Below, piece after piece: positions 1 to 64,000 of a DNA stretch of 64,000 nucleotides. Position numbers and translations under genes: made by a program. How positions within the stretch are numbered: the stretch's first letter is position 1; each line of letters starts with the position of its first letter. Location: positions 1 through 64,000 of the forward strand of contig JADFXG010000006.1 in the NCBI GenBank assembly GCA_015233895.1, written 5' to 3'. Under the pieces are notes generated by a model, which saw only the letters and a list, made by a program, of their open reading frames with translations, was not told the origin of the DNA and did not search any database. Source of the stretch: Nitrospirota bacterium (lineage in GTDB: Bacteria; Nitrospirota; Thermodesulfovibrionia; Thermodesulfovibrionales; Magnetobacteriaceae).

Positions 1-1492
1 TTGTTAGAAGCGCAATGGGAACTAAAATCCACCCTGCAATAATATGAAAGTACATATAGTATCTAATAATACAATTGCAACCGTCTCTTAGTTTGTAGTT
101 TTTTTCGACTTTTAGGTCAACCACAGGTATAAAAAGGTCAAGACTGTACCAAAATCTAAAAGATATATCGCTCCAAAACCATGTGATTAACCAGTTCCAA
201 AAACGCTTGAAAACAGTCGTGTTAGCTGTAGTTAGTGCAGTTGAGCCAGTTTCACTGCCAGTTTGAGTTGGTTCAGCAGGTTCCATATATTTTGGTCTAA
301 ATAAAACAGAACCAAAGAAAACAAAAATAGCGCTAATAATAATAGCTTTCACAGGATAACGGCCATGACCTGTAAGGTAACTATTTAATGTATTTAAAAA
401 TTTAGTCCCTGACCAAGACAATCTTTCTGTTTCTTTATTTTTCATTTTTACATAAATCTCATTTGCAATATCATTTTCCCCCATGTTTTTAAAATACGTC
501 TCCATCGTTGTGTAAACATCTTTACTAAATTCCGTCCTTTTTAGTAATTTATCCCTTTCTTTTTCGTCCTCAATCCCATAAATATGTTTATAGGTCATTC
601 CGGTTAGGTTGATTTTATCAGAATAATTATCTTCTTTATCATTGATGTTACATCCATATGTTATATTATCAAAATATACTGATTCAAAATACGAATCCTT
701 CATATAGAAATTGCCTTTAAAATTCGTATTGTTAAAAAATGCACCGCCACCTACTTTCATGCCGCTAAAAAAATATGAGTATTTACCGTCGGTTCCTTTA
801 TATGAATCATTGAGCTTCTCTGTACTCGTAAATTTTGCACCACTAAGTTGAAGGTTTCCTTTAATATCAGCTCGCGCAAAATTTACACAAACATTAAATA
901 AAGCATAGTTTAACAGTGCATTACCACCAATCTTCATACTATTAAATGAAACATTGGCATTTTCTTTTAGAAACTTTGCTTTTTGAAGATTAAAGTCAAC
1001 GTCAATATTTGAAGCAACAAAATCTACAGAACCATCAAATGTGACATTATCGAAAAAAACTGAATATGCAGATTTTATAGCATTAAAATTAGCTTCTTTT
1101 TTAAATGTGCTACTAGTAAAAATTATCTTCTTTTCAAAAACACTGTTTGAAAAATCAACATTGTCGTTGAAAGTAAAGTTTATTAAAAATAACTCATACG
1201 GAATTCTAACATTTTTTAGTATTAAGTCACCGACAACAATTGCATTCTTTATATAAAGCTCGTTAGCGTGTAACTTTTTATTATTTGCACTATTTTTGAT
1301 TAGTTTCTCAAGCTCGGAAGATGTTATGTTTTCTCCTTTACAATCAATATCTTTACCTTTTTCAATTATTTTTGTTGTTATGTTGCAAAAGCCACTCTTT
1401 TCATTATCAATAGCTCCGTATGCACTAAACACATTAAAAATGGAAATAAATACAGACAGCGTAGTGATAATGCTTAAAAAATTTTTTCTCAT
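1..1492 (-). CDS. Exported pentapeptide-repeat-like membrane protein (3' end outside window)
   Basis: An open frame runs from an ATG at 1492 to the window edge without a stop, giving 497 visible codons. The N-terminus is a signal peptide (MRKNFLSI, then a hydrophobic core ending near SAYGA). The middle is rich in spaced Phe/Ala/Asn steps such as FNNTNFKGNFYMKDSYF, the five-residue periodicity of pentapeptide-repeat beta-helices, though degenerate. The C-terminal third has a hydrophobic segment (AIIISAIFVFFGSVLF), a soluble stretch, and a second hydrophobic run at the edge (FHIIAGWILVPIALL), so it is probably anchored in the inner membrane with the repeat part outside the cytoplasm. It is the last visible gene of the operon that begins near 5.3 kb. 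Function unknown; the beta-helix assignment is inference from periodicity. Confidence 0.72.
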   Translation of the reverse strand, partial: MRKNFLSIITTLSVFISIFNVFSAYGAIDNEKSGFCNITTKIIEKGKDIDCKGENITSSELEKLIKNSANNKKLHANELYIKNAIVVGDLILKNVRIPYELFLINFTFNDNVDFSNSVFEKKIIFTSSTFKKEANFNAIKSAYSVFFDNVTFDGSVDFVASNIDVDFNLQKAKFLKENANVSFNSMKIGGNALLNYALFNVCVNFARADIKGNLQLSGAKFTSTEKLNDSYKGTDGKYSYFFSGMKVGGGAFFNNTNFKGNFYMKDSYFESVYFDNITYGCNINDKEDNYSDKINLTGMTYKHIYGIEDEKERDKLLKRTEFSKDVYTTMETYFKNMGENDIANEIYVKMKNKETERLSWSGTKFLNTLNSYLTGHGRYPVKAIIISAIFVFFGSVLFRPKYMEPAEPTQTGSETGSTALTTANTTVFKRFWNWLITWFWSDISFRFWYSLDLFIPVVDLKVEKNYKLRDGCNCIIRYYMYFHIIAGWILVPIALLT

Positions 1493-1637
1493 AAATTACT
1501 TTTTTTTTGCAGCTTGCGTATCAAACTGGATCTCCAATCCAAAAAATTTTAATCAGAACTTAACTAACTGAATGCATGTACAAATAGCGGCAATTAAAAT
1601 AACTGGGCAGACATTTCTGTCTGCCCACGCAATTAAT

Positions 1638-2657
1638 TTATCTTTTGTTCATATCATTACCATTAATGGAACCAAGTGGATCCTTACTGTTTGTTTTATC
1701 CGCTTTTTTAGAGGAATCTGCAGAATTAGCATCTGTTGCCTGCGTTTGTGACGGTGCTGCTAACGCTGGCTCTGGCGTTGCTGGTTTCTCTGCCGTTGCT
1801 GGTTTCTCTGCCGTTGCTGGTTTCTCTGCCGTTGCTGGTTTCTCTGCCGTTGCCGGTTTCTCTGCCGTTGCTGGTTTCTCTGCCGTTGCCGGTTTCTCTG
1901 CCGTTGCTGGTTTCTCTGCCGTTGCCGGTTTCTCTGCTGGCACTGGTTTCTCTGCTGGCGCTATATAACTTGCTATTATACGTTCAGTTTCAAGAAAAAG
2001 AGGTTTCGCATATAGTATTTCTTCAATCCTCTTTATAGAATCAGTAACCTCTATAAATTCAGCGGGTTGATTAACTGTGTGAATTTTAAATGTAAGCTCC
2101 CTTTTTCTCTCATTAAAATCTATTTCTGCCTCATCTTTCAATCTTGCTATACTTTTTATTGCCTTTTTTATTGAATTTACATCAGAATCACGCTTAATTC
2201 CCGCTTTAACCTGATTCTTGTCTGAAATATAATATTCACTTATAGAGTATAATTTATCCTCACTATTCTGTGAATCATAAAATACACCTATAATGTCAAC
2301 AAGATTTCTTTCATTCTTCAATGATTGCAGTTCAAAACCTTTTTCTTTTTTATAAATTATTTGCTTTATTTCTCTCAGATAGTTAACTAATATTTTATCA
2401 TTTTCGTTTTCAGGTTTAAACTCAGTTAAATTAGAAGGTTTAAAATTATCTGTTATTTTAAATTCCAAAATCACGTATTTTTTTGAAACTGATAATCTAT
2501 CCAAAATGTTTCCTGTTCTATCTTTAAAAGCGACTGTTTTGTCCTCAGTGCCGGAATTTTCTCCTGAGTCTGTCTTACCTGTGTTAACATTTAAACAAAG
2601 CACTGCTATACAAAAAATTGAAATTACTAAAATTGCTTTCATTCTACTTTTTTTCAT
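1638..2657 (-). CDS. Secreted protein with C-terminal AEKPAT tandem repeats
   Basis: The start is placed at the ATG at 2657 because AAGGAGG lies a normal distance upstream; an upstream in-frame start at 2687 lacks this. The protein is 339 aa: a signal peptide or single anchor (MKAILVISIFCIAVLCL), a Lys/Glu-rich domain of about 220 residues with no family I recognise, then about ten AEKP-type hexapeptides, and a tail rich in Ala/Ser/Lys. Pro/Ala/Lys/Glu repeats of this kind usually act as extended spacers that cross the periplasm or peptidoglycan. The gene overlaps the 3' end of the protease gene by 14 nt, so the two are probably translated together. The link to protease function is inferred from this only. 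Confidence 0.75.
   Translation of the reverse strand: MKKSRMKAILVISIFCIAVLCLNVNTGKTDSGENSGTEDKTVAFKDRTGNILDRLSVSKKYVILEFKITDNFKPSNLTEFKPENENDKILVNYLREIKQIIYKKEKGFELQSLKNERNLVDIIGVFYDSQNSEDKLYSISEYYISDKNQVKAGIKRDSDVNSIKKAIKSIARLKDEAEIDFNERKRELTFKIHTVNQPAEFIEVTDSIKRIEEILYAKPLFLETERIIASYIAPAEKPVPAEKPATAEKPATAEKPATAEKPATAEKPATAEKPATAEKPATAEKPATAEKPATPEPALAAPSQTQATDANSADSSKKADKTNSKDPLGSINGNDMNKR
1783..1962. repeat. 18-bp tandem repeat, ten units, coding AEKPAT
   Basis: Ten head-to-tail 18-bp units (ggtttctctgccgttgct on the plus strand). Eight are near identical, differing mainly at one T/C position, and two (1927-1962) are diverged at the 3' half. The length is a multiple of three, so copy-number change keeps the minus-strand reading frame. 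Near identity implies recent expansion by slippage or recombination. Confidence 0.95.
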
Positions 2658-4866
2658 TGATATCAGCCTCCTTATTTTTTTGTGCATATATCCACAGCTC
2701 TTTTTCTATTATCCACTCATCACCTTTCCTTTTTAGGTTTAACATCTTTTTCCCATTATCTTCGTATCTCTTATTGTTTCTATGAGCCACACTAACATTG
2801 TCATTAAGATTTGTAGAATAACTTTGATCTAGTTTCAAATTCATTGTTTCAATATTTACATTATCTTTGCCAGCCGCAAATGTCTCGTTGTCTTTACTAG
2901 TATCTATGTGCACTTTAATTGAACCATATTTCTTATAAATTAATTCCATCTTTTTACGAAACTCCTCAAGCGTTCTTATTTTCTTATCGAAACTCACCTT
3001 TGCACCATATTTTTTTGTTGTGTTATCATTGTCCATTTCTTTTGTAATAGGCTCCATTACTTCTTTTTTATAATCAATGTTCTTTCTGTTTGAGTAAACC
3101 GTATAAACAACCTGATTTTTATTAGAAACACTCCCCCGTACGATTATACTGTCATTATCATAATAACTCGCATATAAATCAAATTTATTTTTATTTATAC
3201 CATCGTTCCAATATCTCTCCCAGTCCGTAATAACTTTTACAAATGACTTTCTAACTGCATTTACAGCGTTTAGTAACACTCCATTTGGAGCATCATCAAT
3301 TTTTATAGAGTCTTTATTTTCATACAAAATGTTTGTAATGGTATCAAAATTAAGAACAGGATTGGCAGCAAGCATAAGACAAATGACGCCGCTTACTAAA
3401 GGAGCGCTGAACGAGCTTCCTGATGCTCGCCCCCAATTACCATCATCAAATTTATTATCTACAGAGTATCTTGTTACAAAAAACGTTGAAGTTAAAAAAG
3501 ATGTTGTAAATATATCTCTCCCAGGAGCAAATAATAACTTTTTATCTTGATCTTGCAGGTAATTACTTTCTTTATCTTTTTTTAACTCCTTATCAACAAA
3601 CCCAACAGGGATAAAAGGCTTTTTAAGTATAAAACGTTTATCAATTGGTGTGCTTTTATTTCCAGCAGCAACAACTATTGGAATTTCTATATCTTCACCT
3701 TTCCTCTTAACCTGTTTGAAGTGTTCAAGAACTCTTACTGTATCTATATTTGTTGTTTCAAAAATAGGCTTAGTACTTGGTAAATCTCTTGATAAGTTAA
3801 TGACATCCAATTGAACCTCTTTATCCAATACTTCTCGTAATGGGTCTATTATTGAATCGGAGTATATACCTTTACCAGCCGTTCCTTTATAAAAATCGAC
3901 ATAAACTGGAATTATTTTGGCATAAGGACACACTCCTTTTATTCCTATATCATTATGGTTTGCAGCGATTAAACCTGTTACATTTGTAGCATGGTCTGCT
4001 TGTTCAATAATTTTTCTTTCTACACTTGCGCTGCCGCTTATATCTGATTCATCTGTTTTTTTATCTGCATAATAAACTTGTGGGAAAGCAATTGATTTCT
4101 TCTTATCTTTTATTGCGTTCACTATAAGCTGTCTTCTATCTGACATGTCTTTAATGGTTTTTTCAACAATTTTATATGATAAACCTACCATATCAACTTC
4201 CTTAGCTAATTTTAAACCCTCTACTAACTTCTTTGTTGTTTCTAAATCCCAACGACTAACATTGTCAAGACCAACTAGTTTTTCTATTGCCTCATCAGAA
4301 GAATTATAAAAAACCTTTTTTTTGTCAGGTTCTAAGCCACTTTGTTCTTCTCCATCAATGTAGTAAGACACCTCTGACAAGTTATTCCTATAATCTATAT
4401 GTTTGAGAAATGGAACATCTTCAACTACCGCCACTCTAATTTTTTTATCAGGTTTCCTGAACTCTATTTTGTTCCCATCTTTAGTTTCATCAGGGTTATT
4501 TTTCTTAAAATATTCCCAAGCCTCCGGTACTTTTATTTGCTTTAGGTAACTGTCATTGTCACTACCATATCTGGTAATTGTATTAAAGTCATAATCTGAG
4601 TACTGATATTCATCATAATATTGGTCACAATTTTTTTCAGCAAGTGCACCAAGTTCTTCATTTCCTATAACGTCAATACATCTGTTTTTTTGTACATTTT
4701 CAGCTGAATTATTTTGTAATTGATCTTTCATAAAACATTTACCTTCTTCTGCATTTTCATTAAAATCATTTTTTGTTTGATCCATTTGCATATGGGTGCA
4801 GCTGAAAAAGAAAATACATAGTGTAAACAGAACCACACTTTTACGGATAAAGTCACCAACGCTCAT
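2644..4866 (-). CDS. Subtilisin-like (S8) serine protease lipoprotein with Glu at the catalytic Asp position
   Basis: 740 aa from the ATG at 4866, chosen because GGGGAGG sits seven bases upstream (a TTG at 4881 has no site). A lipoprotein signal ends in FFSC with Cys23, so the protein is probably membrane-anchored outside the cytoplasm. The S8 fold is recognisable: VPEAW near 113, first-strand motif VAVVEDVPF at 145-153, His292 in DHATNVTGL, oxyanion Asn403 in VVAAGN, and nucleophile Ser485 in GSSFSAP. The canonical VIDTG Asp is replaced by Glu149, followed by Asp150. About 140 residues separate this from His292, far more than in subtilisin, so there is a large insertion. Residues 530-740 form a C-terminal region I do not recognise. 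It lies in an operon with three other exported proteins. Activity is uncertain because of the Asp to Glu change. Confidence 0.87.
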   Translation of the reverse strand: MSVGDFIRKSVVLFTLCIFFFSCTHMQMDQTKNDFNENAEEGKCFMKDQLQNNSAENVQKNRCIDVIGNEELGALAEKNCDQYYDEYQYSDYDFNTITRYGSDNDSYLKQIKVPEAWEYFKKNNPDETKDGNKIEFRKPDKKIRVAVVEDVPFLKHIDYRNNLSEVSYYIDGEEQSGLEPDKKKVFYNSSDEAIEKLVGLDNVSRWDLETTKKLVEGLKLAKEVDMVGLSYKIVEKTIKDMSDRRQLIVNAIKDKKKSIAFPQVYYADKKTDESDISGSASVERKIIEQADHATNVTGLIAANHNDIGIKGVCPYAKIIPVYVDFYKGTAGKGIYSDSIIDPLREVLDKEVQLDVINLSRDLPSTKPIFETTNIDTVRVLEHFKQVKRKGEDIEIPIVVAAGNKSTPIDKRFILKKPFIPVGFVDKELKKDKESNYLQDQDKKLLFAPGRDIFTTSFLTSTFFVTRYSVDNKFDDGNWGRASGSSFSAPLVSGVICLMLAANPVLNFDTITNILYENKDSIKIDDAPNGVLLNAVNAVRKSFVKVITDWERYWNDGINKNKFDLYASYYDNDSIIVRGSVSNKNQVVYTVYSNRKNIDYKKEVMEPITKEMDNDNTTKKYGAKVSFDKKIRTLEEFRKKMELIYKKYGSIKVHIDTSKDNETFAAGKDNVNIETMNLKLDQSYSTNLNDNVSVAHRNNKRYEDNGKKMLNLKRKGDEWIIEKELWIYAQKNKEADINEKK

Positions 4867-4888
4867 AATCAACCTCCCCAATATTGGT

Positions 4889-5314
4889 CTACCTGTCTAT
4901 GACAATAGACTTATCTGGATTTACTGTTTCAGTGTGATTGCATACACTGCTACCACTATTATCTGTAATTTCAAATTTGTAAGATTTATTCTCATCTAAA
5001 GGTTCAGAAATTCCGCATAGGTTTTTACTGTTACACTCAGAAATATCTTTTGGAGTTTTATTAGAACAGTTGCTCCCATCACAGCTTATTTTTAGAAACC
5101 TACCTTTGACACAATGATTTTTCAGTATTATAGAAGCAGTAAAAGATTTAGTCCCTCCAGCGCTAACAGATATATTGCGGTCTTCAGAATGCAAGGTGTT
5201 ACCTTTTCCATTATTATCAAATATCTCACTATAGCACCTTTCTACCATCCCCAAACTTACCAACATAAGCAACAAGCAAAGAAGCACAAACTTAGATACA
5301 ATTATTTCTTTCAT
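4889..5314 (-). CDS. Small secreted cysteine-rich protein
   Basis: The start at 5314 (MKEIIVSK) is preferred because GGGAGG at 5321-5326 directly abuts the first ATG (5320) but is six bases from the second. The product is about 141 aa: a signal peptide (FVLLCLLLMLVSLGMVERCYS), then a compact acidic/polar domain with eight or so cysteines (for example KISCDGSNCS, ISECNSKNLCG), probably disulphide bonded. There is a GGTKSFTASIIL strand-rich segment as in small immunoglobulin-like or lectin-like domains, but no family is recognised. It is the first gene of the exported-protein operon, 22 nt before the subtilase start, so it could be a partner, inhibitor or substrate of the protease. That role is inference. 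Confidence 0.7.
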   Translation of the reverse strand: MKEIIVSKFVLLCLLLMLVSLGMVERCYSEIFDNNGKGNTLHSEDRNISVSAGGTKSFTASIILKNHCVKGRFLKISCDGSNCSNKTPKDISECNSKNLCGISEPLDENKSYKFEITDNSGSSVCNHTETVNPDKSIVIDR

Positions 5315-5365
5315 TTTCATCCTCCCAATAATTTATATTTTTAGAACTCTTTTACATTTCCCAAG

Positions 5366-5383
5366 TATGGTATTACTACCATA
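5366..5383. promoter_or_regulatory. Palindrome TATGGTA-TTAC-TACCATA in the leader of the exported-protein operon
   Basis: Perfect 7-bp inverted repeat with a four-base loop, starting a few bases downstream of the expected transcription start of the minus-strand promoter at 5394-5422. The position suits an operator for a dimeric repressor or a 5' leader hairpin. No regulator gene is adjacent. Confidence 0.5.
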
Positions 5384-5393
5384 AACTATGGCG

Positions 5394-5422
5394 ATTATAC
5401 ACAACTAAAAATACTTTGTCAA
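5394..5422 (-). promoter_or_regulatory. Consensus sigma-70 promoter of the exported-protein operon
   Basis: On the minus strand TTGACA (5422-5417) and TATAAT (5399-5394) are separated by exactly 17 bases. It directs transcription leftward into the genes at 5314 and beyond, with a leader of about 70 nt. Confidence 0.8.
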
Positions 5423-5527
5423 TATCTTTTTTCAGGATTATTTAACCAATTTAAAAAAAGTCCGGTTTTTTGTAAAATCCAAACACTACAGATGTGGGCA
5501 GAGCTTTAACACAGGTTATTCACATAA

Positions 5528-5557
5528 TTTACAAAACGATTGGATTAGTGCTATAAA
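5528..5557 (+). promoter_or_regulatory. Putative promoter of the Uma2 gene
   Basis: TTTACA (5528-5533), an 18-base spacer, and TATAAA (5552-5557). Transcription would begin within a few bases of the ATG at 5563, so the mRNA may be leaderless; no Shine-Dalgarno sequence precedes the gene. Confidence 0.4.
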
Positions 5558-5562
5558 TTAAT

Positions 5563-6081
5563 ATGATAGCAGGAACAGTAGACGCAGATTTTGACTTAAC
5601 AGAAATCATAAACGGAGAGGAAATCATGGGGCCTAGCCCATTTATGAGACATCAGGATATTGTTTTTAACTTAGCGGATATTATACGCCACCACGTAAAG
5701 ACTAATAAATTAGGGAAAGTTTATTTATCACCACTTGATGTAATCTTTGAAGAAGGAGTTAACAGGCTTCAACCGGACATAATGTTTATCAGAAAAGAAA
5801 ACCTGAGTATTGCACAGGATTGGATAAGAGGCGTACCGGATATGGTTTGTGAGGTAATATCTTCAGGCAGCTATGAAATGGATACGGCAGTAAAGAAGGC
5901 TATCTATCAGAGATACAGGGTGCCTGAGTACTGGATAGTCATGCCAGAGCCGCAAACTGTTGAGATATTAACCATCGTAGGTGATAAGTATAAGCTACAT
6001 TCTTTTGCGGCAATTGAGGGTTTTGTTACATCCAAAGTCATTGAAGGTCTTCAAGTTGACATTAACGATATATTTGAGTAA
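5563..6081 (+). CDS. Uma2 family (DUF820) restriction-endonuclease-like protein
   Basis: 172 aa, the usual length for Uma2/DUF820. Diagnostic blocks: MGPSPFMRHQDIVFNLADII near residue 25, VYLSPLDVIF, QPDIMFI (the Asp of the PD-(D/E)XK-like core), VCEVISSGSYEMD (Glu and Ser/Gly block), YQRYRVPEYWIV and a C-terminal VEIL strand. The family has the PD-(D/E)XK nuclease fold, but its biological role is unclear despite its abundance in cyanobacteria and other genomes. It stands alone between the exported-protein operon and a dispersed repeat. There is no Shine-Dalgarno site, and the promoter seems to lie right at the start codon. Confidence 0.88.
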   Translation: MIAGTVDADFDLTEIINGEEIMGPSPFMRHQDIVFNLADIIRHHVKTNKLGKVYLSPLDVIFEEGVNRLQPDIMFIRKENLSIAQDWIRGVPDMVCEVISSGSYEMDTAVKKAIYQRYRVPEYWIVMPEPQTVEILTIVGDKYKLHSFAAIEGFVTSKVIEGLQVDINDIFE

Positions 6082-6237
6082 CCTGCTGTTGTGAATTCTT
6101 TAGCCCTTTGCTTAAATATGGGCAAATTAATCCCTTTCAAATAATTATTGACTTTTTTTATATAAAAATTCATACTTACCGTATGCTTATAATATCAAGT
6201 AGCTTCCAAAATGGTAATATAATGGTTCAGAAAAAGA

Positions 6238-6337
6238 ACTGGATCCTGCCTCCCCTCAAGGGGATTCCCCTGCAAGTGCGGGATGACAAAGAGGTGCAAT
6301 CCTTTATCTGTCATTCCTGCGAAGGCAGGAATCCAGT
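6238..6337. repeat. Dispersed imperfect palindromic element, copy A
   Basis: The ends are ACTGGATCC and the near-complementary GGAATCCAGT, with inner arms GTGCGGGATGACA and TGTCATTCCTGCG. Compared with copy B (41646-41735) it carries an extra block that includes GGGGATTCCCC. It looks like a REP/MITE-type non-coding repeat and separates two plus-strand genes. Confidence 0.8.
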
Positions 6338-6405
6338 ATTTTATTTATATCTTTGAACGCAACTCGGTATAAGAAGAGCTTACGTAAAGAAGGAGGAGGA
6401 TATTT

Positions 6406-6960
6406 ATGAGAGAGAAAACTTTTTTTGACCACGTTTATGAAAACAGGTTTCGGATAGGTGAGGTTTTATTTTTTCTATGGCTTATTTGTATTGTTTACTG
6501 GATTTTCAGATTCCCTGACATTGCTGCACATCCTTTTGAGAAATTTACAATAGTTGATAAGTTAAAAGATGCCGACGACGAGGGCCTGACGGCACGTGCT
6601 GCACTTACATTTATTTTTTGGTTTGCAACAAGCGGTATATTTGTTGTGGCTGCCATTATATATGCACTTGCGTTTATAAGAAACGTGATTTTTGATTTAA
6701 CAAAAGGAGCCGTTCCAAACAAGTATCATCATCTGATAGCGCCAGCATTTTTATTGGTTTCCCTGTGGCCTTGCTTTAACTACCAGCAAGAGGTGAAATC
6801 GGCTATTTTGACTGTTAAAACACAGGGAAAGGAAATCGTCACTATGGCGATGGGTTTTGATGTTAAACTTAAGCGCAAATCTCCAATTGACGAGGCTGCC
6901 TCAGACAGCAGCAAATCTGATTTGAATAACTTAAAGGATACGCTAAACGATAATCGTTAG
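6406..6960 (+). CDS. Integral membrane protein of unknown function
   Basis: 184 aa preceded by a strong AAGGAGGAGG site. Three hydrophobic segments: [13 protein letters not shown] near 20-32, [20 protein letters not shown] near 66-88, and [16 protein letters not shown] near 107-124. The C-terminal 60 residues are polar, Lys/Asp/Ser-rich and presumably cytoplasmic. No family recognised. The 3' end overlaps the convergent accA stop by 4 nt. Confidence 0.75.
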
Positions 6961-7943
6961 GGTTTTGTTTCTGAGAAAGAGCCGATGTTTCTTAGCTTTT
7001 TTTGTCTGCTTTTCAACATCTGTTTGCGGGGGATTTTTCTTAGTTGTTTTATAGTTTCAATTATATAGTTTTTTATGGTTATGGCCGCTTTATCGGGGTC
7101 AGCATGAGCGCCGCCGGGAGGTTCTGGTAAAATCGTGTCTATTATGTTGAAATTCAAGAGATCACTTGCCGTTAGTTTAAGCGCCTCGGCTGCTTTTGCA
7201 AAATCCTCCTGAGTAAGCCCCTTATCAGGGGAATTCCACAGTATAGCGGCACAGCCCTCCGGTGATATTACCGAGTAAATAGAATGCTCAAGCATCACAA
7301 GCCGATCTGACACACTTAAGGCCAGAGCGCCTCCGCTTCCGCCCTCCCCTATTACTATAGATATTATCGGCACATCTAACATCGAGATTTCCATAAGGTT
7401 TACAGCTATCGCTTCAGCCTGTCCCCTCTCCTCTGCGCCAATTCCAGGGTATGCCCCCGGTGTGTCTATAAATGTAACGATTGGAATGTCAAACCTACGG
7501 GCAAGTTTCATCAGGCGAAGCGCCTTTCGGTATCCCTCCGGATTTGGCTGGCCAAAGTTTCTGATGATTCTGTCCTTTGTCCCGCGTCCCTTTTGATGCC
7601 CAACAATCAAGACCGATATGCCCCCTATAGTGCCAAGACCACCCACTATGGCAGGATCGTCAGAATACCTTCTGTCGCCGTGAAGCTCTATAAAGGTGTC
7701 GGTTATTTTATTGATGTAATCCATCGTATATGGTCTGTCAGAATGACGGGCAAGCTGACATTTTTGCCACGGGGTGAGATTTTTAAATATCTCTTTTCTT
7801 AAGTTTTCTAATGTCTCAGCTAATGGCGATATATCCGCTGTCCCGTTACTAAGGCCATTAGATGAAATCTGTAACTCCTGCATCTCGGCAATTCTTAGCT
7901 CCAGCTCTTCAAGTGGTTTTTCAAAATCCAGGTATGCTCTCAT
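6957..7943 (-). CDS. accA: Acetyl-CoA carboxylase carboxyltransferase subunit alpha
   Basis: 328 aa, close to the usual 315-325. It transfers CO2 from carboxybiotin to acetyl-CoA together with AccD, giving malonyl-CoA for fatty acid synthesis in the cytoplasm. The N-terminal [12 protein letters not shown], the PYTMDYI block, [26 protein letters not shown], and the glycine-rich oxyanion segment [17 protein letters not shown] followed by [14 protein letters not shown] are all present. The start ATG gives the canonical N-terminus. It is monocistronic here; accD is not in the window. Confidence 0.97.
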
Positions 7944-8140
7944 TTTATTAGTGCTCTATTATAACGCTTGAAGGCAGTGAAAAATCAAGGAGAAAACGCG
8001 CGGTGAAAAGACACGGGTTTGTTTGTTTCAATAACGATTGAGAAAATCTTTTTCACTAAAAACAAAAAAGTAGAAATTTATGTTTATTTAGAGTACAATA
8101 AAGTGAGCTAATCGAAGTGTTTTAAAAGGAGGTGGCAAGC

Positions 8141-8401
8141 ATGTCCACAACAGTTAAGGCCAGAGTTTCACATGGGGGAATTGAGCTTTTGGAAAAAATA
8201 GATTTTCCAGAAGGCAAAGAAGTTATCGTTACTATCGATGAAGTCTCCATACCTGAAAAAGAAGCTGTTGATTTGAACGATGACGATGTTTGGGAAAACG
8301 ACCCTTTCTTTAAGTTAGCTGGAATTATGGACAGCGGAGTAGGTGATTTGGCAAAAAACCACGATAAATATCTTTACGGCCTTGTAAAAAATAACAAATA
8401 A
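8141..8401 (+). CDS. Antitoxin of a PIN-type toxin-antitoxin pair (DUF104/AF2212-like)
   Basis: The start at 8141 (MSTTVKARV) is eight bases after AAAGGAGG; a GTG at 8132 lies inside that site. The product is 86 aa with an N-terminal beta hairpin (VKARVSHGGIELLEKIDFPEGKEVIVTI) like AbrB-type and DUF104 antitoxins, then an acidic tail that would wrap the toxin. It ends 12 nt before the PIN toxin gene. Such antitoxins bind the toxin and repress their own operon. Family placement rests on the hairpin pattern only. Confidence 0.75.
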   Translation: MSTTVKARVSHGGIELLEKIDFPEGKEVIVTIDEVSIPEKEAVDLNDDDVWENDPFFKLAGIMDSGVGDLAKNHDKYLYGLVKNNK

Positions 8402-8413
8402 TCAAAATCAAAT

Positions 8414-8833
8414 ATGTCTTCAGTCTTTATTGATACCAACATATTAGTTGCTTTTTTTGATAAAGCGGATGAAATGCACATAGAAGCTCTTTCTAAAATG
8501 GAAATTATTAAGGGAAATAAGTTGAAACTGCTTTTAACCAATTTTATTTTTGATGAAGCGCTTACTCTGTGTTTAGGCAGAACCAACCATAAAACAGCCG
8601 TAAATATGGGGGAGTTTATTTTTAACAGCAACATAATTGAATTTATGTGGCTTAACGAGGAACTGCAAAAAAAAGCATGGGAGTATTTTAAGAGACACAA
8701 TGACAAAATTTATTCTTTTACCGATTGCACAAGCTTTTTAGTAATGCAAAAAATGGAGATTCAGTACTATTTTTCTTTCGACGAGGATTTTAAAAGAGCA
8801 GGATTTATTGATTTTAGCCAGCAGTATAAATAA
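8414..8833 (+). CDS. PIN-domain ribonuclease toxin (VapC-like)
   Basis: 139 aa, typical for a single PIN domain. The conserved acidic residues are visible: Asp7 in VFIDTNILVAFF, Glu48 in FDEALTL, Asp104 in FTDCTSF and Asp123/125 in FDEDF. These bind divalent metal for RNA cleavage in the VapC family. It follows the small antitoxin gene by 12 nt, so the two form a type II toxin-antitoxin operon. All four acidic positions are intact, so the toxin is probably functional. Confidence 0.9.
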   Translation: MSSVFIDTNILVAFFDKADEMHIEALSKMEIIKGNKLKLLLTNFIFDEALTLCLGRTNHKTAVNMGEFIFNSNIIEFMWLNEELQKKAWEYFKRHNDKIYSFTDCTSFLVMQKMEIQYYFSFDEDFKRAGFIDFSQQYK

Positions 8834-8932
8834 TTTTACCCCCTCAAAATTTCCTTAATCTCATGTTCCGTAAAGTGTATGGCTTAACCCGTTCCCTAAT
8901 CGTAGCAGAAACAAGCCCAACTACTGGACTAA

Positions 8933-9082
8933 CTATTTTTGGCTCTTTCACGTTTATTGTGTATAGAAAAAAGAATAAACAGAACTGCTACGGTTGTGGA
9001 TTTCAAAGAAAATAATGGCATAATTCACTTTACTGGAAACCTTGGTGCAGAGTTAAATCATGCTACCCTTGCCTTTTTCTGA
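8933..9082 (+). pseudogene. Possible gene remnant between the toxin-antitoxin pair and pirin
   Basis: The stretch 8834-9165 holds no complete gene. A 49-codon frame ends at TGA 9080-9082 and reads as ordinary protein (for example RTATVVDFKENNGIIHFTGN) but has no convincing start or ribosome site. It may be the tail of a decayed gene. The rest of the interval shows nothing I can name. Confidence 0.25.
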
Positions 9083-9165
9083 TGTTATTTATTACAATTA
9101 AACTATAAATGTTGTCTTTATGGACTGGTGCAATTGAATTGCAAATAACTATTAAGGGGGCAACT

Positions 9166-9363
9166 ATGGAAATAACACTCAATCTACAGTTACCGTTTTT
9201 TGCAAACTTCATAACCACAACAATTTGGGGAACTATTACAAGCATTTTGCCTGTGTTCTCAAATTTTGTAACCATAATACTTTGGGGGGCTGTCATGGGC
9301 ATTTTGCCCGTGTTCTTTTCTCCAGTCCTTCCCCCCACCACAAATAACTTAAAATTTATATAG
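9166..9363 (+). CDS. Possible small hydrophobic protein with an internal duplication
   Basis: 65 codons from an ATG at 9166, six bases after AAGGGGG. The translation holds two similar hydrophobic units, FANFITTTIWGTITSILPVF and FSNFVTIILWGAVMGILPVF, and then a Pro-rich tail. The corresponding DNA is also duplicated (about 60 bp). It could be a small membrane protein or an unselected repeat. Confidence 0.35.
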   Translation: MEITLNLQLPFFANFITTTIWGTITSILPVFSNFVTIILWGAVMGILPVFFSPVLPPTTNNLKFI

Positions 9364-9383
9364 ATAATGTTAATGAAATTATT

Positions 9384-10088
9384 CTATTTTTTCATATCAA
9401 TAAGAATAAAACGGCTATCCGTTACAGCTATACATACCAGACTCTCATGTCCGGTAATCTTTAATCCATCTCCGGGGCCAAGTGTATAGCCGTTAACTTG
9501 TAAACTGCCAAACATAACGTTGTGCAGATACCCTAACCGATTTGCTTCTACGACAGCATGTACCGTGTTCCCAGCCTGCAAACCGCACACAGATAGAGTA
9601 ACGTCCTGGTGAATCAACATTGTATCGGCAGATTGCATATTTGACACTACGGCAACAAGACGATTCTCTGCAAGTTTAGTAATTTGTTTTTGTTCATAAC
9701 CGGGGTTAAGTGATTTTTTATCAGGTATTATCCAGATTTGCAGAAGATGAGTCACCTCATTGTCGCTTGTGTTAAACTCGGAGTGCGCTATACCAGTACC
9801 TGCAGTCATTCTTTGAACGTCTCCCGCAATAAGAGTTGCTACTCCTCCTGTGGAATCCTTGTGTGAAAGAGTGCCGGCAAGCAAATACGTCACCACCTCC
9901 ATATCCTCATGCGAGTGAGTGTCAAACCCAGCCCCGGGACTTACAAAATCCTCGTTTAATACACGCAGTGGTCCAAACTGAACGTGATTTGCATCATAGT
10001 AACTGCTAAAAGAAAAGCTATGATAGGTTTTTAACCACGAGTAACTTGCGTGGCCACGATCTTTACTAAGTCTCAGCTCTATAGCCAT
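9384..10088 (-). CDS. Pirin family protein (bicupin, YhaK/YhhW type)
   Basis: 234 aa, the usual size for bacterial pirins. The N-terminal cupin holds the metal ligands in DTHSHEDMEVVTYLLAG (His-x-His and Glu) with a later His in GIAHSEF. The N-terminal block SYSWLKTYHSFSFSSYYD and FGPLRVLNEDFV are classic for the YhhW quercetinase-like subgroup. Some members oxidise quercetin; most have no proven substrate. Start supported by AGGAGGG four bases upstream. It is probably transcribed alone. Confidence 0.92.
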   Translation of the reverse strand: MAIELRLSKDRGHASYSWLKTYHSFSFSSYYDANHVQFGPLRVLNEDFVSPGAGFDTHSHEDMEVVTYLLAGTLSHKDSTGGVATLIAGDVQRMTAGTGIAHSEFNTSDNEVTHLLQIWIIPDKKSLNPGYEQKQITKLAENRLVAVVSNMQSADTMLIHQDVTLSVCGLQAGNTVHAVVEANRLGYLHNVMFGSLQVNGYTLGPGDGLKITGHESLVCIAVTDSRFILIDMKK

Positions 10089-10184
10089 CAGTCCCTCCTA
10101 ATAATAGTTTAACAAAAGGCAGATTAAAATTTATATAACATTTTAATTAAAAGCGGGCTTTACAAAGGGGACAGTTAAATTGAG

Positions 10185-10517
10185 TTACATCACGGTATCA
10201 TCTATCCTTCTTTTATGTTGACTATGCGGTGCGGCTTTTTCATCCTCTGAGAAACCTTCTTGTCTAATTGTGTCAGATATGGTTTCGTTTACAGTTTCTA
10301 CAATTGCTATGGCACCACTAGTGTTGAAATGGTCACAAAAACTTTTAGCAGCTTCACAATCTATGTCTTTCTTTATGATAACTTGCTTACCGGAGAATAA
10401 TTTTTCTAAAAACTCATCATCATTGCGTGTTAAAAGAATTTTCAGGGAAGCTTTAACCTCGTCTGACTCAAAACCATCTTTTATCTTACCATCAAATATA
10501 ACATTACATATTGGCAT
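10185..10517 (-). CDS. Small protein with an L7/L12-C-terminal-like domain
   Basis: 110 aa, start at an ATG nine bases after GGAGG. The first 85 residues show the pattern FDGKIKDGFESDEVKASLKI, then LLTRND, EKLFSGKQVIIKKDIDCE and a Cys-Asp-His stretch ending in GAIAIVE. This resembles the short alpha/beta module often found at the N-terminus of bacterial DUF805-type or zinc-ribbon proteins and reminiscent of the ribosomal L7/L12 C-terminal fold. Here it is free-standing with a polar tail. Function unknown. Confidence 0.65.
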   Translation of the reverse strand: MPICNVIFDGKIKDGFESDEVKASLKILLTRNDDEFLEKLFSGKQVIIKKDIDCEAAKSFCDHFNTSGAIAIVETVNETISDTIRQEGFSEDEKAAPHSQHKRRIDDTVM

Positions 10518-10655
10518 TACATCAGGCCTCCATACAAAAAAACTGTCTTGGTATTAGTGACTTAAAGGTTTTATCCTCAAGTCCATCTATCATAAAACAA
10601 TACCACTATTGACTACCTAAAATCAAGTTTTTTTAAGACATTAAAAATCTATACG

Positions 10656-13600
10656 TCAATTAAGAGACACTGAGCCCCTTTCCAAAATATCCTCTATTTT
10701 ATTTATTAACCCGGATTCCACCGACACATTGTATGCTGTCACTATAGTGGTTACCGTTTCGCTGCCATAGAGTTTTAGATAGACAGGAAGAGGTCCTCTG
10801 ACCTCTGACAGAGTTTCTTTGAGTTTTATAAATGTAGCTGTGTTACAGTATTTTTCGCGAAGTCTTATCTCCATCTGCCTAAAGGAGTCATCTATAGCTC
10901 TCTGAAGAGTGGAAATCTCTGAAGCCAAAATTTTAGCGCCTTTTTCAGAAACCTCAAGTTTTCCTTTAATAACTACCAGAGCATCTTTTTTAAGAAACGA
11001 ATCTGAACGTGAAAATGTATCCGGAAAAACCACAACCTCCACGGCCCCCTCATCGTCCTCTAACTGCACAATTGCCATCTGCCCCTTATTGTCTTTCACC
11101 TGCTTTTTAGTCAATACAGACACTATGCCTGCCACTTTTACCTCTTCTTTATCCATAAAGTTTTCAAATGAGGATGTTTTAGTGATATTTAGCTGCTTTA
11201 ATTCCCTTTCATAGTTTCTTAGCGGATGCCCTGTGATATAAAACCCAAGAGATTGTTTTTCATTACTGAGTTTTTCCATTTCATCCCACTCAACCTCTGT
11301 GCCAGCTCCACTAAACACAGGAATGTTTCCAAAAAGCGACGGTGTTGAATTCCCGCCCCCGTTTAACAAAATATCTAAGTTATCAACAGCTCCTTTGCGG
11401 GTTTTTATCATAGAGTCAAACGCGCCGGCCTTTATCAGGCTTTCTATCACCTTTTTATTAACCCTGCGGGAATCCACCCGTCTAACAAAATCCTCTAATG
11501 ATGAGAAAATGCCCTTCTCTCTTATTTCTAAGATTGACTCTATAGCAGCTGAACCAACCCCTTTTACCGCTTCAAGTCCAAAACTTATAGCGCTGCCGAT
11601 TATCTTAAACTTCCTGTTACTTACGTTTATATCCGGAGGCAGTATCTCTATAGCCATTTCACGGCATTCTTTTATAAATTTCACAACTTTTTCGGAACTG
11701 TCCTCTGTTGAAAGGTTAGCTGCCATAAATTCCACTGAGTAGTGAGCCTTTAGATACGCTGTCAAATACGATATGTAAGCATAAGCGGCGGAGTGGGATT
11801 TGTTAAATCCGTACTTTGCAAATTGAGCCATAAGGTCAAATATCTTAACGGCCATTGTCTCTTTTATCCCGTTTTTAATTGCCCCGCTTACAAAATCATC
11901 CTTTTGCTTATCCATCTCGTAGCTTATCTTTTTTCCCATTGCTTTCCGCAAAATATCAGCTTGACCCATGGTGAAACTGGCAAGCTTATTGGCTATTCTC
12001 ATAACCTGCTCCTGATACAGGATAACTCCGTAAGTCTCATCCAGAATGTCTTTAAGTTGCGGTAAATCGTACTGAACCGGGATGAGACCCTTTTTGCGCT
12101 TTATGAAATCATCAATCATCCCGCTACCTAATGGCCCGGGTCTGTAGAGCGCTACAAGCGCTATTAAGTCTTCAAACCTGTTTGGAGCCATCCTGATTAA
12201 GATATCTTTCATCCCGGCGCTTTCAAGTTGAAACACCCCTGTGCTGGTACCTTGTCCAAGAAGATGGTACGTTTGCTCATCATCAAATGAAATCCCCTTT
12301 AAGTCCAGTTCAATGCTCTTTTCTTTCAGATACTCCTGAGTTTGCTTAATCACAGTGAGTGTCTTTAGCCCCAGAAAATCAAACTTAAGCAGTCCCATCT
12401 TTTCAATTGAGCTCATATCAAACTGAGTAATAATGTTGTCCTCGTTTGTGGGCTTATACAAAGGGGTGTAATCGGTAAGCGGTGTGGGAGATATAACAAC
12501 TCCTGCGGCGTGAGTGGAGGCATGACGGCATAATCCCTCAAGCCTCATCGCAATGTCTATAAGTTTTTTAATTTCCTCGGATTTTTCATAAGCGTTTTTT
12601 AACTCAGGCTCAGCTTGCATGGCCTCTTTTATGGTTATATTAAGGGTGAGAGGAATCAGCTTTGCGATCCTGTCAACCTCAGCGTAGGGCATAGCAAGTG
12701 CGCGTCCAACATCCCGCACTGCCGCCTTTGCAGCCATAGTTCCAAAGGTTATTATCTGAGCAACGTGGTCTTTACCATACCGTTGTGCCGTATAAGCTAT
12801 AACCTCACCGCGCCTGTCCTTACAGAAATCCACGTCAATATCAGGCATACTGATTCGTTCAGGGTTAAGAAAGCGCTCAAACAGCAGATTGTACTTAAGA
12901 GGGTCTATGTCGGTTATATCGAGGCAATAGGCTACCAAAGAGCCTGCAGCCGACCCTCTGCCGGGGCCAACAGGTATTCCCTGAGTGCGTGCATAATTTA
13001 TAAAATCCCACACTATTAAAAAATATGAGGCAAAACCCATCTTCTTAATTACCTTAAGTTCGGTTTCAAATCTCTCCATGTAGGGTTTATCGGGAGTTGG
13101 GCTAACCTTAACGGCTAATCCGGCACGTGCCAGCTTTTCAAGGTAGTCCTCCGGGGACTGATTGTCTTTGAGGTTATATCTGGGAAGACGGATGTCGTAT
13201 AGTTTAAAGGTAAGATTGCATTTTTCGGCAATTTCTCTTGTGTTAGTCACAGCCTCCGGAATGTAAGAAAACGCTGCTGTCATCTCCTCCGGTGATTTAA
13301 AATAGAGACCATCGGTTTTAAACTTAAGACGATCCTCGTCATAAATAGTTTTACCGGTTTGAATACAAAGCAGAATTTCATGAGCTTTAGCGTCATCACG
13401 TGTCAGATAATGGCAGTCGTTAGTGGCAACAACTTTTATGTGGGTGTCGTAGGAAAGCTCAATTAGCTGCTTATTAAGTGTCTCTTGCTCGGGAAGACCG
13501 TTACTCTGAATTTCAATGTAAAAGTCAGGGCCAAATATGTGTTTAAAAAACAGAGCAGCCTCTCTGGCACTGTCTGTCTGTCCCTGCTGAAGTAAATATG

Positions 13601-14027
13601 GCACCTCGCCTTTCATACAGGCAGAAAGCGCAATCAAACCGCCGCTATACTGCTGTAGCAGATCTTTATCAATTCGCGGTTTGTAGTAAAACCCCTCCGT
13701 GTATGCTTTTGTGACAAGAGAGACGAGGTTTTTATAACCATCCATATTCTTGGCAAGAAGTATCAGGTGGTGATATGAGCCTTTGGTTTTTTCAAGCCGA
13801 CTGCCGTTAGAGATATAAACTTCTGAACCTATAATGGGTTTTATACCGGCATCAGAGACTTTCTTATAAAAGTCCATAGCGCCGAAAAGATTACCATGAT
13901 CTGTGATGGCAAGAGCCGCAAGCTTATACCCCACCGACTTTTCAACCAGTTCATCTATACGGATAGCCCCATCCAGTAAGCTGTATTGAGTGTGCAGGTG
14001 TAGCGGTACGTATTGTGCGTGTTGCAT
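10656..14027 (-). CDS. dnaE: DNA polymerase III alpha subunit
   Basis: 1123 aa, slightly short of the usual 1150-1180. It is the replicative polymerase catalytic subunit. The N-terminal PHP domain begins YVPLHLHTQYSLLDGA with HGNLFG and the later TNDCHYL. The polymerase core holds GPGRGSAAGSL and the catalytic aspartates in MPDIDVDFCKDRRG near residue 395; the fingers region carries LKFDFLGLKTLTVI and LYRPGPLGSGM. A C-terminal OB fold (KVAGIVSVLTKKQVKDNKGQ) near residue 960 precedes a shortened tail, which explains the length. There is no intein or fusion. Flanking genes do not belong to replication. Confidence 0.97.
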   Translation of the reverse strand: MQHAQYVPLHLHTQYSLLDGAIRIDELVEKSVGYKLAALAITDHGNLFGAMDFYKKVSDAGIKPIIGSEVYISNGSRLEKTKGSYHHLILLAKNMDGYKNLVSLVTKAYTEGFYYKPRIDKDLLQQYSGGLIALSACMKGEVPYLLQQGQTDSAREAALFFKHIFGPDFYIEIQSNGLPEQETLNKQLIELSYDTHIKVVATNDCHYLTRDDAKAHEILLCIQTGKTIYDEDRLKFKTDGLYFKSPEEMTAAFSYIPEAVTNTREIAEKCNLTFKLYDIRLPRYNLKDNQSPEDYLEKLARAGLAVKVSPTPDKPYMERFETELKVIKKMGFASYFLIVWDFINYARTQGIPVGPGRGSAAGSLVAYCLDITDIDPLKYNLLFERFLNPERISMPDIDVDFCKDRRGEVIAYTAQRYGKDHVAQIITFGTMAAKAAVRDVGRALAMPYAEVDRIAKLIPLTLNITIKEAMQAEPELKNAYEKSEEIKKLIDIAMRLEGLCRHASTHAAGVVISPTPLTDYTPLYKPTNEDNIITQFDMSSIEKMGLLKFDFLGLKTLTVIKQTQEYLKEKSIELDLKGISFDDEQTYHLLGQGTSTGVFQLESAGMKDILIRMAPNRFEDLIALVALYRPGPLGSGMIDDFIKRKKGLIPVQYDLPQLKDILDETYGVILYQEQVMRIANKLASFTMGQADILRKAMGKKISYEMDKQKDDFVSGAIKNGIKETMAVKIFDLMAQFAKYGFNKSHSAAYAYISYLTAYLKAHYSVEFMAANLSTEDSSEKVVKFIKECREMAIEILPPDINVSNRKFKIIGSAISFGLEAVKGVGSAAIESILEIREKGIFSSLEDFVRRVDSRRVNKKVIESLIKAGAFDSMIKTRKGAVDNLDILLNGGGNSTPSLFGNIPVFSGAGTEVEWDEMEKLSNEKQSLGFYITGHPLRNYERELKQLNITKTSSFENFMDKEEVKVAGIVSVLTKKQVKDNKGQMAIVQLEDDEGAVEVVVFPDTFSRSDSFLKKDALVVIKGKLEVSEKGAKILASEISTLQRAIDDSFRQMEIRLREKYCNTATFIKLKETLSEVRGPLPVYLKLYGSETVTTIVTAYNVSVESGLINKIEDILERGSVSLN

Positions 14028-14071
14028 GGAAAGTATGATACCTGTTATCTACTTAACAAGTCAATCGGAAT

Positions 14072-14878
14072 CTACAGTTTCCCCAGAATTGTATAAGTCG
14101 CATAACCAGAAAGTTCATACAAACAGTCATACATGGAGGTAGCGCCTTGTGCTATCGGTACCATCTTTTCAAAAAAGAAGCTGAAATCTTTCTTGTTAAC
14201 AGAAAATGTGTCAGGGTTTAATCCCTGCTTTTTAAACATTGCAAGCGCTCTTCGCATATGGCTTTGAGAGGTGACAAGGAGGATTTTTTTTAATTTTTCG
14301 TCTTCTGAGATTTTTTTCATCTTCATAGCCTCATCAACAGTTCGTCTGACTTCCCCGTACAACTCAAAATCATGTCCGTCAAGTGCCTGAGCAAGATACC
14401 TCTTTGATATTATAGCACCCTCACTAGCCGTGCCGTTAGCATTAGATGTCTCCCAATCGCCCATAAAGAATTTTTTGGCGTGTCCTGTTTTAACGAAATA
14501 AATACCTGTAAGGATACGATCAGTCTGTAGAGTTGTTCTGACGTAGTTTACAGGTACGTAAATGTTTTCGCCAGCCATATTGTTTTTTTCCCTGATATGC
14601 CATTCTAAATTTATAGCCCCTGAGAGAACCACAACTGCGTCGTATTCCGTCTTAGGATTGTAGGTATCTGGTACAGCCCAAAATTTTAAGAACAAGGACG
14701 ATGCAACAGGTGAGAACACTAAGTAGAAAGCCAATGCTAGAGTGCATGTAAAAACACTTCTGTGTTTTTTGGCAATTGCAAGATAGACCAACCCGGCGCC
14801 CAGATAAATGAGCGGATTAATCAGAACTAACGCTATGCTTCGTAAAATATCTCCCAATCCATGCACGACCTTAATCAT
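14072..14878 (-). CDS. DUF218 (YdcF/ElyC/SanA-like) membrane protein
   Basis: 268 aa. Two hydrophobic segments at the N-terminus (SIALVLINPLIYLGAGLVYLAI and FTCTLALAFYLVFSPVAS) anchor the protein. The DUF218 domain follows: AVVVLSGAIN, RILTGIYFVKTGHAKKFFMGD, the SEGAIISKRYLAQAL block, ILLVTSQSHMRRALAMFKKQGL near the C-terminus. Relatives ElyC and SanA influence envelope integrity in enterobacteria; the biochemical activity is not settled. It lies downstream of the octahaem cytochrome gene, separated by a strong hairpin, so it is probably its own transcript. Confidence 0.88.
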   Translation of the reverse strand: MIKVVHGLGDILRSIALVLINPLIYLGAGLVYLAIAKKHRSVFTCTLALAFYLVFSPVASSLFLKFWAVPDTYNPKTEYDAVVVLSGAINLEWHIREKNNMAGENIYVPVNYVRTTLQTDRILTGIYFVKTGHAKKFFMGDWETSNANGTASEGAIISKRYLAQALDGHDFELYGEVRRTVDEAMKMKKISEDEKLKKILLVTSQSHMRRALAMFKKQGLNPDTFSVNKKDFSFFFEKMVPIAQGATSMYDCLYELSGYATYTILGKL

Positions 14879-14911
14879 AACATAAATTTAATTTTTTGAT
14901 GTATAAATTTT

Positions 14912-14947
14912 AAAGGGAGGGAAAGCAAAACTGCTTTCCCTCCCTTT
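14912..14947 (-). terminator. Terminator after the octahaem cytochrome gene
   Basis: Perfect 16-bp inverted repeat (AAAGGGAGGGAAAGCA and its complement) around a four-base loop, followed by an AT-rich run. It lies 22 nt beyond the cytochrome stop codon. Confidence 0.8.
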
Positions 14948-14968
14948 GTTACGATAGATACTTACTGT

Positions 14969-16429
14969 TTATTTATAGCGTTGATCGAACTCTGCTTTTC
15001 TTTTTGCTCTTTCGGCCTTAACGGCAGGATCCTCATTTCCGACAGACCATCTGTGATTGTCTGTAGCCTGAACTTCGTGGAGAAGTTTTTCAAGTTCTTC
15101 AGCCTTCAAATTGGCCTCTTTATTAGCACTCTTCTTACCCATTTCTATGACCTCTTTTAACTCCGGCACGTACTCACCATACCAGTTCTTTGCCAGTTCA
15201 TAGTTGCCATGCCACTGAGTATAATCAGGAGCTTGCATAGAGGCTCCATGGCGCGCTCTGCGTCCCTCATGGTGCCAAAGCTCAAACCACGTGTAGTCTA
15301 TCTTATTAGCAAACGTAGCATACTCTTTGCCCTGTACCGCTTTTAGCACCTCTGTGGCTTTATTAAACAGTTTCTCGCCTGGTTTTGCCCACTTCTCACT
15401 ATACAGCTGCATCTCGGCCTCGTACTGAATGTAGAAGGCATTCGTAAAATTAGTATTGTGGCAGGATACGCAAACTTTCTTCATGTTTTCTTTGCGCATA
15501 TCTCCAGTGATTTTACCTGATGGCAGTCCCCACACTAAATCTGTTTCATGAGCTTGCTTTAACTGTGCAGGACGGTTATTCCATTTTATGCGTAATCCAA
15601 CGTTATGCGATACAGGCAGATCTTTTGTTGCAGACATGTGGCAGGTGGCACAGGTTGGTGCCGCAAAATAATCCTCACCTACAACCCACTTATTGGATTC
15701 CAGATTCATCTTGTCCTTGTTAGCGTAGTAGTTGATACCGTGCTTGGACTCCGTGTATATTTCTATCTGCGGATGGTCAGGGCCCATGTGGCATTTACCA
15801 CAGTTTTCCGGCTGACGCGCCTGCGCCACAGAAAACTCATGGCGCTGATGACATGCCGAGCAACTGCCTTCAGAACCATCAGGGTTAATTCTGCCGATAC
15901 CAGTGTTAGGCCATGTTGCAGGGTCCAGCTTACCGTCTTTATTTACCTTGATAACTGTTCCGTGGCACTGCCAACAACCGTTAACCGCCGCTGCAGAAAC
16001 TCCCATAGGGAATGCCTCTGTCTTCATTCCTAAATTGCCCTCGGCTACGTCTGCTACAATGTTATCCATTGATCCCATTATACGCCCGGCTTTTGAATGA
16101 TGTGAATTCACAAACTCATCAGTCTCTTTTGCGTGACATTTGCCACAGTCCTTGGGGGAGACTATTATAGATATAATTGCTCCGTTATGCTCAAATGCAC
16201 CCGGGTCCCCTTTCTTTTTCATATGACACTCATAGCAACCCACGTTAGCTCTGAAATGCTTACTTCTGCCCCAATGCTGGTAAATGTTAATCGTAGTGCT
16301 TGCGTGGCATGCAACACACGCCTGGCTTTCCTTTGACAGTTCCTTTGGTATCTCCAACTTCAGTTCCGCGTATGCAGTGGTTACTGTTGCTATTAAAAAT
16401 ACCAATAAAAACACAAACTTCGTTCTCAT
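14969..16429 (-). CDS. Octahaem c-type cytochrome of the hydroxylamine oxidoreductase family
   Basis: 486 aa, with a signal peptide (MRTKFVFLLVFLIATVTTAYA) and eight CxxCH haem c sites at Cys38, 65, 95, 152, 190, 210, 260 and 320, exactly the HAO/octahaem number. The C-terminal region WFELWHHEGRRARHGASM and DYTQWHGNYEL is typical of HAO-like proteins. It acts in the periplasm on N-oxides: classical HAO oxidises hydroxylamine, while relatives lacking the cross-linking Tyr are thought to work reductively. Ser follows HGA where I would expect Tyr in oxidative enzymes, hinting at reduction, but this needs an alignment. Shine-Dalgarno AAAGGAGG is five bases from the start. No partner cytochrome lies next to it. 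Confidence 0.92.
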   Translation of the reverse strand: MRTKFVFLLVFLIATVTTAYAELKLEIPKELSKESQACVACHASTTINIYQHWGRSKHFRANVGCYECHMKKKGDPGAFEHNGAIISIIVSPKDCGKCHAKETDEFVNSHHSKAGRIMGSMDNIVADVAEGNLGMKTEAFPMGVSAAAVNGCWQCHGTVIKVNKDGKLDPATWPNTGIGRINPDGSEGSCSACHQRHEFSVAQARQPENCGKCHMGPDHPQIEIYTESKHGINYYANKDKMNLESNKWVVGEDYFAAPTCATCHMSATKDLPVSHNVGLRIKWNNRPAQLKQAHETDLVWGLPSGKITGDMRKENMKKVCVSCHNTNFTNAFYIQYEAEMQLYSEKWAKPGEKLFNKATEVLKAVQGKEYATFANKIDYTWFELWHHEGRRARHGASMQAPDYTQWHGNYELAKNWYGEYVPELKEVIEMGKKSANKEANLKAEELEKLLHEVQATDNHRWSVGNEDPAVKAERAKRKAEFDQRYK

Positions 16430-16477
16430 ACAAACCTCCTTTATTATTGTTTTAGTGTGTAAAAGTCCCCTGAGTGG

Positions 16478-16507
16478 ATTATATCATTTATGTGTAACTT
16501 TAGTCAA
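16478..16507 (-). promoter_or_regulatory. Promoter of the octahaem cytochrome gene
   Basis: On the minus strand TTGACT (16507-16502) and TATAAT (16483-16478) with an 18-base spacer, about 40 nt before the expected ribosome site. The rest of 16430-16778 shows no gene or RNA that I can recognise. Confidence 0.65.
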
Positions 16508-16778
16508 TACCCCCTCTTCGTTTTATACAATACTTATTTTAGAGTCAATATTCTGTTAATTCAACTATATTTCACAAAACTCACTACTTCAGCTAATAAA
16601 CTCTTATTATATTTGTAATTTTAAACAAAAAATAAAAGAGACTAATGTTATTACATTTGGCAGAAATAGTCTGTGATATTTGTCACAGAAGAGCAGCGTT
16701 TTTTTATTTCATTTAAAGAATTATCACTAAGACAGGAGCACAGGTGTTTCAAGCATATTTCAATGGCAACTGAAGAAT

Positions 16779-18059
16779 TTACACAAATCTGTGTTTTAAA
16801 TTCATGACATCCCGATAAAGAACAACACCGAGAATCACGTCATTATCATCGTTAACAGGAATGGCACGGAAGCTGTAACGACTAAACATTTCAGAAGCCT
16901 CTCTTAGTGTATTTTCCGACTTTAAACTTATAACGTTTGTTGTCATAATGTCCTCAAGAGTGTCGTCTGCGTTTGCTTGCAGCGTCTCTTTAATGTCCAC
17001 AACACCAAGCAGGGTATCCTGTTTGTCAACAACATAGAGGTACATTATTACATCCTTGTCTTTTGCTATGTCACGATAATGATGAAGGACGTGGCTGACC
17101 TGAGTTTGAGGCGGAAGTTTGATAAAATGCGATGTCGTAAAATTTATAATCTCCTCATCATGTTTATCCAGCAGATAGTGTACCTTTTGAGCATTTTCCT
17201 TATCAATCAGTTTAAGAATTTCATCCGCCTCTTCAGCAGGCAAAATCGTGAGAATATCGGCCGCCTGTGCCGGAGTCATATCGTTAATCAGTTCGGCAGC
17301 CCTCTCTATCTTAATGGATGAGATGAGTTCTCTTTGAACACGCGGCTCGATTTCTTCAAGTGTATCTGATGCCTGGCAGGTCTCAAGCTCATTGAATATT
17401 GCAAGCCGCTGCTCACCGCTTAACTCCTCCAAAATGTCCGCAAGGTCAACCGGATGAATCTCCGGAAGTTTTTCTTTAAGGACATTGAGTTTGACATTAC
17501 CCTTAAATACACCTGTGTTTTCTGGAAGCGGCTGAACGTATGACCAGGAAAGAGTCTCTTTCTTTAAAAAATCACTCCCAAACAAAAATTTAACAATAGG
17601 TTTGAGGCCGAGTCTTTTTAGTAACGCATATCTGCTAAAATCCACATCTGTGACATATAGCACTCCACCTCGCAAAACCATCTTAATATCATAGACCATA
17701 TCTATCTCATTGTCGTCCATATCAAGGACTTTTTTATCAAGAACATGGCCGGCAAGTAGCACCTGTCCCTCGGAGGGCTCTTGTTCATATTGGTCCAAAG
17801 ATTCAAGATCAATAATAATCATTTCCGCTCTGACAAACACTACCCTCTCCCAGGGTACAAGTAACGGCTTGTTGCCAAATGGCCGGTGAACGATAAGATG
17901 AGTAACTACAGGGAGTTTTTCCTGTTCAATGATGGCAACATCTTGCAGTTTTCCTGTCTTTTTATCCCCATTATACACCTTTAAGCCGATAAGATCACTT
18001 AAGAAAAATTCATATCCGGTTGTTTCCTGTTCCTGTGTACTTTTAGCTATTGTGTTCAA
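16779..18059 (-). CDS. Soluble PRC-barrel / MgtE_N / CBS-pair protein
   Basis: About 426 aa from the TTG at 18059, seven bases after AAAGGAG (a GTG at 18065 touches that site). Domains: PRC-barrel-like beta domain at about 10-150 (LIGLKVYNGDKKTGKLQDVA; LIVHRPFGNKPLLVPWERV), MgtE N superhelix at about 195-300 (HPVDLADILEELSGEQR; MTPAQAADILTILPAEEAD), and a CBS pair at 310-425. The five-helix MgtE channel domain is missing. In MgtE the N and CBS domains sense Mg2+ and gate the channel. Here they probably form a soluble regulator of the Nramp-like carrier encoded upstream in the same operon. That role is inference from the domain set and gene order. Confidence 0.85.
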   Translation of the reverse strand: MNTIAKSTQEQETTGYEFFLSDLIGLKVYNGDKKTGKLQDVAIIEQEKLPVVTHLIVHRPFGNKPLLVPWERVVFVRAEMIIIDLESLDQYEQEPSEGQVLLAGHVLDKKVLDMDDNEIDMVYDIKMVLRGGVLYVTDVDFSRYALLKRLGLKPIVKFLFGSDFLKKETLSWSYVQPLPENTGVFKGNVKLNVLKEKLPEIHPVDLADILEELSGEQRLAIFNELETCQASDTLEEIEPRVQRELISSIKIERAAELINDMTPAQAADILTILPAEEADEILKLIDKENAQKVHYLLDKHDEEIINFTTSHFIKLPPQTQVSHVLHHYRDIAKDKDVIMYLYVVDKQDTLLGVVDIKETLQANADDTLEDIMTTNVISLKSENTLREASEMFSRYSFRAIPVNDDNDVILGVVLYRDVMNLKHRFV

Positions 18060-18071
18060 AATCACTCTCCT

Positions 18072-18248
18072 TTATCGCAACAGGGTGATAAATTTATAAA
18101 CCAATAATACTACAAGAAAAATCAGGTAGAGCCGCAATGACAAAAGTGAAAACTTTACCCATTTTGACATCACAACGTTGGGAGTTGCATATTTCTTGTT
18201 GATATTCTGGACCTTTGCATAAGTGTTACTGAAAAAACTCTTTATCAC
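18072..18248 (-). CDS. Small single-pass membrane protein in the metal-transport operon
   Basis: 58 aa from a GTG at 18248, which lies seven bases after AAGGAG; the ATG at 18254 is only one base away. A basic N-terminal half (SKWVKF) precedes one transmembrane helix (LRLYLIFLVVLLVYKFITLL) at the C-terminus. It sits between the Nramp-like gene (12 nt) and the MgtE_N/CBS gene (12 nt). It may be an accessory subunit linking carrier and regulator; no family recognised. Confidence 0.6.
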   Translation of the reverse strand: MIKSFFSNTYAKVQNINKKYATPNVVMSKWVKFSLLSLRLYLIFLVVLLVYKFITLLR

Positions 18249-18260
18249 AGCCATTCTCCT

Positions 18261-19529
18261 TCATTTGAAAATATTTGGAAACAGGGTGCCGATACCATAC
18301 AGGCTCGATATGATAATAATTGCCACCACAATAATTACGTTGACAACGTTTTGCGTTAACGTGTTGGTGTACTCCCCCATGGTCTTTTTGTTGTTCAAAA
18401 GCAAAATCAAAAAAACCAGCGCAGCAGGCAGAAGTGTGACTGCCACTACCTGTACAAACAGCGTGATAAGTACAAGAGGCGCCTTTGGAATCAGCACAAC
18501 TACCCCTGAGGATAACAGCAGGAAAAAGAAAAACCCGTAAAACCACGGAGCCTCTTTTATTTTATAATTTAACGAGTGCGCCCAGCCAAATACCTCACCA
18601 AAGGCCCAGGAGCTGGCAAGTGCGATGCAGACAGCGCCCAGAAAACCGGCATCGAAAAGGCCAATTGCCATAAACGTACCAATATGCTTATTGATCTTCA
18701 TCAGCATTACGGATGCTTGTGCTGCATCGTCTATATTTACCCCTTTTAGCAGCGTACCGGTAACAATAATGATAAATATCGCAACAGTTCCTGTAAACAA
18801 CGAACCCATAAGTGTATCGAGTTTACCCCAGGGGATGTCTTTTTCTTTCATGTTTTTGTCAACAACGGCGCTTTGTTGGAAGAAAAGCATCCATGGAGCT
18901 ATAGTGGTGCCAATGTTAGCCATAAGATAAAAGAAAAGATCGTTATTCAAACCTCCCGGGAAATTGGGCACTATGCCCTTGTGCAATATCTCTGACACTG
19001 AAGGATTGACAAGAAATGCGGCGGGAATATAAATCAGGTTCACAGCACAAAAAACAAGGGTTATTTTCTCCCATGTCCAATAGCTGCCGTTTACAACCAT
19101 TGTTCCCATTATCAAACACATGCCAATAACTGTCAAATACGGTGGTATGCCAAAGATATTCATGGCAGCCGTCATGCCGACGAACTCGGTTACCATAGTG
19201 AGCCAGTTGACCAGTAAGAGGTCAAAAAGTGAAAACCAGCCCCAAAAAGTACCAAATCCGGCAAAGATTGCCTCTGCATGTCCCCGTTTTGTTACTGCGC
19301 CCAATCGTACCGTCATCTCCTGTACGTAGTAGCAGACGGGCATGAGGATTATGATTACCCAAATCAGGTTATAGCCATACTTTGCTCCCGTTGCCGAGTA
19401 TGTCGTTATGCCTCCGGCATCATTGTCAGCAACCATTACAATCAACCCTGGTCCGGAAATAATAAGAAAAAGCTTAATTGCTTTAACAATTTTGCGATAT
19501 TGGTAATACAATCGCGTAAATATATTCAA
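18261..19529 (-). CDS. Nramp-family divalent metal transporter with non-canonical metal-site motifs
   Basis: 422 aa, eleven or so hydrophobic helices. The start is TTG at 19529, seven bases after GGAGG. Helix 1 reads GPGLIVMVADNDAGG: Asp37 aligns with the Asp of the canonical DPGN, but Asn is replaced by Gly. Helix 6 reads GTTIAPWMLFF, so the canonical Met-Pro-His is Ala-Pro-Trp. Loss of the Asn and soft Met ligand is the pattern described for Nramp-related Mg2+ transporters (NRMT) as opposed to Mn2+/Fe2+ Nramps. The neighbouring MgtE_N/CBS protein agrees with Mg2+ handling. Substrate is inference; membrane carrier identity is secure. Confidence 0.88.
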   Translation of the reverse strand: MNIFTRLYYQYRKIVKAIKLFLIISGPGLIVMVADNDAGGITTYSATGAKYGYNLIWVIIILMPVCYYVQEMTVRLGAVTKRGHAEAIFAGFGTFWGWFSLFDLLLVNWLTMVTEFVGMTAAMNIFGIPPYLTVIGMCLIMGTMVVNGSYWTWEKITLVFCAVNLIYIPAAFLVNPSVSEILHKGIVPNFPGGLNNDLFFYLMANIGTTIAPWMLFFQQSAVVDKNMKEKDIPWGKLDTLMGSLFTGTVAIFIIIVTGTLLKGVNIDDAAQASVMLMKINKHIGTFMAIGLFDAGFLGAVCIALASSWAFGEVFGWAHSLNYKIKEAPWFYGFFFFLLLSSGVVVLIPKAPLVLITLFVQVVAVTLLPAALVFLILLLNNKKTMGEYTNTLTQNVVNVIIVVAIIIISSLYGIGTLFPNIFK

Positions 19530-19629
19530 TGACAGTCCTCCTATTTTTCCAACGTTAAATTATACAACTTATAGAAGCAATCTGCAATGAGTTTACCGGC
19601 AAACTGGTATCTTTCTGGTTTCAGGTACC

Positions 19630-20523
19630 TTAGTCAACGTACGGCTCTATGTGGATAAGAACGTCTATTACCTCTTTGATATTTTCTTTGATTTTTTCCT
19701 CGACAATGTGGGAAATTTTATGTCCTTCGATGACTGAAATATTGGGGTTTACTTTAATGTGTAAATCTAAAAAGACATGGCTGTTGGTGCCTCTTGTCCT
19801 TACTCTGTGACAGTAGATGACATTGTCCACACTTTTTACGATTTCCTTTATCTGCTCAGGGTCCATCTGCTTTCGGTCTGCCAAAACCCCTGCGGCCTCC
19901 CACAGTATCCCTATTCCTGCCTTTGCCACAAGCACTCCAACAAGAGCGCCAACAATTGTGTCTGCTCGTGTGAAACCCAGTTTCGTAAAAATCAGGCCTA
20001 TTATGACCCCTGTGGTTAAATAGGTATCGCTTCTGGTAAGTTTAGCATCAGCAACAAGAAATTCGCTTTTAAGTTTCTTTCCCATCCAGTTTTCATAAGT
20101 CATGACAAAAAGATTAACAACAAGGGTTATTACCATAATTATAAAGCTTTCTTTAGTAACACTAACCCTCGTCTCACCATTGAGGGACTCATAAGCCTGT
20201 TTAAATATCTCAATACACATCAGTGACATCATAACACCAATGAAAATGGTAAAAATCGTCTCTATTTTTCTGTAACCGTAGGGGTGCTCTTCATCGGGGG
20301 GACGGGACGCAAAATATATGCCTACAAAGCCCACAATGTTTGATACCCCGTCAAACGTGGAGTGGAAACCGTCCGCTGTTATCGAAATGGAGTGGGAAAA
20401 ATACCCGTATGCTACCTTTGCTGCTGCCACAGCGATATTAAAAAAAAGAGTAACCCACAACACCCTTCTGATTGCCGCAGCTCTGTCTGTAGTACTGACC
20501 ATCTCCTCAATATTAAGCCACAT
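19630..20523 (-). CDS. Cation diffusion facilitator (CDF) family efflux transporter
   Basis: 297 aa with about six transmembrane helices and a C-terminal cytoplasmic domain of 90 residues (VIYCHRVRTRGTNSHVFLDLHIKVN pattern, split over two strands), the standard CDF layout. Helix 2 has ADGFHSTFDG (His-x3-Asp). In helix 5 the expected His before RSD is Thr (AKLTRSD), so it is not a textbook Zn2+ site and the metal cannot be assigned. The family exports Zn2+, Fe2+ or Mn2+ by proton exchange. It follows the Nramp-like operon in the same orientation at about 100 nt, suggesting joint metal homeostasis. MVSTTDR at 20502 is an alternative start. Confidence 0.93.
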   Translation of the reverse strand: MWLNIEEMVSTTDRAAAIRRVLWVTLFFNIAVAAAKVAYGYFSHSISITADGFHSTFDGVSNIVGFVGIYFASRPPDEEHPYGYRKIETIFTIFIGVMMSLMCIEIFKQAYESLNGETRVSVTKESFIIMVITLVVNLFVMTYENWMGKKLKSEFLVADAKLTRSDTYLTTGVIIGLIFTKLGFTRADTIVGALVGVLVAKAGIGILWEAAGVLADRKQMDPEQIKEIVKSVDNVIYCHRVRTRGTNSHVFLDLHIKVNPNISVIEGHKISHIVEEKIKENIKEVIDVLIHIEPYVD

Positions 20524-20601
20524 CCATGATTACACTTATATTAAGAAAATGCTACAAAACTGTTACAATTTGTAAGTCACATTGCTGGCAGATTTTTTGT
20601 A

Positions 20602-21633
20602 TTAGTTACTGGCTCTGAGCTGACCGCAGGCGGCAAGTATATCACGTCCCTTGCTTTTTCTTATAAATACGCTTATGTGGCCATGGGCTACAATTTCCTG
20701 GAATTCTAACACAGTGGTATCATCAGGTCTCTTAAAATACGCCCCCTCATATTCATTAAAAGGAATAAGATTAACCTTTGCCCTGATTCCTTTAAGCAAT
20801 CTTATTAGTCTTGAGGCATCATCCACCGAATCATTTACACCCTTTAACAGTACGTACTCAAAGGTTATTCTTCTGCGCTCCGGTATGGGTAGTCTGCGGC
20901 AGGCACTAAGCAAAGTTTTAAGGTTATATCTTTTGTTAACCGGCATTATCATGCTCCGTATGTCATCAGTTGTTGCATTTAAAGAAATTGCAGGATTAAC
21001 ATTAAAACCATCGCAGTAGAGTCTCTCTAACTCCGGCACAAGACCTGCGGTTGAAAGCGTTATGTGGCGTTTTGATATGTTTAACCATTCCATCATGATT
21101 TTTAGCGCGCCTGTCACCTCTTTATAATTACTGAGAGGCTCACCCATTCCCATCATCACTATGTTTGTAATTCTCCGCTGTGGCTCTATATCACGGCTTA
21201 CACAAAGAATCTGATCACAGATTTCATGTGCTTTCAGATTTCTCTTAAACCCGCCTCTTGCCGTTAAACAAAACTTACACCCCATAGCACAGCCAACCTG
21301 CGAGGAGACACAGAGAGTCAGCCTCTCACCATCCTCTATCAACACACTCTCTATCGTAAGTCCATCGCCAAGTGCAAAAAGATACTTGCGTGTGCCATCG
21401 TTTGACACAAGACGGTTAACAATACGTAGGCCACTGATAAACGAAATGCCCTTGAGATGCTCTCTCAAGGGCAGCGAAAACTCCGTTATTTCATCTATTG
21501 AAACAGCCTTCTTTGTATAAACCCTAAGGAGAAACTGTTTTGCTCTGAAAGCCGGCTCTTTAAGAGTTTTAAAAAAGGCCGCTAACTGCTCCTCCGTAAA
21601 TGCCTTAAGATCAACTACGTGCCCATCTCCCAG
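20602..21633 (-). CDS. rlmN: 23S rRNA (A2503-C2)/tRNA (A37-C2) methyltransferase RlmN, start codon unusual
   Basis: A radical SAM enzyme. The CAMGCKFC cluster site, [14 protein letters not shown], the Asn-rich [11 protein letters not shown], and the catalytic C-terminal Cys in DILAACGQL are all present. Homology extends upstream of the first TTG (21468): the frame reads [19 protein letters not shown] and [13 protein letters not shown], matching the family N-terminus. No ATG, GTG or TTG exists in that part of the frame back to the in-frame TAA at 21667-21669. A CTG at 21633 would give 343 aa, the usual size, overlapping the ahcY stop by 19 nt. The true start could also be GTA 21618 or an ATA. 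Translation is probably coupled to ahcY. Confidence 0.88.
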
Positions 21634-22874
21634 CTCTTCAGGTAATCCTTTTGAGCCTTTGTAGGCTTATCTATCTTGATGCCCATAGAGATGAGTTTTA
21701 GTTTTGCTATCTCTCTGTCAATATCCTCAGGCACCTTATAAACTGATTTACTTAGCTTTTTGTAGTTCTTGGCTACATATTCGGCACAAAGCGCCTGATT
21801 AGCAAAACTCATATCCATAACCGAGGACGGATGCCCTTCTGCGGCTGCAAGGTTAATCAGCCTGCCCTCGCCAAGTACATAAATACGCTTTCCAGTGCTT
21901 AAACTGAACTCCTCAACAAATGGTCTTATCACCCGTCTTGCCACCGCCTGCTTTGCAAGTGCCTGAAGCTCAATCTCAGCATTAAAATGGCCTGAATTAC
22001 ACACTATGGCTCCGTCTTGCATAATGGGGAAACACTTTTCGCTTATCACATTTATGTTGCCCGTTACTGTTACAAAAATATTGCCGATTTTAGAAGCATC
22101 CGCTATGGTCATGACCTCATAGCCGTCCATGGTGGCTTCAAGCGCTTTTAACGGATCAATCTCTGTCACCACAACACGCGCTCCCATTCCCCTTGCTCTC
22201 ATCGCAACCCCACGTCCACACATCCCATACCCGCACACTACAAACACACTGCCCGCTATCAGACGGTTAGTTGCCCTTAGTATTCCGTCAATTGAGCTCT
22301 GGCCTGTTCCATAGCGGTTATCAAACAGATGCTTCGTCTGGGCATCGTTTACGGCTATTATAGGATACTGCAACACCTTGTCCCAGGCCATTGCCCTCAA
22401 CCGGATAACACCTGTAGTTGTCTCCTCAGTTCCCCCTATGACATACTCAAGGAGGTCTTTTTTATCCTTATGAAGAACTGACACCAGATCAGCCCCGTCA
22501 TCCATCGTAATGTTAGGCTTAAACTCCAGCACGTCCATAATATGCTTGTAGTAAGTGTCGTTGTCCTCACCCTTTATAGCAAAAGTTGGAATCTCCGAGT
22601 GGGTGACCAGACTTGCAGCCACGTCATCCTGAGTGCTAAGAGGATTTGATGCACATAGGACAACCTCTGCCCCTCCGGCTTTAAGGGTTTGCATCAGAGT
22701 TGCCGTTTCCGTAGTAACGTGTAAACAGGCTGCCAGGCGTATCCCCTTAAGAGGAGTTTCCTTGCTGAAATAATCTTTTATTTTCCTGAGTACTGGCATT
22801 TCCTTCTCTGCCCACTCGATTCGCAGCTTGCCGGAGTCCGCCAAACTCATATCTTTCACATCATGTTTTACCAT
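21615..22874 (-). CDS. ahcY: Adenosylhomocysteinase
   Basis: 419 aa, as in bacterial/archaeal SAHH without the long insertion. It hydrolyses S-adenosylhomocysteine to adenosine and homocysteine, removing the inhibitor of methyltransferases. Visible blocks: [38 protein letters not shown], the TTTGVIRL motif, and the NAD-binding [18 protein letters not shown] near residue 205-225, ending in [16 protein letters not shown]. Start supported by GGAGG six bases upstream. It lies between metK and rlmN, so the set makes SAM, uses SAM and removes SAH, a sensible operon. Confidence 0.97.
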
Positions 22875-22926
22875 TCATATCCTCCAGGAGATTTTTTTTT
22901 GCCTGCTTCAACTTTTTACCATATTT

Positions 22927-24078
22927 TTATAAACCGGCTGCGTTTTTGAGTGTTTCAGCCATGTCGGTTGCCTCCCATGTGAAATCGCTGTCATTGCGTC
23001 CAAAATGCCCATAAGCTGCCGTCTTTTTGTATATCGGTCTTCTCAGATTTAACTTTTCGATTATTGCCCTTGGTCTTAAATCAAAGTTATCACGAATGAT
23101 TTTTACCAGTTTATCGTGGGCAATTTTACTGGTGTTGCCAGTGTCAACAAGGATGGATAACGGTTCGGCTATTCCTATAGCGTATGCTATCTGCACCTCA
23201 GCCTTAGTGGCAATGCCTGAGGCCACAATGTTTTTAGCTATATACCTTGCCATGTAAGCGCCTGAGCGGTCAACCTTTGTTGGATCTTTACCGGAGAAAC
23301 ATCCCCCGCCGTGTCTGCCCACTCCTCCGTAGCTATCTACTATAATCTTTCTGCCGGTAAGTCCGGTATCTCCCATTGGGCCGCCAACCACAAATCTGCC
23401 GGTAGGATTGACATGATATGCAATCTTCTCTTCATCCAGTAACTTGACTGGAATTATTGGTTTGATTACTTTTTCAATTATATCTTCTTTCATCTCTTTG
23501 AGTGTTATATCAGGGCTGTGCTGTGAGGACACCACTATATTATCTATCCTGAAAGGGGCTCCGTCTTTATACTCGACAGTCACCTGGGTCTTTCCGTCAG
23601 GCCTGAGATAGGGCAGCACATCGGTCTTTCTCACCTCGGATAACTTCATGGCTAACTTATGTGACAACATTATGCTAAGGGGCATCAACTCCTCAGTCTC
23701 ATCACAGGCATAACCAAACATCAGCCCCTGATCTCCTGCTCCGCCCGGGTCCACACCCATTGCTATGTCCTGAGACTGTTCATGTATTGACGTTATAACC
23801 GAACAGGTTTCATAGTCAAAACCATACTTAGCACGGGTATATCCAATATCTTTTATCGTATTTCTTACTATAGAGGGAATATCCGCATAACAGTTTGTTG
23901 TTATCTCACCGGCTATAAATGCAAGCCCTGTGGTAACGAGAGTTTCACAAGCGACCCTCGCGTTTGGGTCATTTCCTATTATTGTGTCCAGTATCGCATC
24001 GGATATTTGATCAGCTACCTTGTCGGGATGCCCCTCGGTTACTGACTCAGACGTAAAATAGTAGTTTTTCTTAGGCAC
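22927..24078 (-). CDS. metK: S-adenosylmethionine synthetase
   Basis: 383 aa, standard length, starting at GTG 24078 after AAGGAGG. It makes SAM from methionine and ATP. N-terminal [20 protein letters not shown], the [16 protein letters not shown] signature and the glycine-rich [16 protein letters not shown] are intact, including Lys and Asp residues that bind ATP/Mg2+. It is the first gene of metK-ahcY-rlmN. I looked for a SAM riboswitch in the 120 nt between it and tRNA-His and saw no recognisable one. Confidence 0.98.
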
Positions 24079-24197
24079 TTAAACCTCCTTATTGTTTATA
24101 CTTAATCATCCAACCGCAATTGTAACATTTTTACTACGAATAGATACATAGTTTTGGGAAACTTCCTAATAGTCCTTCTAGTTTAAAGGTCATTGAG

Positions 24198-24271
24198 GGT
24201 GAGTAAGGGGATTCGAACCCCCAACCCCTGGAGCCACAGTCCAGTGCTCTAACCGTTGAACTATACTCACC
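24198..24271 (-). tRNA. tRNA-His (GTG)
   Basis: Cloverleaf on the minus strand: acceptor GTGAGTA/TACTCAC (24270-24264 with 24205-24199), extra 5' G at 24271 opposite C at 24198 as in tRNA-His, anticodon stem CTGGA/TCCAG with loop CTGTGGC (anticodon GTG), T-arm GGGGG-TTCGAAT-CCCC. CCA is not encoded. Confidence 0.95.
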
Positions 24272-24328
24272 ATCACACAGTATTGTAAATATTTTTTATA
24301 TTGTTAGTCAATAGGAAAACACGTTTTT

Positions 24329-24511
24329 TTATAAATCTTCATTTTTTGATTTGTTAAGTAATTCAGAATAATGACTCTTGAGTTTATCAAGCTCCATGCG
24401 CTCCACTTGGAGCTCGCTAAGCATATTGGAATACATTTTTTTTGCAGCTTTTAAATCACGACGCCATACAATAATAAAAAAAATCAGCAACAACAATGCA
24501 AAATAATACAT
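24329..24511 (-). CDS. Small membrane protein with a coiled coil
   Basis: 60 aa from ATG 24511 (GTG 24517 is nearer to the GAGAGGG site). One N-terminal transmembrane helix (YYFALLLLIFFIIVW) followed by a Lys/Glu/Leu-rich helix (MLSELQVERMELDKLKSHY) with heptad spacing. The topology resembles small FtsB/FtsL-like or LapA-like proteins, but no specific family is claimed. Confidence 0.55.
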   Translation of the reverse strand: MYYFALLLLIFFIIVWRRDLKAAKKMYSNMLSELQVERMELDKLKSHYSELLNKSKNEDL

Positions 24512-24533
24512 TTCCACGCCCTCTCAATAATAA

Positions 24534-24562
24534 AAACGGGGAGAAAAACTCCCTCCCCGTTT
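24534..24562 (-). terminator. Terminator after the TM2-domain gene
   Basis: Inverted repeat AAACGGGGA / TCCCCGTTT with an 11-nt loop region, followed on the minus strand by TTTTATTATTG. It lies about 30 nt beyond the TM2 gene stop. Confidence 0.7.
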
Positions 24563-24592
24563 AAAAACAAAACAGCATAAATTTGCCCTGCC

Positions 24593-24817
24593 CTACCACT
24601 TGGTTATTGGCAGATTTTCTTTGTCTTTGAATGCACCGAGGCTTATCATTACAAAATCAACGAAATACCAAATCCCGAAGCCACCCATTGTAACCAACAT
24701 TATGATGCCAGTACCTACCTTATTTACATAGAAACGATGGCCTCCGGCCCAACCAAGTAAGAAGCAAAGTAATAATGTTACCAAACGGCTTTTCTCTGAT
24801 CCCTGTTCATTAGTCAT
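24593..24817 (-). CDS. TM2 domain-containing protein
   Basis: 74 aa, two transmembrane helices joined by the diagnostic turn GWAGGHRFYVNKVGTGI and followed by GGFGIWYFVDFVMI, the full TM2 (PF05154-type) signature. Lys/Glu at both ends. TM2 proteins are widespread small bacterial membrane proteins without a fixed role. Isolated, with its own downstream terminator. Confidence 0.9.
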   Translation of the reverse strand: MTNEQGSEKSRLVTLLLCFLLGWAGGHRFYVNKVGTGIIMLVTMGGFGIWYFVDFVMISLGAFKDKENLPITKW

Positions 24818-24948
24818 AATTTTATCCCCACTCTATTTTTTTTACTTTGGGATCCTATGAACCCCTTCCTTTTGAATGTATGATAACCTATCGTTTTCAT
24901 CATGTCTGTATCATATGATACAACGGGATAATTTTTTTTCATAATATC

Positions 24949-25527
24949 CTAAAGAATTCTTTCCGATACCTTATTCTCATTGTTTTTATTAATAATCCTC
25001 CATTGAACCTCAGCCGGCATATACAACCTTACATTGTTTTTTGAAAGCACCTCTGTAACCGGTTTGTAGAGTTTTGTTTTATTTTTAATCTCTCTGAAAC
25101 CCTTAACAGTTATCCCCTCACTGTCTTTGTGCTGTTGCTTTAGCTCCACATCCCAGGTGCCAAGCACAATGTTTATACTGATAAGTTCATAGCTCATATC
25201 CACATTTTGCTTTAAAATATCATATGTGTTCTTAGCGGGGACTAGTTTTACAGAATTTCCAAAGGGAACCCGTTTTATAACATCCATTTTCTCAAGGACT
25301 TTGGAAACCCGTTTATACTCCTCATTTTCAGCTGCATTCTTATTAACAGCAGGCAGTACGGCAGGCAGAAGATATTTACATTCTCTGGGATACACCAACT
25401 CTTCTGAAATTATTTTCCTGAGGCCAGATAAATCCTCTGAATACAGAGCTGTTGGAAAAATAGTAAACAACAAAAACAAACCCATGGCACACAATCCACT
25501 CAGATTATTTTTGAAAAATGAACTCAT
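24949..25527 (-). CDS. Exported protein of unknown function next to SGNH genes
   Basis: 192 aa: signal peptide (LCAMGLFLLFTIFPTALYS) then an about 165-residue Lys/Glu-rich domain with no family I recognise (VYPRECKYLLPAVLPAV; SYELISINIVLGTWDVEL). The start overlaps the end of the upstream SGNH gene by 23 nt, so translation is probably coupled. Its role may be tied to the two SGNH proteins, by position only. Confidence 0.65.
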   Translation of the reverse strand: MSSFFKNNLSGLCAMGLFLLFTIFPTALYSEDLSGLRKIISEELVYPRECKYLLPAVLPAVNKNAAENEEYKRVSKVLEKMDVIKRVPFGNSVKLVPAKNTYDILKQNVDMSYELISINIVLGTWDVELKQQHKDSEGITVKGFREIKNKTKLYKPVTEVLSKNNVRLYMPAEVQWRIINKNNENKVSERIL

Positions 25528-26596
25528 ACATTTCCTCCGTTAGAAGTTCAACTCCTTTATCGTTAAGATGACATGAATCCACGTAAAGTTTCAATCTCTC
25601 TTTAAAGGGCAGACTCTTAATTTTTTTCCCAAGCTCTTTGTATCTTACATTGTGGTTTTTTAGTGCAACCTCTGCTCTTACCTCAGTCTCAAGTGCCTCC
25701 AGTTTCGGAAGATATGCAGCCTCTTTTTCCACAGAGGATACATCCCCCAGGTTCCAGTACATGGCTGCCAGATCAGCTTGTTTTCCAGAGTCTTCGGTAT
25801 TAAAAAGCAGTGGAAATCCAAAAACTATAATTTGTACGTTTTTATCATCAAAAAGACTTATAAATTTCTCAAGATTTTTTTTATATTCATTTTTTATCAT
25901 TGCAAGCTTTTTATCATTGTTTTCAAAGGGTAATCTGTTTTTAATCTCAATAAGCACAAGAGCTTTTTTAACATAAAAACCCAATGCAAAACTTCTAAAG
26001 AAAAAGGAATTCCCGCTAAAAGCCAAAATTGAACCAGCCAAATCTGCAGCACAACCCTGTGATGAAAGATACAGATAATCAGGGGCTGTGTCATTTATTA
26101 CCGGCGACAGTATAACCATATCCGGTTTCAGGTCTTTCCAGCCCCAGTCTGCTAATTCGTCTTTCAAAGGACGCTGCCCTTTCATCCAGTTTTCTCTTGA
26201 GATAAAGACATTGATTGAGTTTTCATAATTTTGCATAAATTCACTCAGATGGCCGCCCAGCCGTCCAAGGTTAATCACCTCGTATCTGTCATTAAATTTT
26301 CCCTTCAGAATGTTTTCAAGTCTCTTAGGCCATGTATGCTCAGGACTTACTCCAAAGCCATAAGTTGTACTCCCTCCTATGGCAATAATCCTGTAAGGTT
26401 TTGTCTTTTTTATTTGAAATGGGTCCCGATATAACGCCATCGAGTCTCTTTTATTAACTTGTTTGCTAAGGAGAAAATACAAATCCTTATTTTGAATGTA
26501 ATAGAACAACTCTGCAAAACACTCAGACATTATAATTGTTGAAATAATGATTAGCACTACGGCTATACATTTCACAGATAGCCGGACTTTTTTCAT
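25505..26596 (-). CDS. Membrane-anchored SGNH/GDSL-type hydrolase
   Basis: 363 aa. N-terminal anchor (CIAVVLIIISTIIMSECFA), then an SGNH core: block I IIAIGGSTTYGFGVSPEHTW with Ser nucleophile near residue 76, a Gly-containing VINLGRLGGHLSEF block, Asn in VILSPVINDTAPDY, and the C-terminal Asp-x-x-His in DSCHLNDKGVELL. Such enzymes act as esterases or O-acetyltransferase/deacetylase partners on surface glycans. It follows the other SGNH gene as TAAATG (stop directly before start), so both are co-translated. Confidence 0.85.
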   Translation of the reverse strand: MKKVRLSVKCIAVVLIIISTIIMSECFAELFYYIQNKDLYFLLSKQVNKRDSMALYRDPFQIKKTKPYRIIAIGGSTTYGFGVSPEHTWPKRLENILKGKFNDRYEVINLGRLGGHLSEFMQNYENSINVFISRENWMKGQRPLKDELADWGWKDLKPDMVILSPVINDTAPDYLYLSSQGCAADLAGSILAFSGNSFFFRSFALGFYVKKALVLIEIKNRLPFENNDKKLAMIKNEYKKNLEKFISLFDDKNVQIIVFGFPLLFNTEDSGKQADLAAMYWNLGDVSSVEKEAAYLPKLEALETEVRAEVALKNHNVRYKELGKKIKSLPFKERLKLYVDSCHLNDKGVELLTEEMYEFIFQK

Positions 26597-28315
26597 TTAC
26601 TTACCATTCATCTGTTCAAACCTGTCTTTCATCTGCATAAACAGTCTGTCTGCTAACCACTCATTTCCCCTGTAAGTGAAATGTATCTGGTCGCAAAAAT
26701 AATCAAGATTGCTATAGACAGGAGCCGTAAGATTATCATATTGATTTGAAAACTCACTTGCTAAGTTTATAAACGGCAGATTATATTGGCTGGATAACTT
26801 GCGTCCAATATCCTGTTGTATAGATGATTCTATCCACAGCCTGCTGTAGTACCTTTCAGAGTCCCATGGGAGTATTGCCATAAAGTCAGGATTTCGCTTT
26901 ATGTAATACATGTAATTAGCGCCGCCCTTTGATGGTAACACAAGGTTCCATACCTGGTATGAATGCGCCCTGGCTAAAAATTCATTTAATAAATACTCAT
27001 ATGCTGTTTTTGCGCCTCTTATTAGCTCACTTAAAACTCTGTTGTACAGGTGCTCTTCAAATGCAAGCGGTTCCACGGTTACGCCGGGAAATTCGTGTCT
27101 TTCTTTAAAATTCATACGCTGAAAGAGTTCAACATCTTTTCGTTTTTCCTCTGTGGATTTAAGAGCAAAATCGTGCATAGATTGAGCTTTCTTAAGATTA
27201 TCTTCACTGGGATTATCCATGTAGTTGTACAGAGCCTTAAAATACTGAACTACCACGGAATCATTATCAGTGGAGGATATATCAAAATTATCTTTGCGTT
27301 TCATACCCGGCCACATTATTATCTCTGTAAGGTCATTCCACATGCTGGCTTGCACAATAATATCAGGCTTGAGTGTGGCAACCGTGTAAGGGTTTCTCTC
27401 TGTTGATTTATTATCAACAGCCTCCCTGACAAAAGCGTAGGGGGTGTTTTCCTTAATGAAAGCTAATTTTTCAGGAAGCACCGGGTCAAGGAGCACATTT
27501 CTAAAGTAAAAACCATATGACAAAGACACTATCTGGCTTTGGAGATTCCATGCAGCTATCCCATAGTTAATGACTTCAAATTTGCCGGGATAAAGGCTTT
27601 CGAGTTTTTGCTGTAAAATGTATGATATTGAAGAGTTGTTACTTGAGCAGATACTGTAGACAGTTGAGTTACCCAAAACCAAAATACGAATACGGCTGCT
27701 TTTTTTATAGTTTAGTTTTTCGCGTATTTGTTCAGAAGACGTAAAAAAATAATCAGGCTCAGGATTGTAAAATCTGTCATCTGAGATAACCACAGGCTGT
27801 ACCTTGTAGAACTTTGCTATGCCTTTAGTACTTACCAGCGATATTTTAAAAAAGGTTTCGCTTTTATTAAATGGATACACCACCGTGATATATTCCCACG
27901 TACCGTTACCGCTATGGCAGGCAGATGTTGCTATGTTTTTGCTGCCGGACTCTAACTTTAAATATGTACTCAGCGGCGTATCTGACCAAACCCAGGCTGA
28001 CACCGAGAAGTTCATATCAGAAGAGGGCTCTGTCGTCACAGTAGTTGTAAATATTGCCTCTTTGCTGGTACTGTCTGTATTTTCTATAACTACCGAATTC
28101 TTACCATCAAATGACAGCCCTGTTGAAAGCTTCGCATTGTCAGAGGCAACAAAATCTCCGTAGTTTATTGAAATAAGTGTACTTTTCATCTTTCGTTCAG
28201 TAAAGAGCGGATTTTCAGAAAAAGCACTATCTTTACCGGATTTACAAGACAAAACTGACAGCAGCAGTGAAAATAACACCATAAGAAGTGAAAATCTTTG
28301 CGTGAAAAAAATCAT
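26597..28315 (-). CDS. Lipoprotein with an SGNH-like domain and an N-terminal beta domain
   Basis: 572 aa. A lipobox (LLSVLSCKSG) suggests a lipid-anchored protein. Residues about 40-175 look like a carbohydrate-binding-like beta sandwich (FSVSAWVWSDTPLSTYLKLE; TWEYITVVYPF). The SGNH part starts with ILVLGNSTVYSICSSNN near residue 215, includes VINYGIAAWNLQSQ, VQASMWNDL and ends with DQIHFTYRGNEWLAD (Asp/His dyad). The Ser block reads GNST rather than GDSL. First gene of an operon with the second SGNH hydrolase and an exported protein; together they suggest envelope polysaccharide modification. Confidence 0.8.
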   Translation of the reverse strand: MIFFTQRFSLLMVLFSLLLSVLSCKSGKDSAFSENPLFTERKMKSTLISINYGDFVASDNAKLSTGLSFDGKNSVVIENTDSTSKEAIFTTTVTTEPSSDMNFSVSAWVWSDTPLSTYLKLESGSKNIATSACHSGNGTWEYITVVYPFNKSETFFKISLVSTKGIAKFYKVQPVVISDDRFYNPEPDYFFTSSEQIREKLNYKKSSRIRILVLGNSTVYSICSSNNSSISYILQQKLESLYPGKFEVINYGIAAWNLQSQIVSLSYGFYFRNVLLDPVLPEKLAFIKENTPYAFVREAVDNKSTERNPYTVATLKPDIIVQASMWNDLTEIIMWPGMKRKDNFDISSTDNDSVVVQYFKALYNYMDNPSEDNLKKAQSMHDFALKSTEEKRKDVELFQRMNFKERHEFPGVTVEPLAFEEHLYNRVLSELIRGAKTAYEYLLNEFLARAHSYQVWNLVLPSKGGANYMYYIKRNPDFMAILPWDSERYYSRLWIESSIQQDIGRKLSSQYNLPFINLASEFSNQYDNLTAPVYSNLDYFCDQIHFTYRGNEWLADRLFMQMKDRFEQMNGK

Positions 28316-28405
28316 TATTATCAGGTTGCCTTACTTAAGAACATTATATTTAACAATCAGTTATATCTGACATATGGTATTGTAACACAAGTTAAAAATG
28401 TATTA

Positions 28406-30421
28406 CTACGAATGATGAGACGATACGGTGGCAATAAACGGAAAGACCTTAATAAGCTCTTCAATCCGTCCCTTATAAACAAAAGCCTCGCAGTAATCAT
28501 ATTGTTGGCCCAGCTCTTTGGCTCTTTTTTCAGCCCGTTCTTTTACGTCGCTCAGTTTTACGCTGCCACGTGTCACCTCGCTTCGATACTTTTCTACTGC
28601 CTTCATTTTCGTATCTATATCAATATCAACAAACACATTTCCAGAAAACACCTCACTCTCGCTGTAAACCGGTATTTCAAAGAGCAGCAGATGGGGTTTT
28701 GTCTTAAGCCTGTTAGCCCATATTGTCTGCACCACCTCGTTAATACTCTGATGGTCGGTGTGTTCGTTAAGGCCTGCATGGGTGAAAATCACATCAGGGC
28801 TGTAACGGCTTATGTGATAGAGTAGGACATCATAAAGGTTAATCAAACGTGTTTGGCTGTCGCGTATTCCACAGAAATATACCTCGTCTATGCCAAGGAA
28901 TCCGGCAGACTCTCTGGCCTCCTCAGCCCGCATATCCGGAGTCCTGTTGCCGGCACAACCGTCTGTAACTATTAAAGATATAACTTTGTGTCCGCAAGTT
29001 TTGAGTTTCTTTATAGTTCCGCCACATCCAAGCTCTATGTCATCAGGATGAGCGCCGATAAACATGATGTTTAGCTTTTTGGCTCCTCTTGTGGAAAGCT
29101 CATGCTTTACGGAGTTGAGCCTTGCAGCACAGTACCACGGGAGCTCATCAACGACATAACGGCCACTTAGCTCAAGGAAAGCTATTATGGTGTTACGCGG
29201 GCAGATGCTCAGAATAAGCCGCTGCTTGAACTCATTATCACTTGAAAACCGTGTTGCATACATAAGCGTGTTAAAGCTCCTTACATTAATCTCCGGATGA
29301 CCGTACAGATTTAATGCAAGCCGTTCGAGTTTCGCCAAAGACATCCTTGAAGATTGAGTTGTTTCAAGTATGTTTCCAATTGGATTTTTTAACATTATCT
29401 GAAGTTCATTGTTAAATCTCTGGGCTATTGGGACGTAGAGAATCGCATCATTGTTTTCCTCAATCACAAGATTGGCCTCTCTCAACAGAGTCATATAGTC
29501 CTCTAAATAATCCCGATTATGTTTCTTGTAATATCCCTCACATATAAGGCCAAGCTTATCGGCAGTATTAAAGGAGTTCTTTACTAATCCCAAAACCTGC
29601 GAGTGTATGTGAATTTGAGAGGCGCCTGCAGAGGGAACATGCACACCCCTGTGAAGCCTCGGCATTCCATAATTCATGCCATAACTTACACCGTCTAACA
29701 GATCCTGTTCATCTTTCGTTTGTCTGGTTATGCTATGTAGCAGCTCGTACAGATAAAATATATCCTTATCTATACCGTTTGCAACGTCATGGGCACCCTC
29801 CTTTCTTTTAACAATTAATATCTTATGAAATATAGGGCCAAAGGAGTATTTATAGTTAATGGCAAAGGTACCGTTATGCACCCTGAGGTTTTCCAGTATG
29901 TCGCGGTAATCTATGTTACAGAATTCGCAATGTCTCTCTATCAGCTCTTGCGGCGCAAAGGGGTTAAGCATAAGTTTCTTGTCAAGTATTACCCTCTCCT
30001 CCTCAGCAATTATTGCACTTTTGTACATCACCTCCAACTGTTCAGATATCCAGAGGAGGAAATCCGAACTTTCTATATTTTCTATAACAATGCCCAGCAT
30101 CCAGAGGTTTTCGTTCCTTACAAAAAGTGGAAACAGCATTCTTACAGTATCCTCATCAAAACTCTTCATCGGAACGTAAGCGTAGTGGCCCGTAAAAGAC
30201 CGTTCACTACGCCTTTGGCCTATAAGTGTTTCACCGTTTATTCCGAGAGGGTCAGGTATGGTTGTGACAAACTGGTCGCTCTTGTCCTTGCCGTCATAAA
30301 AATCGTTACTCCGTATCTTGCTGATGACAAAAAAAGGCTTTCCAGAATCATCCACTCCTATTGGTATGTTCTTTTTGTCACTTATTTGTACGCTTGTCTC
30401 ATCGTCGTTGTAACGAATCAT
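28406..30421 (-). CDS. Fusion of a GalT-like (HIT superfamily) region with a PIG-L deacetylase domain
   Basis: 671 aa. The C-terminal 220 residues are a PIG-L/LmbE deacetylase: AHPDDIELGCGGTIKKLK with Asp460/Asp461, VTDGCAGNRT, EARESAGFLGIDEVYF and HTDHQS, all metal or catalytic positions. The N-terminal 440 residues contain CEFC at 165-168, HKILIVKRKEGAHD near 199-212 and SAGASQIHIHSQVLGL at 264-279, which matches the active-site style of galactose-1-phosphate uridylyltransferase (GAS-x-H-P-H-x-Q), His273 taking the nucleophile place. I infer a nucleotidyl-transferase-like fold; a helical stretch links the two parts. Such a fusion would couple sugar-nucleotide chemistry to N-deacetylation. 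The deacetylase call is firm, the N-terminal one tentative. Confidence 0.8.
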   Translation of the reverse strand: MIRYNDDETSVQISDKKNIPIGVDDSGKPFFVISKIRSNDFYDGKDKSDQFVTTIPDPLGINGETLIGQRRSERSFTGHYAYVPMKSFDEDTVRMLFPLFVRNENLWMLGIVIENIESSDFLLWISEQLEVMYKSAIIAEEERVILDKKLMLNPFAPQELIERHCEFCNIDYRDILENLRVHNGTFAINYKYSFGPIFHKILIVKRKEGAHDVANGIDKDIFYLYELLHSITRQTKDEQDLLDGVSYGMNYGMPRLHRGVHVPSAGASQIHIHSQVLGLVKNSFNTADKLGLICEGYYKKHNRDYLEDYMTLLREANLVIEENNDAILYVPIAQRFNNELQIMLKNPIGNILETTQSSRMSLAKLERLALNLYGHPEINVRSFNTLMYATRFSSDNEFKQRLILSICPRNTIIAFLELSGRYVVDELPWYCAARLNSVKHELSTRGAKKLNIMFIGAHPDDIELGCGGTIKKLKTCGHKVISLIVTDGCAGNRTPDMRAEEARESAGFLGIDEVYFCGIRDSQTRLINLYDVLLYHISRYSPDVIFTHAGLNEHTDHQSINEVVQTIWANRLKTKPHLLLFEIPVYSESEVFSGNVFVDIDIDTKMKAVEKYRSEVTRGSVKLSDVKERAEKRAKELGQQYDYCEAFVYKGRIEELIKVFPFIATVSSHHS

Positions 30422-30593
30422 TTAATCTCCTCATCTATCTATACTGTGTTAGCGGCAGAGTCAATAACCATGGGTAATTTATACATAATTTTTATCATTT
30501 TGACAAGCGTTTTCACTATATTTTTTTTTAATACCTTCATTTTGCTAATTTCAGGATATTTCTACTTTGCCTTGACACGCAAGAAAAAATTTC

Positions 30594-30622
30594 TTGACAA
30601 TAACAAAATGTTATGTTATAAT
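30594..30622 (+). promoter_or_regulatory. Sigma-70 promoter of groESL
   Basis: TTGACA (30594-30599), 17-base spacer, TATAAT (30617-30622): full consensus. The start of transcription would be near 30629, so the CIRCE element lies just downstream of it, where HrcA blocks initiation. Confidence 0.9.
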
Positions 30623-30643
30623 AACTGGAAATAGTTAGAACAG

Positions 30644-30670
30644 TTAGCACTCATCTACGATGAGTGCTAA
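30644..30670 (+). promoter_or_regulatory. CIRCE operator (HrcA binding site)
   Basis: Perfect TTAGCACTC-N9-GAGTGCTAA. HrcA, encoded at 32859, binds this site; GroEL helps HrcA fold, so the chaperonin controls its own supply. No second copy was seen before hrcA. Confidence 0.98.
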
Positions 30671-30709
30671 CAAAATACTAAAATAAAACTAATGAAAGGA
30701 GTGTGCAGT

Positions 30710-30970
30710 ATGAAGTTCAAACCCCTTAAAGAGCGTGTATTTGTAAGCTACAAGGACGAACTGGAAAAGACGGCCGGTGGTCTTTACGTGCCCGACACTG
30801 CCAGAGAAAAACCGCAGCGCGGTAAGGTTGAGGCTGTAGGGTCAGAGGCCAAAGAGGTGAAGGTTGGAGACGAGGTGCTTTTTGATAAGTACTCGGGCTC
30901 AAAAGTCCAGATTGACGGCAAGGATTACCTGATTATCAAAGAAGAAGATATTTTAGGAATATTAGAATAA
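30710..30970 (+). CDS. groES: Co-chaperonin GroES
   Basis: 86 aa from ATG 30710 ([12 protein letters not shown]); AAGGAG sits ten bases upstream, while the earlier ATG at 30692 lies before it. It forms the heptameric lid on GroEL in the cytoplasm. Blocks [18 protein letters not shown] (mobile loop region) and EEDILGILE at the end are standard, although the mobile loop begins with EKTAGG, typical for the group. Followed by groEL after 15 nt; both under CIRCE control. Confidence 0.97.
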
Positions 30971-30985
30971 GGAGGATAAGGTACA

Positions 30986-32632
30986 ATGGGAGCAAAACAA
31001 TTAGCCTTTGATGAGACGGCAAGAAGAGAGATACTTGAGGGTATCACTGTATTAACTAACGCCGTTAAGGCAACACTGGGGCCAAAGGGCAGGAATGTTA
31101 TTTTAGATAAGAAATTTGGATCCCCCCTCATAACCAAAGACGGTGTTACCGTAGCAAAAGAAATAGAGTTGAAAGAGCCATACCAAAACATGGGCGCTCA
31201 GCTTCTTAAAGAGGTAGCCTCAAAGACATCTGATACAGCCGGAGACGGCACAACGACAGCCACCGTACTGGCTCATGCCATCTACAAAGAGGGTATGAAA
31301 AACGTCGTAGCAGGCGCTAACGCCATGGATTTAAAACGTGGTATCGAAAAAGCGGTTGAAGCCGTTGTGGGAAACCTTAAAAGTATAAGTAAGACGGTTT
31401 CTGACAAAAAAGAAATTGCTCAGGTAGGCACGATTTCAGCCAACAACGATGCAACAATTGGCGATCTTATAGCCAGCGCCATGGATAAGGTAGGCAAAGA
31501 CGGCGTAATCACTGTTGAAGAGGCAAAGAGCATGACAACCTCTCTTGACTTTGTTGAGGGTATGCAGTTTGACAGAGGTTACATTTCACCCTACTTTATA
31601 ACAGATGCCGAGAGAATGGAGTGTATTCTTGAGGACTGTTTCATCCTGCTGCATGACAAAAAGATATCAAGCATGAAAGACCTGATTCCTCTTCTTGAAC
31701 AGATTGCAAAGATGAGCAGGCCATTGCTTATTATATCTGAAGATGTAGAAGGAGAGGCATTGGCCACCCTTGTTGTCAATAAGCTTCGCGGTACATTGCA
31801 CGTAAGCGGCGTAAAGGCTCCCGGATTTGGCGAACGCAGAAAGGCTATGCTTGAAGATATCGCAATTCTCACCGGCGGCACGGTGATTTCCGAAGACCTC
31901 GGGATGAAACTTGAAAACGTAAAAATGACCGACCTCGGTAAGGCCCGCAAAGTCACCATCGACAAGGATAACACTACCATTGTTGAGGGCTCAGGAGACG
32001 CTAAGGCAATCCAGGGCAGAGTGAAGCAGATAAAGGCCCAGATTGAGGACACCACCTCGGACTATGACAGGGAAAAACTCCAGGAGAGGCTGGCAAAATT
32101 AGTTGGCGGTGTTGCCGTTATCAATGTTGGAGCAGCAACCGAGACCGAGATGAAAGAAAAGAAGGCACGCGTTGAAGATGCCCTTCATGCTACCAGAGCG
32201 GCTGTTGAGGAGGGTATTGTGCCCGGCGGCGGTGTTGCTCTTATCAGATGTATCAAGAGCGTTGAGGCTCTCAAAGTTGCAGGGGATGAGAAAATCGGAG
32301 CCAACATTATCAAAAAATGCCTTGAAGAGCCTCTCAGGCAGATAATCTTTAACACCGGCCTTGAGAGCGCCACAATTATTGAGAAAGTTAAGGAAAACAG
32401 CGACGCTAACTTTGGTTTTGACGCTCAGGATGAAAAATACTGCGATATGATTAAAGAGGGTATCATTGATCCCACTAAGGTGACAAGATGCGCCCTTCAA
32501 AACGCAGCATCGGTAGCATCCCTTATGCTTACCACTGCCGTTATGATAACCGACCTGCCTGATAAGGAAGATAAAATGTCTATGGGCGGCGGTGGTCACC
32601 CCGGCATGGGCGGTATGGGAGATATGTACTAA
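30986..32632 (+). CDS. groEL: Chaperonin GroEL
   Basis: 548 aa, standard size. ATP-dependent folding chamber. [27 protein letters not shown], the ATP site [17 protein letters not shown], and the C-terminal GGM-type tail ([16 protein letters not shown]) are all intact. GGAGG lies just upstream of the ATG. Second gene of the CIRCE-controlled groESL operon, followed by a strong hairpin. One paralogue only in this window. Confidence 0.99.
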
Positions 32633-32642
32633 GAAGATTTTT

Positions 32643-32667
32643 AAAGGGGAGGCACTGCCTCCCCTTT
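32643..32667 (+). terminator. Hairpin after groEL, probable terminator
   Basis: AAAGGGGAGGCA and its exact complement around one central base, 10 nt after the groEL stop. A second small hairpin (GGGGAATTCCCC, 32668-32679) follows. There is no long T run, so this may be a processing or stability hairpin. Confidence 0.6.
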
Positions 32668-32759
32668 GGGGAATTCCCCTTGACCCCCGGTTTTTTGGGG
32701 TTGAGCGTTTGGGAGTTTAGTTTAAAGATTTGTTTGAGTGAGTGTGTTGTTTTAGGTTT

Positions 32760-32787
32760 GTAGGGGCGAATAATTATTCGCCCCTAC
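32760..32787. repeat. Perfect 28-bp palindrome (REP-like) between groEL and hrcA
   Basis: GTAGGGGCGAATAA followed by its exact reverse complement. Palindromes built on GGGGCGAATAATTATTCGCCCC occur as scattered intergenic repeats in many bacterial genomes. One copy in this window. Confidence 0.8.
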
Positions 32788-32858
32788 TCCTTGAAACTGT
32801 AAGCTAATAAGTGTTACAGTTATAAGGGCGTTAGCCCTGTTTCTATTTTGCATGCGAT

Positions 32859-33923
32859 ATGCAGAGGTCGGCTTTGGAAGAGAGACTGAAAAAAATACTT
32901 TTTGCGGTTATTGAAAGCTATGTTGACAGCGCCTCCCCTGTGGGGTCACGCTACATAAGCAAGCGGTTTGGGCTTGGCATATCCTCGGCCACAATTCGCA
33001 ACGCTATGTGTGATCTTGAGGAGATGGGGTATCTGTCTCAGCCTCACACATCCGCTGGCAGAATGCCTACGGGAAAGGGTTACAGATTACTCGTTGAGGA
33101 GCTGATGGGCTTTGGAGTATCAGCCAACGCAGAGCTTCTGAAGCTGCTTTGTGACGAGGTTATTGGTGTCAGAGGCCATTTGTCAGGTTTCCTTGGAGCA
33201 GCCTCAAAGATTCTCTCAACTTATTCCCACTACATGGTGGTTGCCATGGAGACAACCATGGAAAACAGTATTTTGGGTAGAATTGAGCTTTTGCGCTGCC
33301 GTAACGATATGGTTGCAGTTGTGCTTATGACTGAGGAGGGCACTATAAAGCATAAGGTGTCAGAGCTTGATGTGCCGCTTTCCCGAAGAGATTTGAAAAA
33401 TATAGCGGATTTCCTTAACTCTGAGTTCAGAGGACGCACTCTGGGGGAAATCAAAATAATACTTGAAAAAGAGGTGCGCGACAAAAGAGTTCAACGGGAT
33501 ACTCTGATTTCAAAAGTATTCGGTTTCTTTGATAAATATCTGAGTTCGTTTGACCGTGATGTTTTCATCTCAGGCCTTGGTGAGCTCATTAATTTGCCCG
33601 ATTTTGATGATATAGGGAAGATTAAGGAACTCTCTAACGCTATTAGTGATAAGGAGAGAATTATAGAGATTTTGGATAAAATAACAGAAAACGGCGGAGT
33701 ACAGGTCTTTGTCGGGTCGGAGCCTTTCCTGGATAAAAAAGAACTGAGTCTTGTTGCCTCATCAGTATGCGACAGGGGCAGACCTTTAGGGGTACTTGGA
33801 TTAATTGGCCCGCAGAGAATGAATTACGCTAGTGCTATTTCAATAATAGAGACCTCGGCACGGTTTCTTTCAAGCCGTCTTGAGGACAGACAGGAGGTTG
33901 ACTTTGGAGGAGAAGACTATTGA
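32859..33923 (+). CDS. hrcA: Heat-inducible transcription repressor HrcA
   Basis: 354 aa, standard length. N-terminal winged helix with VDSASPVGSRYISKRFGLGISSATIRNAM, YLSQPHTSAGRMPTGKGYR, then a GAF-like domain (VAVVLMTEEGTIKHKVSELD) and C-terminal GPQRMNYASAISIIETSARFL. It binds CIRCE as a dimer and represses groESL. First gene of hrcA-grpE-dnaK-dnaJ; the grpE start lies inside its last codons. Confidence 0.97.
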   Translation: MQRSALEERLKKILFAVIESYVDSASPVGSRYISKRFGLGISSATIRNAMCDLEEMGYLSQPHTSAGRMPTGKGYRLLVEELMGFGVSANAELLKLLCDEVIGVRGHLSGFLGAASKILSTYSHYMVVAMETTMENSILGRIELLRCRNDMVAVVLMTEEGTIKHKVSELDVPLSRRDLKNIADFLNSEFRGRTLGEIKIILEKEVRDKRVQRDTLISKVFGFFDKYLSSFDRDVFISGLGELINLPDFDDIGKIKELSNAISDKERIIEILDKITENGGVQVFVGSEPFLDKKELSLVASSVCDRGRPLGVLGLIGPQRMNYASAISIIETSARFLSSRLEDRQEVDFGGEDY

Positions 33924-34539
33924 TATAACAGTTGGTGATGACGGCATAAAATCCGGCACTGCAGGGAAAGCACCTGATGCTGAGGTTATGCCGGATGCCA
34001 AAGTACAACAGGATGAGCTGGAAAAGCTGCGTGCTGACAACGCTGACCTTAAGGACAAATACATCCGGCTTCATGCCGAGTTTGATAATTATAGAAAAAG
34101 GATTCAGAAAGAAAAAGAGGAAATATACAAATACGGTGCAGAGCCTATGGTTTCCGACCTCCTTACTGTAATTGACAACCTTGAAGCTGCCCTGTCTCAT
34201 GTTACCGATATGACAAACCCTCTTGCACAGGGTATTGATTTGACACTAAAGGAGCTAAAGAAAATCCTTGGCAAGTATGGTCTTACAGAGATAGAAGCTG
34301 CAGGCAAGGCTTTTGACCCTGCATTCCACCATGCTATGACAGAGGTACAGAGGGATGATCTGTACGATAAAACGGTTGTGGATGTATTTAGGAAAGGTTA
34401 TACATATAAAGAGAGAGTGTTAAGGGCCTCTATGGTATCAGTGTCCAGAAGTGCCGCAGAGCAGGACGACGTGGAGGAGACATCAGAACCAACAGAAAAT
34501 ACTGAACCCAATGAGATAAAGGAGGGAAACAATGGCTAA
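33904..34539 (+). CDS. grpE: Nucleotide exchange factor GrpE
   Basis: About 211 aa from the TTG at 33904, six bases after AGGAGG (33892-33897); an earlier TTG (33880) has no ribosome site. It releases ADP from DnaK. A long N-terminal coiled coil ([28 protein letters not shown] split over it) is followed by [16 protein letters not shown] and the beta domain [17 protein letters not shown]. The start overlaps hrcA by 20 nt and the end overlaps dnaK by 8 nt, giving tight translational coupling. Confidence 0.95.
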
Positions 34540-36478
34540 GGCAATTGGAATTGACCTTGGGACTACAAATTCTTGCGTTGCAGTGGTACAAGGGGGAGAG
34601 TCAGTTGTAATACCGAATCAGGAGGGCAGCAGAACAACGCCCTCAGTTGTTGCAATAACTGATAAGGGAGAGCGGCTTGTAGGGCAGATTGCAAAACGTC
34701 AGGCAATCACCAACCCTGAAAACACAATATACTCAGTCAAAAGACTAATGGGTAGACGTTTCCAGACCAGACAAGTGTCAGAGGCGATAAAGAGGCTGCC
34801 CTATAAGATAGTGGATGCACCAAATGGGGATGCCCATGTAGAAATAAGAGGGAAAAGGTACTCACCGCCGGAAATATCGGCAATGATTTTACAAAAGCTT
34901 AAGCAAGCAGCCGAGGACTACCTCGGTGAAAAAGTTACAGATGCGGTAATAACAGTGCCAGCGTACTTTGACGACAGTCAGCGTCAGGCAACGAAAGATG
35001 CCGGGAAAATTGCAGGCCTTAACGTGCTCAGAATTATTAATGAGCCTACTGCTGCCTCGCTTGCTTATGGAATAGACAAGAAAAAAGAGGAAAAAGTGGC
35101 CGTATATGATTTAGGTGGCGGCACTTTTGATATATCAATCCTTGAAATCGGAGAGGGAGTTATCGAGGTTAAGTCCACAAACGGGGACACGTTTCTGGGC
35201 GGCGATGATTTTGACCTCAAAGTTATGGACTGGCTTGTGGATGAGTTTAAAAAAGACCAGGGGATTGATTTAAAAAACGACAAAATGGCACTTCAGAGGC
35301 TGAAAGAGGCCTCAGAGAAAGCAAAAATAGAGCTATCCAGCGCTACCGAGACCGAGGTCAACCTGCCTTTCATAACTGCTGACGCTGCCGGTCCCAAGCA
35401 CTTACTAATAAAGCTTTCGAGGGCTAAGTTTGAGCAGTTGGCAGATGATCTGATAATGAATTCGGTAGAGCCTTGTAAGCGCGCCCTAAAAGATGCTCAG
35501 ATGTCCACCTCAGAAGTTGATGAGGTTATTCTGGTTGGAGGCTCAACGCGGACGCCTAAGGTGGTTTCCACAGTGCAGTCTTTTTTTGGCAAAGAACCCA
35601 ATAAGACAGTTAATCCGGATGAGGTAGTGGCCGTAGGAGCTGCAATTCAGGCAGCTGTGCTTAAGGGTGAAGTTAAAGAGGTTCTGCTATTAGATGTGAC
35701 TCCGCTTTCACTGGGAATAGAGACACTTGGCGGAATATTTACAAAGTTGATAGAGCGCAACACTACAATCCCCTCTAAAAAGAGTCAGGTGTTTTCAACT
35801 GCCTCGGACAACCAGCCAGCGGTTACGATTAAGGTATTTCAGGGTGAGCGTGAAATGGCTGCCGATAACAAACTTCTGGGAAACTTTGAACTGGTTGGGA
35901 TACCACCGGCTCCAAGAGGAATACCTCAGGTAGAGGTGACCTTTGACATAGACGCTAACGGCATCCTGCACGTTTCCGCTAAAGACCTCGGCACTGGCAA
36001 AGAGCAGTCCATAAAGATAACTGCTTCAAGCGGACTTTCCGATGACGACATAAAGAAAATGGTACGCGATGCAGAAACACATTCGAGCGATGACAAGAGG
36101 AAAAAGGAGCTTGCAGAGGTTAAAAATGAAGCCGACTCACTGTCATATAACGTTGAGAAATCACTAAAAGAGCATGGAGATAAACTCTCTGAGGGAGAGA
36201 AGTCGGAAATAGAAAGTGCACTAAAACGGGTCAATGAGTTAAAGGACACAACACAAGACCCCAAAGAGTTAAAATCAGCAGTTGAAACTCTTCAGACGGC
36301 CTCCCACAAGTTAGCCGAACATATTTATAAAGATGCGGGGCAGAAAGCTAGCGGCGATGGGCAACCTGGACACGACGGAGGTGAACAGCATCAAGGCGGA
36401 GGTGGGAAAACTGAGGAGGATTTTGTCGAGGCTGAATTTGAGGATGTGGATAAAAAAGACAAAGATAAAAATAAGTAA
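34532..36478 (+). CDS. dnaK: Chaperone DnaK (Hsp70)
   Basis: 648 aa, standard. ATPase domain [47 protein letters not shown]; substrate domain [22 protein letters not shown]; lid; acidic tail [13 protein letters not shown]. Works with GrpE upstream and DnaJ downstream (17 nt). Tail before the acidic end is Gly/His/Gln-rich. Confidence 0.99.
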
Positions 36479-36495
36479 AGACTGGATAATTATAA

Positions 36496-37620
36496 ATGAC
36501 GAAAGATTACTATGAAACTCTGGGCGTAAGCAGGACGGCAACACCAGATGAGTTGAAAAAGGCGTACAGGCAGTTAGCTCTAAAATTTCATCCGGACAGA
36601 AACGCCGGAGACAAGGAATCAGAGGAGCGGTTTAAGGAGATAAATGAGGCATACTCGTGTCTGAGTGACCCTGCCAAAAGGTCAAGCTATGACAGATTTG
36701 GTACAGCTGATGCTTTTAGCGGCGGGGGTCCGGGGTTTGGTTCTTTTTCGGGCGGGTTTTCCGATATTTTTGGGGACATATTTGAGGATATTCTGGGCGG
36801 ATTTGGGGTTGGAGGCGGCACTCAGAGATCAAACCGGCCAAGAAAGGGCTCTGATCTCAGGTACGATATAGAGCTTAATCTGATGGAGGCCGCCTTTGGC
36901 ATTGAAAAAGATATTGTTGTGCCACGCCATGAGCCTTGTGAAAAGTGCTCTGGCACAGGCTCTGCCGGAGGCAAAGCGCCTGAGAGATGTTCTGCCTGTA
37001 AGGGAACCGGGCAGACGATGTTTCAGCAGGGTTTTTTCTCTGTCAGTAAAACCTGCGGCAGATGTGGAGGGGCAGGAGCGGTCATCACAGACCCGTGCAC
37101 TGAGTGTAAAGGCAGCGGACGGATGCGAAAGAGCCGCTCACTCAATGTTAAAATTCCGCCCGGTGTGGACACGGGAATGAAACTCAAACTTAGCGGTGAG
37201 GGTGAAAGTGGCACAAAAGGCGGCCCACAGGGAGACCTCTATGTCTATCTGTCAGTCCAGGAGCATCCGTTTTTTAAGCGCCACGAAAGGGACATATACT
37301 GTGAGGTGCCGATAGCGTTTTATGTAGCAGTGTTTGGAGGAGAGATTGAAGTTCCTAAACTTAAGGGAAGCGGAAAAATAAAAATCCCCACCGGCACGCA
37401 ATCCGGTGAGATTTTCAGATTAAGAGGTGAGGGAATTCAGCGCGTAGGTGGAGGACATAAGGGCGATCTAATCGTTAAGGTTTATATAGACGTACCCCAA
37501 AAGCTCTCTTCAAGGCAAAAAGAGCTTCTGGAGGACTTTGCAAAAGAAAGCGGTGATGAGGTGCAAAGGAGTTTTGCCGAAAAGGTAAAGGGCTTTTTTT
37601 TCACCAATGATGCTAAGTAA
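36496..37620 (+). CDS. dnaJ: Co-chaperone DnaJ (type I, full zinc finger)
   Basis: 374 aa. J domain [21 protein letters not shown] with HPD at about 31-33, Gly/Phe-rich region ([15 protein letters not shown]), and four CxxCxGxG repeats [32 protein letters not shown] forming two zinc sites, then the C-terminal substrate domains. Last gene of the hrcA operon. A second, shorter DnaJ lies at 60248. Confidence 0.98.
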
Positions 37621-37698
37621 CTTTATAAAAAGCTAAATAAAACTCCCTGAGGCAAGACCACAGGTGGTTATAATTTTAATAGTTAAGAAGGGAAATAG

Positions 37699-37893
37699 AT
37701 GACGGATTCCGAAATCCAGGAAAACAAAAGGGCGCTCGCCAATGCTCTTGCACAACAAGAAATTGAGGGGTTAACAGTGACTCCTGAAACTGCCGCTGAT
37801 TTGGCTCGCGTTTCAAACGGCGAAATATCCACATCCAACGTTATCGATAATCTGTACGCTCGCTATGCCCATATCGAAGTACTCAAACTCTGA
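37699..37893 (+). CDS. VbhA-like antitoxin of a Fic toxin
   Basis: 64 aa. The pattern ANALAQQEIEGLTVTPETAA followed by a short helix with NGEISTSNVIDNLYARYA matches VbhA-type antitoxins, whose first helix inhibits a Fic AMP-transferase through a Ser/Thr-x-x-x-Glu-Gly motif. Here the Glu-Gly is present (IEG) with Gln in the Ser/Thr place. The 3' end overlaps the start of a fic-like frame by 29 nt, the usual coupling, but that fic is truncated, so this is an orphan. Confidence 0.8.
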   Translation: MTDSEIQENKRALANALAQQEIEGLTVTPETAADLARVSNGEISTSNVIDNLYARYAHIEVLKL

Positions 37894-37963
37894 CCACTAC
37901 ATCGATGCAAATACTGGTGTCCTAAAGAACCGGCTGGGCATTACCACAGAAAAAGAGATTATA
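37865..37963 (+). pseudogene. 5' remnant of a fic toxin gene
   Basis: The first 31 or so codons (SKYSNSDHYIDANTGVLKNR then LGITTEKE) match the conserved N-terminus of Fic proteins (DPYxDPxTGVLKNKLGIxxxxEL). Afterwards similarity stops; the HPFxxGNGR catalytic motif is nowhere downstream. The frame happens to stay open into the next gene, which would yield a false 213-aa fusion. Confidence 0.75.
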
Positions 37964-38026
37964 ACATATTTTTTGTTAAACAAAAAAAACGCCACTTTGC
38001 CCTATTTGTGCTACAATATCTGTGTA

Positions 38027-38506
38027 ATGAGAAATATGTTTTCTGTAATATATAGTCTTTCCCTGGCTTTATGGGTTGGGGGAATGTTTATGTTTTCTTT
38101 TATAGTAACTCCTCTTGTATTTAAAAATAATACCAGAGACGCAGCTGGTTCCATTGTAAGTTATCTGTTTCCTGTGTACTTTCCGTTTGTTGCCGCTGTT
38201 TCCGGATTCTCACTTTTGTCGTACCTCTTTCTCTTGTCATGGCCTTTAAGGCGATTACAAACGATCATACTGTGTTTACTTGTTTTGGCTTTTATCTTTA
38301 GCATGTTAAACTATATAGTCATTCATCCGAAAGTTAAAGATGTGAAAGCAAAAATACATTCCTTTGATAAATCAATGCCTGATACAACCGATGAGGGTTT
38401 ATTACGGATGAAATTTAAAAGACTGCACCAAATTTCAGTACTCTTTAATGTGATTATCCTCATAGAGGGTATAGCATTGATAGTTATATCGCAAAGATAT
38501 GGCTAA
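38027..38506 (+). CDS. DUF4149-like integral membrane protein
   Basis: 159 aa from ATG 38027, which begins a normal first helix (FSVIYSLSLALWVGGMFMFS) with the TPLVF step typical of DUF4149. Four hydrophobic helices in all; between helices 3 and 4 lies a polar loop (HPKVKDVKAKIHSFDK) and KFKRLHQISVLFNVIILI near the end. The open frame extends upstream to 37865 only because of the fused fic remnant. Function of the family is unknown. Followed 30 nt later by rsmE. Confidence 0.82.
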   Translation: MRNMFSVIYSLSLALWVGGMFMFSFIVTPLVFKNNTRDAAGSIVSYLFPVYFPFVAAVSGFSLLSYLFLLSWPLRRLQTIILCLLVLAFIFSMLNYIVIHPKVKDVKAKIHSFDKSMPDTTDEGLLRMKFKRLHQISVLFNVIILIEGIALIVISQRYG

Positions 38507-38536
38507 TTAGTATAATAATCACAAAACTGATAATTC

Positions 38537-39262
38537 ATGCACCGGTTATACGTTGAAAAAATAACAGAGACAGACGGTTTTTTCTGCCTTAACGGACAAA
38601 ACGCCCACTACCTTACCAATGTTCTAAGACAGCGGGCTGGTGACACTGTGCTTCTTTTTGATTCGTCAGGACAGGTTTTTACCGGAATCATAACAGATGT
38701 CAGAGCAAAAGAGGTACTTCTTAAACTTACCCCTCAGGACGCACCAAAAGAGGAACAATCAGTTGATATAGTGCTTTGTCAGGGGCTTCTTAAGGGAGCC
38801 AAAATGGACTTTGTGATTGAAAAGAGCACCGAGTGTGGAGTAAGTGAAATCATTCCGTTTTATAGCTCACGCTGCCAGCTCACAGAAACAAGAAAACTCT
38901 TCCGATGGAATAAGATAGCAATAGAGGCCTCACGGCAGTCACAGCGTGTAACAGTGCCTCTTGTAAGACCACCGTTAAATTTTTCCGATTTGCTGTTAAT
39001 GATTAAAGAACATGTGAAGAGCCGTGCATTTATTTTTTATGAGAAGTGTGGGATGCGTTTAAAATCAGAGGTTTTACAAAGCGATATAAAAACCATATAT
39101 GCAATAGTTGGCCCGGAGGGCGGTTTCAGCTCAGATGAAATAAGTGAAGCTGAAGAATCAGGTGCAACATCGGTGTATTTAGGCAGCAGAGTGCTACGTG
39201 CCGAAACAGCCTCTTTTGCTTCAGTACTGCTTCTTCAATTTATGTTTGGTGATACAGGGTAA
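38537..39262 (+). CDS. rsmE: 16S rRNA (uracil1498-N3)-methyltransferase RsmE
   Basis: 241 aa, standard. PUA-like N-terminal domain (HYLTNVLRQRAGDTVLLFDSSG), and a SPOUT knot with QGLLKGAKMDFVIEKSTECGV, EASRQSQRVTVP, VGPEGGFSSDEI and LGSRVLRAETA, which bind SAM. Acts on the decoding centre of the small subunit. Ends 25 nt before the convergent CrtI-like gene. Confidence 0.96.
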   Translation: MHRLYVEKITETDGFFCLNGQNAHYLTNVLRQRAGDTVLLFDSSGQVFTGIITDVRAKEVLLKLTPQDAPKEEQSVDIVLCQGLLKGAKMDFVIEKSTECGVSEIIPFYSSRCQLTETRKLFRWNKIAIEASRQSQRVTVPLVRPPLNFSDLLLMIKEHVKSRAFIFYEKCGMRLKSEVLQSDIKTIYAIVGPEGGFSSDEISEAEESGATSVYLGSRVLRAETASFASVLLLQFMFGDTG

Positions 39263-39287
39263 GCTGTCAAAGAAGTAATTCATTTCA

Positions 39288-40799
39288 TTACAACAGTTTT
39301 CTATCAAAAGACCATTTTCTGTTTCCGATGTCGTCTCTGATAATCAATTCTGATGTTATTACTGAGGATATACAGATATTTGGCAGACCACTGCCGGGAT
39401 GGGTTCCACCGCCAACGATATAGCAATTAGATAGTTCCTCAGACCTGTTATGTGGCCTGAAGTAAAACATCTGATTCAGGTTATGGCTTAGGTTAAACAC
39501 TGCTCCTTTAAATGTATTAAATCCGTATTCCCAATCTATGGGCGTAACAATTTTTTCCACCTCGATATGGTCTCTTATGTCTTTGATTTCTGTTTTTTTA
39601 CAAATATTATCCAACACCTTATCTCTGAAATCCTGCTTTATCGCCTCCCAGTCAATCAAGGCTTTATTATTTGGTACCGGTACAAGGATGTACATAGTGG
39701 ATTTCCCTGAGGGTGCTAAAGTGCTGTCTGTAACAGACGGATTCTGAATATATGCAAAGGCGGTTGACGAGGGTTTTTGAGTCATTGCTATATCATCCAT
39801 GCTCTTTTTAAAGTCATATCCAAAAATCAGGTTGTGATGCGCCATATCATATTGCGTATTAATACCGAGATACAGCACAAATGCAGAACACGAGTAATCA
39901 CGTTTTTGTAAGTTACTATCTGTGTACTTTTTGCGCTCACCGATTAAATTTGACATCGCATACGCAAAATCAGCATTGATTACCACGTAGTCTGATTCCA
40001 CTTTGTCGCCATTTTCTAAAAGTACCCCTGTCGCTTTTCTGTTCTTTCTCAAAACCTGCCGCACTGAAGTGGATGTGTGAATTTTCCCCCCGTATCCCTC
40101 AATAACTTTGGCCATCGCCAATGTTAATTGGTTTAATCCCCCTGTTACATGAGCTATTCCCCATTTATGTTCTATAAAAGATATTAAGGTGTATGCTGAG
40201 GGCGCTCTCCACGGAGACATCCCTATATACTTTGTCTGAAAGGACATAGCTAATTGCATTTTCTCATCACTAAAATACTTTTTAAGCCGTCCGTTAAGCG
40301 TATTAAATATGTCCAACTGAGGGAGCGCCTCTAAGAAATGAGGCTTCAAAAAATCAGACATTTTTTCGTACGCTACTTTAAAACAACCCTCTATTCGCCT
40401 GAACCTATAGTGCTCGTACTGTTTAAATTTCAGGTAATTATCCACCTCTACGGGAAACAAACGCTTTATCTCCGCCACGGTTTTCTTTTCATTCGATGAT
40501 GGGAAAAACTCTGTGCCGTCTGCAAATTTTAACCGGTATAGCGGGTCAAGCATCTTAATCTCTACGTAGTCTTTTAAGTTTACACCGGAAAGAGCAAAAA
40601 GCTCCTCTACGTACTGTGGCATTATTAAAAGGGTCGGCCCTATATCAAAAGAGTAACCGTTAAACGTAAATCTGCCAGTGCGGCCTCCAACGGAATTCCC
40701 TTTCTCATAGACAGTTACGTCATACCCCTTATACGACAACAACATAGCAGCTGCCAACCCTCCGGGGCCGGCTCCAATTATGGTAACTTTCTTTTTCAT
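39288..40799 (-). CDS. Phytoene desaturase (CrtI)-family FAD oxidoreductase
   Basis: 503 aa. N-terminal dinucleotide-binding motif VTIIGAGPGGLAAAMLL then VYEKGNSVGGRTGRF; central GGLNQLTLAMAKVIEGYGG and VVINADFAYAM; C-terminal GGGTHPGSGLPNICISS, the CrtI-type FAD signature. Family members desaturate or oxidise carotenoid or related polyprenyl chains. No other carotenoid gene lies nearby, so the substrate cannot be told. It follows the selenoprotein gene in the same direction (55 nt), and may be co-transcribed. Confidence 0.9.
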   Translation of the reverse strand: MKKKVTIIGAGPGGLAAAMLLSYKGYDVTVYEKGNSVGGRTGRFTFNGYSFDIGPTLLIMPQYVEELFALSGVNLKDYVEIKMLDPLYRLKFADGTEFFPSSNEKKTVAEIKRLFPVEVDNYLKFKQYEHYRFRRIEGCFKVAYEKMSDFLKPHFLEALPQLDIFNTLNGRLKKYFSDEKMQLAMSFQTKYIGMSPWRAPSAYTLISFIEHKWGIAHVTGGLNQLTLAMAKVIEGYGGKIHTSTSVRQVLRKNRKATGVLLENGDKVESDYVVINADFAYAMSNLIGERKKYTDSNLQKRDYSCSAFVLYLGINTQYDMAHHNLIFGYDFKKSMDDIAMTQKPSSTAFAYIQNPSVTDSTLAPSGKSTMYILVPVPNNKALIDWEAIKQDFRDKVLDNICKKTEIKDIRDHIEVEKIVTPIDWEYGFNTFKGAVFNLSHNLNQMFYFRPHNRSEELSNCYIVGGGTHPGSGLPNICISSVITSELIIRDDIGNRKWSFDRKLL

Positions 40800-40854
40800 A
40801 TTAAGTTTAAAATGAATGCCAGGTTGTAAGCTAATGTAAATACATTAGAGCTGT

Positions 40855-41394
40855 TTAAGCATATAGAGCCGCCTCGTTCAAAAGCTCTTCGGCAGGCGGA
40901 TACCCTGCAATATCTTTTGAGTAATGTGCATATCTTATTGTGGAGGTGCGGTCAATAATAAAGACTCCAGAAAGTTGAAATATGTCACCGACCGGCACTC
41001 CGGGAAGATGTCCTCTTACTAATGCCCTCATGCCGTGCACTAAAACCTTTGGGGAGGCGATACCAGTGAGTCCTGCGCTAAAGAGCTCATACACCTTGTA
41101 TAAATGTTTATGCGGATCGCAGATAATTTTAAATGTTAATCCATGATTTTTACGAAATGATTCCGACTGTTTTACACTACCCATACCGACAAGTATTATT
41201 TGCGTACCTAGTGCGTCAAAGAGTTCCTTTTCTCTGTGCAACTGCACAGCCTGCTCTTTGCAAAATGGTCACCCAAAGTGTCGTAAGAACACAAGCATCA
41301 CATTGCCCTGCTGCCATAGAGTGCTTAAGTTTGTCTCAGTACCGTCTGAAAGCAAAATGTTTGTGTCGGGGGCTGTATCGCCTTGTTTTAACAT
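40855..41394 (-). CDS. Peroxiredoxin-like (AhpC-TSA_2 type) selenoprotein with in-frame UGA
   Basis: 179 aa when UGA at 41271-41269 is read as selenocysteine. ATG 41394 has GGGAGG about nine bases upstream. Residues 1-41 (GDTAPDTNILLSDGTE; MLVFLRHFG) and the part after the UGA (PFCKEQAVQL, GMGSVKQSESFRKNHGL, CDPHKHLYKVYEL) are in one frame and together match the AhpC/TSA-like family, whose active site is RHFGCPFC. The UGA replaces the first Cys, giving Sec42-Pro-Phe-Cys45, the commonest place for Sec. A SECIS-like hairpin follows directly. No other interruption exists. Likely a thiol/selenol peroxidase or reductase in the cytoplasm. Selenocysteine machinery genes are not in the window. Confidence 0.88.
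41218..41259 (-). promoter_or_regulatory. Bacterial SECIS-like hairpin
   Basis: In the mRNA, CUGUGC-AGUU-GCACAG forms a perfect 6-bp stem with a four-base loop (DNA 41249-41234), and a lower stem AAAGAG/CUCUUU (41259-41254 with 41223-41218). G in the second loop position lies 27 nt after the UGA, within the range reported for bacterial SECIS elements bound by SelB. Confidence 0.75.
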
Positions 41395-41645
41395 ATAAAA
41401 AATCCTCCCGCATTAATCATTGAATATTGTTAATTCTTTACTATACTCCTTGTGGTCTTAGCTTTCGTGATAGTAAATTATACCACAGAGTTGGATTATT
41501 GTTCGATAAACAGGACATTAAATGTGACGGGTTTATCTTAGTATCTTTTAAACTTTAATTAAATAGTTAAATGCTTATTGAATTAACTCTGGCAGAGGGT
41601 TTTCAGGATTCTAAGTAGGTAGGTTTCTTTTTTTTTAAGTGGAAA

Positions 41646-41735
41646 AAAGGACTGGATCCCGCAACAAGTGCGGGATGACAAAGGGGTGACTTCTTTTTTT
41701 CTGTCATTCCTGCGAAAGCAGGAATCCAGTCCTTT
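41646..41735. repeat. Dispersed imperfect palindromic element, copy B
   Basis: Termini AAAGGACTGGATCC and GGAATCCAGTCCTTT are near-perfect inverted repeats; inner arms GTGCGGGATGACA and TGTCATTCCTGCG match copy A at 6238-6337. It sits between the selenoprotein gene and toxin-antitoxin debris. Confidence 0.85.
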
Positions 41736-41792
41736 ATTAACGGAGTTAACTACAAAGGCAATAATAGTTATTGATAATGCTAAAATATAATT

Positions 41793-41971
41793 ATGAAGAA
41801 AGCGATTATTTACGTTGTGAAAGCAGTTAAAATGATTCGTAATATTCGAGATAAACATTTTGAAGGAACAAAATGTTTATCAGTAGAAGAACAGATTCGT
41901 TTATAAGGAAAAAATCTGAAAAACTGCAAAAAAATTTGTTAAAGACAAAAGGGACAGCGACAAAAAATTAA
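41793..41971 (+). pseudogene. Small gene with a probable frameshift
   Basis: ATG 41793 opens 37 codons (VVKAVKMIRNIRDKHFEGTK then SVEEQIRL) ending at TAA 41904. The plus-two frame continues directly (IRKKSEKLQKNLLKTKGTA) to TAA 41969. The joined product would look like the short helical proteins often encoded in toxin-antitoxin loci. No ribosome site is obvious. A lost base is the simplest explanation. Confidence 0.4.
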
Positions 41972-41980
41972 AAAGAGATA

Positions 41981-42065
41981 ACTGCCTATTTGTAATTATT
42001 TTTGTAATCACTGTTTTCAAAGACTGACTGTCGGTAACTTTTGTGATTGCAGGGCAATAGGCAGT
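41981..42065. repeat. Long inverted repeat upstream of the HigA-like gene
   Basis: Outer arms ACTGCCTATT (41981-41990) and AATAGGCAGT (42056-42065) are perfect. Inner arms GTAATCAC and GTGATTGC pair with one G-T. The 85-bp span contains no gene and ends 37 nt before the antitoxin start. It could be a small mobile palindrome or a structured leader. Confidence 0.6.
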
Positions 42066-42102
42066 GGAGTTTTGAGTTGAGGATAGATTTTGGAAGGGAG
42101 TA

Positions 42103-42396
42103 ATGGCAAGAAAAACAATTAACTACAAAGACACTTTACTGGAATCCTTAAGAGACTCTGAAGAGGCTGCGGCATATATTAATGCCACTTTAGATGAAAA
42201 CTCAAGGGAAGCTTTTTTGCTGGCTCTTCGCAATATCGCAGATGCCAGAGGGTTTGTAAACGTTTCAAGAAAAGCAAACCTGAGCAGGGAAAGCATGTAC
42301 CGGATGTTATCGGAAAAAGGAAATCCCAAACTTTCAAGCCTCTCTTCATTACTTGATAGCCTGGGCTTGAAATTCGCCGTTGAAGTTAAAGAATGA
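42103..42396 (+). CDS. HigA-like (addiction module antidote) HTH protein
   Basis: 97 aa, the usual size. YKDTLLESLRDSEEAAAYIN then a helix-turn-helix FVNVSRKANLSRESMYRMLS and the conserved NPKLSSLSSLLDSLGLKFAV end, as in the TIGR02684-type antidote family. Such antidotes normally follow a HigB/RelE-type toxin gene; none is found within 700 bp upstream or downstream, so this one is orphaned. GGAAGG is five bases from the ATG. Confidence 0.88.
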   Translation: MARKTINYKDTLLESLRDSEEAAAYINATLDENSREAFLLALRNIADARGFVNVSRKANLSRESMYRMLSEKGNPKLSSLSSLLDSLGLKFAVEVKE

Positions 42397-42451
42397 TTAG
42401 AAACGATATGGAATATTGCTGGAATAAAAGACGAATTGTTATACTTGATTC

Positions 42452-43621
42452 ATGATATTGACGAGACGTCTCGGTAATTGTCCAGAATGTGGTGGGGTAA
42501 ATACTTATCCCTTCTTGTTTATAAGTAACAACAACATGATATATAAATGTAAAAAATGTAAGGAAACCCAATCAAAGGCACTTCCTCTTATAAAAAAGAA
42601 AATCATTTACCTTGACCAATTTTTTCTTTCAAAAGTATTCAGAAAAAGTGAGGAAGATTTTATTAAAGCGTCAGAGACACTGACACGATTAGCATATTAC
42701 CAAGTCCTTGTCTGTCCCTATTCGACAATTCATGAGACAGAAACACATCAATGGAGATATAATGAGATGGCAGAGCTTTTTGAGTTCATAAAGAGATATT
42801 CAAGAGGACACTATTTTGAAGCTGATTATGAAGTAGAAATGACGCAGCTTAAACGCTCTTATGAAGCCTTTTTAAATGGAGCTTCCCCCGCAATTGGTCT
42901 GTTGGAACAAGACGCAGTACCTGAAGACGTACATCAGTGGGATAACCATATATTTGTTGATGCAGGGAGGTATGTTGAGGATGCCGAGTTAGTAAGAAGC
43001 CTTAAGAATCAGGTCGTGGATAATATAATAATGGACATTGACGAATGGAGGAAACAACGCCTATCTTTTGAGGAGATTTTTGAACTAAACGTGGGGGCAT
43101 GGGAAAAAACTGTTAAAGATGCGTTTAAAGAACTTAAATTTCAGACAATAGATAACCCGTTATTTTTACCAATTTTGAGTAAATACCTTATGCAACTTTT
43201 TATGTTTAATAGCCGGGGAGAAACACCAGATGAACGTTATCTCAAAATGACGGAATATATGAAATCGGACTATATTAAACATATACCATTTGTCAACATA
43301 TTTTCTAAAATTTATAGCTTGCTCCGATAAAAAGTTCAGCAAGGGCAGTTCCCTTCAAATGTTAAGAAAATAAAGAAGAGTATCTCAGGCTTATATTTCG
43401 ATGCAAAATTTATTTCTGTTTATGCCCCATACTGTGATGCCATGTTTGTTGACAATCATATGCGCCAATGGTTAGTAGATGACAATATAAATATTCAGAA
43501 TATGTATTCAGTTAGAATCTTCTCAAAGGAAAATATTAAGGAGTTTGAATTGTTCCTTAATAATATTGAAAATGACGTATCTGAAGAACATAAAGTGATC
43601 GTTCGTGATATTTACCATTAA
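42452..43621 (+). pseudogene. PIN-like/zinc-ribbon protein gene interrupted by a stop codon
   Basis: A 292-codon frame stops at TAA 43328-43330, but the same frame continues without a gap for 96 codons (ISGLYFDAKFISVYAPYCDA, FVDNHMRQWLVDD) to TAA 43619. The whole would be about 389 aa. The N-terminus has a zinc ribbon (CPECGG...CKKCKE), then KKIIYLDQFFLSKVF, a PIN-like first strand with Asp, and the tail YCDAMFVDN, the usual last acidic element of PIN-like domains. A nonsense mutation has probably inactivated it; the first part may still be made. Family placement is tentative. Confidence 0.7.
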
Positions 43622-43630
43622 ACATGACAT

Positions 43631-43855
43631 CTAAGCGTACTCGTAAAGGGGAACTGTCCGTGTCGGCACGCTTGCTGTCTTTAGCAATTCTTCAATATGC
43701 CTGACAGTTTCAGGCTTAAGAAGAACATCTCCACACACAGAACATACTTCTGCCGGAACATGGTCAATGACGATTACCTGTCCTCTATGTTGCACAGTAT
43801 GCACAATATGACTTTCTTCATAATAGCCAGTACAGCCTTCTATGCTACAGTTCAT
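43631..43855 (-). CDS. YgiT-type zinc-finger antitoxin
   Basis: 74 aa from ATG 43855, eight bases after AAAGGAGG. Two Cys pairs (MNCSIEGC; VCSVCGD) bind zinc as in the N-terminal domain of MqsA/YgiT, followed by a helical stretch. The C-terminal HTH of MqsA is absent, as in many YgiT-type partners of DUF4258 toxins. The start codon overlaps the toxin stop as ATGA, so it is the second gene of a toxin-first operon. Confidence 0.88.
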   Translation of the reverse strand: MNCSIEGCTGYYEESHIVHTVQHRGQVIVIDHVPAEVCSVCGDVLLKPETVRHIEELLKTASVPTRTVPLYEYA

Positions 43856-44193
43856 ATTTGTTGCCTCCTTTGAGCCGGTGTAATCCATTTCGGAGGTCTT
43901 GGCTCATATACTGTTATTATTATAACCACAGGACTTGTTGTTGTGCAAACTATATGTAAAGGACGTTGTTCTTTTGTTGTAAGACCACTAATCAGGCAGC
44001 ACGCCCCACGACGGTGCTCAGGATAGTTTTCAAGAATTTCTCCTGATGCAATAGCCTCCAACACTTCATCAATTGTGATGTCCTCATCGGCCATTTCCTG
44101 ATGAGCGTGTTGAGTAATACGAATATTCTGTGCATTTGCATAAGTTGTAATTCGTCTCAGTGTTTCGTCTATATCTGTAATTTCAGCAACCAC
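43852..44193 (-). CDS. DUF4258 family toxin
   Basis: 113 aa. Core ITQHAHQEMADEDITIDEVL, a GEILENYPEHRRGACCLISG segment and LHIVCTTTSPVVIIITVYEP, the DUF4258 signature (RelE-like fold). Usually paired with YgiT-type antitoxins exactly as here, with a 4-nt overlap. The residues that would act on RNA are His/Arg-rich, as expected. Activity is inferred from family and context. Confidence 0.87.
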   Translation of the reverse strand: MVAEITDIDETLRRITTYANAQNIRITQHAHQEMADEDITIDEVLEAIASGEILENYPEHRRGACCLISGLTTKEQRPLHIVCTTTSPVVIIITVYEPRPPKWITPAQRRQQI

Positions 44194-44278
44194 TGGTTGG
44201 CCAATATTGTCTCCCGTATCTTATGTTTGTCTAATTTTTCCACATCCATTACCTGAGTATCTATATTTTATCATTAAT

Positions 44279-45538
44279 CTACTTTTGAAACAACCTGACG
44301 TCCACAAAATCGCCCTCTGAAATTCCCCTTTTGTCTGCGCCAACCACAATAACCCCGTCTGCTTTGACCATCGTATTAATAAGGCCGGATTTACCCAAAA
44401 TCGGTACCGCCCACGGCTCTCCATCCCGGTTTTCCACTTTTACCCATACATGGTCCTCTCTGCCCGGTAAAGACGATATGTTTTTCGCTATACGCGCTCT
44501 TATCCTGCCGCTATACTCCGATAAGACACTATCCTCTGACAGACCTGCGATTTTCTGTAAAACTCCCCTTACAAACACATCAAAAGCAACCATCACAGCC
44601 GATGGATGCCCAGGGAGTCCAAACACCGGTGTTTTATTAACCATGCCAAAAATTGTCGGTTTTCCGGGCTTTAACGCAACTCCGTGAAATATAACTCCAG
44701 GTGCTCCAAATGAATTTATAATCTTCGGTGTTAAATCCTTAGTACCAACCGAGCTTCCCCCCGTTATTAAAACCATATCGGCACAGTTTAACGACTTACT
44801 CATGGCCTCTGTCATCGTTTCATAATCGTCCCTGAAAATTCCCATGATTACCGGCTCCCCGCCGTTAACCTTCACAAGGGCTGCAAGCGTATATGTGTTT
44901 ATGTCCCGTACCTGACCCGGATTAATATTGCCCTCAGGCGGCACAATTTCATCTCCAGTAGAAATAATTGCAACCACCGGCAGTTTATGTACCGTAACTT
45001 TGGAAATCCCCAGTGCAGCTAAAACACCTGCATCCTGCGGTCTCAACTGATGTCCCCTCTGAAACAGAAGCTCCCCGGCTTTGACATCCTCTCCCCTTAA
45101 AACTGTGTTTTCCTTCGGTGCAACCGCTTTTACCACTTCAATCATGTCTTCATCCAGTTTTTGGGTATGCTCAAGCATTAAGACTGAATCTGCACCGTCG
45201 GGGAGCATTCCACCTGTAGGAATTTTAGCTGCCTCACCCGTGTTTACTTTAAAATCAGGTAGCTTACCCATAAATACTTCATGCTTTACATTAAGATATG
45301 CAGGCACTGACTCCGTAGCTCCAAAAGTATCTGAACTTTGTATAGCAAACCCATCCATAACAGAGCGTGAAAAAGCAGGCAGATCTTCGCTGGATTTAAT
45401 GTCTGTGGCAAGCACTCGCCCAACTGAGCTTTCAATACCTATTACGTCAACACCGATAACATTGTATTGAACAGAGGCGATTAAACTTTTGGCGGCTGAA
45501 ACCGAAATCAGCCCTACCCTGCCAAGCATATCAGGCAT
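44279..45538 (-). CDS. moeA: Molybdopterin molybdenumtransferase MoeA
   Basis: 419 aa, standard. It inserts molybdate into adenylated molybdopterin. LPAFSRSVMDGFAIQSSDT, GEAAKIPTGGMLPDGADSV, RGEDVKAGELLFQRG, STGDEIV, the MoCF part ITGGSSVGTKDLTP and GLPGHPSAVMVAFDVF are all intact. No other moa/moe gene is adjacent. The N-terminal SAAKSLIASVQYNVIG is slightly unusual but in register. Confidence 0.97.
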   Translation of the reverse strand: MPDMLGRVGLISVSAAKSLIASVQYNVIGVDVIGIESSVGRVLATDIKSSEDLPAFSRSVMDGFAIQSSDTFGATESVPAYLNVKHEVFMGKLPDFKVNTGEAAKIPTGGMLPDGADSVLMLEHTQKLDEDMIEVVKAVAPKENTVLRGEDVKAGELLFQRGHQLRPQDAGVLAALGISKVTVHKLPVVAIISTGDEIVPPEGNINPGQVRDINTYTLAALVKVNGGEPVIMGIFRDDYETMTEAMSKSLNCADMVLITGGSSVGTKDLTPKIINSFGAPGVIFHGVALKPGKPTIFGMVNKTPVFGLPGHPSAVMVAFDVFVRGVLQKIAGLSEDSVLSEYSGRIRARIAKNISSLPGREDHVWVKVENRDGEPWAVPILGKSGLINTMVKADGVIVVGADKRGISEGDFVDVRLFQK

Positions 45539-45694
45539 ATCTACATCCCTAATTCTAATTCAATCGTCTAACTTTGTTGGCTTCGTTACAAGCTCCTCAA
45601 CGTACAAAACAGTACGTCTGCGTCGCTTGCTCCTTGCCGCCTCGTTATACTTCTGAATTATAATCAGAATAACTGTTGCAATTATAAATCACCC

Positions 45695-46453
45695 CTACAA
45701 AAAAAGACTTTTGTACAGCTTTCCGTGTATTATTTCGCCGCTTGGCTTTATGTCGGCAATTTTGGATGTTCTGCCATGCCTTAAAATATCTATTATGCGG
45801 CCCAGGGATTCCTCAGTAAGGTCCTCAATCATATGGCGGGGCGGAGTGTATGAAAATGGCATATGTCCTTCAACAATGTTCATAACGCCACCAGTGGTAA
45901 ACAGTGACATAAAGAGCAGACTCTTATAAATTCTCTTATTAATTTTAAAAGACAAAAACAGCTTGCAAATTGAATTTTCTAAAAACAAGTCATTGCGTTT
46001 CTGTACACTCTTTTTTATGGCAACTGCCTGCAGCCAGTACTTTTTATTAATAAAGCTGTCGGCTTTGAGTTCATAAAGTGTATGCTCAATGTTTTTGCTT
46101 TCTTTGGTCAAAATATCGTGTGCAACCGTATCGGCGGCAAGGTGTGAGATATAACCAAAAGCAAAAGCTTTTTGTTGAGGGGTTTTGGCTCCATCAGCAA
46201 GTCTGAAACCGAAATCCCACGAATGGGAGCTCTTGTCCTGCGGGAGATACTTCTTCCCCAGCACCATATCCGCCATTATGTTACCGTAGAGGAAATCCTC
46301 TTTAAACCGGTTAATAATGGAACTGACAAAAGGCGGCAGTAAAAAAGAAAAAAACAGCACCTCATTTGCCAGATACGTATGGGTCAGAGGCCCCCAGGCA
46401 TAACAGACAGATGGCAACAATAGAAACAAAACAAGATAATAAATCTTGAGCAT
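45695..46453 (-). CDS. Zinc-dependent phospholipase C-like protein
   Basis: 252 aa with a signal peptide (YYLVLFLLLPSVCYA). The mature N-terminus begins WGPLTHTYLANEVL, the mature Trp-Gly and His pattern of the family, followed by SSHSWDFGFRLADGA and FGYISHLAADTVAHDI, which supply the His/Asp ligands of the three-zinc site. It is probably exported and acts on phospholipid head groups or a related ester; the exact substrate is unknown. Stands alone. Confidence 0.85.
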   Translation of the reverse strand: MLKIYYLVLFLLLPSVCYAWGPLTHTYLANEVLFFSFLLPPFVSSIINRFKEDFLYGNIMADMVLGKKYLPQDKSSHSWDFGFRLADGAKTPQQKAFAFGYISHLAADTVAHDILTKESKNIEHTLYELKADSFINKKYWLQAVAIKKSVQKRNDLFLENSICKLFLSFKINKRIYKSLLFMSLFTTGGVMNIVEGHMPFSYTPPRHMIEDLTEESLGRIIDILRHGRTSKIADIKPSGEIIHGKLYKSLFL

Positions 46454-46573
46454 CTAAGAGATTTTACTATAATTTGCAAAAAATGTCCACAATTAAATTT
46501 TATAATTGACTTTTGAACTTTAACATGCTATACTAAAGCTGAGAAGTAGTAAATTAAGGGGGAGTCTAATATT

Positions 46574-47071
46574 ATGGATATAAGCTTATATAATATTAGC
46601 AATTTCAGGAACACAGTCAGCGCCTTAGATGGCGGCAAAAGAAATCCTGGCGGACAAAACGCTGTTGCCTCATTACCTATGGGGCAGGCGATTGCTTCCA
46701 CCATAAACTCTAACATTGCACCTGTTTCTATTTTCACTCCTCCAAACCTTAATGTACTCGATCAACTCAGTAAATCCCTGCTTGAGGCACAACAGAAACA
46801 AGCTGAAGCTGAAAAAAGCAAGAAAAATAAGACAGATAACGTTAAATTTAATAACAATGAAAGTCTTTTGAATACGTCCATAAGTAATCAGAATAATACT
46901 CTTGCCGGCAGCCAAAGCGCAGTTATGTCTTCAACAACGCAACCCTCTACGCCTATTATGTTTAGCGGAGACAGCGCTAAAAGCGCATTAAACTCATATC
47001 AGAGTGCCTCCGCTAATTTCACAAACACTACAAGCGGAAAGAGTGGCTCGCTTGTAAATATTTCCGTATAA
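46574..47071 (+). CDS. Low-complexity hypothetical protein
   Basis: 165 aa, preceded by AAGGGGGAG. Rich in Asn, Ser, Thr, Gln and Ala, with one predicted charged helix (LEAQQKQAEAEKSKKNKTDN). No signal peptide and no cysteine. Sequence such as ISNFRNTVSALDGG at the front does not match a family I know. The composition resembles intrinsically disordered flagellar or secretion-associated proteins, but that is only an impression. Confidence 0.6.
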   Translation: MDISLYNISNFRNTVSALDGGKRNPGGQNAVASLPMGQAIASTINSNIAPVSIFTPPNLNVLDQLSKSLLEAQQKQAEAEKSKKNKTDNVKFNNNESLLNTSISNQNNTLAGSQSAVMSSTTQPSTPIMFSGDSAKSALNSYQSASANFTNTTSGKSGSLVNISV

Positions 47072-47073
47072 GG

Positions 47074-47946
47074 CTATAACGGCTGTACGCACTTCTCATG
47101 TTTTTGCCTCATAACGATGTAGCCTGAGAAAATAATCATAATGCCACCGATAAGTGAAAACAGATTAACATGTTCGGAAAGAAATATTATACCACACAAT
47201 ATAGACCCTACTGGTTCGATATAGCCTAAAATGGCAGCTTTGCATGCCTGTACTTTTTCCAATCCCTTGTAGTAAAGGTAGTTGGCTATAGTTGAGTGAA
47301 AAATCCCTATAACTATAAACATCCAAATATATTGCCTCGGCGGCAATGTGACAAATGGAAGCAGGTACAGTGCAACAAACGTGTTTTGTATAAAAACAAT
47401 TATATTCCGGTTATACATACTCATGTAGAGCTTTAACAATATGACCAACACAGCATACATTACTCCTGAGACAAGACCAGAGATTATGCCAAAGAAATTC
47501 CTGTCAAACCCACCGTTTTTAACAATCGTAACGATTGAGACATCCTTTAAAATCAACCATAACCCAATTGTGGCAACAGTCAGGGATATGAAGATAGAAA
47601 CATGAAGTTTATCTTTAAGAAAAACTGGTGAAAGTATTGCTACTAAAACCGGCGCTATGTAGTGCGTAAAGACGGCATTAGGTATAGTTGTCCACGAATA
47701 AGCAAGAAAAAACGAATAGGTGTTCGATAGCACCACTAAGCTTACTAAAGCCAACAATGAAATCTTCTTAAAAGACGGAAACTCCTGACGCATCTTTTTA
47801 CTCAGAAACATGGGAAGTTGAATAAAGACAGAAATAGCAGATGGATAAAACATTATCGTTGCAACAGGTAATTCAGCACTCTTTATAAACACTCCAAGAG
47901 TGCTCCATATTATCATCGCAAGGATTATATATAAATAATAAGCCAT
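47074..47946 (-). CDS. EamA/DMT-family transporter
   Basis: 290 aa with ten hydrophobic helices arranged as two EamA repeats (IIWSTLGVFIKSAELPVATI; FGIISGLVSGVMYAVLVILL). The second repeat ends with KGLEKVQACKAAILGYIEPV, a typical EamA block. These carriers export amino acids, nucleosides or other metabolites; the substrate cannot be deduced. It is 42 nt downstream of coaD in the same direction. Confidence 0.92.
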   Translation of the reverse strand: MAYYLYIILAMIIWSTLGVFIKSAELPVATIMFYPSAISVFIQLPMFLSKKMRQEFPSFKKISLLALVSLVVLSNTYSFFLAYSWTTIPNAVFTHYIAPVLVAILSPVFLKDKLHVSIFISLTVATIGLWLILKDVSIVTIVKNGGFDRNFFGIISGLVSGVMYAVLVILLKLYMSMYNRNIIVFIQNTFVALYLLPFVTLPPRQYIWMFIVIGIFHSTIANYLYYKGLEKVQACKAAILGYIEPVGSILCGIIFLSEHVNLFSLIGGIMIIFSGYIVMRQKHEKCVQPL

Positions 47947-47988
47947 TATAGGTGATAAATTAAGGAAATACTTTAGAAATATGACTCA

Positions 47989-48483
47989 TTAAATCTCAGT
48001 CACTATACCAAACTTTTTAAGTAGCGCAGCTTTAACTGGTGGGGGCACAAGAGCATCCACACATCCGCCCAATGATGCAATCTCCCTTACGGCTGTTGAT
48101 GTGATGAAGGAGTATTCCTCGGAGGGCATCATAAAAATTGTATCAACATTCTGATTTAAGCGTCTGTTTATCAAAGCCATCTGGAGTTCATATTCAAAAT
48201 CAGAAACCGCCCTGAGACCCCTTATGATTACTGTGCTATGTTTGGATTGGGCATACTCAACCACCAGTCCTTCAAAACTATCAATTATAATGTTATCCAT
48301 GCGGCTGATGGAACTATGGATGAGAGCTGTTCTGTCCGCTACCGAAAAAAGTGGAGTCTTTTTGGGATTTGTCGCTATTGCTATAATCAGTTTGTCAAAA
48401 AATCTCGTGCTTCTAAGTACAATATCAAGGTGTCCGTTTGTAAAGGGATCAAACGTGCCCGGATAAATTGCCAATCTTTCCAT
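47989..48483 (-). CDS. coaD: Phosphopantetheine adenylyltransferase
   Basis: 164 aa, standard. Transfers AMP to 4'-phosphopantetheine, the penultimate step of coenzyme A synthesis. IYPGTFDPFTNGHLDIV with the T/HxGH nucleotidyl motif, RGLRAVSDFEYELQMALINR, and SEEYSFITSTAVREIASLGG are intact. It follows rsmD by 30 nt, the common rsmD-coaD order. Confidence 0.98.
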   Translation of the reverse strand: MERLAIYPGTFDPFTNGHLDIVLRSTRFFDKLIIAIATNPKKTPLFSVADRTALIHSSISRMDNIIIDSFEGLVVEYAQSKHSTVIIRGLRAVSDFEYELQMALINRRLNQNVDTIFMMPSEEYSFITSTAVREIASLGGCVDALVPPPVKAALLKKFGIVTEI

Positions 48484-48513
48484 ATACTGAGATTATACAC
48501 AAACGGCAGTGTT

Positions 48514-49077
48514 TTAGTCCTGAAAAAATTCATACAAGGTTAATGAAACATCACCGTATGTATATTGCTTTTTAGTGATAAGGTTTCCAACTGTATGAGG
48601 CAATGTTTTTTTTGACGGATGTTCAAGTATCACATAAGAATCCGCAGTCAGCACTTTAGATGAGGCGATGACAGGCAGAATGTTTTCAATTTCATTTGAA
48701 TAATATGGCGGGTCTATGTAGATACAGTTAAAGGTTTCGTTTAAATTTTCCAGTTTTTTTAAGACACTTTTGGCATCCCCCACAAAAGCCGCACATGAGC
48801 CACTCATTTTAAAATCCGGAATACTGACAATTGCCTCAATAGCCTTTGCGCTCTTATCAACAAAGACAATTCGCTCAGCACCTCTGCTTAGAGCCTCAAG
48901 CCCCACTGCTCCGGTGCCGGCATAGAGATCAAGGAATCGGCAACCCGATGTGATGTCTCTTATGATATTGAAAAGCGATTCACGCACTTTTGCAGAGGTT
49001 GGTCTTAGTGTCTTACACACTGCAACTTTAAGAGTCCTCCCTTTAAACTCACCACCAATTATCTTAACTTTACCCAT
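48514..49077 (-). CDS. rsmD: 16S rRNA (guanine966-N2)-methyltransferase RsmD
   Basis: 187 aa from ATG 49077 (MGKVKIIGGEFKGRTL), the canonical N-terminus; a start at 49116 would add 13 residues not in the family. Blocks: LRPTSAKVRESLFNII, FLDLYAGTGAVGLEALSRGA (SAM motif I), and IYIDPPYYSN (catalytic DPPY). Operon with coaD. Confidence 0.96.
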   Translation of the reverse strand: MGKVKIIGGEFKGRTLKVAVCKTLRPTSAKVRESLFNIIRDITSGCRFLDLYAGTGAVGLEALSRGAERIVFVDKSAKAIEAIVSIPDFKMSGSCAAFVGDAKSVLKKLENLNETFNCIYIDPPYYSNEIENILPVIASSKVLTADSYVILEHPSKKTLPHTVGNLITKKQYTYGDVSLTLYEFFQD

Positions 49078-49156
49078 TATGCTGCTGCTATGATACCACT
49101 TTCTGATTGAAACCATATATCAGATTTAATACTGCTTTACGAATACCATTTCAAAA

Positions 49157-49471
49157 CTACAATGCACCACTTTTAATTTTCTGATAGAACGGACATTCTT
49201 TGCATGTGTTTTTGTTTTTAGCCATTATGCCCTCCGGCTCAGAGCCGCAGAGAGTGCCAGCCACCAGCCAGCATTTTCTACCCGATGATCTCGCAAACGC
49301 CGGACACGGCCCGGCTTTCTCCATTCCACAGTTAAAAAACTCCCAACAGTTTTGCCCAACCTGCAAGGCCACATCTAAGCTGTTACATGCCTTACAAAAA
49401 TTTTTAAAAGCTGCCGCCGCTAATTGTACATCTTGTTCCGACATTACCGTAATGCTCTCATTCCCCCTCAT
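49157..49471 (-). CDS. Two-CW-type cysteine-rich small protein
   Basis: 104 aa from ATG 49471, seven bases after GGGAGG. C-terminal half has NCWEFFNCG, GPCPAF, KCWLVAGTLCG and CKECPFYQ, the two Cys-Trp pattern and spaced cysteines of the two-CW domain often found attached to bacterial chemoreceptors and sensors. The N-terminal half is helical with its own C-x2-C. Probably binds a metal or cluster. Third gene of a run of tiny Cys proteins (49489-49820) behind a common regulatory site. Confidence 0.78.
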   Translation of the reverse strand: MRGNESITVMSEQDVQLAAAAFKNFCKACNSLDVALQVGQNCWEFFNCGMEKAGPCPAFARSSGRKCWLVAGTLCGSEPEGIMAKNKNTCKECPFYQKIKSGAL

Positions 49472-49488
49472 TGTAACACCTCCCAATT

Positions 49489-49653
49489 TTAATCTGTCAA
49501 TTGTTCTATATCAACACAGTTAACTTCCGATGCAACTCTATGGTCTTTAATCGGGAAAAAATGCCTGGTTTCACATTCTTGACATAAGTACAGATATCCT
49601 GTTTCAAACTTACTCTGAAGCACAAGGACAGTGTTACAATTTTCACATTCCAT
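49489..49653 (-). CDS. Tiny zinc-ribbon protein
   Basis: 54 aa from ATG 49653, eight bases after GGGGG. MECENC and CQEC form a classic zinc-ribbon pair separated by 16 residues (NTVLVLQSKFETGYLYL). A tail of acidic residues (VNCVDIEQLTD) follows. It ends 17 nt before the two-CW gene, so both are likely on one transcript. Role unknown. Confidence 0.65.
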   Translation of the reverse strand: MECENCNTVLVLQSKFETGYLYLCQECETRHFFPIKDHRVASEVNCVDIEQLTD

Positions 49654-49691
49654 CACATTTACCCCCAATGTTACATAGTTACAGACAATGC

Positions 49692-49820
49692 TCAGTTTAC
49701 TGTGACATTAACCGACATATGCTCTTTAAAGCTTTCACACGCCTTGTTATAGATACATTGCACGCATGTTACAATTTCCGAGATGCTCTCAAATCTCTCA
49801 CATATTATTATCGTTTCCAT
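49692..49820 (-). CDS. Tiny cysteine-containing peptide
   Basis: 42 aa from ATG 49820, preceded by AAGGAG at a six-base distance. METIIICERFESISEIVT is followed by CVQC and a third Cys. It is the first of three consecutive small Cys proteins; downstream gap 38 nt. Coding is supported by ribosome site and gene spacing rather than homology. Confidence 0.5.
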   Translation of the reverse strand: METIIICERFESISEIVTCVQCIYNKACESFKEHMSVNVTVN

Positions 49821-49907
49821 TACCGACTCCTTGTTACATAACAGTTTTCAAGCATTTTCGCCTCATTGTTTGTATATTTGTTGCCATAGCCACCCTATAT
49901 CTTTTAA

Positions 49908-49951
49908 GCTATATGGAATTTTAACATCTCAAGTGTTACAGCAAAATGAAG
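49908..49951 (-). promoter_or_regulatory. Activator-type promoter, copy A (small Cys-protein operon)
   Basis: On the minus strand: CTTCATT-N4-TGTAACA-N7-TGTTA-N8-TATAGC, reading 49951 down to 49908. TATAGC fits a -10 box, but no -35 box is present at the usual distance; the repeats occupy that place. About 90 nt before the 42-aa gene. Confidence 0.6.
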
Positions 49952-49957
49952 ACTTTA

Positions 49958-51796
49958 TTACATGTCAGTTAAATCGAAGGCTCTTCGTTCTTTAAAGACT
50001 GAGAATCCATGTGTCATTTTAGCAGCTTTTTTGACCTCAGCGGCAGCCTGCGACAGCTTTTGATAAGAGTCTATATTGCTTGAGGCGGTGCTGACTATTC
50101 CAATTGAGAGGGAAAGGAGCGGGAATTTTTCAAGGTTGCCTTTGCGGTTTTTAGAAAAATAATAACCAAGTTGATAGTCACCACCTCCATGTAGTTCAGG
50201 CAGTATATGTTTATAGTGATGATTAATTTCAAAACATATCCCTTCTGATTGCCCCGGATCAGCTATCACTATAAAATCATCTCCGCCAATATGCCCTATA
50301 AAGCTGCATTGAGCACTATACAATTTCAACACATCAGAAATGATTCTGCCAAGCTCTTTTATTGCAATATCACCTTTGTCAAATCCATAGTTATCGTTAA
50401 AGGGCTTAAAATTATCAATATCAATGTAGCAAACATCAAAGTGGACTCCCTCACTAAATTTACGGGTTACTTCTCTGAATATGGCGTCATTACCGGGTAA
50501 GCCGGTCAGCGGATTTGCATTTCTTGCTAGTGATATGGTTTTTTCTGTCATTGCGCTTAAAAGAACGCTTACCGGAACAGTGCCATAATATTTGCCGCGG
50601 TGTGTAACACACACGTCATCATATATCACATCCTTATTTCTTGCCTGAATACGCTTGGCAGCATCCTCAAGAGTAGCCTCTGAGTCGATACTAATTACGA
50701 TTTTTTCCATAAGCTCTTCTATCGTTTTACGGTGATTTAACGCAACCCCGTAGCCGCATTTACCCAAAACCTGAAGTTCAAGAAACTCTCTTCTGTTTAA
50801 CGTACCGACAATGTAACCATCCCTTACAACCGGTATGAGGCGGGTTTCCTGATTAGATTTAAATTTATCATATGCCTCTCTGAGAGAGTCGTGCGGGTGT
50901 AGAGTATTTGTGTAAACAGTTAAATCACCGATACGTTTATCTTCTGCCGCTTTTATCGCACATCTGTCCCTGCCGCCTGGAATCGGCACAAAATTCCTTT
51001 GCGCAAGCATTGCCGGTTTTGCCAGCAAATAACCCTGAAAGTACTCGATTCCAAAATTTAAAGCAGCAAACATCTCCTCATCCCGCTCCACACCCTCAGC
51101 TATAACCTTTATACCTAACCTGTGGCAGGCCATAACGATTGCATCCACAAGATTATACTTCACGACTGTAGTGTCTATGTCTGAGATGAAATGCCGGTCA
51201 ATTTTTACAAAATCCGGCTCTATTATTGATAGCATCTTAAGTCCCCCATATCCGGCCCCAAAATCATCTATTGCTATTTTATATCCTTTCTTTTTCAACT
51301 GCTTTATCGCATTACCAAAGAGAGTATAATTTTTAATGGCGCTTTCCTCGGTTACCTCTAAAACTATCCTCTCACGTGGTAGGCTGAGTTCTGTGCCAAA
51401 AAGATCAATTAGCTCATAATCAGAACTTATTTTGACAAGAGTTTCAGGACACACATTTATGAAAATATGTTCCTGTACTCCCTGTTCAGATGCTTTTGTA
51501 TAAGCAATATGTCTGGCATGGCCATCTAACAGGTGTGACAACCCTGTATTTCTAGCCATATCAAACAACTCACCAGTATTAATATTTACACTGGGGTCGC
51601 TTATCCTGGTTAGTGCTTCAAAACCGAAAGGATAGCCATCAGCCTGGTTATATATCGGTTGAAAGTGTATTGTCAGCAGATCATTGTCTATCAGGTCAAA
51701 TATCAGGTCTCGTTCACTCTGATAGAAATCACTGTTTTGTGAGTTGCTTAAAGATGTAAGAACATCTGTATTTACATACATTTGTGTCAATGCCAT
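49958..51796 (-). CDS. Cyclic di-GMP signalling protein, EAL-CBS-CBS-GGDEF
   Basis: 612 aa. Domain order: EAL at about 35-275 (GFEALTRI; DDFGAGYGGL; IAEGVERDEEMF), a CBS pair at about 300-430 (LIPVVRDGYIVGTLNRREFL), then GGDEF at 440-595 with the motif GGDDF near residue 515. The c-di-GMP phosphodiesterase residues look intact; GGDDF departs from GG(D/E)EF, so cyclase activity is uncertain. EAL before GGDEF is the reverse of the commonest order. The CBS pair may sense adenine nucleotides. No transmembrane segment. It shares its promoter architecture (51858-51901) with the small Cys-protein operon and lies downstream of pst genes. Confidence 0.92.
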   Translation of the reverse strand: MALTQMYVNTDVLTSLSNSQNSDFYQSERDLIFDLIDNDLLTIHFQPIYNQADGYPFGFEALTRISDPSVNINTGELFDMARNTGLSHLLDGHARHIAYTKASEQGVQEHIFINVCPETLVKISSDYELIDLFGTELSLPRERIVLEVTEESAIKNYTLFGNAIKQLKKKGYKIAIDDFGAGYGGLKMLSIIEPDFVKIDRHFISDIDTTVVKYNLVDAIVMACHRLGIKVIAEGVERDEEMFAALNFGIEYFQGYLLAKPAMLAQRNFVPIPGGRDRCAIKAAEDKRIGDLTVYTNTLHPHDSLREAYDKFKSNQETRLIPVVRDGYIVGTLNRREFLELQVLGKCGYGVALNHRKTIEELMEKIVISIDSEATLEDAAKRIQARNKDVIYDDVCVTHRGKYYGTVPVSVLLSAMTEKTISLARNANPLTGLPGNDAIFREVTRKFSEGVHFDVCYIDIDNFKPFNDNYGFDKGDIAIKELGRIISDVLKLYSAQCSFIGHIGGDDFIVIADPGQSEGICFEINHHYKHILPELHGGGDYQLGYYFSKNRKGNLEKFPLLSLSIGIVSTASSNIDSYQKLSQAAAEVKKAAKMTHGFSVFKERRAFDLTDM

Positions 51797-51857
51797 ATTA
51801 GAATAGCCTCCTTTTTGCGTATTTGTTGCAACAGTCCCGGAGAACTGTAACTTTCAC

Positions 51858-51901
51858 GCTATAGTAGATTCTAACATTGCATTTGTTACACTATAATGAA
51901 G
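51858..51901 (-). promoter_or_regulatory. Activator-type promoter, copy B (EAL-GGDEF gene)
   Basis: Same architecture as copy A: CTTCATT-N4-TGTAACA-N7-TGTTA-N8-TATAGC on the minus strand. The expected start of transcription is near 51851, 55 nt before the ATG. Confidence 0.6.
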
Positions 51902-51962
51902 CTTATGTTAAATGTTAAACTTATAGGTTGGTTTTAATTAGATGCGCGGAGATAATCTGCGT

Positions 51963-52865
51963 TTACCATCTCATTTTTTTTTCATACCTGTTTCTAAGCA
52001 GAGCAACGATACCATTGATGATAAAAACAATTACCAATAAAACAGTAATGGCGGCGGCGGCATTTACGGAAAACCCTCGCTGTGGTCTAGTCACCCAGTT
52101 AAAGATCTGGATGGGCATATTAGTAAATCCATCGAAAAATCCTTGAAAGGAAAAATAAGGAAATTCAGTCTTTATTGGCATGTCAGGAAGAAAGGCGATA
52201 TACGTAAGAGCGCCAATCATGATAAGAGGCGCAGCCTCACCTATAGCGCGTGATATGGCTAAAATTGCACCGGTGAGAATTCCCGGCATAGCTGCAGGAA
52301 TGACCTGCTTTCTTATGGTTTGCCACTTTGTGGCGCCCAGAGCGTATGAGGCCTCACGTATTGTGGATGGTATTGACCTTATAGCCTCACGGGATGAAAT
52401 TATAATAATGGGTAGCACAAGAAGCCCCATGGTCAACCCTCCGGCAAGCACACTGTTTCCTAACTTTAATATTCTTACAAACAATTCAAGCCCTAAAAGA
52501 CCATAAATTATAGCCGGTACGGCTGACAAGTTGGCTATATTGATTTCTATCAACTCAGTCATCCAACTCTTTTTAGCATACTCCTCCAGATAAATAGCAG
52601 CCAGCACTCCGGAGGGAAATGAAACCATAACTGTGGTTACTACAATCCATATAGTACCTACCCATGCCGAAAGGATACCGGCCTCTAACGGTTTTCTTGA
52701 AGGAAAACTTATTAAAAAGTTAAAGCTTAACCTGGGGAAACCGTCAGTAACCACATTGTATATCAGAAAAATAACCATAACAAGTCCAAAAACTGCAGCA
52801 AGAAAGCCGATTACAGGAAATACCTTGTTAGCTATATCAAATTTTTTGGGTTTATTCATAAACAT
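51963..52865 (-). CDS. pstA: Phosphate ABC transporter permease PstA
   Basis: 300 aa, six transmembrane helices. The binding-protein-dependent transport signature EASYALGATKWQTIRKQVIP with its Gly and the Pro-rich AIGEAAPLIMIGALTYIAFL are diagnostic. It overlaps pstC by 14 nt. With PstC it forms the channel of the high-affinity phosphate importer. The gene expected next, pstB, is missing: an EAL gene follows instead. Confidence 0.95.
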   Translation of the reverse strand: MFMNKPKKFDIANKVFPVIGFLAAVFGLVMVIFLIYNVVTDGFPRLSFNFLISFPSRKPLEAGILSAWVGTIWIVVTTVMVSFPSGVLAAIYLEEYAKKSWMTELIEINIANLSAVPAIIYGLLGLELFVRILKLGNSVLAGGLTMGLLVLPIIIISSREAIRSIPSTIREASYALGATKWQTIRKQVIPAAMPGILTGAILAISRAIGEAAPLIMIGALTYIAFLPDMPIKTEFPYFSFQGFFDGFTNMPIQIFNWVTRPQRGFSVNAAAAITVLLVIVFIINGIVALLRNRYEKKMRW

Positions 52866-53736
52866 ACCTGAATTTCTTTTTTAAATAATAACTTAAAATA
52901 TTTAACAAAAAAGTCACGACAAAAAGACTCATACCAGCTGCAAAAATAGTTTTAAACTCAAGCGTTCCGGTTGGCGTATCGCCAAGACTTACCTGCACTA
53001 TGTAGGCAGTAACAGTCTCTATCGGTATTAACGGATTCAGGGTAAAACGCGACTGCTGGCCGGCTGCTATGGCAACAACCATGGTTTCCCCGATGGCTCT
53101 TGATATGCCAAGTATAAATGAGGCTGCCACACCGGAAAGGGCAGCAGGAAGCACTATTTTAAAAGAGGTCTGAAATTTAGAGGCGCCAAGAGCAAACGAA
53201 CTCTCTCTGATACTTATTGGCACAGATCTTAAAGAATCCTCGCTCATCGAAAGTACAATAGGTATAATCATAATCCCCATCACAATGCCCGGGCTAATAG
53301 CGTTAAAACCGGAAAGATTCGGAATAATCTTCTGCAAAAACGGTGTTATAACAAGCAGGGCAAAGTATCCATACACAACGGTTGGCACAGCCGCCAGTAT
53401 TTCAATTGAGGGCTTTAGTATCTTTCTTGTTTTTTCGTTAGAATATTCGCTTATATAGATTGCCCCGATAAGACCTATCGGCAGTGCTATGAGCATAGAG
53501 ATAAAAGTGGTTAGAAAAGTGCCGCAAAACAACGATATAATCCCAAAGTGTTTTTCAGCAAAGAGCGGCGTCCACTGAGTATCAAACAGAAAATCCCGTA
53601 TCCTGACAACAGCAAAAAACTCATATGTTTGAAACAACAGGACCAAGACAATCCCCACAGTTGTAAACACAGATAAGAGCGCGGCTAATAGCAGGATTAC
53701 CTCTATTAGTTTTTCCACGACTCTTTTGTTAAACAT
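52852..53736 (-). CDS. pstC: Phosphate ABC transporter permease PstC
   Basis: 294 aa with six helices. Signature blocks RESSFALGASKFQTSFKIVLP and GISRAIGETMVVAIAAGQQS are typical PstC. First gene of the visible pst unit, with a Pho-box-like direct repeat about 110 nt upstream (53832-53861). pstS is not directly upstream, so the binding protein is encoded elsewhere. Confidence 0.95.
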   Translation of the reverse strand: MFNKRVVEKLIEVILLLAALLSVFTTVGIVLVLLFQTYEFFAVVRIRDFLFDTQWTPLFAEKHFGIISLFCGTFLTTFISMLIALPIGLIGAIYISEYSNEKTRKILKPSIEILAAVPTVVYGYFALLVITPFLQKIIPNLSGFNAISPGIVMGIMIIPIVLSMSEDSLRSVPISIRESSFALGASKFQTSFKIVLPAALSGVAASFILGISRAIGETMVVAIAAGQQSRFTLNPLIPIETVTAYIVQVSLGDTPTGTLEFKTIFAAGMSLFVVTFLLNILSYYLKKKFRYVYE

Positions 53737-53781
53737 ACCTTAGCCGATCCTCTTTGTTAATGGCAACATTATAATTGAAAA

Positions 53782-53794
53782 CCCTCTAAGAGGG
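53782..53794 (-). terminator. Small hairpin upstream of pstC
   Basis: CCCTCT-A-AGAGGG between the pst unit and the secreted-protein gene. A T run follows on the plus strand and a short one on the minus strand. A modest terminator candidate. Confidence 0.35.
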
Positions 53795-53831
53795 CTTTTA
53801 TTTTTTCAGATGATGGCACACATGCGGAGTT

Positions 53832-53861
53832 TAACATTTCAATTGTTACAATTATGTTACA
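53832..53861 (-). promoter_or_regulatory. Pho-box-like repeat upstream of pstC
   Basis: On the minus strand two exact TGTAACA repeats spaced 11 bases apart (53861-53855, 53850-53844), followed by N7 and TGTTA. Direct 7-bp repeats with a four-base spacer are the geometry of PhoB boxes; the sequence differs from the E. coli consensus. Copies A and B share the TGTAACA-N7-TGTTA core at the same spacing. Confidence 0.55.
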
Positions 53862-53898
53862 ATTTACAGAGTTGCAAAAAGATATTTATTAAGATTTT

Positions 53899-53953
53899 AT
53901 CCGCAAATTGCGCAGATTCTCGCAGATTTCCTTATCTGCATCCATCTGCGGAT
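53899..53953. repeat. Imperfect palindromic repeat
   Basis: ATCCGCA at the left and TGCGGAT at the right, with internal copies of GCAGATT (GCGCAGATTCTCGCAGATT) and ATCTGC. Composition resembles the intergenic ATCTGCG-type repeats seen in several phyla. One copy in the window. Confidence 0.45.
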
Positions 53954-54025
53954 TACTCTTTACTTTTTGGTAAGCTACTTGGCATTACATAAGCAATGTC
54001 CAACAGATCTCTAAAACAAATATCT

Positions 54026-54565
54026 CTAAAACCCAAGCATAATCTTATTACCACCAGGGCCTGATGTACTGTCATCTTCACATACATACCCTATCAGATT
54101 ACGTCTTGGGCTGGTAGTTCCCTGAAAACACGCCATAATCAGGCTCTTACACGTTGCTCGTGTACCGGTAGTGGTTGCCGTTGTGGAAAATGTTAAAGTA
54201 CCTGCATATGCATCTGAAGTCCCCGCATCTGACGATATACTTATTGTATCCGAGCCGCCTGTTACTGTTTGACCACTAAAGGCATACTGCCTTGTAGTTT
54301 TAGAAGCAAGTGTAGTAGCAAAAGTGTTAGCTGTTCCTGTTGGATTACCGTTAGGATTTGAGCCTACCGTAAACGATACCGTTAAACTCTCTGAAGACAT
54401 ATTCGATGCTACACAGTATGTCACACCACTGGCATTAGTCTGAAAATATGGTAAATAATAATATACGTTACTTGCCTTAGCTATTTCTCCGGTTAATATT
54501 ATTGCTGATGTCAGCACTATTATCATCATTAACCCAACTGCTGCTATCGTAATATTTCTTTTCAT
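54026..54565 (-). CDS. Secreted protein sharing a domain with the neighbouring propeller protein
   Basis: 179 aa from ATG 54565, nine bases after GGGAGG. Signal peptide (VGLMMIIVLTSAIILTG), then a Thr/Ser-rich beta domain beginning YYLPYFQTNASGVTYCVASN and ending with ACFQGTTSPRRNL, VCEDDST, GPGGNKIMLGF. The next gene upstream ends in the same domain. Two conserved Cys (VTYC and CFQG/VCED region) may form disulphides. No family recognised; exported adhesive or structural role is a guess. Confidence 0.75.
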   Translation of the reverse strand: MKRNITIAAVGLMMIIVLTSAIILTGEIAKASNVYYYLPYFQTNASGVTYCVASNMSSESLTVSFTVGSNPNGNPTGTANTFATTLASKTTRQYAFSGQTVTGGSDTISISSDAGTSDAYAGTLTFSTTATTTGTRATCKSLIMACFQGTTSPRRNLIGYVCEDDSTSGPGGNKIMLGF

Positions 54566-54636
54566 AACTTGTGACCTCCCAAAATTTTTTATGCCTGAAA
54601 AACAGGCAAATAATTTATATCGTTTTCTTGATTTCA

Positions 54637-56421
54637 TTAAAATCCTGTAAGTATATTTTTACCGCCAGGTCCTATTGTGCTGTTATCTTCACAAACTAAC
54701 CCAGCTAGATTGCGCCTTGGGCTTGTAGTTCCCTGAAAACAGCTCAGAACTACACTTTTGCAATTTAAGCCTGTGTTTGAGGAGTAAAATGTGAGCGTTC
54801 CACCGTAGGATGACGCAGAACTAAGCTCTGATGACAGATCTGCCGTGTCATTCCCAAAATATACATTGTTTCCGCTAAAGGTCATCATCTTTGACATTTT
54901 ACCATAGAGCGTAGTTGTAGAAAATTCTTTTAATGCACTTGTCGGAGTTCCTGATGAATTTGCACCCATCGCAAAATAGAGCCCCGTAACACTATCAGTT
55001 GAAACATTTGATATCTCGCAGTAGGTTACATTGCTTGTATTAGTGTGGAGATATGGCAGCGAATATGTAACTGTTGATCTGCTGTTGGAAATAATGGTAG
55101 TAGCATTCACTGTTGTTGTGGTGGTAGAAGTGGTTGTTGAGACAACAGTGGCTGTTGTGGTTGTTGTTGAGCTGCCTGATGACGAATCCTTAACCGCATA
55201 AAGGTATGTATTGGATGAGCTGAAATACAGTGTACCATCTGCCCCTATTGCAGGGCAGTTTTCTGCAATGCTTGCTGAAGTTGAGTAAGTCCACAGAAGG
55301 GTTCCGTCTGATTTCAGTGCATACATTTTCCCATCTATCGCCCCCACGTAAACAGTTGCGTCAGCACCTATAACCGGTGCTGTCAGAACTCCATACTGAG
55401 TGCCTGAGGAGTCAGGATTAGTCCCTGTCTGGTACGACCACAAGGTTGCGCCAGTGCTGGAATTGAGCGCATATACCTTTCCATATCTCCCTGTGCCCGT
55501 ATAAATAATACCAGATGAGGAAAGAGCTGGTGTTAAATATTCTGCAGTGCCATCAGCCGATTGCCACAACTGTGTCCCATCTGATTGAAAAGCATTGACT
55601 CTGCCATTTCCGCTGACATATATGGTTCCGTCAGGTCCTACTACGGCACCACTTACTCTCGTAGAATCTATTTTTTTACTCCATTTGAGAGTGCCGTCGG
55701 ATGAGTTCAGTGCATAAAGAGTGCCGTCGGTCTGACTGTGAGGGTCTCCTGCTCCCACATACACACTAAGGCCGTCGGGGCTTAATGTAGGGGAGGCAAG
55801 AGGAGCTATGGAGCCTGCTGTTTTATATTTCCATTTACGGGTACCGTCAGGATTTACGGCATAGACGTATGTGTCCCTCGAACCGATATATATGGTGCCA
55901 TCGCCTCCTATGCATGGTTCCCCATAAATATTTTCTGTCGCTTCGGAAAAAGTCCATCTTGTACTCCCGGTAGATGTAAGGGCATAAAGACTAGTTCCGG
56001 CAACGGCATATACAGTGCCATCAGTAGCAACGGCCGTTGCCCCGCCGCCCCCTATGGTGGCGCTCCACCTCAGTTGCCCGTTGTCAACATTCAGAGCAAG
56101 TAATTGACTGGAGTCAAAGTTAGAATATATTGTAAGTCCGTCATTGCTTATGCTGGGGGTGTTGGGCGGTACGTCTGAACTAGTACTGCTACTCTTATAA
56201 CTCCATTTCAACGTATTGGTTTGTGGTCCGTTATAAGCGCTCTGCCCTGTATGCTGTGCATCGTGATGAAACATAGACCATGGGCTTGAAGTGCTACTAT
56301 ATGTTACATCAGTGTCAAAGACAAACAGACTGCATAAAACAGCCACTGCAAAAAGAGAAATATCTCTTCTCGCATAACGGTACAGTTGTTTAAAAGAACG
56401 TTCTAAATAGTTAAATTTCAT
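54637..56421 (-). CDS. Secreted PQQ-type beta-propeller with a C-terminal FQGTTSPRRN domain
   Basis: 594 aa, AAGGGG before the ATG. N-terminal signal (ISLFAVAVLCSLFVF). Residues about 45-400 hold repeated blades of the form GTxYALNxxxGxxxW (YAVNPDGTRKWKYK; YALNSSDGTLKWSK), an outer-surface PQQ/BamB-like propeller. A Thr/Ser linker of about 30 residues (SSTTTTTATVVSTTTS) precedes a 160-residue domain (YSLPYLHTNTSNVTYCEISN ... CFQGTTSPRRNL ... GPGGKNILTGF) that is paralogous to the protein at 54026-54565. No PQQ-ligand set was checked, so dehydrogenase activity is not claimed. Confidence 0.85.
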   Translation of the reverse strand: MKFNYLERSFKQLYRYARRDISLFAVAVLCSLFVFDTDVTYSSTSSPWSMFHHDAQHTGQSAYNGPQTNTLKWSYKSSSTSSDVPPNTPSISNDGLTIYSNFDSSQLLALNVDNGQLRWSATIGGGGATAVATDGTVYAVAGTSLYALTSTGSTRWTFSEATENIYGEPCIGGDGTIYIGSRDTYVYAVNPDGTRKWKYKTAGSIAPLASPTLSPDGLSVYVGAGDPHSQTDGTLYALNSSDGTLKWSKKIDSTRVSGAVVGPDGTIYVSGNGRVNAFQSDGTQLWQSADGTAEYLTPALSSSGIIYTGTGRYGKVYALNSSTGATLWSYQTGTNPDSSGTQYGVLTAPVIGADATVYVGAIDGKMYALKSDGTLLWTYSTSASIAENCPAIGADGTLYFSSSNTYLYAVKDSSSGSSTTTTTATVVSTTTSTTTTTVNATTIISNSRSTVTYSLPYLHTNTSNVTYCEISNVSTDSVTGLYFAMGANSSGTPTSALKEFSTTTLYGKMSKMMTFSGNNVYFGNDTADLSSELSSASSYGGTLTFYSSNTGLNCKSVVLSCFQGTTSPRRNLAGLVCEDNSTIGPGGKNILTGF

Positions 56422-56715
56422 TTAATCGCCCCTTTGTAAAGACCACTTAAACGTGGAACTAAGATATAACCTCCTAAGAAGTTATTTACTGTGTTAATAA
56501 AAGTGCCAGGCATTCTTACGTCATAATCCTAAATCTTCGCGTTAGAGATAGATGTAACTGTCAATTGCGCTTTTTTTTTGAGAGAAAGATAAAACACCTA
56601 AGCATAATATCACCTTAATGTAATGGAAACAAGTCAGATTGTTAACACAAGTGTAGCACATGTTAAAAAATTAATCAAGAAAGAAATTATTTTTAGCAAG
56701 GATTTCTGGTCAATC

Positions 56716-56745
56716 TTGACAGTGGCAGCTGCTAAACGATACAAT
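56716..56745 (+). promoter_or_regulatory. Promoter at the start of the DUF5618 gene
   Basis: TTGACA (56716-56721), 18-base spacer, TACAAT (56740-56745). Transcription would begin within 1-3 bases of the ATG at 56751, leaving almost no leader. The rest of 56422-56715 has no gene that I can see. Confidence 0.55.
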
Positions 56746-56750
56746 ACACT

Positions 56751-57167
56751 ATGATACAACACACTAAAACGCATACACCTGGGGAGGCTTTCAGGTATTT
56801 AGCTAATGCCCGGGAGATATTAAGCAAGTCTTCGATAGAGGGGAATATTTACCTCGACAAGAAGCCCGTGCGAGAGGCGTTTGGTACAGCTTATTTAGCA
56901 ATTTTGGAGGCGATTAACGAATATCTGCTTGAGCATGGCATATCGGAAAAAAAACTCCCAAAATCAGTTGATGGCTACAGGGAAGCTCTCCAGAAGCATG
57001 TTGCCATACACAACGGTAAGCTAATGAGGGAATTTAACAGTCTCTATGATGCTCTCCACATTGCAGGTTATTACAGAGGATTGCTAACTGAAACAAACGC
57101 TGTGAAGGAATACCTAAAAGCCACAGAGTTATTTATAAAAAAGATAATACCTCAAGCAGCACCTTAA
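56751..57167 (+). CDS. DUF5618 family protein
   Basis: 138 aa. EAFRYLANAREILSKSSIEG, YLDKKPVREAFGTAYLAIL, LPKSVDGYREALQKH and the ALHIAGYYRGLL end are the four-helix pattern of DUF5618 (HEPN-like). HEPN-type proteins often accompany nucleotidyltransferases as RNases, but no partner is present here. The expected Arg-x4-6-His motif was not evident. It may be leaderless: the promoter abuts the ATG and no ribosome site is visible. Confidence 0.75.
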   Translation: MIQHTKTHTPGEAFRYLANAREILSKSSIEGNIYLDKKPVREAFGTAYLAILEAINEYLLEHGISEKKLPKSVDGYREALQKHVAIHNGKLMREFNSLYDALHIAGYYRGLLTETNAVKEYLKATELFIKKIIPQAAP

Positions 57168-57249
57168 TTATCATCGATATTAACGATAGCTTACATAAGC
57201 GCTTCTGCTGCATTACAAATAACGAGTTCTTTAGCAGCAATCCCCTACA

Positions 57250-59901
57250 CTATTCCTCCGGCACAAACTCAGCTACATCAACTTTGGAAAAGCGCATCAT
57301 TCCTCCAATGTAATCAACCTCCACGGTGTCGCCGTCTGTAACAGTATGTTCAATAATTTTCATTGCAAGCGGATTAAGAATCTCTGTTTGAAGCACACGC
57401 TTTAACGGCCTTGCACCATACACCGCATCATAGCCGTTCTCGGCAATCGCCTCTTTGGCTAAGTCTGTGAGAATTATATCTATTTGCTTGTTTTTCAGGT
57501 ACTTTCTCATCCGGTAAAGCTGAATATCCACAATTTTTTTGATAAGCTCCTTACTCAGCGGGTTAAACACTATAATATCATCAACCCTGTTGAGAAATTC
57601 CGGCTTAAAATGCTCCCTCAAATCCTCCATGACTTTAGCTACAATCTCTGAATTCTCATCCGGACTCCAATACGACTCCGGATGAAGGTACTTGTCTTCA
57701 AGAAACTCCACTATATGGCGGCTCCCAATATTAGAGGTCATTATGATAAGAGCGTTTCTAAAGTCAACCGATCTGCCCTGGCCATCCGTTAGGCGTCCAT
57801 CATCAAGTACCTGTAACAGCACGTTAAACACGTCCTGATGAGCCTTCTCAATCTCATCAAAGAGAACTACAGAGTACGGTTTTCTTCTTATTGCCTCAGT
57901 AAGCTGGCCACCCTCATCATAGCCGACGTATCCGGGAGGCGCTCCAATAAGTCTTGAGATTGAATGTTTTTCCTGGTATTCACCCATATCTATGCGCACC
58001 ATTGCATTTTCATCGTCAAAGAGAAACTCTGCAAGCGCTTTTGCAAGCTCTGTCTTGCCTACTCCTGTAGGGCCCAAAAATATAAATGAACCGACTGGCC
58101 GGTTGGGGTCCTGAATGCCTGCACGTGCTCGCCTTATGGCGTTGGATATTTTAGCTACCGCCTCGTTTTGTCCCACAACACGGAGTCTAAGCCTGTCTTC
58201 CATATGAAGGAGTTTGTCAGTTTCAGCTTCAAGCATTCTGGTAACTGGAATAGACGTCCATTTTGCAACGACTCTGGCAATGTCCTCCTCTGTAACCACA
58301 TCGGTTATCATTTTATTATCTGTCTGCCAGAGTTGTAGTTTTTGAGTCTCAGCATCGAGAGCTTTATTGAGCTCTATAAGTTTTCCGTACTTTAGCTCAG
58401 CGGCACGTGCCAAATTGGCATCTCTTTCAGCATTTTCCGCCTCAATACGTGTTACGTCTATTTCCCCTTTGAGTCTCCGGATATTTGTATTTATATCCTT
58501 TTCACCCATCCACTTTGCTTTAAGCGCGGTACGTTTTTCATCTAAGTCTGCATACTCACGGTTAATCTTTTCAAGCTGTTCCGCACCCTCTTTGGATGGA
58601 TCGTTAAGGAGCGCCTGGCGCTCTACCTCAAGCTGCCTTGCCCGCCGCTGCATCTCATCCAGCTCCGCAGGCATACTGTCTATCTCCATTCTCAACTTAG
58701 AAGCGGCCTCATCTATCAGGTCAATTGCCTTATCCGGAAGGAATCTGTCCGCTATGTAGCGCTGAGAAAGCGTGGCTGCGGCAATCAGGGCAGAGTCCTT
58801 AAACTTCACCCCGTGGTGTATCTCGTATCTTTCCTTAAGGCCTCTGAGAATTGAGATTGTCTCTGATACTGAGGGCTGCTTAATTAAAATTGGTTGAAAC
58901 CGCCGCTGCAGTGCGGCATCCTTTTCAATGTACTTTCTGTACTCATTCAGTGTGGTAGCGCCTACACAGCGAAACTCGCCTCTGGAGAGGGCAGGTTTAA
59001 GCATATTAGAGGCATCCATAGCGCCCTCAGCGGCCCCCGCGCCAACCAATGTGTGTAACTCATCAATAAACATTATTACACCGCCCTCGGATTCCTCAAC
59101 CTCTTTTAAGACGGCCTTAAGCCTGTCCTCAAACTCCCCTCTGAACTTTGAACCCGCTATCAGTGCACCCAGGTCAAGGGCTGCCACTTTTTTGTCTTTA
59201 AGAGGCTCCGGGACATCCCCGTCTATTATTCTGAGAGCCAGTCCCTCGGCAACCGCTGTTTTGCCTACACCGGCCTCCCCTATTAAAATCGGATTGTTCT
59301 TGGTGCGACGCGCAAGCACCTGTATGACCCGCCGGATTTCCTCATCTCTGCCTATCACCGGATCAAGTTTGCCTCGTCTGGCAAGCTCAGTTAAATCCCG
59401 GCTGTATTTTTTCAGTGCCTGATACTTTTCCTCAGGGCTTCGGTCTGACACACTGCTGTGCCCGCGCACGGCCTGCATAGCTGTTAAAAAGTCTTCTGCA
59501 GTAACGCCGTGTTTTTTGAGTAACTCGGAGGCTGCACCGCCTTTGAGTATTATCCCATGCATAATGTGCTCTACACTTACGTACTCATCACCAAAGTGAG
59601 CGGCTTGATTAAAGGCCTCATCCAAAGACTCCTTAAACCGCACCGATACATACGTTTGCCCAAACGGAGTTGAGCCGCTGACTTTAGGAAATCTCTCCAC
59701 TGCCTCTTGTGTTGCCTTTATTAAATCTCCGGTGTTCACACCGAGCTTCAGGAGAATCTGATTAACAGTACCCTCTTTGTCTGACAAAAGCGCAAGAAGC
59801 AGATGCTCTGGGTTAAGCTCCTGATTGCCGTACTTCTCCGCTGCTTTTTGAGACTGCGCCAGTGCCTCCTGGCTTTTCACTGTCAATTTATCCAGTGTCA
59901 T
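57250..59901 (-). CDS. clpB: ATP-dependent disaggregase ClpB
   Basis: 883 aa, slightly over the usual 860. N domain with [20 protein letters not shown], first AAA module [15 protein letters not shown], a coiled-coil middle domain ([15 protein letters not shown] through [12 protein letters not shown]), second AAA module [19 protein letters not shown] and the C-terminal [13 protein letters not shown]. It rescues aggregated proteins with DnaK. The start overlaps hspR by 4 nt. Last gene of dnaJ2-hspR-clpB. Confidence 0.98.
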
Positions 59902-60248
59902 TTTACCTCCTGCAGAACCCTCTTTAACCTCTCCTGTAGTTCCCTCTTATAGTCATCCTCAAGGCATACCATAAACTGTTCCATCTCGTCCTGAAATGCT
60001 TGCATCCGCCGCCTCATAGGAAGTATAATCTCAAGGCCTGCCTTATTGACCCCCAGATTTTTGGTCAAATTAAGAATAAACGACAGCTCATCTATATCGT
60101 CATCCGAATACATCCGCTGCTTATTTGACCTTGTAGGGGCAATAAACCCTTCCCGTTCATAAAGTCTGAGAGTCTGGGGATGCACTCCAAGCATCTCGGC
60201 CACAACACTTATAACATAAAGCGGGCGATCTTTGTCTTTAGTAAACAT
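59898..60248 (-). CDS. hspR: MerR-type heat-shock repressor HspR
   Basis: 116 aa, one MerR-type winged helix: [30 protein letters not shown], the [15 protein letters not shown] wing, then a short coiled coil ([15 protein letters not shown]). Known HspR proteins repress dnaK/clpB operons and use DnaK as corepressor. The gene order dnaJ-hspR-clpB agrees. No HAIR operator (CTTGAGT-N7-ACTCAAG) was seen upstream, so its site here may differ. Confidence 0.94.
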
Positions 60249-61273
60249 TACTCTTTCACCATCCCATTGCGTGGATTTTCCTTATAAAGAGCATCAAGCC
60301 GGCGCACCAATTCCTTGTCAGTTTCAGATAGCTCGGTTGGGACGACAACTTTGATTACGGCGTACAAATCGCCTGTGCCGCCACTTTGTGGGCATGGCAT
60401 ACCTTTGCCCTTAAGCTTAAATGTTTTGCCGGTTTGAGAGCCCTCAGGCAGTGTCATCATAGATGTGCCATTAAGTGAGGGGACTTCGATTTTTGCGCCA
60501 AGGGCTGCCTCAACAACTGTCACAGGGACGTCAACATAGAGGTCATCGCCTTTTCTGGTAAACAGTTTGTGAAGCAGCACGTTAAGCTCAATGACGATAT
60601 CTCCGGCCTCTCCGCCTCCTGTGCCAAGTGCGCCTTTGCTCTTAAGACGCACCTTAGAGCCCTGAGATACCCCCGGTGGAATCTTAACCTTTATGTTTTC
60701 GTTAGCATGTGTGCTCCCTGTGCCGTTACAAACGCGGCAAGGTGTTTTGTTTTTCCTACCCGTGCCGCCACAATTCTTACATGGCGCATCTCGTCTTAAA
60801 TTCAGGGATTTAGTCACTCCGGTAAATGCCTCTTCAAGGGTAAGAGTAAGATTAGTTGCAATGTCAGTGCCGCGGGAAAACATCGAGGCTGAACCGGAGG
60901 GTCTTTCCTGAAATCCAAAGAGCTCTGAAAAAATATCGCCAAAGCCTCCGAAATCAAAATTTGCACCAGCACGTTTGTCTGTAAAGCCTCTAAAACCCCC
61001 TGTAAAATTGTTACCGGCAGCTCTGTCAAAACCGCCCTGGAAACCAAACGGGTTTGTCCTCATGTTGTCATACTCAGTGCGTTTCTTAGGGTCGCCAAGG
61101 GTGTCATAGGCCTCGCTGATTTCCTTAAACTTTGCCTCAGAGGCTTTATTTTCAGGGTTAAGGTCAGGGTGATATTTCCGGGCAAGCTTTCGGAATGATT
61201 TTTTTATCTCCTCGGCAGTTGCCTTCTTCCCAACTCCTAATAAGTCGTAATAGTCTTTTGTTCCTGTTGCCAT
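60248..61273 (-). CDS. DnaJ-family co-chaperone with one zinc site (second dnaJ)
   Basis: 341 aa. J domain [20 protein letters not shown] with HPD, a Gly/Phe-rich linker, only two CxxCxGxG repeats ([16 protein letters not shown]) where a full DnaJ has four, then the C-terminal beta domains ([19 protein letters not shown]). It thus differs from the dnaJ at 36496 and is a CbpA/type-II-like hybrid. First gene of the HspR operon; it abuts hspR by one base. Confidence 0.93.
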
Positions 61274-61310
61274 ATCTTATCAATCCTCATATCATATATT
61301 TACTGTTCTT

Positions 61311-61339
61311 ATTATAATACTTTATATGAGTCATGTCAA
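61311..61339 (-). promoter_or_regulatory. Promoter of the dnaJ2-hspR-clpB operon with an overlapping inverted repeat
   Basis: TTGACA (61339-61334), 17-base spacer, TATAAT (61316-61311) on the minus strand. The arms ATACTT and AAGTAT (61318-61344) frame the -35 and spacer with 15 bases between them, a possible operator. Leader about 30 nt. Confidence 0.75.
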
Positions 61340-61453
61340 GTATCTTTCATAGGTTTGTATAATGATTTTTTAAGGAGAGGCAATTAGTGTACTTTACAGT
61401 GAGGCAAAAAATGTTATTATGTTAGTATAATTGAAGTGAGGGACTGATATAAA

Positions 61454-62515
61454 ATGACGAAAAAAGGCATAAAAAAATTAAAAATCAGGCGTCTAAAGAT
61501 TATAAATTTTAAGGCGATTGATTTTATAGAAATAGAATTCCCTAAACCAATAATTAAGAATGAACCGGATGTTTTTGTTATGGGTAGCATTAATGGCCTC
61601 GGAAAGACCTCTATACTGGAGGCCTGCACTCTTTTAGTTTTAGCCATTACCGGTGGAATAAAGCTCAGAAATAGAGGCCCTTTTGAATTCCCTATTAATT
61701 TCTTTGATTTATTGATACGTTCAGGTTCAGATAAAGCTGTTATAGAGGCTGATGTAGAAATAAACAATAAAGTGCAATTAGTAAGTTTAACATTACACAC
61801 AAATGGGAAAATAGATATAGACCATCCTAATGCTGTTAGTGCCAATAAAGATGGAAATGTTGAAATGTATGACTATTTTATTCATACTTTAGCTGGCTAC
61901 TCTAATGAACCCTTATTATTTTCTTACTTTATGTATTTTCATAGTTACAGAAAAGTACAGGAGGGGAGAATACCGTTAGGAATGATAGTGGACCGTGAAG
62001 AACGAGATGAGCATATTCCACGATTAAGGCCTTTTTACAGAAAGCCGTTAAAAAGCATTTTTAAGGGTGAGGTACTGAAAGCTTTTATAGGAGGAGCTAA
62101 TCTTGTTGAAACTCTTGACCCTAAGGATTCATCAGCTGTGTTAATAAAACTTAACAATCTGCTTAAAAATTATGCTAAAGGTACAATTGAAAAACTCACT
62201 GCTGATGCCGATAGTACAGTTGACTTCAGAGTAACTCCAGTAAACGGCGGTAAGTCTTTTGCTTTTGATGGTTTGAGTTCAGGGCAAAAGGAAATCATAT
62301 CCACGTTGTTTTTAATTTGGCATTATACACAGAATTCATCGGCTGTTGTTTTGATAGACGAACCTGAATTACACCTTAATCACGAGTGGCATAGAAATTT
62401 TATAGGACAACTAAATATCATGGCTCCAAATAACCAATATATTATAGCAACTCATTCTGAGGATATTGCTGACTCGGTAGATAAGAACAGACGGATAATA
62501 CTGCGACACAGCTAA
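61454..62515 (+). CDS. AAA ATPase of an AriA-like/OLD-like type
   Basis: 353 aa. The N-terminus KLKIRRLKIINFKAID is typical of SMC/RecF-like ATPases; Walker A is GSINGLGKTS with Lys51, signature GLSSGQKEII, Walker B AVVLIDEPELHLN near residue 305, and H-loop IIATHSED. That is a complete ABC/AAA_15-type cassette without long coiled coil. It is followed after 9 nt by a DUF4435 protein. In PARIS antiphage systems AriA (AAA_15) holds AriB (DUF4435, TOPRIM-like) inactive until a phage anti-restriction protein is sensed. GAGGG lies about 12 bases before the ATG. Confidence 0.88.
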   Translation: MTKKGIKKLKIRRLKIINFKAIDFIEIEFPKPIIKNEPDVFVMGSINGLGKTSILEACTLLVLAITGGIKLRNRGPFEFPINFFDLLIRSGSDKAVIEADVEINNKVQLVSLTLHTNGKIDIDHPNAVSANKDGNVEMYDYFIHTLAGYSNEPLLFSYFMYFHSYRKVQEGRIPLGMIVDREERDEHIPRLRPFYRKPLKSIFKGEVLKAFIGGANLVETLDPKDSSAVLIKLNNLLKNYAKGTIEKLTADADSTVDFRVTPVNGGKSFAFDGLSSGQKEIISTLFLIWHYTQNSSAVVLIDEPELHLNHEWHRNFIGQLNIMAPNNQYIIATHSEDIADSVDKNRRIILRHS

Positions 62516-62524
62516 ACTGATTAG

Positions 62525-63400
62525 ATGGTTACAGTAGAAAAAAATGTAAGCGCCGAGGCATTCAAACAAAAAGGGGAACATACTCTTTTTGTAGAGGGCG
62601 AAGAGAATTCCATTGATCCACAGGTGATTTCCAAGTTATTACATGATATAGTCAGAGTAAAACCATTAGGGGCTTCTCCTTATATAAAAAGTGTGGCAGA
62701 CGCCATGTATAAACATCATCCCAAGTACTACTTCTTAATTGACAGAGACCATTATGATGACGCTTTTATTGAAGAGCGCTGGAGTAATTTCCCTGACCCC
62801 AACTTTTCAAATTTACTTGTATGGCCCCGACGAGAAATCGAAAACTACTTTATAATCCCTGATTATATAAAACAGTCTGAATATTTGAGCGTATCGTTTG
62901 ACGAACTGGAAAATTGTATTATAAAACTTTGCAATGAGAGGATTTTCATAGACTCTGCAAATTTAGTTATTTTAGATATAAGAGAGAACTTTAAACAAAC
63001 AGAGATTAAACTGTTTGAAAAAAAAGATGATTTTAAGACTAATGACGATGCAATAGAAAAACTATCTGGATTGAATAGTTTTAATAAATTTAAAGATAAG
63101 ATTTCTGAAAAAACATCAGAAAATTATCTTAAAAATAAATATGAAGAATTTTACAATCTTATTACAGGTGGAGACGGTAAATTAGAATTTAATACGGGGA
63201 AATGGCTTGAGCTGATAAAGGGAAAAGAAGTTTTGCCATCTGTTAGAACTACGTGTTTTAATGGAAAAGCTATTAAAGAAATTCCTCAAAAAGAAAGACT
63301 GAAAACTGTTACTAAAGATCTTGTAACGAAGCCAATAAAAGACCAGCCTCATGATTTCCAAAGACTTTATGAATTAATCTCAAAACAAATAGATAGATAG
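62525..63400 (+). CDS. DUF4435 (TOPRIM-like) protein, AriB-like
   Basis: 291 aa. HTLFVEGEENSID supplies Glu24/Glu26, YYFLIDRDHYDD supplies Asp73/Asp75, and WPRREIENYFI follows, which is the acidic core of DUF4435. The family forms the TOPRIM-type nuclease effector AriB of PARIS. The C-terminal half is Lys/Glu-rich and helical. Start: ATG 62525, 10 nt after the ATPase stop; coupled expression likely. The system label rests on domain order, size and spacing, not on proven relatedness. Confidence 0.85.
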   Translation: MVTVEKNVSAEAFKQKGEHTLFVEGEENSIDPQVISKLLHDIVRVKPLGASPYIKSVADAMYKHHPKYYFLIDRDHYDDAFIEERWSNFPDPNFSNLLVWPRREIENYFIIPDYIKQSEYLSVSFDELENCIIKLCNERIFIDSANLVILDIRENFKQTEIKLFEKKDDFKTNDDAIEKLSGLNSFNKFKDKISEKTSENYLKNKYEEFYNLITGGDGKLEFNTGKWLELIKGKEVLPSVRTTCFNGKAIKEIPQKERLKTVTKDLVTKPIKDQPHDFQRLYELISKQIDR

Positions 63401-63506
63401 ATAAACTTCACTTAGTTCTCTATTAAAAAAGAATCTTTACAAGCACCTGTTATATATTATAGAATTTTAAGAGGGTTCCAATAAAAAAAAATGGCAGGAG
63501 GTTTAT

Positions 63507-64000
63507 ATGGACAGGACTGGAGTTATAACATTTCAGGGAGGCGGCTTAACACTTACCGGAAACGAAGTAAAGGTTGGTGACAAGGCGCCTGACTTCACAC
63601 TTACAGACAACGCCCTAGGAGCAGTTACCCTTAAGGATTTTGCCGGGAAAACAAAAATAATCAGCGTAACCCCGTCTCTTGATACTCCTGTGTGCGACGC
63701 CCAGCTGAGGAAATTTAACGAGGAGGAGGCAAAGTCAGGCTCTGATGTTGTTGTGCTAAACGTAAGCATGGACCTACCATTTGCAAATGCAAGGTTTTGT
63801 GCCACTGCCGGCATTAACGCCGCTAAAACCCTTTCTGATTACAAGGACGCATCGTTTGGCTTAAATTACGGTGTTTTGATTAAGGAACTAAGGCTCCTTA
63901 CACGCGCTATTTTTGTTGTTGATAAGAACGATGTTATTAAATACATAGAAATTGTACCGGAGATTACCAATCCGCCGGATTACGGTAAAGCATTAGCCGC
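63507..64000 (+). CDS. tpx: Thiol peroxidase Tpx (3' end outside window)
   Basis: 164 codons visible, ATG 63507 after AGGAGG. VITFQGGGLTLTGNEVKVGD and APDFTLTDN lead, the peroxidatic Cys is in PSLDTPVCDAQ, and the resolving Cys in ARFCATAGI. It is an atypical 2-Cys peroxiredoxin that reduces H2O2 and alkyl hydroperoxides with thioredoxin. All that remains is a few residues at the C-terminus. Both Cys are ordinary TGC/TGT codons, so no selenocysteine here. Confidence 0.96.
   Translation, partial: MDRTGVITFQGGGLTLTGNEVKVGDKAPDFTLTDNALGAVTLKDFAGKTKIISVTPSLDTPVCDAQLRKFNEEEAKSGSDVVVLNVSMDLPFANARFCATAGINAAKTLSDYKDASFGLNYGVLIKELRLLTRAIFVVDKNDVIKYIEIVPEITNPPDYGKALA

Follow-up and report, generated by a model that had tools for sequence, protein, structure and literature searches.

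Can a gene that is split by a TGA codon in a Nitrospirota genome nonetheless direct synthesis of a full-length redox protein, with selenocysteine (Sec) at its active site, and if so, what might that protein do? The question is raised by a locus at 40855–41394, on the minus strand of the 64,000 nt stretch of DNA analyzed here (the window). The first-pass annotation had claimed that a frame opening at ATG 41394 is interrupted by a single UGA, and translation with TGA read as U agreed in full: the frame runs for 179 codons from ATG to TAA, contains exactly one internal stop, a TGA at 41269–41271 (minus strand, residue 42), and is intact and conserved 3′ of that codon. A likely ribosome-binding site, GGGAGG, can be seen directly in the sequence upstream of the ATG (41401–41410, minus strand), and a promoter scan gave no excess over shuffled sequences. 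The candidate Sec42 is the first residue of a U-P-F-C motif, and the TGC codon at 41260–41262 (minus strand) specifies Cys45, its partner in UxxC. As had also been anticipated, ordinary ORF calling recovers only a 130-residue ORF that starts at GTG 41247, and a truncated annotation of this kind would conceal the catalytic residue of a selenoprotein. Conservation of the UGA at codon 42, a bacterial Sec insertion element (bSECIS) hairpin on its 3′ side and a complete set of Sec genes in the genome lead us to read the locus, on sequence evidence, as almost certainly a genuine bacterial selenoprotein gene. The joint claim, that it is a selenoprotein gene and encodes a UxxC redox site, is only slightly less secure and we consider it highly probable.

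The encoded protein was originally described as peroxiredoxin-like and assigned to AhpC-TSA_2. It does match AhpC-TSA_2 (PF13911), in overlap with AhpC-TSA (PF00578), and the assignment can be sharpened to NCBIfam NF040769 (SelL-related redox protein; 156.4 bits, cut-off 120), with the match beginning at residue 7. This model recognizes every one of the 21 aligned homologues. A literature search for NF040769 or SelL-related proteins returned nothing relevant, and the family is uncited in the selenoprotein papers that we compared. SelL itself carries two Sec residues in a UxxU motif. The window protein resembles SelL, a Prx-like protein (PMC2398784), in its fold and in opening its redox motif with Sec, but it has a single Sec and is not SelL in the strict sense, as the motif is UPFC and every homologue has a TGC or TGT codon for the second redox residue. 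The AhpC/TSA selenoprotein (cd02970/PF13911) also shares PF13911 and a leading Sec, but its motif is UxxS (PMC13188914, PMC9312934) rather than UxxC. Prx-like thiol:disulfide oxidoreductase selenoproteins (PF00578, UxxC/UxxU) have in common with it the UxxC motif and the PF00578 match, although that grouping is broad and the window protein has a closer family of its own in NF040769. Nor does the protein have the TxxC/TxxU signature of typical peroxiredoxins, since in HFGUPFC there is no Thr three residues before Sec42 or Cys45.

A structure predicted from the 21-sequence alignment (mean pLDDT 89, pTM 0.86) has a helix, residues 43–54, that begins at the residue following Sec42, an arrangement found in thioredoxin folds. 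Foldseek matched the model to peroxiredoxins, which were the best hits, and to human prostamide/PGF synthase. In a profile search the human enzyme came first (7.7e-15; PDB 9us9, 9usa) and is the best solved relative, with its C44 and C47 in the columns of U42 and C45. Human prostamide/PGF synthase is a Cys enzyme whose substrate is prostaglandin H2; the bacterial protein differs in having Sec42. Sequence comparison places the protein in a family of thioredoxin-fold proteins to which human prostamide/PGF synthase is related.

We compared the critical codon across 21 homologues, including the window gene, drawn from relatives, the phylum and a public genome set. The UGA had been said to occupy the position of the family's first Cys in CPFC, and the alignment bears this out: 15 sequences have TGA in the same column, and the remaining 6 have TGC or TGT there. 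The TGA-bearing set comprises the window gene, 11 loci of the same family, 2 Nitrospirota of the same class and 1 Poribacteria metagenome-assembled genome, so that 14 of the 15 are Nitrospirota. Residues invariant across the alignment are F36, L37, R38, G41, U/C42, C45, D93, Q140 and G143. On a tree of the 21 homologues 3–4 Sec/Cys changes are needed, with long branches that make this history unsure. The use of Sec in the SelL-related/AhpC-TSA_2 family is thus extended to a UxxC form in Nitrospirota. Because the codon is read from a genome assembly alone, one might suspect that the TGA is an artifact of sequencing or assembly, or a recent nonsense mutation in a Cys gene undergoing decay, but the chance of either is negligible given that 14 further loci in many genomes, with identities down to 34%, carry TGA at the same codon and that the frame beyond it is intact and conserved. 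A misread TGC or TGT, which the first-pass annotation had named as grounds for abandoning the selenoprotein reading, is likewise not an error of one assembly, as independent genomes have TGA there.

The next element required for Sec decoding is a bSECIS. A stem, CUGUGC-AGUU-GCACAG, had been placed 20–35 nt past the UGA, and we find it at that position (41234–41249, minus strand). Published criteria for bSECIS elements (PMC13188914, a 2026 review) call for an apical loop of 3–9 nt, an upper stem of 4–16 bp, a G within the first two loop positions, a UGA-to-loop spacing of 16–37 nt and a minimum free energy of at most −7.5 kcal/mol. The hairpin is within every one of these limits, with a 4 nt loop that begins AG, a 6 bp stem, a spacing of 25 nt, and a free energy of −9.1 kcal/mol when folded alone and −9.1 to −11.7 kcal/mol overall. 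A possible, weak accessory hairpin of 5 bp just upstream of the stem (41250–41264, minus strand) is predicted in the window and in the Poribacteria homologue (L076); it is paired in only 80% of alignment cells and not well conserved. By itself the apical hairpin is weak evidence, because a comparable structure (≥6 Watson-Crick pairs) lies past 1.4% of the TGA triplets that the window contains. Free-energy z-scores are also modest, at only −1.3 to −1.6 for stretches of 42–54 nt and 0.2 for 84 nt.

The pattern of substitution in the stem is more informative. Among 13 of the Nitrospirota Sec sequences, pairs of codons that specify an identical residue are different 14% of the time at stem codons 49–54, as opposed to 53% elsewhere, and codons 50–52 (GTG CAG TTG) are invariant. 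In the Poribacteria sequence a hairpin of the same length, UGGCAC-AGUU-GUGCCA, occupies the same place and has the same loop with other base pairs. Over the alignment 95% of stem pairs are formed and 4 of the 6 pairs have changed on both sides, a level reached in 0 of 500 shuffles; all of the double changes in these 4 pairs come from the one divergent Poribacteria sequence and may represent few events. Two Nitrospirota sequences outside the family (L053 and L054) retain the four inner pairs of the stem and no others, and the stem cannot form in any of the six Cys homologues. The occurrence of TGA in 15 of 21 homologues, the frozen codons and the compensated stem pairs together exclude chance.

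Decoding also demands a dedicated tRNA and its partner proteins. The first-pass annotation had suggested looking for the sel genes in the genome, and selA, selB, selC and selD were all found in the assembly (3.71 Mb in 65 contigs, rated 100% complete), with every score over its curated cut-off. The tRNA-Sec gene (selC) scored 70.7 bits versus a gathering score of 47 and has TCA at the anticodon position; selA scored 605 bits, selB 362 bits and selD 315 bits. The selD gene (L018) has its own in-frame TGA, in AAGUVSK, and a formate dehydrogenase-like gene (L111), a canonical type of Sec enzyme, has one in RFUHSPTVAG. These two genes likely encode further selenoproteins of the same genome. As selB was present in 58 of the 60 genomes searched, Sec decoding is general in the group. 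A TGA near a second molybdopterin-enzyme gene (L115) was not counted as a Sec codon; it precedes the conserved Cys motif and is not accompanied by a stable hairpin. The tRNA-Sec gene (L022, 5425–5518) is not beside selA or selB, and two genes that adjoin it (L022, 5992–8638) resemble type I CRISPR Cas5/Cas8, as judged by reading their sequences only.

These data also bear on a genome-wide reassignment of TGA, such as one that would make it a Trp, Gly or Cys codon. TGA is indeed a rare stop in the window, ending 3 of 47 called genes as compared with 30 for TAA and 14 for TAG; yet it does terminate genes there, the frames of 1123 and 422 residues among them, and the long frames in the window are uninterrupted and show none of the scattering of TGA through many conserved housekeeping genes that reassignment would entail. 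The genome has the full Sec machinery, and conservation of the SECIS stem is confined to homologues that bear the TGA. We regard reassignment as having next to no likelihood.

Termination at the UGA, with a 130-residue protein initiated at GTG 41247 as the real product, is what standard ORF calling implies. That GTG, however, is inside the SECIS stem and past the active-site motif, the 41 residues that precede the UGA are conserved and included in the match to the family model, and the ATG at 41394 has a plausible ribosome-binding site on its 5′ side. A true stop is therefore very improbable, if marginally less so than error or reassignment, and we return to readthrough of the UGA as Sec.

From established knowledge, SelB with Sec-tRNA-Sec would bind the AGUU-capped hairpin, and Sec would be inserted at the UGA. 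The predicted readthrough product is a 179-residue, peroxiredoxin-like protein with a thioredoxin fold. The selenol of Sec42, positioned at the N-terminal end of the first helix in the active site, could attack an oxidized substrate such as a hydroperoxide, an endoperoxide or a disulfide; Cys45 would then resolve the intermediate by forming a selenenylsulfide with Sec42, and this bond may be reduced by a donor of the thioredoxin type. We consider UxxC redox chemistry of Sec42 and Cys45 to be likely, with good though not overwhelming confidence. The substrate class and the electron donor proposed here are suggested solely by the fold and the neighboring genes.

Among those neighbors, one stands out. 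The gene 55 nt 3′ of the selenoprotein gene, at 39288–40799 on the minus strand, encodes a 503-residue CrtI-family (phytoene desaturase-like) FAD oxidoreductase (TIGR02734; 473 bits, cut-off 238). In all 12 selenoprotein loci of the source's bacterial family, a gene for such a CrtI-family enzyme comes next in the same orientation. The two reading frames overlap by 4 nt in 6 loci and are separated by 1 to 69 nt in 5 others; in the remaining locus (L082) the CrtI start codon is not resolved and the match abuts the selenoprotein stop. No other cluster of neighboring genes recurs in more than 3 loci among the 14 relatives compared. The first-pass annotation had not mentioned this conserved pairing, and a literature search for a selenoprotein with phytoene desaturase, which was not exhaustive for selenoprotein neighborhoods, found nothing relevant. 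One genome (G015) has two copies of the selenoprotein-CrtI pair (L032/L088 and L049/L094); its completeness is rated at 84% and its contamination at 3%, and one of the copies may therefore be of foreign origin.

Despite its resemblance to phytoene desaturases, the CrtI-like enzyme is probably not one, because no member of PF00494 (phytoene/squalene synthase) was found in its own genome or in 18 relatives, while the same search matches 7 control genomes. A constant CrtI partner without phytoene/squalene synthase provides a concrete functional hint for this bacterial SelL-like family. We infer from gene order that the selenoprotein and the CrtI-family protein share a task, and propose that the selenoprotein works with the flavoprotein of the adjacent gene, the substrate probably being a lipid such as an isoprenoid.

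The main competitor to this proposal is that the selenoprotein is a general peroxidase or antioxidant that is unrelated to its CrtI-family neighbor. Peroxiredoxins are the best structural matches, SelL-like genes in more distant Nitrospirota outside the family (L091–L093) have no CrtI gene beside them, and in two genomes (G009 and G011) a CrtI-family gene occurs without the selenoprotein. Against such a role, the two genes are adjacent in 12 of 12 family loci while the other neighbors change, and in six of these they overlap by 4 nt. On balance we lean toward a functional link between the selenoprotein and the CrtI-like enzyme, and give the general peroxidase a smaller but substantial share of the probability. 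The most specific version of the linked reading, a dedicated two-gene, selenium-dependent redox module that acts on an isoprenoid or a lipid of Nitrospirota that are probably magnetotactic, is tentative, and we would sooner expect it to need revision than to hold as worded. Under this reading, the 4-nt overlaps might couple synthesis of the flavoprotein to successful Sec insertion in the gene before it.

The magnetotactic label comes from taxonomy. Nitrospirae bacterium MYbinv3 is one of the magnetotactic Nitrospirae whose genomes have been analyzed, and most such genomes fall in Magnetobacteriaceae (PMC8353452). The genome that holds the window is of the same family as MYbinv3, and on this ground the organism from which the window derives may also be magnetotactic. 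Elsewhere in the window, a 292-residue frame at 42452, which has no family match, comes after a gene for an HI1420-type addiction module antidote protein (TIGR02684) at 42103–42396.
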